Positions 1 to 42,208 of a stretch of DNA of 42,208 nucleotides are shown in pieces. A program made the position numbers and the translations under genes. Source of the DNA: Sphingobacteriaceae bacterium (GTDB lineage: Bacteria; Bacteroidota; Bacteroidia; Sphingobacteriales; Sphingobacteriaceae); contig JAHEGO010000008.1 of assembly GCA_024645045.1 (NCBI GenBank), positions 1 to 42,208 of the forward strand, given 5' to 3'. The notes under the pieces are model-generated. The model had not been told where the DNA came from. It saw nothing but the letters and a program-made list of their open reading frames with translations, and ran no database searches. The stretch's first letter is position 1; each line of letters opens with the position of its first letter.

Positions 1-1319
1 AAACTAAACCTTTTTATGATAAAGCACAATTAGCAAAAAAATATACTGGCGAGTTAGATACATACATTGAAGGTATCAAAACAGAATTAACTGAATTAGC
101 TGGTGGTATTGATGAAGAGTCTGGAGATATTGCGAAAAGAAGTGACATGGAAATTGGTACGCAATTGATGTTGACTTCTAAAAGGGGATCGCAATTGAAA
201 GCAAAAATTTTAGAAACAAGAGCTAAATTAATGGACTTAGTAGATCCAAAAGATCGTGCAGAGTTTGATTTTAGTTTAAATGCGGTTGAGCCTCCTAAAG
301 ATAAAGAAGGCGTTAAGAAAACTTGGGAAGAGAAAAACTTCCAAGGCGTTCCGGTAACTGCAGTGGTTACTTTACTTTCTAAAAACCAAAACGACAATAA
401 AAATGCGGAAGCAGAAGTAGTTAAATACTTATTAAGCAAAATTAATGCAACCGACTTTAAATTTGATCAATTAGAGGCAACAGTAGTTGCGCCAACAAGT
501 TATGTATTGGTTGGACAAACCTATGAAGCAGACGTATTTATTTCTGCATCTAGTAAGTCACAAGCACCAAACATTGTTGTAGGTGGACGTTCATTGCCAG
601 TTGAAAATGGAAAAGGTAAATACAAAGTTACACCAACACAAGAAGGATTTATTAAATGGGGTGGTGTAATCAATGTGAAAGGTCCAGATGGAGCAATCAA
701 ACCTTATAAATTCGAATCAGAATACCAGGCAGCAAAACCAACTGCGGTAATTTCTGCAGACAAAATGAACGTACTTTACATCGGTGTAGATAACCCTATT
801 TCGGTTTCAGTACCAGGTATGCCAAAAGAAAAATTACGTGCATCAATTGTAGGTAAGGGCGCATTAACTGGCGGAAATGGTAAATACATTGCAAGAGTAT
901 CAGAAGCTGGAAAAGTAATGATTTCTGTAAGCGGTGAGGTTTCTAAAGGAAATGTAAAACAATTAGGTGGAATGGAATACCGTGTAAAACGTGTACCAGA
1001 TCCAGTTGCTAAAGTTGGCGGTATTACAAGTGGTCCAATGAATGCATCTCAATTGAGAGCACAAAGAGGGGTGTTTGCAGTATTAGAAAACTTTGACTTC
1101 GACTTAAAATTCAATGTTAAATCATATACAGTTACCATTATCAGAGCAAGACAAGACCCTTTAAGAATTTCTGTATCGGGTGCTGGTATTACTCCTGAAG
1201 TAGTAAGTGCAATGAATGCGTTGGGTCCAAAAGATAAAGTATTATTCGATGACATTATCGCTTCTGGTCCAGATGGATCTAACAGAAGATTAAACAGTGT
1301 TATTATTAGTGTGCAATAA
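1..1319 (+). CDS. gldM: GldM, type IX secretion/gliding motor protein (5' end outside window)
   Basis: GldM forms, with GldL, the inner-membrane motor that powers the type IX secretion system and gliding; its large periplasmic part reaches toward the GldK/GldN ring. The reading frame is open from base 3 to the stop at 1317-1319 with no start in the first bases, so about 438 residues are visible. The family usually has a little over 500 residues, so the N-terminal transmembrane helix and the start lie outside. What is visible is all periplasmic: a helical first part followed by beta-rich Ig-like segments with many Gly, Val and Lys residues, ending in GSNRRLNSVIISVQ. The next gene, 17 bases on, is gldN, which matches the conserved gldK-L-M-N order and is the main support for the name. 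An ATG at 147 is internal and is not the start. Confidence 0.9.
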   Translation, partial: TKPFYDKAQLAKKYTGELDTYIEGIKTELTELAGGIDEESGDIAKRSDMEIGTQLMLTSKRGSQLKAKILETRAKLMDLVDPKDRAEFDFSLNAVEPPKDKEGVKKTWEEKNFQGVPVTAVVTLLSKNQNDNKNAEAEVVKYLLSKINATDFKFDQLEATVVAPTSYVLVGQTYEADVFISASSKSQAPNIVVGGRSLPVENGKGKYKVTPTQEGFIKWGGVINVKGPDGAIKPYKFESEYQAAKPTAVISADKMNVLYIGVDNPISVSVPGMPKEKLRASIVGKGALTGGNGKYIARVSEAGKVMISVSGEVSKGNVKQLGGMEYRVKRVPDPVAKVGGITSGPMNASQLRAQRGVFAVLENFDFDLKFNVKSYTVTIIRARQDPLRISVSGAGITPEVVSAMNALGPKDKVLFDDIIASGPDGSNRRLNSVIISVQ

Positions 1320-1336
1320 TCTATAGACTTATAGAA

Positions 1337-2170
1337 ATGAAAAATAAATTAATCATCACCTTAATGGCCTTACTTTTTACAGTAAGTGTCTTTGCGCAAA
1401 CCGAACCACCTTTGGATGGGGTTTACCAAAAAACCAACGTAAAAATGGCTAGTGTAACTTCATATGCTCCCTTAAGAGAAGCAGATGTAATGTGGGCTAA
1501 ACGTGTTTGGCGTGTAATTGACTTGAGAGAAAAACAAAATCTCCCAATGACTTACCCTCGTGCAAAACTAATCGATGTTATTATGGATGCGGTATTAGCA
1601 GGAGAATTAACTGCATACAATCCTAATCCATCTGGACCAAAAGATTTTGGTGATGAATTTAAAGTTCCAATGACTCCTGAAGAAGTTGCTGCAATTGGCG
1701 CAGGAAGCGATACATTAGACGTAGAGCAATTGGACGGTACATTTACTAAAGAAATTTCTACGCGTACTTTAAATAGAGATGATATTGTAGCTTATCGTTT
1801 AAAAGAAGAATGGTTCTTTGATAAACAACGTTCAATCTATGAGCCAAGAATTATTGGTGTTGCACCAGTATACATCATGCGTAATTCATCTGGAGAAGAA
1901 GTTGGTAAAGCACCACTATTCTGGATCTACTTCAATGATGCAAGAAAAATTTTAGCACAAGCTGAAGTTTTCAACCGTCAAAATGATGCAGGTCGTTTAA
2001 GTTATGATGACTTCTTTGTTCAAAGATTATTCAGTAGTTATATTACTAAATGGTCTAATGAAAAAGATTACCGTATCGAAGATTATGCAACTGGAATGGA
2101 TGCATTAATTGAAGCAAATAGAATTAAATTGGAATTGTTCAATAAAGAACATGACCTTTGGGAATACTAG
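1337..2170 (+). CDS. gldN: GldN, type IX secretion ring protein
   Basis: GldN is a periplasmic protein that makes the ring complex with the lipoprotein GldK under the outer membrane and contacts the GldM shaft. The 277-residue product starts with a clear signal peptide (Lys-rich start, hydrophobic core, cleavage after VFA-Q at about residue 20). The family-typical segment VWRVIDLREKQNLPMTYP follows at about residues 55-72, with a short low-complexity linker near 95-120 and the segment with WIYFNDARKILA at about 195-207. The start follows gldM by 17 bases, so the two are cotranscribed. A strong terminator follows the stop, so gldN is the last gene of the motor operon here. Loss of GldN is known to block type IX secretion in other Bacteroidota. 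Confidence 0.93.
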   Translation: MKNKLIITLMALLFTVSVFAQTEPPLDGVYQKTNVKMASVTSYAPLREADVMWAKRVWRVIDLREKQNLPMTYPRAKLIDVIMDAVLAGELTAYNPNPSGPKDFGDEFKVPMTPEEVAAIGAGSDTLDVEQLDGTFTKEISTRTLNRDDIVAYRLKEEWFFDKQRSIYEPRIIGVAPVYIMRNSSGEEVGKAPLFWIYFNDARKILAQAEVFNRQNDAGRLSYDDFFVQRLFSSYITKWSNEKDYRIEDYATGMDALIEANRIKLELFNKEHDLWEY

Positions 2171-2185
2171 GATTTTTAAAAAAAA

Positions 2186-2227
2186 ATCAAAAAAAGTTGA
2201 TCTAATTAGGTCAACTTTTTTTTTGAT
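2186..2227 (+). terminator. Rho-independent terminator after gldN
   Basis: The sequence AAAAAGTTGA at 2191-2200 pairs with TCAACTTTTT at 2211-2220. The pairing extends inward through a T-G, a C-G and a T-A pair to an AATT loop, and outward through A/T runs to ATC/GAT. A run of nine T closes the 3' arm. It ends the gldM-gldN transcript and insulates uvrC. Confidence 0.9.
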
Positions 2228-2250
2228 AGCTTGTTAATTAAAATAAAGAA

Positions 2251-4053
2251 ATGTCTGCATTCGACTACAAAATAATATTGTCTGAAATTCCTCATAAGCC
2301 AGGGATATACCAATATTACGACGAAGTTGGAACCATTATTTATATAGGTAAAGCGAAAGACCTAAAAAATAGGGTAAGCTCTTATTTTAACAATGATCGT
2401 GTAAATGCAAAAACCAAAACGCTGGTTAGTAAAATTCGCGACATTAAATTTACCATAGTAGATACTGAAATTGATGCATGGTTATTGGAAAATGCTTTAA
2501 TTAAAAAGCATCAACCCCGCTATAATATTTTACTAAAGGATGATAAAACTTTTTCATCTATCTGCATAAAAAAAGAAAACTTCCCACGTATTTTTCCTAC
2601 TCGCAGAATCGTTAAAGATGGTTCAACTTATTTAGGCCCATATGCTTCAGGAAGAATGATGCATACCGTTTTGGAATTTATTAAAACGATGTACCCGATT
2701 CGGAATTGTAATTTAGCATTGAGCGCATCAAATATCGCTAGCGGTAAATTTAAAGTTTGTTTAGAATACCAAATCGGAAATTGCAAAGGGCCTTGTCAAG
2801 GTTTTCAAACTGAAGCAGATTACAACAAAGACATTCAAGATATCAAAGACTTATTGAAAGGAAATATTAATCCGATTCTTAATAAGCTTAAACAAAGCAT
2901 GAATGAAGCAGCTTCGTCTTTAAACTTTGAAAAAGCAGCTGCATATAAAGAAAAAATAGACACTTTAGAAAATTACCAAAGCAAGTCTACTGTAGTGAGC
3001 ACAACTATTGATGATGTGGATGTATTCTCTATTTCATCAGATGATAAAATGGCTTTTGTGAATTACCTGAAAGTGAACAAGGGTGTGATTACACAAACGC
3101 AAACCATTGAGTTGCGCAAAAAATTAGACGAAAGTGATGAAGAGCTTTTATTGTTTGCCATCAGTGATTTTAGAAATAAGTTTGAGAGTAATGCTAAAGA
3201 AATAATTGTGCCGTTTGAAATTGAGATGACTACTTCGGAGCGTATTAAATTTATAGTGCCAAAATTGGGAGACAAAAAAAACCTATTAGACTTATCTCTT
3301 AAAAATACACTCTTTTATAAAAAATCAAGATTAGATCAATACGAAAAATTAAATCCGGAAGTTAGAACCGAACGTTTATTGACGCAAATGCAAAAAGATT
3401 TGCGACTCAATCAACTTCCTGTTCACATCGAATGTTTTGACAACTCCAATTTTCAAGGAGATTATCCAGTTTCTGCTATTGTTGTTTTCAAAAATGCGAA
3501 GCCATCTAAAAAAGATTACCGTCATTTCAATGTGAAAACTGTTGTGGGGCCAAACGATTTTGCCACAATGGAAGAAGCTGTTTTTAGGCGCTATAAGAGA
3601 TTAATAGAAGAAAATGAGGATTTGCCTCAGTTGGTAGTAATTGACGGTGGCAAGGGGCAGCTATCGGCTGCTATGAATAGTTTAAAGAAACTAGGCATTG
3701 AAAAAAAATTAACCATCATAGGAATTGCTAAAAGACTCGAAGAAATATATTATCCAGGAGATTCGGTTCCATTATACATTGATAAAAAATCAGATAGTTT
3801 AAGAATTATACAACAATTAAGAGACGAGGCACATCGTTTTGGAATCACGTTTCATCGTAAGAAAAGAGATAATGGAACATTGGTTTCTGAATTGTCCGAA
3901 ATAGATGGAATTGGTAAAACAACCATTGAAAAATTATTACGCAAATTTAAATCTGTAAAGAAAATAAAAATGGCTAGCGCAGAAGAGCTAGCCACCGTAT
4001 TAAATCAAAAGCAATTAATTGCATTGCAAAATTATTTTTCAGAAACTATTTAA
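2251..4053 (+). CDS. uvrC: UvrABC system protein C, excinuclease subunit
   Basis: UvrC makes the two incisions flanking a DNA lesion after UvrA/UvrB loading in nucleotide excision repair. All expected parts are present in 600 residues, a normal length. The GIY-YIG nuclease for the 3' cut is at the N terminus (GIY at 18-20, YIG at 31-33, Arg41). A cysteine-containing linker follows (VCLEYQIGNCKGPCQG, near 170-185), then a UVR motif that contacts UvrB (near 215-245). The RNase-H-like nuclease for the 5' cut has Asp397 in ECFDNSNFQG and Asp465 in VVIDGGKGQ. A helix-hairpin-helix DNA-binding end lies near 550-600 (LSEIDGIGKTTIEKLL). The gene stands alone between a terminator and a convergent gene, and its last 4 bases overlap the end of the PBP1A gene on the other strand. 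No -7 box could be assigned with confidence in the 23 bases after the terminator. Confidence 0.97.
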   Translation: MSAFDYKIILSEIPHKPGIYQYYDEVGTIIYIGKAKDLKNRVSSYFNNDRVNAKTKTLVSKIRDIKFTIVDTEIDAWLLENALIKKHQPRYNILLKDDKTFSSICIKKENFPRIFPTRRIVKDGSTYLGPYASGRMMHTVLEFIKTMYPIRNCNLALSASNIASGKFKVCLEYQIGNCKGPCQGFQTEADYNKDIQDIKDLLKGNINPILNKLKQSMNEAASSLNFEKAAAYKEKIDTLENYQSKSTVVSTTIDDVDVFSISSDDKMAFVNYLKVNKGVITQTQTIELRKKLDESDEELLLFAISDFRNKFESNAKEIIVPFEIEMTTSERIKFIVPKLGDKKNLLDLSLKNTLFYKKSRLDQYEKLNPEVRTERLLTQMQKDLRLNQLPVHIECFDNSNFQGDYPVSAIVVFKNAKPSKKDYRHFNVKTVVGPNDFATMEEAVFRRYKRLIEENEDLPQLVVIDGGKGQLSAAMNSLKKLGIEKKLTIIGIAKRLEEIYYPGDSVPLYIDKKSDSLRIIQQLRDEAHRFGITFHRKKRDNGTLVSELSEIDGIGKTTIEKLLRKFKSVKKIKMASAEELATVLNQKQLIALQNYFSETI

Positions 4054-6263
4054 AAATCTAAGCTTGGATTAGTTGCGCCACTAGATTGTTTTTTAAATTT
4101 ATCGCAATCTATCTCTACATCTAGTCCACCAGCTGGTGCTTGAAAATCACCTTTGCTAATTTTTAATTCCGGATTTGCATACACTTTTTTCATATAGATT
4201 GCCCAAATAGGCAAAGCAGTATTTGCGCCTTCCCCTAAATTAGTAGATCTAAAATGTACCGAACGGTCTTCGGCGCCAGTCCAAACACCTGAAACTAAAT
4301 CTGGTGTAATGCCTATGAACCAACCATCGGAGTTCTCCTGAGTGGTTCCTGTTTTACCTGCAATTGGATTGGTAAATCTATACCTTGGTCCGCGCAAACG
4401 AAGCCCTGTACCTTTATCAATAACTCCTCTTAGCATATAAAGCATAAGGTATGCAGTTTGCTCACTTAATGCATCCACTTTGCGTGGAATTTTTTCGTAC
4501 AAAACATTTCCATTTTTATCTTCAATGCGTGTGATATAAACTGGTTCTGTCCATACACCTTTATTTGCATAAGTAGCATATGCACCTACCATTTCATATA
4601 ACGAAACATCTGCAGTGCCTAAACAAATTGAAGGATAAGGAGGAATTTCTGAAGTGATACCCATTTTTTTCGCAACGTTTACAACCGCCTGCGGGCCTAC
4701 TTGCTTCATCATAAATGCAGTAATAAGATTTACAGAATTAGCTAAGCCATTTCTTAAGGTCATCATCCCACCTTGTTTACCATCCGAATTTTTTGGAGAC
4801 CAATTATCAAAATCTTCAAATACAATTGGCAAGTTTGGTGCTTCATAACAAGGCGACCAACCATTGTCCATGGCAACAGTATATACAAATGGTTTAAAAG
4901 TTGAACCCACTTGTCTTTTACCCATTTTTACTTGATCATATTTAAAGTATTCGTAATTCGGACCACCCACCCATGCTTTGATTGCACCGTTGTGCGGATC
5001 CATCGACATAAAACTAGAACGTAAATACCATTTATAATATTTGATAGAATCTATCGGAGATAATGTAGTATCAATGTCTCCAGCCCAAGAAAATAAAGTC
5101 ATTTTAACAGGCGTGTCAAATATTTTTTTGATCTCTGCTTCTGCTAAACCATCGTCTTTTAATTGTTGGTAGCGATCACTTCTGCGCATCGCATTCACAA
5201 TGATATCTGTTTGTTCGCCCCAAGGAGTTTTGCCTTTCCAATGTTTGTAAAATTCGGCCTGTAAATAAGTAAGGTGCTCCTTTACTGCTTCCTCAGCGTA
5301 AGCCTGCATTCTAGAATCAATAGTGGTATATATTTTTAAGCCATCTCTATAAATATCATAAGTTTCGCCATCGGCTTTTTTATTTTCTTTACACCATGCT
5401 GTTACTTCTTGTCTTACATACTCTCTAAAATAGGTGGCCAAACCTTGGTTGTGATCTGGGCTCTGAAATTTTAAGTTTAATTCTTTGGCGCTATTTTCTG
5501 CAAGTTGTGCTTCTGATATGTAGCCGTATTTTTCCATTTGCTCTAAAACAACATTTCGTCTTTTAGTTGCTCTTTCAGGATTTTTTATAGGAGAAAAAAC
5601 AGTTGTACCTTTTAAAATACCAACCAATAATGCCGATTCGTCTATACTTAATTTGTCAGGTGTTTTACTAAAATAAGTTTTAGCAGCAGCTTTAATCCCA
5701 TAAGAGTTACTGCCAAAATCTACGGTGTTAAAATACATCGTAATAATTTCTTCTTTAGTATAGTTTCGCTCAATCTTAATAGCAGTAAGCCATTCCTTCA
5801 GTTTAATAATTCCTATATTGAATATATTTTGTTTTTTTCTTGGGAATAAATTTTTTGCTAATTGTTGGGTAATTGTACTTGATCCTCTTTTTTTACCAAT
5901 TGCACTATAGAATATAATTGCAAAGGTTCCCTTTAAATCAACACCTGAGTGTTTGTAAAACCTAACGTCTTCCGTTGCAATTAATGCGTTAACTAAATTT
6001 GGTGAAAGGTCTTTGTATTTTGCATTCGATCTGTTTTGAACAAAATAGGTGCCTAAGATATTTCCATCAGAGGAAATCACTTCTGTTGCTAAATTACTTT
6101 TAGGATTTTCTAAATCTCTAAAGGAAGGTAATTCGCCAAATAATCCAAGGGCTACACTTGTAATCAGCAATGCAAATGCCAATACGCCATATATAATTAC
6201 TTTCCAAAAAAGTTTGGTGTAATGACTAATGTCTTCCTGGCTTAGGTTTGAAGGGTTACTCAT
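4050..6263 (-). CDS. Class A penicillin-binding protein 1A (glycosyltransferase/transpeptidase)
   Basis: This is a bifunctional peptidoglycan synthase: it polymerises lipid II into glycan strands and cross-links the peptides in the periplasm. The 737-residue product has one N-terminal membrane helix (about 18-42). A GT51 domain follows, with catalytic Glu98 in ATEDVRFYKH and the RGSSTITQQLAKNLF block at about 126-140. The transpeptidase domain has the SxxK nucleophile near Ser454 (GSTFKPF), an SVN motif near 515, and KTG near 637-639. The start ATG overlaps by 8 bases the end of the SprE/PorW-like gene, which suggests translational coupling. Its 3' end overlaps uvrC by 4 bases. The short C-terminal tail ends in a Lys/Ser-rich stretch. 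I leave the symbol blank because mrcA and ponA are both used for this family. Confidence 0.96.
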   Translation of the reverse strand: MSNPSNLSQEDISHYTKLFWKVIIYGVLAFALLITSVALGLFGELPSFRDLENPKSNLATEVISSDGNILGTYFVQNRSNAKYKDLSPNLVNALIATEDVRFYKHSGVDLKGTFAIIFYSAIGKKRGSSTITQQLAKNLFPRKKQNIFNIGIIKLKEWLTAIKIERNYTKEEIITMYFNTVDFGSNSYGIKAAAKTYFSKTPDKLSIDESALLVGILKGTTVFSPIKNPERATKRRNVVLEQMEKYGYISEAQLAENSAKELNLKFQSPDHNQGLATYFREYVRQEVTAWCKENKKADGETYDIYRDGLKIYTTIDSRMQAYAEEAVKEHLTYLQAEFYKHWKGKTPWGEQTDIIVNAMRRSDRYQQLKDDGLAEAEIKKIFDTPVKMTLFSWAGDIDTTLSPIDSIKYYKWYLRSSFMSMDPHNGAIKAWVGGPNYEYFKYDQVKMGKRQVGSTFKPFVYTVAMDNGWSPCYEAPNLPIVFEDFDNWSPKNSDGKQGGMMTLRNGLANSVNLITAFMMKQVGPQAVVNVAKKMGITSEIPPYPSICLGTADVSLYEMVGAYATYANKGVWTEPVYITRIEDKNGNVLYEKIPRKVDALSEQTAYLMLYMLRGVIDKGTGLRLRGPRYRFTNPIAGKTGTTQENSDGWFIGITPDLVSGVWTGAEDRSVHFRSTNLGEGANTALPIWAIYMKKVYANPELKISKGDFQAPAGGLDVEIDCDKFKKQSSGATNPSLDF

Positions 6264-8874
6264 TGTTTTCTATATTACTTCCGTAAAATTGCAAATATTG
6301 ATTGATGTCTTTTTTTGTTTGTAATATTTTATAATTCTTATCTGATATTACAAAAACTTGATAAGTCCCTTTTGCTAATTTAATAACGTCTGGAGCTTGC
6401 TTATTTAAAGTGCTAATGTATTCTTTTGCTTTATTAATTTCTGAAAAACTAGCTACCGTTATTGTTTGTATCTTATCGCCAATTAATTCAGAGTTTACAC
6501 TTAAATTTAAAAGTGAAAATTGGAATCCGTTAAATTTACTTATTTGCAATTTCGTCTCTTTTAAAATTGCTTTATCATCTGTTGAGATTACAACCATGAA
6601 TGGGCCTCTACTTTCAAGGGAATAAGGAGAAGGTTCATTGCTCTTTGTTTCCAGTGTGGTTTTCGGATTTTTAAGCTGGTTTATTTTATTTAACGTTTCC
6701 CTAGCAATAGATGCAGCTTCAGAAGAAGGATAGTTTTTAATTAAATCATTCAATGCAATTTCAAAAGCCGGTATATTATTACTTTTAGCTTTGCACAATG
6801 CATATAGATAGGCATACTTCGGACCTATGCTGGTTGTAGCATAAGCAGTATCTACGAATTGTTTATTGCTCATCACTAATTCGTATTTAGCATCTAAGTA
6901 AAGACTATAAACGCTATCATAAAAATGCATTGCTTTTTTATTTTTCTCTTCTGCGTCAGATACAAATTTTGGATCTACAATTACTTTTGCAAAAATAGAG
7001 TTAGGGTATTCGGTAATTATTTTATTTTTATAATTATCTGCTTCTTTTTTGTTAGACAAAGCAGTATAAACTCGGTATAAGTGAAAATAGGTTTCTACTT
7101 TTAATTTATTCTCCGGAAATCTTTTTAATAATGTTTCGTAATATTTAATCGCAGCCTTAAAGTCTACAATGTCTTCTCTGTAAAATTGACCAACATTATA
7201 TAATGACATGGCAATTTTAGCATTAGAAGTTTGAATTTGATTTTCGTTTAAGGGTAAATTATTTAAGTATTTTTTTCTCAAGGCAGCAGATGCATCGCTT
7301 GCGTTTTTCCCTTCTGAAGCAGAGCTGTCAATGCTTTCACCCTGTTCGCCTGTGTTCGTATTTAAACTTGCAAAGCTTTCTTTATTCGCTCTTCTCCAAT
7401 TATCTTCTAGGGTTCTTCTGCCATATCTTTTTAAGAATTCAGAATAGCCTAAACTAACGGAAGATGTATTGTAAAAATACCATGTTGAGCTTGTCTTATT
7501 AGTATTGAATCCTTCGTTTTCAAGAATGGGTTTTGCATTCATTGATTCTTTGAGTTTGGCTAATGCTTCTTCTTCTTTTGCTTTTTGCTCCAATGATTTT
7601 TTAACCGCACGATCAATTAATTTATTTCTATCTGCTTCAGGTAGTTTAGCGACTTTTTGCAAACTGTCTTCCAGTGCAATGATATTGAGGTTATCCACTA
7701 ACTTATTTAAACTAGTTTTTCTGTTTTGTACTAGGTCGTAGTCTGGATGTGATTTTGCTAAAAAGGTACCTGCGCTGTCATAAAATATTTGCGCTAATTG
7801 ATATTTTTTATCTTCAAAATAGATGCTTGCAATTTTATAAAATGAAAGACCCTTTTGTGCGTTATTATTGATACTTGAAGCAGATGATAATTTATAGAAA
7901 ACGATTGCTTTGTCTATATCTCCTTGGTTTTCGTAGATATTAGCCAGAGAAAAATAAATCTGATCTTTAAACTCTTTATTTTTTTCATCTTTCAGCATTT
8001 TGTTCAAACTGCGTTCAATGTCTTTTTTTGATGATTTGCTTTTTGATTCAAATAATCGCGCCGCATTTATTTTTGCGTTAAAAGCCATGTCGTAGTTTGG
8101 GTTAAATTTCATTACTTTTTGATAAGCAATGGCTGCTTTCCCTGGCTCATTTATTTTTTCATAAAGCTGTGCGGTTAAATATGTATACCGCGCCTGATTT
8201 ATTTTTTTGTGTTCTAATGGAATTGCTTTTTCAAGATACTCAATCGTTTTCTCATAATTTTTTTTCACAAAATGATAATTGGCAATACTTGTAAAAAGTT
8301 CTGCCAATAGTTTTTTAGGAAAGGTTTCGCTTCCTAATGCAATATTGATAACGGATTCAGCTTGTTGAAACTTTTGTATTTCAACATAACAATTTATTAG
8401 CCAGATATATGATTTGTTTCCTGTAAAAGTGTTTTTGTATTTACCAGCAACATATTGAAACGATTCGATTGCACCGAAATAATCTTTCTTGTAATAATTA
8501 GCTCTGCCAATTTCAAAATAGCAATCGTCTGTCCAATTACTTTTTTCATGTCTTTGAATTACGAAAGATGCTTTTTTAATAGCTTCATCTAAAGGCTGGT
8601 TTCCTGCTTTAGAACCTTTTGCAGTTTCTGGTCCAGCGCCTGCTTTTTTATAAATACTTAATAATTGATCATATTGATCTTTCGCACTGCCTTCGTTTTG
8701 CGCAACTACTTGGTCAATTTTCATTTTCGCATTGAAATAGCCATTATAATGCGCAGTTATATTATGATAAGTTCTTTTCAACAAAGATGGCTTGCTGCTA
8801 GTTTTGCATGCACTTATACTGCAAAAACACAACATTAAAATAGTTAAACGAATAAGTGGGCTATTTTTTTTCAA
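6256..8874 (-). CDS. SprE/PorW-like TPR lipoprotein of the type IX secretion system
   Basis: The 872-residue product has a lipoprotein signal with lipobox SISAC and acylated Cys23. This is followed by the segment LLKRTYHNITAHYNGYFNAK, which resembles the start of SprE (Flavobacterium) and PorW (Porphyromonas). Many TPR-like helical repeats cover about residues 110-400 and 560-740, and a SPOR-like or mixed domain ends the protein (about 765-870). SprE/PorW is an outer-membrane-anchored lipoprotein needed for type IX secretion and gliding, thought to link the GldK/GldN ring to the translocon. The start must be TTG at 8874: an in-frame stop lies 12 bases upstream and no ATG would keep the signal peptide. 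The neighbour is PBP1A, overlapping by 8 bases. The family call is an inference from architecture and the N-terminal motif; a generic TPR lipoprotein is the alternative. Confidence 0.8.
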   Translation of the reverse strand: MKKNSPLIRLTILMLCFCSISACKTSSKPSLLKRTYHNITAHYNGYFNAKMKIDQVVAQNEGSAKDQYDQLLSIYKKAGAGPETAKGSKAGNQPLDEAIKKASFVIQRHEKSNWTDDCYFEIGRANYYKKDYFGAIESFQYVAGKYKNTFTGNKSYIWLINCYVEIQKFQQAESVINIALGSETFPKKLLAELFTSIANYHFVKKNYEKTIEYLEKAIPLEHKKINQARYTYLTAQLYEKINEPGKAAIAYQKVMKFNPNYDMAFNAKINAARLFESKSKSSKKDIERSLNKMLKDEKNKEFKDQIYFSLANIYENQGDIDKAIVFYKLSSASSINNNAQKGLSFYKIASIYFEDKKYQLAQIFYDSAGTFLAKSHPDYDLVQNRKTSLNKLVDNLNIIALEDSLQKVAKLPEADRNKLIDRAVKKSLEQKAKEEEALAKLKESMNAKPILENEGFNTNKTSSTWYFYNTSSVSLGYSEFLKRYGRRTLEDNWRRANKESFASLNTNTGEQGESIDSSASEGKNASDASAALRKKYLNNLPLNENQIQTSNAKIAMSLYNVGQFYREDIVDFKAAIKYYETLLKRFPENKLKVETYFHLYRVYTALSNKKEADNYKNKIITEYPNSIFAKVIVDPKFVSDAEEKNKKAMHFYDSVYSLYLDAKYELVMSNKQFVDTAYATTSIGPKYAYLYALCKAKSNNIPAFEIALNDLIKNYPSSEAASIARETLNKINQLKNPKTTLETKSNEPSPYSLESRGPFMVVISTDDKAILKETKLQISKFNGFQFSLLNLSVNSELIGDKIQTITVASFSEINKAKEYISTLNKQAPDVIKLAKGTYQVFVISDKNYKILQTKKDINQYLQFYGSNIENNE

Positions 8875-8907
8875 TCTTTTATTAGATTAGCTAATACTAA
8901 CGGATTA

Positions 8908-8915
8908 CAAATTTA
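8908..8915 (-). promoter_or_regulatory. -7 promoter box (TAAATTTG) for the SprE/PorW-like gene and PBP1A
   Basis: On the minus strand the bases read TAAATTTG, an exact match to the Bacteroidota -7 consensus TAnnTTTG. The box lies about 33 bases upstream of the TTG start at 8874, which fits a short leader. No good -33 TTG is seen at 19 bases, so the call is moderate. The rest of the 126-base divergent gap (8875-9000) shows no other clear structure. A weaker box, TTAATTTG, sits at 8985-8992 just before the M23 gene on the plus strand. Confidence 0.55.
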
Positions 8916-9000
8916 TTTTATTTCCTCAATTATTGTGGTTTTTTAATCGATATTGAAAAAGAGCTCGATTTCAAGAATTTTGGTTTAATTTGCAATATTA

Positions 9001-9870
9001 ATGGTACAGAAGAAGAAATCCTTATTAGAACGATTAAAAGTCAATTATAAAATTGTTTTTTTGAATGATGATACATTTGAAGAAAAAGCAGCTTTTACAC
9101 TTAATCGCTTAAATGTATTTATCGTGTCGAGTTTATTATTAGTAATGCTCATCACATTGGTTACATCTATTCTAATTTTTACTCCTTTAAAAGAATATAT
9201 TCCTGGATATGCAGATGTTTCTTTGCGAAGAGATATCTCTCAAATGTCTTTAAAAGTTGACTCCCTAGAAGGCTTACTTTCTGCAAATGATCAATATATT
9301 GATAATATAAAGCAAGTAATTAGTGGAAAAGCAGGAAGCAAAGACACTTTGAATATTCATACGAAACCACAGTTATTAGATACCAATTTTAGAATTGGAG
9401 CCAAGCCCGCAGAAGATTCTATGCTTAGGATGATGATTGAGGATCAAAACCAATATGGTATTGCAGCTGCAGATGCACCTAAAAAGGTTTCAGGCATAGC
9501 TGGATATTCTTTTTTTACACCGGTGAAAGGAAGTATCAAGCAGCAATTTAACACCCGAAGCAATCATTTCGGTATAGATATAGCAACAGCCAAAGGAGAA
9601 ACCATAAAAGCAGCCCTTGAAGGGACTGTTGTTTTTGGTGCATGGACAACAGAAAATGGCTATGTCATTGCTATTCAACATAGTAACGATTTAGTTTCAA
9701 TCTATAAGCACAACGCGGTGCTATTAAAAAAAGTTGGTAACTTTGTAAGAGTTGGAGAGCCAGTTGCAATTGTTGGTGCAACCGGTGAACTATCCAATGG
9801 TCCTCACTTGCATTTTGAACTCTGGTATAGAGGTAATGCAGTGAATCCATTAAACTACATTCATTTTTAA
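9001..9870 (+). CDS. Membrane-anchored M23 (LytM-type) peptidoglycan endopeptidase
   Basis: M23 enzymes are zinc metallopeptidases that cut peptide cross-links in peptidoglycan. The 289-residue protein has a cytoplasmic start, one membrane helix (about 40-61), a periplasmic coiled-coil-like linker (about 75-110), and a C-terminal M23 domain (about 170-289). Zinc ligands His189 and Asp193 (HFGID) and His271 (HLHFEL), and catalytic His237 (YKHN), are all present, so the enzyme should be active rather than a degenerate LytM activator. The bactofilin gene starts 4 bases after the stop. Pairing of an M23 enzyme with a bactofilin is a known arrangement in cell-shape systems of other phyla, where the filament positions the hydrolase. 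The start ATG at 9001 is the first in frame and is preceded by a very short leader if the box at 8985 is used. Confidence 0.93.
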   Translation: MVQKKKSLLERLKVNYKIVFLNDDTFEEKAAFTLNRLNVFIVSSLLLVMLITLVTSILIFTPLKEYIPGYADVSLRRDISQMSLKVDSLEGLLSANDQYIDNIKQVISGKAGSKDTLNIHTKPQLLDTNFRIGAKPAEDSMLRMMIEDQNQYGIAAADAPKKVSGIAGYSFFTPVKGSIKQQFNTRSNHFGIDIATAKGETIKAALEGTVVFGAWTTENGYVIAIQHSNDLVSIYKHNAVLLKKVGNFVRVGEPVAIVGATGELSNGPHLHFELWYRGNAVNPLNYIHF

Positions 9871-9874
9871 GCTC

Positions 9875-10270
9875 ATGTTTGCAAAAAAAGAACATATCAC
9901 AACAACCGAAAACGTACAAAGTGGTTCTATTAATTTAATAGGTGTTGGTACTTGTATCACTGGCGATATTACTTGTAAAGGTGATATTCGTATTGATGGC
10001 GAAATAACCGGCCATGTTGACTCTAAAGCCAAAGTGGTGATGGGTGGAACTGGAATTGTAATTGGTAACGTCAATGGCACCAGCGCAGACATCAGTGGTA
10101 TTTTAAAAGGGGATATTACTGTTAGTGATACCCTATTTTTAAAATCAACGGCTAAAGTTGAAGGTAATTTGGTTACCAATAAACTAATTGTAGAAGCAGG
10201 CGCTGTATTTACTGGTCATTGTCATATGGGTGTATTACCTACATTGCCTCGACAAGAAGATGGACAATAA
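9875..10270 (+). CDS. Bactofilin (polymer-forming cytoskeletal protein)
   Basis: Bactofilins are small cytoplasmic proteins that polymerise without nucleotide through a right-handed beta-helix and scaffold cell-wall enzymes at the membrane. The 131-residue product has a short polar N terminus followed by the typical repeat of Gly-rich, alternating Ile/Val strands (for example CKGDIRIDGEITGHVDSKAK at about 29-48, then VIGNVNGTSADISGILKGDI). A short tail carries His, Cys and Pro residues. It lies directly behind the M23 gene and its 3' end overlaps the next reading frame by 11 bases. It is therefore the link between the cell-wall pair and the ATP synthase genes. Confidence 0.93.
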   Translation: MFAKKEHITTTENVQSGSINLIGVGTCITGDITCKGDIRIDGEITGHVDSKAKVVMGGTGIVIGNVNGTSADISGILKGDITVSDTLFLKSTAKVEGNLVTNKLIVEAGAVFTGHCHMGVLPTLPRQEDGQ

Positions 10271-10469
10271 ATCCTATACGCAATATTCAAGCATTGCTTT
10301 TCAATTATTAGCCAGTATCGCTTTAAGCGCCTATTTAGGACAAAAAATTGACCAACATTTTCAAAGTAAAACCCCAATTTATACCGCTATAATGGTGATT
10401 GTTGGCATTGCAGCCGGATTATACCTTGTAGTTAAACAAGTTAGAAGAAATAACAATGGCAAAAACTAA
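10260..10469 (+). CDS. AtpZ/AtpI-family small membrane protein
   Basis: This 69-residue protein has two hydrophobic helices (about 10-25 and 32-55) and the family signature in which a Gly in the first helix (AYLGQKID) is followed by a short polar turn and a second helix (GIAAGLYLVVKQVRR). AtpZ/AtpI proteins help assemble the c-ring of ATP synthase or carry ions needed by it, and are encoded at the head of atp operons. I chose ATG at 10260, which overlaps the bactofilin gene by 11 bases. A longer in-frame option at 10230 would add ten residues without family character and was rejected. The stop overlaps the next gene by 14 bases. Confidence 0.85.
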   Translation: MDNKSYTQYSSIAFQLLASIALSAYLGQKIDQHFQSKTPIYTAIMVIVGIAAGLYLVVKQVRRNNNGKN

Positions 10470-10854
10470 ATATTTCCCATTTATGCCTCTTTTTATAGGG
10501 CTCACTTTTTTAATTGTCTTAACAGTCTATTTTTTGAGGGAGAATTCTGCTACTTCAACTATGATATCACCCGATATTCACTTGTTTTTAGCTTTTTTTT
10601 CCGGTATAACATTAGTTGCATTTCAAATTTCAATGGCGGGTATTAAAAAAGGGGGAGAAAATGCAATTATTTTTTTACTGGGAGGTGTAGCAGCAAAGCT
10701 ATTGTTAACCATGATTTTCGCCCTTGTTTATGTTTATTCTCACAAGGTCGGTAAGCTGCAATTTTTAAGTAATTTCTTTATTTTATATTTTATCTATTCT
10801 GCCTTTGAAATTTATTCCTTATTGTATAACTTGCGCGCTCAAAAAATACAATAA
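10456..10854 (+). CDS. Four-helix membrane protein, probable ATP synthase subunit I (AtpI-like)
   Basis: The 132-residue product has four hydrophobic segments (about 9-27, 42-62, 70-94 and 104-124) with few charges between them. This is the topology of AtpI/UncI-type proteins, which assist c-ring assembly or magnesium supply. Sequence motifs are weak, so the assignment rests mainly on size, topology and its place between atpZ and atpB. It overlaps the upstream gene by 14 bases and precedes atpB by 13, and is clearly translated within the operon. An unrelated small membrane protein of the same operon remains possible. Confidence 0.65.
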   Translation: MAKTKYFPFMPLFIGLTFLIVLTVYFLRENSATSTMISPDIHLFLAFFSGITLVAFQISMAGIKKGGENAIIFLLGGVAAKLLLTMIFALVYVYSHKVGKLQFLSNFFILYFIYSAFEIYSLLYNLRAQKIQ

Positions 10855-10867
10855 AAACACAATCTAA

Positions 10868-12025
10868 ATGCGCAGAATAGGCTTTTTTAAACCGAATCTA
10901 AATAAATTCATCCTTGTATTTGCTTTTTTGAGCTTTAACACTGCAATTTTATTTGCAAATGAGCCTACAAAAAATGCAGATTCAGTGCATACTGAGGCTG
11001 TAATAGAAGCAAATGATTCACTTCATGCTACAACTGATAGTGTGGCACCTGCTCATGAAAATGCAGCAGAAGAAAAATTCAACCCTTCTGAATTAATTTT
11101 AGAGCACATTGCGGATGCGCACGAATGGCATTTATGGGGTCACACTTCTATTCCATTGCCAATTATATTATATACACCAAAAGGTTTAGAAGTATTCTCA
11201 TCTAGTCATTTTCACCACGGTGAGCAAGCTTATACATCTGCTAACTACACTTATAAATTAGAAGAAAACAAAATTGTTGTTTTGAATGCTGAAAATGAAG
11301 TGGACGAAGTTGCAACTAAGTCAATCATTGACATTTCAATTACTAAAAACGTTTGTTCTTTATTGATATCTGTTGCATTGTTGTTGTTTATTTTCTTAAG
11401 TGTAGCAAAAGCATACAAAAAGACTGTTGGTAAAGCACCTAAAGGATTTCAATCTATGATTGAGCCAATCATTTTATTTGTTAGGGATGATGTAGCAAAA
11501 CCAAATTTGGGCCATAAATATGCTAAGTTCATGCCTTTCTTGTTAACCGTATTCTTTTTTATTTGGATTAACAACATGATGGGCTTAATTCCTTTCTTCC
11601 CAGGAGGAGCAAACGTTTCAGGAAATATCGCATTTACAATGGTATTGGCCTTATTCACTTTTATCGTTATTACAGTTAATGGTGGAAAGGTATACTGGAG
11701 TCATATTTTTGCACCTCACGTGCCATGGTGGTTATATCCATTATTAGTACCTGTAGAGATTTTCGGTATGTTCACTAAACCAATCGCTTTAATGATTCGT
11801 TTATTTGCAAACATTACTGCTGGTCATATTCTAGTATTGAGTTTAATCTCGTTAATATTTATTTTTAAATCTGCAGCTATTGCAACAGTTGCAGTTCCAT
11901 TTACGGTGTTTATCAGTGTAATTGAATTATTAGTTGCATTTTTACAAGCATATATATTTACCATGTTGGCGGCGCTATTTATTGGAATGGCAGTAGAGGA
12001 ACCGCACGCAGAAGATCACCATTAA
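10868..12025 (+). CDS. atpB: ATP synthase F0 subunit a
   Basis: Subunit a forms the proton half-channels next to the c-ring. At 385 residues it is much longer than the roughly 270 of E. coli. The first 30 or so residues are a signal-like hydrophobic segment ending in LFANEP. Then comes a His- and acid-rich extracytoplasmic region (about 32-150), and after that the usual multi-helix core. The essential Arg is in PIALMIRLFANITAGH near residue 318, and the last helices carry the typical ELLVAFLQAYIFTMLAALFIG segment. Such a secreted N-terminal part is common in Bacteroidota subunit a. It lies 39 bases before atpE. The C terminus (EEPHAEDHH) is again acidic and His-rich. Confidence 0.96.
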   Translation: MRRIGFFKPNLNKFILVFAFLSFNTAILFANEPTKNADSVHTEAVIEANDSLHATTDSVAPAHENAAEEKFNPSELILEHIADAHEWHLWGHTSIPLPIILYTPKGLEVFSSSHFHHGEQAYTSANYTYKLEENKIVVLNAENEVDEVATKSIIDISITKNVCSLLISVALLLFIFLSVAKAYKKTVGKAPKGFQSMIEPIILFVRDDVAKPNLGHKYAKFMPFLLTVFFFIWINNMMGLIPFFPGGANVSGNIAFTMVLALFTFIVITVNGGKVYWSHIFAPHVPWWLYPLLVPVEIFGMFTKPIALMIRLFANITAGHILVLSLISLIFIFKSAAIATVAVPFTVFISVIELLVAFLQAYIFTMLAALFIGMAVEEPHAEDHH

Positions 12026-12052
12026 TTAGAATTATTGTTTAACCAAATATAA

Positions 12053-12274
<222 letters not shown>

Positions 12275-12281
12275 TCCGTTG

Positions 12282-12319
12282 TAAAGAAGTCTGTAACGAT
12301 TGGTTACAGACTCTCTTTA
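12282..12319 (+). promoter_or_regulatory. Strong intra-operon hairpin between atpE and atpF
   Basis: AGTCTGTAAC at 12288-12297 pairs perfectly with GTTACAGACT at 12303-12312 around a GATTG loop. After one bulged C (12313) a further 6 pairs form between 12282-12287 and 12314-12319. The flank TTTATTTT is T-rich but not a clean T tract, so the element may act as a partial terminator or as a 3' end that protects the upstream atpE message. Either would help make c in excess over the other subunits. Confidence 0.75.
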
Positions 12320-12354
12320 TTTTAAACATTAACGATTTTAAATCAGCATAAAAA

Positions 12355-12849
12355 ATGGAATTAGTAACCCCAAGTATTGGATTAGTTTTTTGGACAACGA
12401 TAGCATTCTTAGTCTTGATTTTTGTTTTAGGCAAATTTGCTTGGAAACCAATTATGCAAGCACTTTCAGAGCGTGAGCAATCAATTGAAGATGCATTGTC
12501 ATCTGCAGAAAAAGCAAAAGAAGAATTAACAAGATTAAACAATGAGAGCGAGCAATTATTAAAAGTTGCAAGAGCTGAAAGAGATACCATCTTAAAAGAA
12601 GCAAAGCAATTAAGAGATAATATGGTTGCAGATGCAAAAGGCATTGCGCAAACAGAAGCTAACAAAATGATTGCGAAAGCGAAAGTTGAAATTGATAACG
12701 AAAAGACAGCTGCATTAGCAGAAGTAAAATCGCAAGTAGCGAATTTATCAATTGAAATTGCAGAAAAAGTTTTGCGTAAACAATTAGAAGATAAATCTAA
12801 GCAAGAAGCATTAGTTGCAGATTTATTGAAAGAAGTAAAATTAAGTTAA
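12355..12849 (+). CDS. atpF: ATP synthase F0 subunit b
   Basis: Subunit b is the peripheral stalk that holds F1 still against the turning rotor. The 164-residue product has one N-terminal membrane helix (about 8-26, ending in KFAWKPI) followed by a long charged helix rich in Ala, Glu and Lys that makes the coiled coil (about 35-155). The EREQSIEDAL segment just after the membrane is family-typical. The length is normal for a single b subunit, and no b' paralogue is present. It starts 36 bases after the hairpin behind atpE and lies 48 bases before atpH. Confidence 0.95.
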   Translation: MELVTPSIGLVFWTTIAFLVLIFVLGKFAWKPIMQALSEREQSIEDALSSAEKAKEELTRLNNESEQLLKVARAERDTILKEAKQLRDNMVADAKGIAQTEANKMIAKAKVEIDNEKTAALAEVKSQVANLSIEIAEKVLRKQLEDKSKQEALVADLLKEVKLS

Positions 12850-12897
12850 ATCAATTATTTGATTGTTGTATAACATTCAAAAAATAGTCGAAATAAA

Positions 12898-13434
12898 ATG
12901 TCAGAAATAAGAGTAGCTTCAAGATATGCAAAAGCTTTAATTGACCTAGCCATTGAACGCAATGAGTTAGAGGCAGTCAAAGCAGATATGAATTTGTTTA
13001 CGGATACCTTAAAGGGTAGTTCGGAATTGCAAGCGGTATTGAAAAATCCAATTGTACCACAAGATAAAAAAGCAGGCATCTTGAAAGACCTTTTTGCTTC
13101 AAAAGTAAATGCAGCAACTCAATCTTTCTTTAACATTATGGTTAATAAAAGTAGAGCTGGTGTTTTATTTGAAACAGGAAAAGAATTCATCAGACAATAC
13201 AACGAAAATAAAGGAATCATTTCTGCAACTGTAGTTTCAGCAACAGCTATTACACCAGAAGCAGAAGCAAAAATGATCGAAGCAGTTGTTGCTGCAACTG
13301 GCAAAAAAGTTATCTTAATTAAGAAAGTTGATGCTGCTTTAATTGGAGGCTTTGTTTTAACTGTTGGAGATAAACAATTTGACACCAGTATTGCCAAGAG
13401 TTTAGTGTTATTGAAAAAAGAATTTAATTCATAA
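12898..13434 (+). CDS. atpH: ATP synthase F1 subunit delta
   Basis: Subunit delta (OSCP type) caps F1 and joins it to the b stalk. The 178-residue protein has the usual helical N-terminal domain, starting with RVASRYAKALIDLA at about 5-18 and continuing to about 105. A smaller C-terminal domain carries the GGFVLTVGDKQFDTSIAKSL segment at about 150-169, which binds b. The length matches the family. It sits between atpF and atpA in the standard order. Confidence 0.96.
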   Translation: MSEIRVASRYAKALIDLAIERNELEAVKADMNLFTDTLKGSSELQAVLKNPIVPQDKKAGILKDLFASKVNAATQSFFNIMVNKSRAGVLFETGKEFIRQYNENKGIISATVVSATAITPEAEAKMIEAVVAATGKKVILIKKVDAALIGGFVLTVGDKQFDTSIAKSLVLLKKEFNS

Positions 13435-13477
13435 TAATTTTTAAAGTTTTTTAATCGAAAAATAAATAAAACAAGAT

Positions 13478-15052
13478 ATGGTAGATGTAAGACCAGATGA
13501 AGTATCGGCAATTTTAAGACAACAATTGGCCGGCTTTAAATCAGCAGCGGAATTAGAAGAAGTAGGTACAGTACTCCAAGTGGGTGACGGTATTGCGCGT
13601 GTTTACGGATTAACTAAAGTTCAATCAGGAGAGTTAGTAGAATTCGATAACGGTTTGCAAGGTATCGTATTAAACTTAGAAGAAGACAACGTGGGTGTGG
13701 TATTGTTGGGTAGTTCTGATTCTATTAAAGAAGGTGATACAATTAAACGTACAACTAAAATTGCTTCTATTAAAGTAGGTAATGGAATGTTGGGTCGTGT
13801 GGTAAATACATTAGGTCAACCAATTGACGGTAAAGGTCCAATTGCAGGTGATTTATATGACATGCCAATTGAGCGTAAAGCGCCAGGAGTTATCTATCGT
13901 CAACCGGTAAACGAACCATTACAAACTGGTTTGAAAGCAATCGACGCGATGATTCCTGTAGGTCGTGGACAACGTGAGTTGATCATCGGTGACCGTCAAA
14001 CAGGTAAAACAACTGTAGCGATTGACACCATCATCAATCAAAAAGAATTTTACGATAGAGGCGAAGCCGTTATCTGTATATATGTTGCAATAGGTCAGAA
14101 AAATTCAACTGTTGCAAACATCGTTCGTACTTTAGAAGAAAAAGGCGCAATGGCTTATACGATCATTGTTGCTGCATCGGCTGCAGATCCTGCACCAATG
14201 CAATTCTTTGCACCATTTGCAGGAGCTGCAATTGGAGAGTTTTTCCGTGATACAGGTCGTCCTGCATTAATTGTTTATGATGATTTATCTAAACAAGCAG
14301 TTGCTTACCGTGAGGTATCATTATTATTGCGTCGTCCACCAGGACGTGAAGCTTACCCAGGTGACGTATTCTATCTTCACTCTCGTTTACTTGAGCGTGC
14401 GGCTAAAATCAACGCAACCGATTCAGTAGCGCAATCAATGAATGATTTACCAGAATCTATTCGTCACATTGTAAAAGGTGGTGGTTCATTAACAGCATTA
14501 CCAATTATTGAAACGCAAGCAGGTGACGTATCTGCTTATATCCCAACCAACGTAATTTCGATTACAGATGGCCAAATTTTCTTAGAATCAAATTTATTTA
14601 ACGCAGGTATTCGTCCAGCAATTAACGTAGGTATTTCGGTATCACGTGTAGGTGGTTCAGCGCAAATTAAATCAATGAAGAAAGTTGCGGGTACATTAAA
14701 AGGTGATCAAGCGCAATACCGCGAATTGGAAGCATTCTCTAAATTTGGTTCGGACTTAGATGCGGTAACAAAATTTATATTAGAGAAAGGTGCAAGAAAC
14801 GTAGAGATCTTGAAACAAGGACAATATTCTCCAGTAGCTGTTGAAAAACAAGTTGCTATTATATATTGTGGTACTAAAGGTTTGATGAGAAATGTTCCAG
14901 TTGATAAAGTGAGAGCTTTTGAAGCAGAATTTTTAAATCAATTAGAAATTCGTCACCGCGATACATTAGATGCAATTAAAGCTGGAAAAATTGATGATTC
15001 AATCACTTCAGTTTTAGAAAAAGTAGCATCAGAATTGTCAAGTAAATACTAA
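13478..15052 (+). CDS. atpA: ATP synthase F1 subunit alpha
   Basis: Alpha alternates with beta in the F1 hexamer and holds the non-catalytic nucleotide sites. The 524-residue product contains the N-terminal beta-barrel (about 25-95), the P-loop GDRQTGKT at 171-178, and the alpha-type signature region near 355-375 with [14 protein letters not shown]. The helical C-terminal domain runs to the end (SELSSKY). The [18 protein letters not shown] context separates it clearly from beta, which has a GGAGVGKT loop. It is followed by atpG after 27 bases. No beta gene is present in the window. Confidence 0.98.
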
Positions 15053-15079
15053 TTTAAATAAAGCTAGTTCAAATAGCAT

Positions 15080-15961
15080 ATGGCAAATTTAAAAGAGGTA
15101 CGTATTAGAATAGCTTCTGTAAACTCTACACAGCAGATTACAAAAGCAATGAAAATGGTTTCTGCTGCGAAATTAAAAAGAGCAACAGATGCAATTGTTC
15201 AAATGCGTCCTTATGCAAATAAATTAAAAGATATACTTGCTAATTTAACAGCAAGTTTAGAAGGGAACGAAAGTCCATATACACAACAACGTGAGTTAAA
15301 AAATGTATTGTTGGTAGTCGTAACTTCGAACCGTGGATTGGCAGGAGCGTTCAATGCAAATGTGATAAAAACTGCTAATTTATTAGTAGCGGATAAATAC
15401 GAAACACATAAACGCAATGGCAATTTACACATCATGGCTATTGGTAAAAAAGCACAAGATTATTTCACCAGAAACAAATTCAATGTAATTGGTAATAATA
15501 ATGAAGTGTTTAATCATTTAAATTTTGATGAAGCAAATAAAATTGCTGAAGAAATTATGAATGGTTTTGTTGCAGGTAAATGGGATAGCGTAGAAGTGGT
15601 TTATAACCAATTTAAAAATGCGGCTATGCAAATATTAACGACCGAACAATTATTGCCTGTAGTGCCTGCTGTTAATCAGGTTGCAGCAAAAAATAATGCA
15701 GATTATTTATTAGAGCCTTCTCAAGAAGATATTGTATTGGGATTAATTCCAAGCTCTGTTAAAATTCAATTATACAAAGCATTATTAGATTCACATGCAT
15801 CAGAACATGGTGCGCGTATGACTGCAATGGATAAAGCAACAGAAAATGCTGGAGAGTTATTGAAAGCATTAAGATTGTCTTACAACCAAGCTAGACAAGC
15901 ATCTATTACAAATGAAATTTTAGAAATTGTAAGTGGAGCAAATGCTTTAGCTGCTCAATAA
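15080..15961 (+). CDS. atpG: ATP synthase F1 subunit gamma
   Basis: Gamma is the central shaft whose turning drives the catalytic cycle. The 293-residue product begins with the conserved N-terminal shaft helix (RIASVNSTQQITKAMKMVSA, about 10-29), has the Rossmann-like middle domain (TSNRGLAGAFN near 88-98), and ends with the matching C-terminal shaft helix (NEILEIVSGANAL). It is the last gene of this operon; a strong terminator follows 20 bases after the stop. In Bacteroidota the beta and epsilon genes usually lie elsewhere, which explains their absence. Confidence 0.97.
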   Translation: MANLKEVRIRIASVNSTQQITKAMKMVSAAKLKRATDAIVQMRPYANKLKDILANLTASLEGNESPYTQQRELKNVLLVVVTSNRGLAGAFNANVIKTANLLVADKYETHKRNGNLHIMAIGKKAQDYFTRNKFNVIGNNNEVFNHLNFDEANKIAEEIMNGFVAGKWDSVEVVYNQFKNAAMQILTTEQLLPVVPAVNQVAAKNNADYLLEPSQEDIVLGLIPSSVKIQLYKALLDSHASEHGARMTAMDKATENAGELLKALRLSYNQARQASITNEILEIVSGANALAAQ

Positions 15962-15980
15962 TTTTTTAAAACATTAAAAT

Positions 15981-16016
15981 AAAAAAGGCTATCAAAATTT
16001 TTGATAGCCTTTTTTT
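15981..16016 (+). terminator. Bidirectional terminator between atpG and yceI
   Basis: AAAAAAGGCTATCAA at 15981-15995 pairs with TTGATAGCCTTTTTT at 16001-16015 around a short A/T loop. Both flanks are A or T runs, so the hairpin can end the ATP synthase transcript on the plus strand and the yceI transcript on the minus strand, whose stop is at 16034. Confidence 0.9.
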
Positions 16017-16033
16017 ATGTTTGAAATTTTTAA

Positions 16034-16567
16034 TTATGCTTGTTTGGTAAATTCAACATTGATATTTAACCTAACGTCTTCGCTAACTACCATTCCACCA
16101 GCCTCTGTAAGTGCATTCCATACTAAGCCATATGCTGTTCTGTTTATTTTTCCACTTACTTCAAATCCTGCTTTAGTTTGTCCCCATGGGTCAACAACTA
16201 CACCGCCAAATTCAACAGCAAGTTCAATTGCTTTGGTAATTCCTTTAATAGTTAAGTCGCCTTTTAAAATGTAATCACTTCCTTCTTTTTTAGTAAATGA
16301 AGTTGATTGAAAAGTCATTTTTGGAAAATTTTCTGTATCGAAAAAATCTGCTGATTTTAAATGACCATCTCTTTGTTCGTTATTGGTATCGATACTGTTG
16401 GTATCAATAGCAAATGAAACAGATCCATTTTCAAAATCATCTCCGTTAGTAGATAATTCACCTTCAAACATTTTAAATGTCCCAGATGTAGTAGAGATCA
16501 CTAAGTGTTTTACTTTAAATTGTACTTCTGAATGTGTGGCATCTAATGCCCATTTAGTATTGTTCAT
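16034..16567 (-). CDS. YceI-family polyisoprenoid-binding lipocalin-like protein
   Basis: YceI proteins are single-domain lipocalin-like barrels that bind isoprenoid lipids; many are induced by stress or acid. The 177-residue product begins with MNNTKWALDATHSEVQFKVK, the typical family start, and contains the segments SADFFDTENFPKMTF and GDLTIKGITKAIEL in the expected order. There is no signal peptide, so it is predicted to be cytoplasmic. I chose the ATG at 16567: a TTG 27 bases further upstream falls inside the -7 promoter box and would lie before the expected transcript start. It is monocistronic, with its own promoter and a large palindrome upstream. Confidence 0.92.
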   Translation of the reverse strand: MNNTKWALDATHSEVQFKVKHLVISTTSGTFKMFEGELSTNGDDFENGSVSFAIDTNSIDTNNEQRDGHLKSADFFDTENFPKMTFQSTSFTKKEGSDYILKGDLTIKGITKAIELAVEFGGVVVDPWGQTKAGFEVSGKINRTAYGLVWNALTEAGGMVVSEDVRLNINVEFTKQA

Positions 16568-16591
16568 ATGTTTGGTTTTTATTTTCTTATG

Positions 16592-16599
16592 CAAAGATA
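16592..16599 (-). promoter_or_regulatory. -7 promoter box (TATCTTTG) of yceI
   Basis: On the minus strand the bases read TATCTTTG, an exact match to TAnnTTTG. It lies 25 bases upstream of the ATG at 16567, giving a leader of about 20 bases. No TTG is present at the -33 position; instead that region is filled by a large palindrome, which suggests dependence on, or blocking by, a DNA-binding regulator. Confidence 0.75.
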
Positions 16600-16632
16600 A
16601 TTATAATATGTGTTTAAACATATATTATAATT
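16599..16632. promoter_or_regulatory. 34-base near-perfect palindrome at the yceI promoter (putative operator)
   Basis: The two 17-base arms (16599-16615 and 16616-16632) meet without a loop at TGTTTAAACA and differ at a single pair (G16610 against T16621). One end abuts the -7 box of yceI and the rest covers the -33 region. The exact two-fold symmetry, the lack of a hairpin loop and the placement fit a binding site for a dimeric regulator. The regulator is not encoded next to it. Confidence 0.7.
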
Positions 16633-16636
16633 TAAA

Positions 16637-16677
16637 TATAGCTCATAAAAAGTATAAAATACTGATTATGAGCTATA
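16637..16677 (-). terminator. Hairpin after the prolyl oligopeptidase gene, probable terminator
   Basis: TATAGCTCATAA at 16637-16648 pairs perfectly with TTATGAGCTATA at 16666-16677. Inside lies a second stem, AGTAT (16651-16655) with ATACT (16659-16663) around AAA. The element starts 6 bases after the stop of the prolyl oligopeptidase gene as read on the minus strand. The downstream T tract is weak (TATTTAAATTATAAT), so efficiency is uncertain. Confidence 0.6.
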
Positions 16678-16682
16678 AAAAA

Positions 16683-18797
16683 TTAAAGACTTATGCCTAA
16701 ATGTTGAAATACAAATGACCAAACATCTGCTGCTTCCTCAATTATTTTTGAAGTAGGTTTGCCAGCACCATGTCCTGCTTTCGAATCTATGCGAATTAAA
16801 ATAGGATTTTCACCCTGTTGGTTGGCTTGTAAGGTAGCAGCAAACTTAAAAGAATGTGCTGGTACTACACGGTCATCATGATCTGCGGTGGTAATTAATG
16901 TTGCAGGATAATTACTTTGTTTAATATTATGTAATGGAGAATATTTAATCAAGTAATTGAATTGAGATTGATTTTCGCTTGAACCATATTCAACAGCCCA
17001 GCCCCAACCAATAGTGAATTTATGATAGCGTAACATATCTAATACGCCAACACCAGGTAATGCCACTTTATACAAGTCTGGTCTTTGTGTCATGCAAGCG
17101 CCAACCAATAAGCCTCCATTTGAACGACCATTGATGGCAAGTTTCTCGCTGCTGGTATATTTTTCTTTTATCAAAAATTCCGCAGCACCAATAAAGTCGT
17201 CAAATACATTTTGTTTATTTGCAAGCATTCCTGCTTTATGCCACTCTTCACCAAATTCACCGCCGCCACGTAAGCTAACCTGGGCGTATATTCCACCCTT
17301 TTCTAAGAAATATAAATTAGATACACTAAAGGTTGGTGTTAAACTAATATTGAATCCTCCATATCCATAAAGTAATAATGGATTCTGGCCGTCTAATTTA
17401 ATTCCTTTTTTATGTACAATAAACATTGGAACTTTTGTTCCGTCTTTTGAATCAAACCAAACTTGATTTGTTTCATAATTATCGGTGTTAATTTTGAAAG
17501 CAGATTTTTTATATAATTCGATTTTGCCAGTAGGGATATCTAAATTATAAATAGTTCCTGGTGTAGTAAAATTAGTAAAACTGAAATAAAAATTATTCTC
17601 ATTATTACTTGCTTCAGCAAGTGTAATAGTTCCTATGCCAGGTAATTCAATGTCTTTTATTTTTTTACCATCTACTGAATATTCGCTTAATTGATTACTT
17701 GCATTTTTCAAGTAAGTAGCATATAACCTACCACCTACAGTGCTTACAGACTGTAATAAGTCTTTTTGTTCTGGTATAATAGTTTTCCAGTTTTGTTTTT
17801 GACTGTTAGCTGGATTAATAGCAACTACTTTATAATTAGGAGCGTCTTGGTCCATTAAGACTAGCAAGTCCTCATCTATGTTATCAATTACCTCAAAGTT
17901 GTTTTTAAAGCCTTTTAAAAGCGTAATTAACTTTGCGTTTTTATCTTTTAAATTTTTTACTAAAATTTCGTTTCCAGATGTACCTTCCGAAGCAGAAATA
18001 ATTAAGTAGTTTTCATTTTCTGTTACCGCTGCTCCAAAATATCTAAGCGGATGCGCCTTGTCTTCATAAATCAATTCATCATTTTTTTGATCTTGACCTA
18101 ATTGGTGAAAATATACTTTTTGAAATTGATTTTGATTAGAGAATTCACTCACCCCTTTAGGGGCGTCATAACGGCTATAGTAGAAGCCATCGCCTTTCCA
18201 GGCTGCGCCAGAAAATTTCACCCATTCAATTTTATCTTTTGTTAATTGTTGAGTAGCTACATCAATTACATATATTTCATTCCAATCGGAACCTGATCTT
18301 GCAATTGCATAAGCAGCATATTTAAAATCGTTAGAAAATGTTAAACTAACCAATGCAACCGTTCCATCGTTGGATAATTTATTAGGGTCTAAAAAAACTT
18401 TTTCAGCTCCATCAATCCCTTTTTTATAATAAATAACGGATTGATTTTGCAAGCCATCATTTTTTGAGAAAAAATAATAGTTTCCTTTTTTATAAGGAGC
18501 AGTTTCTTTTGCATAATTCCATATTTCAGTTAATTCGTCTTTTATTTTTGACCTAAATGGAATTTGAGATAAATAGTTTTGTGTAACTGTATTTTGGGCT
18601 GTTACCCAGTCTGCTGTTTCCTTTGTGGTGTCATTTTCCAGCCAACGGTAAGGGTCTGCAATGGTTTGACCGAAATAATTGTCAGTCACTGAATCTTTTT
18701 TTGTTTCTGGATAGGGCATAAGGTTAATTTTAGTATCATTCATTTTGCAGCCATTGATTAAGATAATAGCAGAAAAAATAAGTAAGACATTTTTCAT
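16683..18797 (-). CDS. Prolyl oligopeptidase family serine peptidase (S9A), lipoprotein
   Basis: Prolyl oligopeptidases cut short peptides after proline. The 704-residue product has a lipoprotein signal (lipobox INGC, Cys17), an N-terminal segment PYRWLEND at about 50-57 typical of S9A, a seven-bladed propeller (about 80-420) and the alpha/beta hydrolase domain. The catalytic Ser is near 559 in NGRSNGG, the Asp is in DHDDRV near 640, and the His is near 676 in AGHGAGKP. All three are intact, so the enzyme should be active in the periplasm or at the inner face of the outer membrane. It follows gldB by 10 bases and is probably cotranscribed. Peptide scavenging is the likely role; a link to gliding is not shown. 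Confidence 0.94.
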   Translation of the reverse strand: MKNVLLIFSAIILINGCKMNDTKINLMPYPETKKDSVTDNYFGQTIADPYRWLENDTTKETADWVTAQNTVTQNYLSQIPFRSKIKDELTEIWNYAKETAPYKKGNYYFFSKNDGLQNQSVIYYKKGIDGAEKVFLDPNKLSNDGTVALVSLTFSNDFKYAAYAIARSGSDWNEIYVIDVATQQLTKDKIEWVKFSGAAWKGDGFYYSRYDAPKGVSEFSNQNQFQKVYFHQLGQDQKNDELIYEDKAHPLRYFGAAVTENENYLIISASEGTSGNEILVKNLKDKNAKLITLLKGFKNNFEVIDNIDEDLLVLMDQDAPNYKVVAINPANSQKQNWKTIIPEQKDLLQSVSTVGGRLYATYLKNASNQLSEYSVDGKKIKDIELPGIGTITLAEASNNENNFYFSFTNFTTPGTIYNLDIPTGKIELYKKSAFKINTDNYETNQVWFDSKDGTKVPMFIVHKKGIKLDGQNPLLLYGYGGFNISLTPTFSVSNLYFLEKGGIYAQVSLRGGGEFGEEWHKAGMLANKQNVFDDFIGAAEFLIKEKYTSSEKLAINGRSNGGLLVGACMTQRPDLYKVALPGVGVLDMLRYHKFTIGWGWAVEYGSSENQSQFNYLIKYSPLHNIKQSNYPATLITTADHDDRVVPAHSFKFAATLQANQQGENPILIRIDSKAGHGAGKPTSKIIEEAADVWSFVFQHLGISL

Positions 18798-18807
18798 AAG
18801 CTGTTCT

Positions 18808-19845
18808 TTATAAATTTTTAGGTTTGTATTTTGCTAATTTTAATATTTTCTGTGCGTCATTTTCATTCCATAATTCTTCAAAACTTACTGAAGGGTTATT
18901 TTCCATGTAGTTTTTTACAATTTGCCATCCACACCAAATTCCAATTCTTGGTGCAGAATTATTTGCAAGCCCAGAGGTAAAAGGAGCTTCTTCTAAATAC
19001 TTATTGTATTTTTTTTGTTCGGTTGAAAACAAGAGGTTATCCTCTACAAATAATTTATAAATATTTTCTTCGTTGCTTTTGCACCAGTTAATTTGATCGC
19101 CTGAGTAGCCTATTTTTATTGAATCTTCGGCATCAGGCAATAATAAATCTATGCCATACATTATTTTGCCTTCTTTAATCATTTCTGCTAAAAGAGAAGG
19201 GCTTAGTGCTGCTTCAGGTAATTTTGCAGACAATAATGCTTTGGCTGATGCAGCTCCAATATATTCTTTACTTAATCTTCTAGTAATATATTCAGGAAAA
19301 TTGACCGAAGGATAAAATCGATAATTGCTTCCCATAAACATGTCAAGTCCAATGCCAATATAATTTGGACTTGTTACAATGGCATTGTTGAATCCAGAAA
19401 TAAAGGTAACCACATGAGGAATGCTATCATTAGGGTATAAGGTATGGTAGTTTTTTAAAACTGTACTTATGCTACGTGCAATTTCGTTGTTGTCTGGGTA
19501 AGTTTTTTTTACATCCTGGTATAGGTTTTTTAAATCTGGATGATTGATAAAATCTTTTAAGATTAGGTCAAAGTTAGGTCCATTTGGCTCGCCAAAATTC
19601 ATGATTCTGCCAAAATAGATATCGTAAAAAGAACCATATTTTTTAGCTAATGCTTTTTTAGCTTGACCAAGGTTTTTTTGATCGATTTCAAAAACAGCTT
19701 GCTCAAATCTATCTACCGGAATAACTTCAGTCTTTGACTGCCCAAATAAGCCTTTCTGCTTTGTGTTTTCCTTACAAGCGCTAGTTAAAATCAATAACGA
19801 GCATAGTAATAAAATCAGATTATTTTGTTTCCTTTGTGATGGCAT
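18808..19845 (-). CDS. gldB: GldB-like gliding motility lipoprotein
   Basis: GldB is a lipoprotein required for gliding and for type IX secretion in Flavobacterium; its biochemical role is unknown. The 345-residue product has a lipobox LTSAC (Cys24). The family-typical opening VIPVDRFEQAVFEID follows at about 40-54, with the central segment YIGIGLDMFMGSNYRFYPS near 160-178 and the segment FPEYITRRLSKEYIGAASAK just after it. It has no enzymatic motif that I can see. The gene lies divergently from nadE; gldB beside an NAD synthetase gene is seen in other gliding Bacteroidota, which supports the call. The usual partner gldC is not adjacent. The protein could be an M48-like or DUF-type relative, but the pattern fits GldB best. 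Confidence 0.85.
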   Translation of the reverse strand: MPSQRKQNNLILLLCSLLILTSACKENTKQKGLFGQSKTEVIPVDRFEQAVFEIDQKNLGQAKKALAKKYGSFYDIYFGRIMNFGEPNGPNFDLILKDFINHPDLKNLYQDVKKTYPDNNEIARSISTVLKNYHTLYPNDSIPHVVTFISGFNNAIVTSPNYIGIGLDMFMGSNYRFYPSVNFPEYITRRLSKEYIGAASAKALLSAKLPEAALSPSLLAEMIKEGKIMYGIDLLLPDAEDSIKIGYSGDQINWCKSNEENIYKLFVEDNLLFSTEQKKYNKYLEEAPFTSGLANNSAPRIGIWCGWQIVKNYMENNPSVSFEELWNENDAQKILKLAKYKPKNL

Positions 19846-19869
19846 TTTTCTATCTATTGATATAAATAG

Positions 19870-19898
19870 TAAAGTTAAAAACTTTAGGCATTTTTCAA
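19870..19898 (-). promoter_or_regulatory. Candidate promoter of gldB
   Basis: On the minus strand a TTG (19898-19896) is followed after 18 bases by TAACTTTA (19877-19870), one mismatch from TAnnTTTG. The box is about 25 bases upstream of the gldB ATG at 19845. The same bases form a small inverted repeat, AAAGTT-AAA-AACTTT. No convincing nadE promoter is seen on the other strand of this 81-base gap. Confidence 0.45.
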
Positions 19899-19926
19899 TG
19901 ATTGGTGGCTTAATTCTGTAAAATAA

Positions 19927-21561
19927 ATGAAAATAATATTAGCGCAAATAAATGTACATGTTGGAAATTTTGAACAAAACTTCCAAAAAATACAGCAGGA
20001 AATATCTTTGGCAAAAATTGCACAGGTAGACCTAATAATTTTTCCTGAATTAGCAATTTGCGGTTATCCCCCTCGTGATTTTTTAGATTACTCATATTTT
20101 ATAGAACAAGTTGACTTGTATATTTCACGCATTGCTAAAATTTGTACAGACATTACCTGTATTATTGGGGCGCCAATAAATAATGAAGCAACTTCTGGAA
20201 AAAAATTATTTAATGCAGCATACGTATTGGCAAATGGAACAATTCAAAATGTTGTTCATAAATCTTTATTGCCAACATACGATGTCTTTGATGAATACCG
20301 TTATTTTGAGCCTGCTAAGAGTGTTAGCTGTGTTGAAGTTGGTGGAAAAAAAATTGCACTGACCATTTGTGAAGATTTATGGAATGCAGCCGAAAATCCA
20401 CTGTATGATCATACTCCAATGGATTTATTAATGCAAGAGCAACCAGAATTGATGATTAATATTGCAGCATCTCCATTCGATTACCTTCAAGAAGATAAGC
20501 GGAAGCAAATGTTAAAAGCGAATTGTGTGAAATACAATTTGCCTTTAGTTTATGTCAATCATGTTGGTGCGCAAACCGAAATAATTTTTGACGGAGGTTC
20601 GATGGTGATGAATGCGCAAGGTGAACTGTTACAAGAAGCAAAATATTTTCAAGAAGATTGTCTGTTAATTGAAGATTTAACACAATTAATTTCAGAAAAT
20701 AAAATTATCACTACTACAAATGATATAGCAATTCAAAAAATCGAAAAAGCGCTGTTATTAGGTATTCAAGATTATTTTTCTAAATCTGGATTTTCGAAAG
20801 CGGTTTTAGGATTGTCTGGAGGTATTGATTCTGCCGTTGTTTGCGCCTTAGCTACAAAAGCCTTAGGCCCTAAAAATGTATTAGCTGTTTTATTGCCCTC
20901 TGCATATTCTTCTGACCATTCCATATCTGATGCCATGGCACTCATAGAGAATTTAGGGATAGAATATAGTCATATAAATATTGAAGCAACTGTAAAATCT
21001 GCTGAAAATACCTTAGCTGATTTATTTCATGGAACACAAGCAGACATTACAGAAGAAAACTTACAAGCTAGAGTACGTGGTTTATTGTTAATGGCTGTGT
21101 CAAATAAATTTGGGCATATATTATTAAATACATCTAATAAGAGTGAAGCTGCAGTAGGCTATGGCACTTTGTATGGTGATATGAGTGGTGGTATTTCTGT
21201 TATTGGTGATGTATATAAAACGAAAGTATTTGAATTGGCTAAATGGATTAATCGTTCAACTGAGATAATTCCTTGGAACACTATTCAGAAAGCACCAAGT
21301 GCCGAATTACGCCATAACCAAAAGGATTCAGATTCACTTCCTGATTATGACTTGCTAGATCAAGTATTGCATTTGTATATTGAAGAACAATTAGGACTTG
21401 CAGAAATTATTGCTAAGGGCTTCGATGAAATGCTTGTTAAGCGTGTATTGATGCTGGTTAATCGAAGTGAATATAAGCGCTATCAAACGCCACCAACTTT
21501 AAGGGTTTCGCCTAAAGCATTTGGTATGGGAAGAAGAATGCCAATAGTTGCGAAGTATTAA
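19927..21561 (+). CDS. nadE: Glutamine-dependent NAD+ synthetase
   Basis: The enzyme makes NAD from deamido-NAD, ATP and ammonia, taking the ammonia from glutamine. The 544-residue product joins two domains. An N-terminal nitrilase-like amidase carries the catalytic triad Glu41 (FPELAICGYPPRDF), Lys112 (HKSLLPTYDVFDE) and Cys148 (LTICEDLW). A C-terminal synthetase has the pyrophosphatase loop SGGIDS at 297-302, and NTSNKSEAAVGYGTLYGD near 400-417. The length and the presence of both domains show the glutamine-using type. It is divergent from gldB and its end overlaps the LytTR regulator gene on the other strand by 4 bases. Confidence 0.97.
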   Translation: MKIILAQINVHVGNFEQNFQKIQQEISLAKIAQVDLIIFPELAICGYPPRDFLDYSYFIEQVDLYISRIAKICTDITCIIGAPINNEATSGKKLFNAAYVLANGTIQNVVHKSLLPTYDVFDEYRYFEPAKSVSCVEVGGKKIALTICEDLWNAAENPLYDHTPMDLLMQEQPELMINIAASPFDYLQEDKRKQMLKANCVKYNLPLVYVNHVGAQTEIIFDGGSMVMNAQGELLQEAKYFQEDCLLIEDLTQLISENKIITTTNDIAIQKIEKALLLGIQDYFSKSGFSKAVLGLSGGIDSAVVCALATKALGPKNVLAVLLPSAYSSDHSISDAMALIENLGIEYSHINIEATVKSAENTLADLFHGTQADITEENLQARVRGLLLMAVSNKFGHILLNTSNKSEAAVGYGTLYGDMSGGISVIGDVYKTKVFELAKWINRSTEIIPWNTIQKAPSAELRHNQKDSDSLPDYDLLDQVLHLYIEEQLGLAEIIAKGFDEMLVKRVLMLVNRSEYKRYQTPPTLRVSPKAFGMGRRMPIVAKY

Positions 21562-22250
21562 ATTTTGAATTTTTCAAAAAACTCTGCTTCATAGCTTGTG
21601 CCAATTGGAATTTCTTGACCTTGTATTAAAATAGTTTTGTTTCGCACATTTTCAATTTTACTGTATGGTACAATAAAAGATCGGTGCACTCTTAGGAATT
21701 CTTTAGCAGGCAATTTCGCTAATATATTTTTCATTGTCATTCTTGCAACTATTAATTTATTATCGCCATAGAATACCTTAAGATAATCTCCTAATCCTTC
21801 TATATAGTGGATTTCAGACAATGCTATTTTGGTGAGTTTGTAATCTGCTCTAATCAATAAAAACTTGTCTGCTGGGTTTTCATTTTGACTTTTTAATTGA
21901 TAATATTCAACAGCTTTGTTAACTGCTTTAGCAAATCTATTTTCTTCAAATGGTTTTAATAAATAGTCAATTGCATTTAAGTTGTATGCATCAAGTGCAA
22001 ATTCGCTAAATGCTGTTGTAAAAATTACCATTACATTTTCTGGCAATTGTTTTACCAGTTCAAGACCAGTAATGGATGGCATTTGAATGTCTAAAAAAAC
22101 CAGTTCAACAGGAAACTTTTGAAGGTAGGAAATTGCAGCACTTGGTTTCGTAAATGTTTTTTCTAATTGGATAGTTGATATTTGGCTACAAAAGCGACTG
22201 ATGAGTTCAAGTGCTAATGGCTCATCATCTATTGCAATTGCTCGGATCAT
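21558..22250 (-). CDS. LytTR-family response regulator
   Basis: The 230-residue protein has a CheY-like receiver (about 1-120) with acidic pocket residues DDE at 8-10, phosphoacceptor Asp54 in VFLDIQMP, the conserved Thr in VIFTTAF, and the Lys in LLKPFEE. A LytTR DNA-binding domain follows (about 135-230), with the segments IHYIEGLGDYLKVF and FLRVHRSFIVPYSKI. It is translated from an ATG that overlaps the stop of the sensor kinase gene (ATGA), so the two form a pair. LytTR regulators bind direct repeats; target genes cannot be read from the window, although the ABC exporter operon directly upstream is an obvious candidate. Both DNA-binding and receiver residues look intact. Confidence 0.95.
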   Translation of the reverse strand: MIRAIAIDDEPLALELISRFCSQISTIQLEKTFTKPSAAISYLQKFPVELVFLDIQMPSITGLELVKQLPENVMVIFTTAFSEFALDAYNLNAIDYLLKPFEENRFAKAVNKAVEYYQLKSQNENPADKFLLIRADYKLTKIALSEIHYIEGLGDYLKVFYGDNKLIVARMTMKNILAKLPAKEFLRVHRSFIVPYSKIENVRNKTILIQGQEIPIGTSYEAEFFEKFKI

Positions 22251-23350
22251 TTTATTTTAATTTTTAAATTTACTTGATAATCGTTTGCAGTTTGTTTGAT
22301 ATTTAAATCATAATTACCTGCATAAATCAGTGCTAATCTTTTCTTAACATTATCAATTCCTGTGCCAGTATTACTTAGGTCCATTAAAGATACTGGTACA
22401 ATTTTATTCTCTACTGTTAGTTCTATACTATCTATTAAAATATTTATTTTGATCAAAATAGCCGAATCTTTTTCAGGATTAACACCATATTTGAAAGCAT
22501 TCTCAATAAAAGGAATCAATAATAAGGGGGCAATTTCAAGGTCGTTTTGATTGCCATTAATTTCAAGTTTTACAGCTGCTGTTTTACCAATTCTAATTTT
22601 TTGAAGTTCTATATAGCTGCTGATGTATTCTATTTCTTTGGCTATTGCAATAAAATCGTTTTGTGCATCTGTTATATTGTAACGCATCATACCTGAAAGT
22701 TTTACTATGGCATTTGCAGTATCATCGGATTTCTTTAAAGCCAATGAATATATACTATTTAAAGTATTGAATAAAAAGTGAGGATTAATTTGAGATTTTA
22801 AATATGCGAGCTCAGCGGCTAGTTTTTCTTTTTCAGTTTGTTTGTATCTGCTTTGTAATTTTATGGCAACAGCAATAATGAAAACAGAAATAAATAAAAA
22901 CAGGTCATCTTCCCAGTGACCCGGGCCTGGTTTTTTCCTACCATCTGGCTCAAAAAAGTCAGGTTTTTCTGTTGCCAGCGCTTCATTTTTCAGTTCTTCT
23001 TTACTTAAAAGAATCATTTCATTGTTAGGGCCATGTCTATGTGGTGGAGGACCTCCCTTTGATTCGATTAGTATAGGTGGAATGATAGTAACAATGCCAC
23101 TAAAAATAAAGAAAATAAAAAATGCAATGTATTTTCTATCAAATAATTTAGGTACTAAAAAATAATAACTAAAATAAAAGAACAAGGTTAATAAACCATT
23201 TGCTAATAGGTTTTTTAATAGCATAAAGTCTAAACCATTTGCATTGCTTTGTCCAGGAAATGGTTCTGGTTTTAATAAAAAAGGCGCTAGCATAAAAATA
23301 CAAATGCAAACAATTTGTATCCAAAGCGATTTTTTCGAATTATTAATCAT
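22247..23350 (-). CDS. LytS/YehU-type sensor histidine kinase
   Basis: The 367-residue protein has four predicted membrane helices (about 9-27, 44-68, 74-94 and 150-165). Between helices three and four lies a polar loop that should face the periplasm and carries GGPPPHRHGPNNE near 99-111 and a second Pro/Gly/His stretch near 137-146. The kinase part has the phosphorylated His191 in QINPHFLFNTLNSI, an N box IPFIENAFKYGV and a G box GTGIDNVKKRL, the set typical of the His_kinase/HATPase family paired with LytTR regulators. The signal sensed is unknown. The 87-base gap to the ABC ATPase gene shows only a weak imperfect inverted repeat (AAACCC/GGGTTT), so cotranscription with the exporter is possible but not certain. 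Confidence 0.93.
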   Translation of the reverse strand: MINNSKKSLWIQIVCICIFMLAPFLLKPEPFPGQSNANGLDFMLLKNLLANGLLTLFFYFSYYFLVPKLFDRKYIAFFIFFIFSGIVTIIPPILIESKGGPPPHRHGPNNEMILLSKEELKNEALATEKPDFFEPDGRKKPGPGHWEDDLFLFISVFIIAVAIKLQSRYKQTEKEKLAAELAYLKSQINPHFLFNTLNSIYSLALKKSDDTANAIVKLSGMMRYNITDAQNDFIAIAKEIEYISSYIELQKIRIGKTAAVKLEINGNQNDLEIAPLLLIPFIENAFKYGVNPEKDSAILIKINILIDSIELTVENKIVPVSLMDLSNTGTGIDNVKKRLALIYAGNYDLNIKQTANDYQVNLKIKIK

Positions 23351-23437
23351 CTTTAAATTTAACAGAAATGGGGGATGATAGGAAGCTGTAAATTAATTTT
23401 GAGATAAACCCATGTTATTTGTAGGTATTATCGGGTT

Positions 23438-24118
23438 TTATTGCCTAATTATTCGACCATCGGCCATTTCAATTATCCTTTTGGTGTTTGCAGCAAAGCT
23501 TTGGTCGTGGGTAACAATTAACAATGTTTGGTTGTAAACTTCGGCTAGTTCCTTAAAAATATCGAATACAATTAAACTGTTTTTGTTATCTAGGTTTCCA
23601 GTAGGTTCATCGCCCATGATGATAAGTGGGTCATTGATTAATGAACGAGCAATAGACACGCGTTGCTTTTGTCCACCAGATAATTGATTTGCTTTTTTCA
23701 AGGCTTCATTTTCAATACCCAACATCTTTAGTTTTTCCATTGCACGGTATTCCACTTCTTCTTTGCTGTATTTGTTTAGTTTTAAACCTGGCAGCATTAC
23801 ATTTTCTAGTACATTGAATTCATTTAACAAATAATGAAATTGAAAGACAAACCCAATATATTCATTTCTAACAATGGCTAATTCACTTTCTTTTTTATTT
23901 TTCATCAATTCATTATTGATGTATAAATCACCTTCGTAATCTGTATCCATAGTTGACAGGATGTATAGCAGTGTTGATTTTCCACAGCCTGACTTTCCAA
24001 TTACGGATACAAACTCACCTTTGGTAATTTCAAAACTGATGTCTGATAATATTTTTACATCAACAGGGTCATGAAAACTTTTGTTGATATTTTTTGCTGA
24101 TAGAATTATTTCTGACAT
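23438..24118 (-). CDS. ABC transporter ATPase (MacB/LolD/DevA type)
   Basis: This is the energising subunit of an ABC exporter of the type that drives periplasm-spanning export rather than transport through a channel in the membrane. The 226-residue product has Walker A GKSGCGKST at about 41-49, a Q-loop near 93 (FVFQFHYL), the signature LSGGQKQR at 146-153, Walker B LIIMGDEPT at 165-173, and the switch His in VTHDQ. It starts 1 base after the permease stop, so the three exporter genes are one transcript. Confidence 0.95.
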   Translation of the reverse strand: MSEIILSAKNINKSFHDPVDVKILSDISFEITKGEFVSVIGKSGCGKSTLLYILSTMDTDYEGDLYINNELMKNKKESELAIVRNEYIGFVFQFHYLLNEFNVLENVMLPGLKLNKYSKEEVEYRAMEKLKMLGIENEALKKANQLSGGQKQRVSIARSLINDPLIIMGDEPTGNLDNKNSLIVFDIFKELAEVYNQTLLIVTHDQSFAANTKRIIEMADGRIIRQ

Positions 24119-24119
24119 C

Positions 24120-25376
24120 TTATTTACCTCTAATAATGTTTACTGGATCTATCTTACTTGCTTTTCTAGCTGGAAAGAAACCAGCCATATATGTGGTGAC
24201 TAATGAAAATACAATGCCAATCAAATAATAGAGTGCTTTATAATTAATAGGGAAAGTTTTTATAGTCGGTAATGACGGGGTATTAAATGGAATATTGTCG
24301 ATGATAACTGAAAAGCCAAATCCAAATAGCACACCCAATAAGCCGCCAAAAATGCCAATGCTCAATGCAATGTAAATGAATATTTTTTTAACATCTGAGC
24401 CTGAAAACCCTGTTGCTTTTAAGATTGCGATGGTATCCATCTTTTCGTAAATCAACATATTTAAAATATTGTAGATTCCAAAACCCGCTACAATTAATAA
24501 TACTACCCCTACAGAATAAGAGATAATGGTTCTAACAGTACTACCAGTTTCAAATTGCGAGTTAGCAGTTTGGATGTCTTCGGCATCACAATCAAAAAGT
24601 GCTGCATATTCTTTAGCAATTTTTGGTGCCTGTTTGATATCGATTAATTTTACTTGAATATCTGTTAAGTAATTATTTGATTTGCCCATTAGTTTTTGGG
24701 CTGTTGCAATTGATGAATAACTTTGTACTTTATCTAAATCTTGTAATCCAGATTGAAATACACCTACTACTTTTAATGGCATTAAGTTTCCATCAGTGGT
24801 ATTGATTTGTACCACATCACCAATATTTGCCATGAGCTTTTCTGCTAAGCCCTTTCCTAAGATGATGCTATTGGGAACATTCTTCAAATCAGCTGCATTA
24901 CCAGCTGTGACATAATCTTTAAATGAAAATAGTTTACTTTCTGCGGTAACATCAATGCCGTTTATTGCGCCAGTAATGGCCAATGTTCCGTAGGTAAAAA
25001 ATACTTGAGCCGAAATTTTCGGTGCATAGCCTAATACCCTTTTATCTTTATCTAAAATTTCAAAAATGTGTTCGGTATTATAAATTGATAACCTGCTACT
25101 ACTAGACTTAATAGAATTAATGAAATTGTGGCTTTTTTGAAACTGGCTACTTAAATTTATTGCTTGATTTTTACTCGGCTTAATTTCATTATAAATACGA
25201 ACATGTGCTGTTCTGTTTAGTATTAGACCATCTAGCAAATCGTTAAGCCCATTCATAAAACTCAACAATGCTACAAACATAGAGATACTGAATGTGACGC
25301 CAATTGCTGCAACAAGGGTTTGCTTCCATCTTGCCAACAACAATTCTTTTGCAATTTTGATCAGTAGACTAGACAT
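24120..25376 (-). CDS. FtsX/MacB-type ABC permease
   Basis: The 418-residue protein has one membrane helix near 18-40, a large periplasmic domain of MacB type (about 45-275), and three C-terminal helices (about 283-308, 332-357 and 380-402). The last carries the family-typical FFPARKASKIDPVNIIRGK ending. This four-helix topology matches LolC/E, MacB and DevC permeases. No second permease gene is present, so a homodimer is expected. It abuts the adaptor gene upstream without a gap and the ATPase gene downstream with one base, which fits a MacAB- or DevBCA-like tripartite exporter that would use an outer membrane channel encoded elsewhere. The substrate cannot be inferred. Confidence 0.93.
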   Translation of the reverse strand: MSSLLIKIAKELLLARWKQTLVAAIGVTFSISMFVALLSFMNGLNDLLDGLILNRTAHVRIYNEIKPSKNQAINLSSQFQKSHNFINSIKSSSSRLSIYNTEHIFEILDKDKRVLGYAPKISAQVFFTYGTLAITGAINGIDVTAESKLFSFKDYVTAGNAADLKNVPNSIILGKGLAEKLMANIGDVVQINTTDGNLMPLKVVGVFQSGLQDLDKVQSYSSIATAQKLMGKSNNYLTDIQVKLIDIKQAPKIAKEYAALFDCDAEDIQTANSQFETGSTVRTIISYSVGVVLLIVAGFGIYNILNMLIYEKMDTIAILKATGFSGSDVKKIFIYIALSIGIFGGLLGVLFGFGFSVIIDNIPFNTPSLPTIKTFPINYKALYYLIGIVFSLVTTYMAGFFPARKASKIDPVNIIRGK

Positions 25377-26468
25377 TTATTTTATTGGTTTTAAAATAAT
25401 ATCCCCTTTTTTTAATCCTGACAGCACTTCTACTTTATCATAATCTTTCAATCCTGTTTGAATGGTAATTACATCTTTGTTTTGATTAACGACTTGACTG
25501 TCATTGAGCATATAATTTCGAGGAATTAATAATGCATTTGTTTTAGTTTGGATGACAATATTTGCTTCGGTAGTTAAGTTTGGGTATAAATTTTCAGGTT
25601 GTGTTTTTAAAGCTGCCTCAACAGTGAAAGACTTAGATCTTTCATTCATAATCGGATTTATTTTTTTTATGGTTGCTTCAAAGACTTTCCCTTTATAACT
25701 GTCTAGTTTATAGAACAAGTTTTGTCCTATTTTTATTCGAGCGATATCATATTCATCAACTTGTAATTCTAAAATAAATTTATTGGCTGCACCTATAACT
25801 GCAATAGGGCTTTGAGGACTTATCAATTCGCCTTTTTCTTTTAATATATTAAATACTTTTCCGTCAATTTCGCTCCTAATTTCAAAGTCGTTTTGAATGG
25901 TTTCGCTGATCGCTAAATTATTTTTGGATTGCTGATCCGCTAACTTTAATTGTTTTTTTAAATCCTGGTATTTATATAATGCAGACTCGTAATTATTTTT
26001 CGAATTTTTATAATTCAATTCTTTTTGTTCTAGATCAAAACGACTTCCTGTTTGTTGGGCCCATAAATTTTGTTGTCTACTATAAACTATTGAATCAAGG
26101 TGTAACTTGTTTTTAGCATTTTCAATATTCGCTAGTAAATCTTTTAATTTATTTTGATTTGATTTTAGTTCATTGAAATCAGAAAGTAATTTTGCATTAT
26201 TTGTGCTCAATGTTGCATTTTCATTTTTGATTTTTAAAATCAATTGATTTTTACGTACAGGTTGACCTGCTTCAATTAAAATATCTGCTAGCGTTCCTGT
26301 AACTTTTGCGAAAACTTGATATTGCTGATCGCTTTTAATATTTCCTGAAGCATAGACAGATTCTGAAATGCTTTCTTCAGTAACAATTGTGCTTTCCTGT
26401 TTTTTAGCGCACGAAATAATAAGGAAACTATTTAAACAGATAAAAAGTGCTGGAAGGTAATTTTTCAT
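25377..26468 (-). CDS. HlyD/MacA-type periplasmic adaptor lipoprotein
   Basis: Adaptor proteins bridge an inner-membrane exporter and an outer-membrane channel. The 363-residue product has a lipobox LIISC (Cys20). A biotinyl-lipoyl-like half follows (VFAKVTGTLADILIEAGQPV, near 55-74), then a long coiled-coil hairpin (about 90-195), the second lipoyl half (IRSEIDGKVFNILKEKGELI), a beta-barrel (about 225-300) and a membrane-proximal end (VLSGLKKGDIILKPIK). I chose the ATG at 26468; a TTG 9 bases upstream adds three residues and is less likely. A 9-base-pair inverted repeat lies just upstream. Confidence 0.93.
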   Translation of the reverse strand: MKNYLPALFICLNSFLIISCAKKQESTIVTEESISESVYASGNIKSDQQYQVFAKVTGTLADILIEAGQPVRKNQLILKIKNENATLSTNNAKLLSDFNELKSNQNKLKDLLANIENAKNKLHLDSIVYSRQQNLWAQQTGSRFDLEQKELNYKNSKNNYESALYKYQDLKKQLKLADQQSKNNLAISETIQNDFEIRSEIDGKVFNILKEKGELISPQSPIAVIGAANKFILELQVDEYDIARIKIGQNLFYKLDSYKGKVFEATIKKINPIMNERSKSFTVEAALKTQPENLYPNLTTEANIVIQTKTNALLIPRNYMLNDSQVVNQNKDVITIQTGLKDYDKVEVLSGLKKGDIILKPIK

Positions 26469-26479
26469 AAGAAACAATA

Positions 26480-26502
26480 TTAGCCTTGTTTTACAAGGCT
26501 AA
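26480..26502 (-). promoter_or_regulatory. Perfect inverted repeat upstream of the exporter operon
   Basis: TTAGCCTTG (26480-26488) and CAAGGCTAA (26494-26502) pair perfectly around TTTTA. The element ends 11 bases upstream of the adaptor ATG. It could be an operator for a dimeric regulator or a hairpin in the leader that limits ribosome access. A near-consensus -7 box (TAATATTG, 26482-26475 on the minus strand) overlaps it. Confidence 0.55.
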
Positions 26503-26539
26503 TTTACAGATTAAACAATTTAGATTATTTATAAATTAT

Positions 26540-26547
26540 TATATTTG
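26540..26547 (+). promoter_or_regulatory. -7 promoter box (TATATTTG) for the DUF1456 gene
   Basis: The bases TATATTTG match TAnnTTTG exactly and lie 16 bases upstream of the ATG at 26564, giving a very short leader. The -33 TTG is absent at the best spacing. The box likely serves both the DUF1456 gene and the SPFH gene. Confidence 0.6.
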
Positions 26548-26563
26548 AGTACAATTTAAAAGA

Positions 26564-26818
26564 ATGAGTAATAACGATATTTTTAAAAAGTTAAGAGTGG
26601 CTTTACAGCTTCGAAACGACCAAATTATTGAAATTCTAAGTTTGGTTAATTTCAGAATTACGCCTACCGAACTTTCTGCGTTCTTTAGGGCTGATGATCA
26701 TCCTAATTTTAAGCCATGTGGAGATCAAATTTTAAGGAATTTTTTAAACGGCTTAATTATTTATAAACGCGGGCCAATGGAAAAACCTGCAGATTCACAA
26801 GAAACTAAAAACTCATAA
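26564..26818 (+). CDS. DUF1456 (YehS-like) protein
   Basis: The 84-residue product matches the DUF1456 pattern: a start NNDIFKKLRVALQLRNDQIIE, a middle with LVNFRITPTELSAFFRADDHPN, and an end with CGDQILRNFLNGLI. The E. coli relative YehS is about twice as long and holds two copies of this unit; here there is one, as far as I can see. The function is unknown, and no catalytic motif is visible. It is predicted to be cytoplasmic, and its stop lies one base before the start of the SPFH gene, so the two are translated together. Confidence 0.8.
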   Translation: MSNNDIFKKLRVALQLRNDQIIEILSLVNFRITPTELSAFFRADDHPNFKPCGDQILRNFLNGLIIYKRGPMEKPADSQETKNS

Positions 26819-26819
26819 T

Positions 26820-27725
26820 ATGGTATTTATTATTTTAGCCGCAATTATTTTATTACTTGGCCGTAATTTATTAGCTACAAATCCTCAATTTGGGAAGTCT
26901 CAATCAGTTGTATATTTATTATCAGGTATTTTCTTTTTAATTGGATTAAGTACATCTGTTTTTAAAATGATTGATGCTGGACAGGTAGGCGTTCAATCGA
27001 TGTTTGGTAAGGTAAGCCAAGAAACACTTCCAAGCGGAATGAATGTCATTAATCCTTTAATGGATGTTACATTATTTGACATTAAAACGCAAAATTATAC
27101 TATGTCTGGTGTACACGATGAAGGGGATAAAAATGGAGATGATGCCATTCGTGTTTTAACTGCAGACGGATTAGAAGTCGTAGTGGACTTAACCGTATTA
27201 TTTAAGATATTACCTTCTGAGGCGCCACGCATTTTGCAAGAATTAGGTCCTAATTATTTAGATAAAATTGTACGCCCAATTACGAGAACAAAAATTAGAG
27301 ATAATGCTGTTTATTACGATGCAGTTGCATTGTATTCTACCAAACGAGATGAATTTCAAGCCCGCATTTATAACAGCATTGCAGCTGATTTCAAGAAAAG
27401 AGGATTGGTATTAGAGCAATTATTAGTTCGAAATATTACTTTGCCTTCATCTGTAAAAGTAACCATTGAATCTAAAATTAATGCAGAGCAAGACGCGCAA
27501 AAAATGCAATTTGTATTACAGAAAGAAAAACAAGAAGCAGAGCGTAAGCGAGTAGAGGCGCAAGGTATAGCGGATTATCAAAGAATTCTTAGTACAGGTT
27601 TAAGCGAAAAGCAATTACAATATGAAATGATTAAAGCGCAAAAAGAAATTGCTACTTCGCCAAACACTAAAGTAATCATACTTGGAAATTCGAAAGGAAT
27701 GCCAATTATGATCGGTGATAAATAA
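26820..27725 (+). CDS. SPFH/prohibitin-family membrane scaffold protein
   Basis: SPFH proteins (prohibitins, stomatins, HflK/C) form large cage-like assemblies on membranes that organise lipids or guard proteases. The 301-residue product has two hydrophobic segments near the N terminus (about 2-18 and 27-46), the SPFH domain (about 48-225, with GQVGVQSMFGKVSQETLPSG at its start) and a charged helical segment rich in Glu, Lys and Arg (about 225-265) that should drive assembly. The typical prohibitin stretch KIRDNAVYYDAVALYSTKRDEF is replaced only in detail. There is no protease gene next to it. It converges with the iron-transporter gene with 1 base between the stops. Confidence 0.9.
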   Translation: MVFIILAAIILLLGRNLLATNPQFGKSQSVVYLLSGIFFLIGLSTSVFKMIDAGQVGVQSMFGKVSQETLPSGMNVINPLMDVTLFDIKTQNYTMSGVHDEGDKNGDDAIRVLTADGLEVVVDLTVLFKILPSEAPRILQELGPNYLDKIVRPITRTKIRDNAVYYDAVALYSTKRDEFQARIYNSIAADFKKRGLVLEQLLVRNITLPSSVKVTIESKINAEQDAQKMQFVLQKEKQEAERKRVEAQGIADYQRILSTGLSEKQLQYEMIKAQKEIATSPNTKVIILGNSKGMPIMIGDK

Positions 27726-27726
27726 T

Positions 27727-28830
27727 TTAACCTGCTATTGAAACTCCTATTAATTTGCCAATTCCAAAGGTGATAGCTGCTGCAGCTAAGCCAAATACGA
27801 CTTGTCTAAAACCGGAGTACCAAACATTCTTTCCTGTAAATAAGGTGATGGCTGCGCCAATTAAAAACAAGCCAAACGCACTCGCTATCACACATGTAAT
27901 GATTGCAGTATAGCCTGATAAAAATAGGAAAGGTAATAAAGGAATTATTGCGCCAATTGCAAATAGTATAAAAGAATATACTGCGGCTTCCATGGCAGAG
28001 CCATGTAATTCCTCAGGGTTAATACCTAGTTCTTCTTTGATTAAAATTTGATGTGCCAAAGTTTTGTCTTGCATGATATCATTGGCCATCTCTTTTGCTT
28101 GTGCTTCAGGGATTCCTTTAGCCATGTAAATTAATGCAAGTTCACGTTTTTCGCCTTCTGGATTATTTTCTAATTCATCCATTTCTAATTCCATTTGGTT
28201 TTCGTAAAGTTCTTGTGAACTTTTAACAGAAATCCATTCGCCCAATGACATAGATAATGCGCCTGCTAATAAACCTGCTACTCCTGCAAGTGCTACTCCT
28301 GCTTGTGTTGCGCTAGCACCTGCAACACCCATCACTAAGCTAAAGTTTGAAACGAGTCCATCGTTTCCGCCTAGAACAGCAGCTCTTAAAGCATTTCCCC
28401 CAACTGAACGGTGACGACTTTCGAATTTTGCAACAGAACTACCTGTTGCTGTCTTCTCTTGTTCTAATAGTGTTCTTAATATTTTTACATGGTTTGTTTC
28501 AGTTCCGGTTAAGGGTATGTTCATGCTTCTTTTTGCATTTACTACAGCATTTGATAATACTTTTTCAGTATCCATTAAAATGCCTAAAACATAATCGTAA
28601 CTAAAGTTTTTACCAATGAAATTTAATGTTTTTGCTCTGAAAGATGGAGGCGGAAGTTTTACAGGCCTTTGACTATCTATTTTTTCAAGGAATGCAATGG
28701 CATGTCCTGCTTCAATTTCGCTCATCTGTTGAAATACATTTGCAACAGCTACATCAGTTTCATTAGCTGCAAGTTTTGCATATAAATAACTTGCATCTAC
28801 TTCGGTTTGAATACTTGAATTCTTGATCAT
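27727..28830 (-). CDS. Ferritin-like/VIT1 fusion, MbfA-type iron (manganese) transporter
   Basis: The 367-residue protein joins an N-terminal ferritin-like (rubrerythrin-type) domain to a C-terminal VIT1/CCC1 membrane domain. The di-iron ligands are complete: Glu10, Glu40-x-x-His43, Glu89 and Glu111-x-x-His114. The membrane part starts near residue 145 with the family segment GGNDGLVSNFSLVMGVAGAS and contains about five helices with a charged cytosolic helix pair (about 205-255) between the second and third. The MbfA protein of rhizobia and Agrobacterium has this architecture and exports iron; the ferritin-like part is thought to sense or load iron. It is the last gene of a four-gene run, 6 bases after the DODA-type dioxygenase. 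Confidence 0.9.
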   Translation of the reverse strand: MIKNSSIQTEVDASYLYAKLAANETDVAVANVFQQMSEIEAGHAIAFLEKIDSQRPVKLPPPSFRAKTLNFIGKNFSYDYVLGILMDTEKVLSNAVVNAKRSMNIPLTGTETNHVKILRTLLEQEKTATGSSVAKFESRHRSVGGNALRAAVLGGNDGLVSNFSLVMGVAGASATQAGVALAGVAGLLAGALSMSLGEWISVKSSQELYENQMELEMDELENNPEGEKRELALIYMAKGIPEAQAKEMANDIMQDKTLAHQILIKEELGINPEELHGSAMEAAVYSFILFAIGAIIPLLPFLFLSGYTAIITCVIASAFGLFLIGAAITLFTGKNVWYSGFRQVVFGLAAAAITFGIGKLIGVSIAG

Positions 28831-28836
28831 TGTTTT

Positions 28837-29655
28837 TTAGCTAAATAATACACTTCTCATGCTGATACTTCCTAGGTCAAAGCTATCATTAAAAAAACTT
28901 AAGCTATCATGTTTATCCCTTAAACCTAGTGTATAAATTAATGGAATATAATGTTCGTTACTTGGGTGAGCTATTTTAGCTAAAGCACCTAATTTTTCGT
29001 AATTCACTAAATTGGTTGATGTATCGTTGATGATATTGTTTTTAACTAGTTCATCAAATTCCAAAGCCCAATCAAATGGTTTAGCATTAGCATTCCAATT
29101 TAATTGCCTTAAGTTGTGAACCACATTCCCACTACCAATAATGAGCACTCCTTTATTTCGCAAAACTTGTAATTCTTTTGCTAAGTTGAAATGATAGGTC
29201 ATGTCTTTGGTATAATCTATACTCATTTGATAGACTGGCACATTGGCTTTTGGAAACATGTTCATTAATACAGACCATGCTCCATGGTCTAAACCCCATT
29301 CAAAATCTTCTTTGATGTTAGTAGTATGAACAGTATCTATGGTTTGTTTAGCAAAATTGGGTGCGCCAGGTGCAGGATATTGTTGTTGAAATAAAATTTC
29401 TGGAAAGCCACCAAAATCGTGAATCGTTTCGGGTTTACTTGCCATGCACACAGCAGTTCCATTTGTTAACCAATGTGCAGAGATGCATAGAATTGCAGTA
29501 GGAGGGGCTAATTTATTTCCAATGTTTTTCCATTCATCACTGTATTTGTTTTTTTCAATGGCATTCATTGGAGAACCATGTCCAATAAATAACACTGGCA
29601 TTTTTTCGCTATTGGGTTTGCTAATTAATTCTTGATGGAGGTTGTTGATATTCAT
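28837..29655 (-). CDS. DODA-type (YgiD-like) extradiol ring-cleavage dioxygenase
   Basis: The family opens catechol rings; the plant and bacterial YgiD-like members act on DOPA with zinc or iron. The 272-residue product has the family motif FIGHGSPMNAIE with His26, then His61 in ISAHWLTNG, the DHGAWSVL segment near 134-141, the GSGNVVHNLRQL segment near 174-185, and His235 in SNEHYIPL. His26, His61 and His235 match the metal-ligand positions of E. coli YgiD. The real substrate here is unknown. Its start is 3 bases after the GH53 stop and its end 6 bases before the iron transporter gene, so it is cotranscribed with both. Confidence 0.92.
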   Translation of the reverse strand: MNINNLHQELISKPNSEKMPVLFIGHGSPMNAIEKNKYSDEWKNIGNKLAPPTAILCISAHWLTNGTAVCMASKPETIHDFGGFPEILFQQQYPAPGAPNFAKQTIDTVHTTNIKEDFEWGLDHGAWSVLMNMFPKANVPVYQMSIDYTKDMTYHFNLAKELQVLRNKGVLIIGSGNVVHNLRQLNWNANAKPFDWALEFDELVKNNIINDTSTNLVNYEKLGALAKIAHPSNEHYIPLIYTLGLRDKHDSLSFFNDSFDLGSISMRSVLFS

Positions 29656-29658
29656 TTT

Positions 29659-30723
29659 TTAATTTTTAAAAATACTTTGTGCGGGTAATGCAATGTTGTT
29701 AAAATTAAATAAAGCTGCGTTTTCCCATGGTGACCCATTGGTTGCCTGAGGTCCCTTGAACGCAACTAATTCAGCTCCCCAATAACAAAACCCAATTCCA
29801 TTTGGATTACTCAAAATTACCTCTTTAATTTTTAATAAAAAATCTTTTTGTCCTGTTGGCGTTGCTGGGTAATTTGGTAAAATTAAATCGCTATCTGAAC
29901 CAAAAATATTATTTGTCCAGTCGTTATAGCCTAAGCTGAACGGGTAGGCTACTTCAGCAATGACAATGTCTTTCTGAAAATTAGCAGAAATTTGTTGTAA
30001 GCTCGATTTTAGATTTTCGATTTGCTTACCATGCCATTTTGGATAATAAGAAATTCCAATAATATCATAATCTATTTTGTTTACTTTTTGAAAAAATGAT
30101 ATCGCGTTTTCATACCCAGCATAATGTAAAATAATTTTACAGTTTTGACTCTTGCTTCTAATGACATTACTAGCGGTATCTAAAATTCCTAGAAATTGTG
30201 CTTCATTGTTTATATGCGCTATTGGCCAAAGCAAGCCAGCATTTATTTCATTGCCAATTTGAATATATTCAGGTTGGATGCTTTCCATTATTAAAGCAGT
30301 ATAATTTGCAACGCTGTCTTTTAGTTGTGTGAAGTTTAAATTTTTCCAGGCTTCTGGAATATTTTGTTGGCCTGGGTCAGCCCACCAATCTGAATAGTGA
30401 ACGGTGAGCCATACTTTCATGCCCATTGTTTTAATGCGTTTTGCTAATAGGCTTACTTCTTTTAAATCGCAATGTTTGTCCGAAGGATTATGCCAAAGTC
30501 TAAGCCGAATAGTATTACAACCATTTTGCTGTAAAATTTGCAGTGCGCTTAGAGATACGTCCTGTTCGGTATAAAATTTCGTTTGCGTTGCTTCAATTTC
30601 TGGTAGTGAGGAACAGTCAGCTGCCTTGATAATAAAGTAATTATTTCCTGATGGCAATTCCTGATCAACACAAGCTGCTAAAAATAACATTGAAAAATAA
30701 AGCAAAGCGAAATATTTTTTCAT
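29659..30723 (-). CDS. GH53 endo-beta-1,4-galactanase, lipoprotein
   Basis: GH53 enzymes cut the beta-1,4-galactan side chains of pectin. The 354-residue product has a lipobox LFLAAC (Cys18) and one (beta/alpha)8 domain. The family stretch GCNTIRLRLWHNP lies at 68-80 and VHYSDWWADPGQQNIPEAW at 108-126. The acid/base Glu159 is in IQIGNEINAGLLWP and the nucleophile Glu257 in IVIAEVAYPF. Acylation suggests surface or periplasmic placement. No SusC/SusD pair or other pectin gene lies nearby, so this is not a standard polysaccharide utilisation locus. It overlaps neither neighbour but is separated from them by only 2 and 3 bases. Confidence 0.94.
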   Translation of the reverse strand: MKKYFALLYFSMLFLAACVDQELPSGNNYFIIKAADCSSLPEIEATQTKFYTEQDVSLSALQILQQNGCNTIRLRLWHNPSDKHCDLKEVSLLAKRIKTMGMKVWLTVHYSDWWADPGQQNIPEAWKNLNFTQLKDSVANYTALIMESIQPEYIQIGNEINAGLLWPIAHINNEAQFLGILDTASNVIRSKSQNCKIILHYAGYENAISFFQKVNKIDYDIIGISYYPKWHGKQIENLKSSLQQISANFQKDIVIAEVAYPFSLGYNDWTNNIFGSDSDLILPNYPATPTGQKDFLLKIKEVILSNPNGIGFCYWGAELVAFKGPQATNGSPWENAALFNFNNIALPAQSIFKN

Positions 30724-30725
30724 TT

Positions 30726-31616
30726 CTATTTTTTTTCAATCACAAATGTCAAATATTTTTTTTCTTTTAAAAACTTGTCTGGATCAATCGCAGAAAACTC
30801 TTTAACCATTTTTTTGTCAATTCCATTTCTTAAATCACTTGTTAAATAATATAACCATGCTTTTTTGAATCTTAATTTTTCAAATGCAAAATGTTTCAAT
30901 GGAATTAGGAATCTTTCCGCATACATATTTATCCATTTAATGGTTGGTAGTGCATTGAGCGTGATATCTTGGAAATAGGTAATTTTCCAACCCTTTTCGG
31001 CTATTTTAGCATGAAAAGTATTTAGAATTTGTCCTGATTTTTCTACGCCAGATTCATCATGTCTAAAGTAGTCAACGATAATCCATTGTCCATCTTCGTT
31101 CATCAAATGATCGACATGTGCTATGGCTTGGTCTAGGTCGATGTATTGTAAAGATTCTGAATTGATGATGGTATCATATTTATTGTCAGATTGAAAATCC
31201 TCAAATTTAGTATGGTAACATTTAACACCTTTATATTTCAGATCTATGTGATTTTTTTGATTGATATTAGGCGTGAGGGCTTCTACTTTAAAATTGTTAT
31301 CATGTAATAAACCAGACAATCCACCCATTCCACAACCCACATCTAAAATGAGCCCATCTTTATTTTTAATTAAATCTTTGATGTTCTCCGCATATTTTAC
31401 TTGCGCATCTTCAATTGCTTTGAGTGAAATGTCTTCAGGTGCAATTTCGGTATTTTCAAAATAACCATAATGCAACATGTCGCTTTTTAAAACTTTACTG
31501 TATAAGTACAGCTCTAAATCGTAAGTTGACTTATCAAACTTTGCATTGTGCTGATGAAATTGATAAGCCTTGATCCATTTGATAGGATTGAGTAATTGGC
31601 GAATGGTTTTTTTCAT
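30726..31616 (-). CDS. Class I SAM-dependent methyltransferase (CFA-synthase-like)
   Basis: The 296-residue protein carries the SAM-binding motif I LILDVGCGMGG (about 89-99), preceded by the segment DMLHYGYFENTEI near 46-58. That combination is usual in the group that holds cyclopropane-fatty-acid synthases and small-molecule or sterol-like C-methyltransferases. The C-terminal third is helical, with many aromatic and Lys residues and no added domain. The substrate cannot be told from the sequence. It leads a run of four genes with gaps of 2, 3 and 6 bases. The 70-base gap before it holds no exact -7 box, so it may also be read through from the rsmI-lnt-M20 genes. Confidence 0.85.
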   Translation of the reverse strand: MKKTIRQLLNPIKWIKAYQFHQHNAKFDKSTYDLELYLYSKVLKSDMLHYGYFENTEIAPEDISLKAIEDAQVKYAENIKDLIKNKDGLILDVGCGMGGLSGLLHDNNFKVEALTPNINQKNHIDLKYKGVKCYHTKFEDFQSDNKYDTIINSESLQYIDLDQAIAHVDHLMNEDGQWIIVDYFRHDESGVEKSGQILNTFHAKIAEKGWKITYFQDITLNALPTIKWINMYAERFLIPLKHFAFEKLRFKKAWLYYLTSDLRNGIDKKMVKEFSAIDPDKFLKEKKYLTFVIEKK

Positions 31617-31686
31617 GAAATAGCTTTTTCAATTTACAAAATAGCAATATTTTGAAAATCCACCAATTATAATATTTGCAGTTGAT

Positions 31687-33156
31687 TTAATTGCTTTTAC
31701 TGCATGAATTCTGAATTAATTGTTCGTAAAACTGAATAATTGCATGGTAGTTTTCTACGCCAATTTTTTCGTTCACTCCATGAATCCCTTTCAATGCATC
31801 TGCGTCCAATTGAACTGGTAAAAAGCGATACCTGTTTTCAGATATGCCATCATAGTGCTTTTGGTCAGTTGCGGCAATCATTAATGAAGGGGCAACAATG
31901 GTATTGTTAAATACTTGTTTAATTGTTTTAGAAATATTCGAAAAAGCTTTATTATTTACAGGTGAAATTTTTGTTGCAAGATTAAAATCTTTACTAAGCT
32001 TAATAGTAATTCGCTCATCGTTAATGGTTGATTTTAAATATTGGAAAACATCGCTGTCGCTATCTCCAGGAAGAAGTCTAAAATTAATGGTTGCTTTTGC
32101 AATCATTGGAATTACATTTTCTTTCATGCCACTTTGAAGTAAGGTTGCAGCTGAAGTGCTACTAACCAGTGCATTTCCTGTGTTTGTAGCTTTGTATTTG
32201 TTTAAAATGAGTTTTTCAAAAAGCCATTGGTTTGAAAAAGCCATTCTATTGATGAAAGATAATTCAGGTCCAATATCATTTATAAAGTATTGTACCGGTT
32301 CTGTTATTTTTGCAGGCATTGGATTATTTTTTATTTTAACCAAGGCCTCAGCTAATACTACAATTGCATTTTCTTTTTTAGGCATTGAGGAATGTCCTCC
32401 ATCAACCTTCGAAATTAATTCTGCTGTTGCATAACCTTTTTCAGCAATGCCAATTAATGCAGCAGGTGCTTTAAGACCAGGAACAATTCCGTTGGTAATG
32501 ACTAGTCCTTCATCTAAAATAAATTCCGCATTAATTTTTCTATTCCTCAAATTTGCAGCTATCATTTTAGCACCGTTATTGCCGCCTAGTTCCTCGTCGT
32601 GTCCAAATGCCATGATGATACTTCTGTCTGGAATAAAACCTTTCTTTAATAGCCTTTCCACAGATTCTAAAATAGAGATAACAGCCACTTTGTCGTCTAA
32701 TGTGCCTCTGCCATGAATGTATCCATTGCTAATAGTACCACTAAAAGCAGGGTATTCCCATTGTTTGCTGCTTGCTTCTTCAACCGGAACCACATCATAA
32801 TGACCCATTAATATGATGGGTTTTAGGCTATCATTTTTTCCATTCCATTCAATAAGCAAACTGTATTGATTGATGATTTCGAAATTTAATTTTCCTGCAA
32901 TATTTGGGTATGTGTTTTTAACAAATGCAATAAATTTTAAAAATGCATTGCGGTCAATTTCATTTTCTTGGTCATATGAAATGGTTGGAATTTGAATCGC
33001 AGTCACTAAGTGTTTGGTGGCGTTGCTGTCAACAGGTGCTGAAGGAACTGTTTTCACTTGCACTTGATTAGATTTTGTTAAAAAAGTTTTTGCCAATACC
33101 ACAAGAATTAAAATTCCAATGGTTAACAACACATATTTAAAGAATGATTTTAGCAT
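31687..33156 (-). CDS. M20-family metallopeptidase, membrane-anchored (CPS1-like)
   Basis: M20 enzymes are di-zinc carboxypeptidases or aminoacylases. The 489-residue product has an N-terminal membrane anchor (about 7-26) and the full ligand set: His119 in LMGHYDVVPV, the bridging Asp154 in GRGTLDDK, the catalytic Glu pair 188-189 in GHDEELGG, Asp215 in FILDEG, and a His in TDQKHYDG near the C terminus. An internal dimerisation domain (about 230-350) is present. The closest architecture is the CPS1/PM20D1 group, which acts on dipeptides or N-acyl amino acids. It follows lnt by 4 bases. Confidence 0.93.
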   Translation of the reverse strand: MLKSFFKYVLLTIGILILVVLAKTFLTKSNQVQVKTVPSAPVDSNATKHLVTAIQIPTISYDQENEIDRNAFLKFIAFVKNTYPNIAGKLNFEIINQYSLLIEWNGKNDSLKPIILMGHYDVVPVEEASSKQWEYPAFSGTISNGYIHGRGTLDDKVAVISILESVERLLKKGFIPDRSIIMAFGHDEELGGNNGAKMIAANLRNRKINAEFILDEGLVITNGIVPGLKAPAALIGIAEKGYATAELISKVDGGHSSMPKKENAIVVLAEALVKIKNNPMPAKITEPVQYFINDIGPELSFINRMAFSNQWLFEKLILNKYKATNTGNALVSSTSAATLLQSGMKENVIPMIAKATINFRLLPGDSDSDVFQYLKSTINDERITIKLSKDFNLATKISPVNNKAFSNISKTIKQVFNNTIVAPSLMIAATDQKHYDGISENRYRFLPVQLDADALKGIHGVNEKIGVENYHAIIQFYEQLIQNSCSKSN

Positions 33157-33160
33157 AAAT

Positions 33161-34729
33161 TTATTTTTTAGCTACGAAACGGAAATAAACAATGTGAATG
33201 AAATAGAATAAAAATACAGCAATCATCCAGCGTGCAAGAAAGTCGCCGTGGTCTGTATAATAAGTAATGTTTTCGTTTAAATTTACAGAACCTGATAGGC
33301 TTTGTGCTTCCCACCAATTACTTGCTTGCACAACATCTCCACGTTGGTCTATAAAACTCGAAATGCCTGTGTTCGCAGATCTTGCAATACTTCTTCTGTT
33401 TTCAATGGCTCTTAATTTTGCATATAAAGCATGTTGCTTATAGCCCGCAGTATTTCCCCACCAACCATCGTTGGTTATGATTGCAATGAATTGTGCGCCT
33501 TGCTTGATAAAGTTTGCGCAATGCTCGCCATATACACTTTCGTAACATATCACAGTTGCTGCGCCAATACCTGAGCTATTATACAAAACACTAGGCGTTA
33601 CCTGTGTGCCTAAACTTCCAAATGTACCTCCGAGTTTAAGTGCAAAAGGTTCTAAAAATTTTAAAAGTTTAGGGTATGGCATTTGCTCTACACCGGCAAC
33701 CAATTTTGACTTATGGTATTTTTGAATGGCAGAACCATTTTCAATTAGTAGTCCAGTATTGAAGACATCGTAACAACATTGTCCATTGCTAAATACTCTG
33801 GCTGTAGGTGTTTGCGCCGATGCGTATTGCAAATAAGTATTAGCACCGGTAATTAAAGATGCGTTTTTATAGGGTGTTAAAAAATTACGAATTTGAATAA
33901 TGCTTTGGTCGCTTTCTAACTGATCTTCTGAAATAGTAAGTGATAAAGCTGTTTCTGGCCAAATAAAAAACTCTGTATTTTTTTGAGCATCCTTTGCTGA
34001 AAGGTCGAGGAGTTTTTGCATTTGTGCTTGCGCATCCATACCCGAAAACTTTTCATTATAGGGATCAATGTTGGGTTGGGCAATTACAATATGACATGGG
34101 TTTATTTTTTCTTCATATTGAAAATAAATAAATTTTGAAATTAGAATGGGAATGATCAATACCAGAAATGCAGGAGCAAATGTTTTTAACTTTGCTTTCA
34201 TTGAAGTATTTTGCACTTGTTGAAGCGCTAAATAAATTAATGCGTTTACAACTAAAACCCAAATAGTGCCACCAAACACTCCGGTGTATTCATACCATTG
34301 AATCCAAGTGGTGCTGGCTGCAAATGCATTGCCTAGGGTAAACCAAGGCCATGATAAATCCCAATGCATGTGAAAATATTCCATGCTTACCCAAGCGCTA
34401 ATAAAAGCAATTAGCGCATTTCTTTGGCTGCTTATATTTTTTACTTTATAATAAAAAAGCAAAGGCAAAGTCATTAGCAAAGCATTCAACAATACTGCAA
34501 TAACCATTCCTGCTGCGGAGGCATTCCAAATCCAATAACTACAAGCCAAGTTAAAAAGTGCAAAAGCTAAAAAACTGTAATAAAAAATTTGCTTGTTACT
34601 TTTCAAATCATAAGAATCGATTAAATAAAAAGCAGGAATAAACGCTACAAATAACAATGCATTGAAACCAATCGGAGGCCAAGCAATTGTCAATAATAAT
34701 GCAATTAATAAACTGTATTTTATTTTCAT
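33161..34729 (-). CDS. lnt: Apolipoprotein N-acyltransferase
   Basis: Lnt adds the third acyl chain to the N-terminal Cys of lipoproteins at the inner membrane. The 522-residue product has six or so N-terminal hydrophobic helices (about 4-200), a periplasmic nitrilase domain (about 212-490) and one C-terminal helix. The catalytic residues are Glu259 in IWPETAL, the Lys in the YHKSKLV segment near 340, and Cys395 in VICYES. The length and order match the family. The many lipoproteins in this window need it. It follows rsmI by one base. Confidence 0.95.
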   Translation of the reverse strand: MKIKYSLLIALLLTIAWPPIGFNALLFVAFIPAFYLIDSYDLKSNKQIFYYSFLAFALFNLACSYWIWNASAAGMVIAVLLNALLMTLPLLFYYKVKNISSQRNALIAFISAWVSMEYFHMHWDLSWPWFTLGNAFAASTTWIQWYEYTGVFGGTIWVLVVNALIYLALQQVQNTSMKAKLKTFAPAFLVLIIPILISKFIYFQYEEKINPCHIVIAQPNIDPYNEKFSGMDAQAQMQKLLDLSAKDAQKNTEFFIWPETALSLTISEDQLESDQSIIQIRNFLTPYKNASLITGANTYLQYASAQTPTARVFSNGQCCYDVFNTGLLIENGSAIQKYHKSKLVAGVEQMPYPKLLKFLEPFALKLGGTFGSLGTQVTPSVLYNSSGIGAATVICYESVYGEHCANFIKQGAQFIAIITNDGWWGNTAGYKQHALYAKLRAIENRRSIARSANTGISSFIDQRGDVVQASNWWEAQSLSGSVNLNENITYYTDHGDFLARWMIAVFLFYFIHIVYFRFVAKK

Positions 34730-34730
34730 T

Positions 34731-35402
34731 TTATTTTCCAGCTATACATATTACAAATTCGCCTTTTGCAATATGAGATTTATAATACTCAATTACCTCC
34801 AAAACAGTACCTCTGGTTGTTTCTTCGTATATTTTAGTTAATTCTCTAGACACACTAATATTTCTGTCTTCTCCGAAGTAAGTTTTAAATTCTTCTAGCG
34901 TTTTCATTAAGCGATGCGGAGATTCGTAAATTATAAAAGTGCTAGTGAGTGTTGCAAGTTCTTTGAATCGAGTTTGTCTGCCTTTCTTTACTGGCAAAAA
35001 TCCTTCAAAATAAAACTTGTCGCAAGGCAATCCAGAATTAACCAATGCAGGGACAAACGCAGTAGCACCTGGCAACGTTTCTACTTTCAAATTTTCTTTG
35101 ATGCATTCGCGCACCAATAAAAAACCTGGATCAGAAATGGCAGGAGTTCCGGCGTCGCTCACCAAAGCAATTTGTTTTCCTTCTTTTAAGAATTTAATAA
35201 TTTCAGCAAGGGCATGGTGTTCGTTGTGTTGATGGTGCGCAAATAATTTTTTGTCAATATTTAAATGCCTCATTAGTTGACCCGCTGTTCGGGTATCTTC
35301 CGCTAAAATATAGTCTGATTCGGTCAATACCCGAATCGCTCTTAATGTAATATCTTCTAGGTTGCCAATGGGTGTTGGCACTAAAGTTAACTTTCCTTCC
35401 AT
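34731..35402 (-). CDS. rsmI: 16S rRNA (cytidine1402-2'-O)-methyltransferase
   Basis: RsmI methylates the ribose of C1402 in 16S rRNA, tuning decoding. The product has 223 residues from the ATG at 35402 (MEGKLTLVPTPIGNLEDITL). Family motifs are PTPIGNLEDIT at the start, AEDTRTAGQLMRH near 36-48, VSDAGTPAISDPGF near 76-89 and YESPHR near 145-150. A TTG 18 bases upstream would add six residues with no family match and was rejected. It is about 35 residues shorter than E. coli RsmI, mostly at the C terminus, which is common. It is divergent from serS, 49 bases away. Confidence 0.95.
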   Translation of the reverse strand: MEGKLTLVPTPIGNLEDITLRAIRVLTESDYILAEDTRTAGQLMRHLNIDKKLFAHHQHNEHHALAEIIKFLKEGKQIALVSDAGTPAISDPGFLLVRECIKENLKVETLPGATAFVPALVNSGLPCDKFYFEGFLPVKKGRQTRFKELATLTSTFIIYESPHRLMKTLEEFKTYFGEDRNISVSRELTKIYEETTRGTVLEVIEYYKSHIAKGEFVICIAGK

Positions 35403-35404
35403 GC

Positions 35405-35434
35405 TTGTTGCTTGTTTCAATATTTCTATCTTTG
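35405..35434 (+). promoter_or_regulatory. Promoter of serS (TTG-N19-TATCTTTG)
   Basis: TTG at 35405-35407 is followed after 19 bases by TATCTTTG at 35427-35434, an exact match to the Bacteroidota consensus in both boxes and spacing. The serS ATG at 35452 lies 17 bases beyond. A reversed box, TATCTTTT on the minus strand (35445-35438), overlaps it and could serve rsmI. Confidence 0.8.
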
Positions 35435-35451
35435 TAAAAAAGATAAATATT

Positions 35452-36720
35452 ATGTTGCAAGTTAATTATATCCGCGAAAATAGGGAAGAAGTAATTGCAG
35501 GTTTAACCAAGAAAAATTTCAAGCAATTAGCCTTAGTTGATCAAATTATTCAATTAGATGAACAAAGAAGAACTTTGCAAGGAAGTTCCGACTCCCTTGC
35601 CGCAGAAGCAAATAGCATTGCAAAGCAAATAGGAGAGCTGATGAAATCTGGTCAAAAGGATGCTGCAGAAGCAATGAAGCAACGTTCTGTCGAAATCAAA
35701 GAGCTTTCAAAATCGCAATTAGAAGCATTGGGTGTCTTGGAAACCAATATTTATGAAGCATTGGTTCAATTGCCAAATTTACCTCATACCTCTGTTCCTG
35801 CTGGCACTACACCTGAAGAAAACGAAGTAGTTTATTCTTGGGGGGATATTCCAGTTTTAGCAGATAATGCAAAACCGCATTGGGAATTAGCTGCAGATCA
35901 CGATATCATCGATTTTGAATTAGGTGTTAAAATAACAGGTGCTGGTTTTCCTGTTTATAAAGGAAAAGGCGCAAGGTTACAAAGGGCTTTAATTAATTTC
36001 TTTTTAGACGAAGCGGCTGCTGCTGGTTACAAAGAAATGCAACCGCCAATTGTAGTCAATGCTGCATCTGGTTTTGCGACTGGTCAATTGCCAGATAAAG
36101 AAGGTCAAATGTATTATGTTGGTGTAGACGATTTATATTTAATCCCTACTGCAGAAGTACCTTTGACTAATTTATACCGCGATGTAATTTTAAAAGAAGA
36201 AGAATTACCAATTAAAAATACTGCATATACGCCATGTTTCAGAAGAGAAGCAGGATCTTATGGTGCGCACGTAAGAGGTTTAAATCGTTTGCATCAGTTT
36301 GATAAAATTGAAATTGTTCAAATAGCAAACCCAGAAGATTCTTACCGCATCTTAGAAGAAATGGTAAAACATGTGCAAGGAATTTTAGAAAAATTAGAAT
36401 TGCCTTATCGAATTTTAAGATTATGTGGTGGCGATATGAGTTTTGCTTCTGCCTTAACATATGATTTTGAAACCTATTCTACTGCGCAAGGTAGATGGCT
36501 TGAAGTTAGCTCTACGTCTAACTTTGAGACTTTTCAGTCAAACCGTTTGAAGTGTAGGTTCAAAGGTAAAGATGGCAAAAACCAATTAGTACATACCTTA
36601 AATGGTAGCGCATTAGCTTTGCCTAGAATTGTTGCAACTTTATTGGAAAACAACCAAACAGCCGATGGAATTAAAATGCCAAAAGCCTTGGTACCTTATT
36701 TAGGATTCGATAAGATTTAA
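35452..36720 (+). CDS. serS: Seryl-tRNA synthetase
   Basis: SerRS charges tRNA-Ser. The 422-residue product has the N-terminal antiparallel coiled-coil arm that grips the long variable arm of tRNA-Ser (about 30-100). The class II core follows, with TAEVPLTN near 230, motif 2 PCFRREAGSYGAHVRGL near 260-276, and motif 3 LNGSALALPRIVATLLEN near 382-399. I chose ATG at 35452 (MLQVNYIREN): the frame is open 30 codons further upstream, but that part covers the promoter and the rsmI start. The length is normal for the family. Confidence 0.97.
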   Translation: MLQVNYIRENREEVIAGLTKKNFKQLALVDQIIQLDEQRRTLQGSSDSLAAEANSIAKQIGELMKSGQKDAAEAMKQRSVEIKELSKSQLEALGVLETNIYEALVQLPNLPHTSVPAGTTPEENEVVYSWGDIPVLADNAKPHWELAADHDIIDFELGVKITGAGFPVYKGKGARLQRALINFFLDEAAAAGYKEMQPPIVVNAASGFATGQLPDKEGQMYYVGVDDLYLIPTAEVPLTNLYRDVILKEEELPIKNTAYTPCFRREAGSYGAHVRGLNRLHQFDKIEIVQIANPEDSYRILEEMVKHVQGILEKLELPYRILRLCGGDMSFASALTYDFETYSTAQGRWLEVSSTSNFETFQSNRLKCRFKGKDGKNQLVHTLNGSALALPRIVATLLENNQTADGIKMPKALVPYLGFDKI

Positions 36721-36742
36721 AGATTTAGTTGATTAAATCTTT
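36719..36742 (+). terminator. Terminator between serS and lspA
   Basis: AAAGATTTA at 36719-36727 pairs with TAAATCTTT at 36734-36742 around GTTGAT, followed by further T residues. It begins within the serS stop codon and contains the last codons of lspA on the other strand, so it could also end the leftward lspA transcript. Confidence 0.65.
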
Positions 36743-37303
36743 TTCTTTTAAGAAAGTAGTTTGGAAAATTAATATGCAAATTACGCCCACACTGATTGCA
36801 GCATCTGCAAAGTTAAATACAGGGCGGAAGAAAATAAATTCTTCGTTTGCAAATAGTGGAAACCAATTTGGGTAATGTCCTCTAATGATTGGAAAGTAAA
36901 ACATATCTACTACTCTTCCATGTAGCCAGTTTTCGTAGCCAAATATTTTACCATAAAAAACAGAATCAATAATGTTCCCTAAGGCGCCGGCTAAGACCAA
37001 GGATACGCAGGTAATTAAGCCAAAGTGATATTTGTGTTTGATGATGTAATGTAAAATATAACCAATCCCAAATACCGCAATTACCCTAAATAAACTAAGG
37101 GCTAACTTACCATAGCTACCGCCTAATTCAACGCCAAAAGCCATTCCATTGTTTTCCGTGAAATGAATAATAAACCAATTACCTAAAACTGGAATTTCTT
37201 CACCAATAAATAAATTGGTTTTAATCCAATACTTGATGAACTGGTCTATGAATAGCACCGAAAAAATAATCAGGATAGATTTATAGTAATTATTGAATTT
37301 CAT
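36725..37303 (-). CDS. lspA: Lipoprotein signal peptidase (signal peptidase II)
   Basis: LspA removes the signal peptide from diacylated prolipoproteins at the inner membrane. The 192-residue product has four membrane helices (about 8-26, 66-89, 96-114 and 164-184). The conserved DQFIKYWI segment is at 20-27, FTENNGMAFG at 48-57, catalytic Asp113 in LGNIIDSV, and Asp167 in NFADAAIS. A periplasmic loop between helices three and four is somewhat long (about 118-160), as in many Bacteroidota. The start lies only 12 bases from a strong hairpin that follows dksA. Confidence 0.96.
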   Translation of the reverse strand: MKFNNYYKSILIIFSVLFIDQFIKYWIKTNLFIGEEIPVLGNWFIIHFTENNGMAFGVELGGSYGKLALSLFRVIAVFGIGYILHYIIKHKYHFGLITCVSLVLAGALGNIIDSVFYGKIFGYENWLHGRVVDMFYFPIIRGHYPNWFPLFANEEFIFFRPVFNFADAAISVGVICILIFQTTFLKEKDLIN

Positions 37304-37315
37304 TGAGGTAATTTA

Positions 37316-37348
37316 AAAAATGCCTGTCTGAAATAGACAGGCATTTTT
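37316..37348 (-). terminator. Strong hairpin between the DksA-like gene and lspA
   Basis: AAAAATGCCTGTCT (37316-37329) pairs perfectly with AGACAGGCATTTTT (37335-37348) around GAAAT. On the minus strand it follows the dksA stop by 19 bases and ends in a T run, as a terminator does. It finishes only 12 bases before the lspA ATG, leaving no room for a separate promoter. Confidence 0.85.
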
Positions 37349-37367
37349 ATTAAATAGGATTATTGAA

Positions 37368-38534
37368 TTAGTTTTGTTTCAATTTAGCTTCCATACTTAA
37401 AGTTGTATGAGGAACTGCTCTTAATCTTTCTTTAGGAATGATTTTTCCAGTCTCTCTACAGATACCATAAGTTTTGTTTTTGATACGAATCAAAGCCGCT
37501 TCTAATTGATCAATGAATTTTCTTTGACGAACCGCTAATTGATTTACGTGTTCTTTTTCTAATGTTGCAGAACCATCTTCTAATACTTTAAAAGTACCAG
37601 CAGTATCGTCTGTGCCATTGTTATTAGGGTTACTCAACGTTTCTGTTAACAATTGTAATTCTTCTCTAGCAGAAGCTAATTTTTTAGTGATGATCTCTTT
37701 GAATTCGATTAACTCAGAATCTGAATAACGACTTTTTTCATTTGGATCTTGCACGCGAGGAATCACAATATTTACCGGTTCAGGTTTTTTAATTTCTACT
37801 GGTTTTTTAACCTCTACTGGTTTTTTTACAATAGGTTTTTCCACTACCGGTTTTACCGCTTTTACTGGTTCAGCAACTTTTTTAACAGCAGGTTTACCCA
37901 CTACTTTTTTAACAACTGGTTCAGCAACTTTTTTAATCGCTGGTTTACCAATTACTTTTTTAGGTGCGGGAGTTGCTACTACTACTTTTTTAATCGCTGG
38001 TTTACCCACCACTTTTTTAGGAGCAACTTTTGCTACTACTTTTTTCGCTGGTGCTTTTGCTACTGTTTTTTTAGGAGCAACTTTCGCTACTACTTTTTTC
38101 GCTGGTGCTTTTGCTACTGCTTTTTTAGGAGCAACTTTTGCTACTACTTTTTTAGCCGGTGCTTTTGCTACTGCTTTTTTAGGAGCAACTTTCGCTACAA
38201 CTTTTTTAGCTGGTGCTTTTGCTACTGCTTTTTTAGGAGCAACTTTCGCTACAACTTTTTTAGCTGGTGCTTTTGCTACCGCTTTTTTAGGAGCAACTTT
38301 TGCTACTACCTTTTTCGCTGGTGCTTTTGCAACTGCTTTTTTAGGAGCAACTTTCGCTACTACTTTTTTTGCAGGCGCTTTTGCCACTGCTTTTTTAGGA
38401 GCTGCCTTCGCAACTACCTTTTTTGCAATCGTTTTCTTTGCTGGAGCCTTCGCAACTGCTTTTTTCGCTGCCGGTTTAGCTTTTGCAACCGGTTTAGCTA
38501 TCTTTTTCGATGCTGATGTAGACTTCTTTTTCAT
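37368..38534 (-). CDS. DksA/TraR-like protein with an H1-like Lys/Ala/Pro repeat arm
   Basis: The 388-residue product has two parts. Residues 1-260 are low-complexity and strongly basic, made of Lys, Ala, Pro and Val. They include seven copies of an 18-residue unit (AKAPAKKVVAKVAPKKAV, residues 51-176) and then looser VGKPAIKKV-type repeats. Residues 265-388 form a DksA/TraR domain: a coiled-coil hairpin with an acidic tip (NGTDDTAGTF) and the C-terminal segment YGICRETGKIIPKERLRAVP. Only one Cys (359) of the usual four remains, so a zinc site is unlikely. DksA binds in the RNA polymerase secondary channel; the arm recalls histone H1 tails. The ATG at 38534 lies within ileS (41-base overlap). 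A shorter start that skips the arm is not obvious. Confidence 0.88.
   Translation of the reverse strand: MKKKSTSASKKIAKPVAKAKPAAKKAVAKAPAKKTIAKKVVAKAAPKKAVAKAPAKKVVAKVAPKKAVAKAPAKKVVAKVAPKKAVAKAPAKKVVAKVAPKKAVAKAPAKKVVAKVAPKKAVAKAPAKKVVAKVAPKKAVAKAPAKKVVAKVAPKKTVAKAPAKKVVAKVAPKKVVGKPAIKKVVVATPAPKKVIGKPAIKKVAEPVVKKVVGKPAVKKVAEPVKAVKPVVEKPIVKKPVEVKKPVEIKKPEPVNIVIPRVQDPNEKSRYSDSELIEFKEIITKKLASAREELQLLTETLSNPNNNGTDDTAGTFKVLEDGSATLEKEHVNQLAVRQRKFIDQLEAALIRIKNKTYGICRETGKIIPKERLRAVPHTTLSMEAKLKQN
38007..38384 (-). repeat. Seven tandem 54-base repeats in the DksA-like gene
   Basis: The array encodes seven 18-residue units of type AKAPAKKVVAKVAPKKAV, with only the penultimate residue varying (Ala five times, then Thr and Val). 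At the DNA level the copies differ by synonymous changes (for example GGTGCTTTTGC against GGCGCTTTTGC, and TTCGCT against TTAGCT), so the protein sequence rather than the DNA appears to be kept. Confidence 0.93.
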
Positions 38535-41500
38535 TTATTTCTACTCTTTCTTTGTTTAATAAATCTCCAGCAACAAATGATAATTGGGTTGCTAGAATTT
38601 CGGCGCAAATATAATTTAAATTCTTATTTATAGCCTCTTTAATATAGTCATTGTCTAAAATCTTAACCTGAATTTTGTCAGTAACCTCGAATCCTTTATC
38701 CTTTCGCAGATTTTGGATGCGATTTATTATTTCACGGGCAAGTCCTTCTAGCCTTAATTCTTCTGAAATACTCACATCTAGTGCCACTGTTAAATTACCC
38801 ATTACATTCACTAACCAGCCTGGAATATCTTCCGCAACAATTTCCACATCCGCTATATCGATCACGAAATTGTTGTTTTCAAGTGTGTATTGGCCATTTT
38901 TTTCAAATTCAAGAATTTGATTTTGATCTAATGCCGTTAATGCAGCTGCCACCTCTTTCATGTCTTTACCAACTTTCGCTCCTAAAGCCTTAAAGTTAGG
39001 TTTGATCTTTTTATGGATAAAACCATGCGAATCTGTAAGGTATTCAATGTTTTTAATATTGGTTTCTGATAAAATCAGGTGTTTAATGGCTTCTACCTTC
39101 ACTTCAAACTCTTTTCCTAAAGATGGAATAAGAATTCTAGATAAAGGTTGACGCACATTGATACTCACTTTTTTCCTCAATGATAATACCATTGAAGAAA
39201 TGTTTTGAGCCAATAACATGCTTTCATTTAATCCCTCATTAATAAGCGCAGTATTAGCACCTGTCAAATAACTTAAGTGAATAGATTGCGCTTCAAATTT
39301 AGAATCCTTGCTTAACCCCTTTTCACGTAAAGTATCAGTTAAGTTTTTGTATAACCATTCCGCAAAGAAAGGAGCAACAGGGCTCATCAATTGGCTAATG
39401 GTAGTTAAGCATTCAAATAAAGTTTCGTATGCTGCTTTTTTATCTGCTGTTAATTCACCTTTCCAAAATCTTCTTCTCGATAAACGCACATACCAATTAG
39501 ATAAATGTTCGTCTACAAAATATTGAATGGCTCTTGCAGCGCGGTGTGGTTCGTAGTTTTCATAACTTTCTTCCACTTCCAAAATTAATTTTTGAAGCGC
39601 TGAAATAATCCATTGGTCAAGTTCTGCACGCGCTTGAACAGGTGTAATGTCATTTTCATTGATTTCAAATCCATCAATGTTTGCATATAGTGCAAAGAAA
39701 GTATAGGTATTGTAAAGCGTGCCAAAGAATTTTCTTTGAACTTCTACTAAGCCATCCATGTCAAACTTTAAATTATCCCATGGAGCGGCATTGCTAATCA
39801 TGTACCAACGGGTTGCGTCGGCGCCATATTTATCAATGGTTTCGAAAGGATCAATTCCGTTGCCTAAACGCTTAGACATTTTATTTCCATTCTTATCTAA
39901 AACCAATCCGTTTGATATTACATTTTTATAAGAAACAGAATCAAACAACATGGTTGATATAGCGTGTAGTGTAAAGAACCAACCCCTAGTTTGGTCAACC
40001 CCTTCAGCAATAAAATCTGCAGGGTATGCACTATTCCATTCGCTATTGAAAGGATGTTTATCGCCAGCAGCTAATTTGCTTTGGTCTAAACCCCATTGTG
40101 CATATGGCATTGCGCCCGAGTCAAACCAAACATCAATTAAGTCTGGTTCTCTAAACATTTTTTCACCTGTAGTTGAAACTAAAATTACATCATCAACATA
40201 AGGGCGATGTAAATCTTTTAATTCAAAACCTGCAGGCATAAAACCAGCTGCTATTGATTTTGCAATGGCTGCATTCATGCTCACCATGGAATCGATGCAA
40301 ATTTCTTCTTTGCCATCTGCTGTTCTCCAAATAGGAAGTGGTGTACCCCAATAACGTGAACGAGATAAATTCCAATCCACTAAATTTTCCAACCAGTTAC
40401 CAAACCTTCCCGTTCCGGTTGATTCGGGTTTCCAATTAATGGTTTTATTTAATTCAACCATGCGCTCTTTGAAAGCAGTTGATTTAATAAACCATGAATC
40501 TAATGGATAGTATAAAATAGGTTTGTCGGTTCTCCAGCAATGCGGATAACTGTGTTCGTATTTTTCAACTTTGAACGCTTTGTTTTCCGTTTTTAATTTA
40601 ATGGCAATTCTTTCATCAACAGATAAATATTTATCTCTGTTTTGTTTTGCTCTTTCAATTTCTTTTTCTTCTGCTGATAAATAATCTTCTTTGACAAACT
40701 CATTTGCAAAGTCGGTAACTTCAGCAACAAAACGTCCACGCTTGTCAACCAATGTTAATGAGCCAATGCCGTTTTGTTTGGCAACCCTAAAGTCATCCGC
40801 ACCAAAACTTGGTGCAATGTGAACAATACCAGTACCATCTTCCGTTGTAACAAAATCACCAATGATAACCTTAAAAGCATCACCATCGGTAGGCTGAACA
40901 TAAGGTAATAGTTGTTCGTATCGAATGTTTGCTAAATCGCTGCCACTAAACTCTGCAATAATTTCAAAAGGAATAATTTTATCTCCAGGTTGATATTCAG
41001 CAAAACTTACTGCAGCATTTTTTTCAGTAAAATATTTACCAGCTAAATCTTTTGCAACAATTACTTGAACAGGTTCAAATGTATAAGGGTTAAAAGTTTT
41101 AATTAATTGATAAGAAATATTTTTTCCAACTGCTAATGCAGTATTCGAAGGAAGTGTCCATGGAGTTGTGGTCCATGCTAAAAAATAAACAGTTCCGTAT
41201 TTACTTAACACAGAGCCTTCAGTAATTGCTTTAAATTGTGCAACAGCCGAAGTATCTTTAACATTCTTGTATGTACCAGGTTGATTCAATTCATGCGAAC
41301 TCAAGCCAGTTCCTGCAGCAGGAGAGAAAGGTTGAATGGTATATCCTTTATATAATAAATTTTTATCATGTAATTGTTTTAACAACCACCATAACGTTTC
41401 AATGTATTCATTTTTATAAGTAATGTATGGATGTTCAAGGTCTACCCAATAACCCATTTTTTGCGTAAGGTCATTCCATACATCGGTATAACGCATTACT

Positions 41501-41871
41501 TCTTTTTTGCATGCAGCATTGTAATCGTCAACAGATATTTTTTTACCAATATCTTCTTTAGTAATGCCTAAAGCTTTTTCAACAGCAAGTTCAATTGGTA
41601 AACCATGTGTATCCCAACCACCTTTTCTTTTTACTTGAAAGCCTTTTAATGTTTTATAGCGACAAAAAATATCTTTGATAGACCTAGACAAAACGTGGTG
41701 AATACCAGGTAGGCCATTTGCCGAAGGAGGTCCTTCGTAAAAAGTATAAGGCTTGTCTGCTGGTCTAGATGAAATGCTTTGCTCAAAGATTCCTTGTGCT
41801 TGCCAATAGGCTAACATGTCTTTTCCTATTTGAGCTAATTGTAATTGTTTATATTCTGGATACTTGCTCAT
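38494..41871 (-). CDS. ileS: Isoleucyl-tRNA synthetase, type 2, GIHH variant
   Basis: IleRS charges tRNA-Ile. The 1125-residue product is the long, eukaryote-like type 2 form. It has the class I signature in swapped form (GIHH at 56-59, in NGLPGIHHVLSRS), the editing domain with TTPWTLPSNTALAV and GTGIVHIAPSFGADDF, the second signature KMSKR at 664-668, the anticodon-binding domain, and an extended C-terminal region. The usual zinc-binding end of type 1 enzymes is absent. The start ATG is one base from the stop of the upstream RND gene. Its 3' end overlaps the DksA-like gene by 41 bases. An ileS-dksA-lspA order is familiar in Bacteroidota. Confidence 0.97.
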   Translation of the reverse strand: MSKYPEYKQLQLAQIGKDMLAYWQAQGIFEQSISSRPADKPYTFYEGPPSANGLPGIHHVLSRSIKDIFCRYKTLKGFQVKRKGGWDTHGLPIELAVEKALGITKEDIGKKISVDDYNAACKKEVMRYTDVWNDLTQKMGYWVDLEHPYITYKNEYIETLWWLLKQLHDKNLLYKGYTIQPFSPAAGTGLSSHELNQPGTYKNVKDTSAVAQFKAITEGSVLSKYGTVYFLAWTTTPWTLPSNTALAVGKNISYQLIKTFNPYTFEPVQVIVAKDLAGKYFTEKNAAVSFAEYQPGDKIIPFEIIAEFSGSDLANIRYEQLLPYVQPTDGDAFKVIIGDFVTTEDGTGIVHIAPSFGADDFRVAKQNGIGSLTLVDKRGRFVAEVTDFANEFVKEDYLSAEEKEIERAKQNRDKYLSVDERIAIKLKTENKAFKVEKYEHSYPHCWRTDKPILYYPLDSWFIKSTAFKERMVELNKTINWKPESTGTGRFGNWLENLVDWNLSRSRYWGTPLPIWRTADGKEEICIDSMVSMNAAIAKSIAAGFMPAGFELKDLHRPYVDDVILVSTTGEKMFREPDLIDVWFDSGAMPYAQWGLDQSKLAAGDKHPFNSEWNSAYPADFIAEGVDQTRGWFFTLHAISTMLFDSVSYKNVISNGLVLDKNGNKMSKRLGNGIDPFETIDKYGADATRWYMISNAAPWDNLKFDMDGLVEVQRKFFGTLYNTYTFFALYANIDGFEINENDITPVQARAELDQWIISALQKLILEVEESYENYEPHRAARAIQYFVDEHLSNWYVRLSRRRFWKGELTADKKAAYETLFECLTTISQLMSPVAPFFAEWLYKNLTDTLREKGLSKDSKFEAQSIHLSYLTGANTALINEGLNESMLLAQNISSMVLSLRKKVSINVRQPLSRILIPSLGKEFEVKVEAIKHLILSETNIKNIEYLTDSHGFIHKKIKPNFKALGAKVGKDMKEVAAALTALDQNQILEFEKNGQYTLENNNFVIDIADVEIVAEDIPGWLVNVMGNLTVALDVSISEELRLEGLAREIINRIQNLRKDKGFEVTDKIQVKILDNDYIKEAINKNLNYICAEILATQLSFVAGDLLNKERVEINEKEVYISIEKDS

Positions 41872-41872
41872 G

Positions 41873-42208
41873 CTATAATTCGCTTGCGGCTTTTTTGTTA
41901 ATACTTTTTTCTAAACTCAATAATAAACTTGGTAATAAAATCAAATTTGAAATTACGGCTACCAATAAGGTGATTGAAATTAAAACACCTAAAGATACTG
42001 TTCCACCAAAATTAGAAGCAGCAAAAATACCAAATCCAAAGAATAAAATAATAGCGGTATAAATCATGCCTAAACCCGATTCCTTTAAGGTAATTGAGGT
42101 TAACCTAGAAATATCCCAGTTCTTAGTTTTTTGCTCGTGTCTATATTTGGTTAGAAAATACAATGTTTGATCGGAAGCAATTCCAAAGGCTATACTAAAA
42201 ATTAAAAT
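41873..42208 (-). CDS. RND/MMPL-family exporter, C-terminal end (truncated by the window edge)
   Basis: The frame is open from the right edge of the window to the stop at 41873-41875, giving 111 residues. It begins with FSIAFGIASDQTLYFLTKYR, which matches the helix-4 type segment GxxxDxxxYFxxKYR of RND/MMPL transporters. Two hydrophobic helices follow (GMIYTAIILFFGFGIFAAS and LGVLISITLLVAVISNLILL) and a short cytoplasmic tail. RND family members use proton flow to export lipids, hydrophobic compounds or drugs. The substrate cannot be told from this fragment. It is read together with ileS, one base apart. Confidence 0.88.
   Translation of the reverse strand: MLIFSIAFGIASDQTLYFLTKYRHEQKTKNWDISRLTSITLKESGLGMIYTAIILFFGFGIFAASNFGGTVSLGVLISITLLVAVISNLILLPSLLLSLEKSINKKAASEL

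Follow-up and report, generated by a model that had tools for sequence, protein, structure and literature searches.

The palindrome in front of the yceI gene of a Sphingobacteriaceae bacterium is, with a probability of about 0.78, the operator of a MarR repressor that governs a quinone/electrophile-type regulon, with ATGT-N4-ACAT as its core. The palindrome is conserved, is shared by the promoters of several other genes and is linked to marR genes, from which we infer binding, repression and type of ligand. As the position of the palindrome indicates, a MarR dimer bound to it would block RNA polymerase by covering -33 of the yceI promoter. In this genome the repressor would most likely be the sole MarR protein that exceeds the Pfam cut-off (G000:C5:32755-33198), relatives of which are often encoded beside yceI or pirin, with the same or variant sites. 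A quinone or another electrophile would be the likely releasing signal, since in the wider family the site stands at yceI and at genes for nitroreductase, VOC-superfamily proteins, pirin, LigB dioxygenase and FMN reductase.

The analysed stretch of 42,208 nucleotides (hereafter the window) encodes on its minus strand yceI (16034..16567), a YceI-family protein of 177 aa (PF04264, E 2.7e-51). As start we took the ATG at 16567, not the TTG at 16594 of the mechanical ORF list. The palindrome (16599..16632, no strand assigned) is 34 nt long and consists of the proposed operator and AT-rich extensions; its arms AATTATAATATGTGTTT and AAACATATATTATAATT meet without a loop and with one mismatched pair, and one half-site is imperfect (ATGTTTAAACAC). 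The conserved core TGTTTAAACA lies at 16611..16620, likewise without strand. The box TATCTTTG (16592..16599, strand -), which we take to be a -7 box of the Bacteroidota type according to the promoter consensus (-7 motif, -33 TTG), abuts the palindrome, and the expected position of the -33 element coincides with the palindrome centre, where no TTG occurs. Thus the two 17-base arms with one mismatch and no loop, the adjoining -7 box and the -33 region devoid of TTG, all described by the sequence-only reading, are indeed present. Besides this palindrome the window has just one other, at 2189, that lacks a loop and is matched at 16 or more of the 17 arm positions, and comparable palindromes appeared in none of 300 Markov-1 resamplings of the window and in none of 3000 of the local 400 nt. 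The palindrome at 2189, also near-perfect, is followed by a T run and looks like a terminator.

That a dimer on the site would cover -33 speaks for repression, and a palindrome of some 16-20 bp that overlaps its target promoter, as found here, is what characterizes a MarR-type operator. The extent of the site was estimated from an alignment of 60 yceI promoters, the window included, most of which were picked with an 18-mer such that the inner nine positions are ascertained. Arm pairing is raised up to approximately position 13 from the centre and at background beyond; positions 14-17 are AT-rich and not conserved. No second separate core was found within 40 nt of the window site either, hence the earlier proposal that the long arms could accommodate two dimers is not supported. 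A TAnnTTTG box is found downstream of the palindrome centre in 44 of the 60 promoters and starts 13-16 nt after the centre in 31.

Screening 60 relatives with the YceI protein gave matches in 57, and 29 ortholog loci were fetched besides the window's own; since L009 has too little upstream DNA, 28 are testable. TGTTTAAACA is present within 130 nt upstream in 12 of these 28, with a shuffle mean of 0.03 and a maximum of 1, and two further loci (L021 and L030) have one-mismatch versions of ATGTTTAAACAT. The search of relatives that had been proposed from the sequence thus recovers the core at yceI and, as an 18-mer, the site in 55 of 301 family genomes. In the five genomes of the same genus the ortholog search identified only a distant YceI paralog. 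The yceI promoters of L014, L018, L025 and L026 lack the palindrome; a gene for a regulator with a cyclic-nucleotide-binding domain (Crp/Fnr-type) lies just upstream of yceI in the first three and an HxlR-like regulator gene (named by eye) lies beside it in L026. The yceI promoters of genus g13 also lack the palindrome and have a common TTAnCATACATCAAT-type block instead, in MarR-positive and MarR-negative genomes alike. This different block, together with the Crp/Fnr-type gene next to yceI in L014, L018 and L025, suggests that the regulator of yceI has been swapped at these loci.

Which other genes carry the site was determined with a 13-mer and then with an 18-mer. The 13-mer ACATGTTTAAACA gave 33 listed matches in the 60 relatives versus 12 for the reversed control, which means that some of the 33 are chance. 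Several are intragenic; yceI aside, the genes at the others include a secreted paralog of yceI, two pirins, an old yellow enzyme, one nitroreductase and one LigB dioxygenase. The 18-mer TACATGTTTAAACATNTA, chosen after inspection of the 13-mer promoters and containing TGTTTAAACA by construction, was searched in 301 family genomes and occurs at 67 places in 55 of them, versus none for the reversed control. These 67 distinct places were counted by eye and all were read, L067 and L068 being taken from the 13-mer search; they were classified by BLAST against representatives, and gene names were assigned by Pfam using one representative each. The downstream gene is yceI, cytosolic or secreted, in 47 cases, a nitroreductase in eight, a VOC-superfamily gene in five, a pirin in one and a LigB gene in one, which leaves five without assignment. 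Six places were already known from the 13-mer search (L067, L068, L135, L136, L144 and L145), and the 61 new ones consist of 43 yceI, eight nitroreductase, five VOC and five other sites. The VOC-superfamily genes are of the glyoxalase/dioxygenase type, and four of the five sites are divergent from a GTPase-like gene; the LigB gene scores above the cut-off of a 4,5-DOPA-extradiol-dioxygenase model. Among the five unassigned sites, L207 precedes an NADPH-dependent FMN reductase, L218 an NAD(P)-binding-type protein and L230 (G138) what by eye is a yceI with a broken reading frame behind an intact operator; L216 and L217, both of genus g16, have the site but no regulon gene.

The suggestion that the site could mark a regulon is therefore supported for the family, with 67 sites in 55 of 301 genomes in front of several unrelated gene types. 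The same recurrence of one sequence at promoters of unrelated genes agrees with the earlier view of a DNA site for a dimeric protein rather than an RNA hairpin. The target set suggests quinone or electrophile chemistry rather than acid or lipid stress.

Within the window's own genome the picture is less extensive. The 12-mer ATGTTTAAACAT with at most one mismatch occurs at 16 places versus 12 for its reversed control, so that the extra sites are weak and a wider regulon in this genome is unsupported. Notable intergenic sites are that of the window, L112, 96 nt before an ECF sigma-factor gene, and L110, 26 nt before an ABC transporter gene. The ECF sigma-factor site is kept in four of five same-genus genomes (L045-L048), about 95 nt before the gene. 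At L112 and L045-L048 the palindrome lies upstream of the likely promoter and does not overlap it.

The candidate regulator has 148 aa and matches both PF01047 (MarR) and PF12802 (MarR_2) above the curated cut-offs, which gives it the winged-helix domain of MarR proteins. Regulators in this genome were counted as MarR_2 matches in an assembly that is 95.6% complete; there are three, of which just one, the candidate, exceeds the curated Pfam cut-off. It is encoded on another contig, consistent with the earlier remark that the regulator gene is not beside yceI. A match to the candidate was found in 52 of the 60 relatives; larger relatives have several MarRs. The marR gene of this genome has no palindrome upstream. 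Autoregulation was considered and rejected: 51 marR loci were covered, of which L073 was unparsed and 50 were read, and none of the 46 that belong to the window's family has TGTTTAAACA. The sole TGTTTAAACA match among the 50 is in the yceI-marR operon of G050. In the window's family marR has no palindrome and is mostly flanked by an exonuclease-like gene on one side and a ZIP-transporter-like or phosphatase-like one on the other, as named by eye.

Site and candidate regulator tend to co-occur. Of the 55 genomes with the site, 53 have a MarR homolog (E<=1e-20), compared with 174 of the 246 that lack the site (Fisher p 1.8e-5). Among 36 closer genomes the 13-mer site is found in 16 of the 26 whose MarR scores 130 bits or more, a threshold set by eye, versus one of the ten without such a MarR (p 0.008); both tests are confounded by genus, since g13 has no site with or without MarR. 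In that genus (30 loci, L242 unparsed, MarR-negative status being absence from the MarR match list) the site with at most one mismatch was found at the best yceI ortholog in none of 15 MarR-positive and none of 14 readable MarR-negative genomes; at a single MarR-negative locus there is a match with two mismatches.

It is unlikely that the operator serves another regulator of the same genes, such as HxlR, TetR, Crp/Fnr or a MarR of another orthogroup. This would explain the two site-bearing genomes that lack the candidate MarR at E<=1e-20, G028 (85% complete) and G232 (99%), where none of five fetched stretches with weaker MarR_2 matches matches the candidate. It would also fit the Crp/Fnr-type and HxlR-like genes beside yceI in L014, L018, L025 and L026, but precisely these promoters lack the palindrome and those of g13 have their own block. 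MarRs of other orthogroups were tried as binders as well, and TGTTTAAACA is absent from the 11 loci read (L197 left out). A further argument against another regulator is that the same palindrome, or a variant of ATGT-N4-ACAT, is present at yceI-marR operons of other lineages.

Nine relatives have the gene for their match to the candidate beside a yceI gene (L115-L123). ATGT-N4-ACAT was found at the loci of G050, G043 and G051, that of G050 being ATGTTTAAACAT; G047 has a TTTGTATATACAAA palindrome adjoining ATGTTTATACAT, and G009 a one-mismatch TTGTTTAAACAT between marR and yceI. For the loci of G033, G037, G046 and G049 the scan printed no site. A profile search of named genomes gave at least 592 candidate stretches, the best 80 of which were kept and 77 could be classified: YceI is encoded within two genes of marR in 50, pirin or nitroreductase in seven and neither in 20. 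The motif ATGT-N4-ACAT, selected after viewing the promoter of L268, lies at most 150 nt upstream in 40 of the 50 YceI-adjacent, six of the seven other-regulon and four of the 20 remaining loci from these best 80 of at least 592, with shuffle means of 0.48 (maximum 3), 0.06 and 0.05, respectively. The half-site-swapped control gave one among the same 50 YceI-adjacent loci, ten of which, including sister row L304, lack the motif. In the Cyclobacteriaceae locus L268 the yceI-marR operon is preceded by AATTACATGTTTAAACATGTAATT, which has the same core palindrome. A regulator encoded beside a target with which it shares the site is therefore seen in relatives (50 of 77 YceI-adjacent, 40 of these 50 with site, best 80 of at least 592) and is absent in the window's own genome.

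In a phylogeny built on few columns and with long outgroup branches, as the program warned, the 46 MarRs of the window's family and four named rows, Solitalea and Mucilaginibacter included, form one clade (99/89) that lies amid yceI-linked MarRs. The Solitalea and Mucilaginibacter rows within it suggest Sphingobacteriaceae as the source of the window. The sister row of the clade is a Chitinophaga protein likewise linked to yceI (L304, 97/77), itself without the site; the wider branch has support of 98/92. Two rows, L314 (labelled cyanobacterium, with yceI) and L316 (labelled Thalassobius), carry this otherwise mostly Bacteroidota-type MarR, and their contigs may have been wrongly binned.

In many marR-linked promoters of other lineages (among L268-L347) the ATGT-N4-ACAT site is paired with a second one at a distance of exactly 15 bp: in 46 loci with 73 perfect sites, 28 of the sites have a second site (at least 7/8) at -15 and 22 at +15. 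This exact spacing suggests joint binding of two MarR dimers at these promoters, whereas a single core is present in the window.

That the palindrome acts as an RNA hairpin, either as terminator of the upstream gene or as yceI leader structure, is very improbable. A fold of -8.5 kcal/mol (z -3.5) is possible for the strand, and the codirectional upstream gene, prolyl-oligopeptidase-like by eye (16683..18797, strand -), ends some 50 nt away. That gene, however, already has a separate and stronger terminator-like hairpin at its 3' side (16637..16677, strand -, -18.5 kcal/mol), located between it and the yceI operator, although the consensus terminator scan does not list it. Being located upstream of the -7-like box, the palindrome should be outside the yceI transcript, Rfam gave no match up to E 1, and what is conserved at the promoters of unrelated genes is sequence, beyond mere pairing. 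A functionless AT-rich palindrome that arose by chance might account for the unconserved outermost positions, but for the core this is contradicted by the shuffle controls and by conservation in other genera, and its probability is negligible.

It is fairly probable, at a confidence below that for the operator itself, that a phylum-wide regulon under a YceI-linked MarR with operator ATGT-N4-ACAT joins YceI, an isoprenoid/quinone-binding lipocalin-like protein, to quinone-detoxifying enzymes; that in one family the repressor gene moved to the exonuclease-ZIP transporter-like locus while the operators stayed; and that the site is present at an ECF sigma-factor gene as well in the genus of the window. 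Among the open-access PMC titles listed none concerned a Bacteroidota YceI-MarR regulon, which is weak evidence of absence. Because one operator is common to yceI, nitroreductases, VOC-superfamily genes, LigB dioxygenases, pirin and old yellow enzyme, a testable role can be proposed for YceI, the handling of quinones or other reactive lipophilic compounds; for Bacteroidota a candidate regulator becomes available, together with its proposed binding motif and a list of targets. A passage of PMC5350466 describes YceI proteins as widespread and of unclear physiological role.

Among known systems, MhqR of B. subtilis and S. aureus is similar in several respects. The MhqR passages of PMC6798810 describe a MarR-family repressor with a palindromic 9-9 bp operator, a regulon of nitroreductase, quinone reductase and ring-cleavage dioxygenases, and sensing apparently without a thiol switch. 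Genes of this target type are found at the 67 family sites, namely eight nitroreductases, five VOC-superfamily genes, one LigB gene and one FMN reductase. The operator is different, an inverted repeat of the TATCTCGAA type in those passages versus ATGT-N4-ACAT with core ATGTTTAAACAT here, as is its position, which is -6 to +12 in S. aureus (PMC6798810) and over -33 in the window; YceI and pirin are absent from the target description in the same passages. The NCBIfam matches of the candidate include no MhqR model, though NCBIfam may have none. Given the differing operator and the absence of YceI and pirin from the MhqR passages of PMC6798810, the site is filed as a MarR operator and regulon, not as MhqR.

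QsrR and YodB, quinone sensors of the MarR/DUF24 type, also have quinone reductase, nitroreductase and dioxygenase targets according to the pertinent passages of PMC6798810. They differ in having a conserved sensing cysteine (same passages), none being invariant across the 12 aligned MarRs here, and the Pfam listing of the candidate contains MarR and MarR_2 but not HxlR/DUF24. BmoR of Bacteroides fragilis is, in the excerpt of PMC6158253, a Bacteroidota MarR repressor tied to redox genes; unlike the system described here its operator has TTTCC inverted repeats, it is autoregulated and acts directly on the gene of a CoA-disulfide-reductase-type oxidoreductase with which it shares an operon (PMC6158253, same excerpt). 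The closest solved structure by sequence is PDB 3u2r (E 2.6e-26, residues 11-148 of the profile), a sequence relative deposited as 'Regulatory protein MarR', the entry listing of which mentions neither target nor ligand. MgxR (Bxe_B3018) of Burkholderia xenovorans, compared by its description in the relevant part of PMC4349456 alone, where protein family and operator are not stated, resembles the proposed repressor in that it responds to an electrophile, methylglyoxal, and the same part of that paper discusses bxe_B3019, the next locus number, a YceI-family gene.
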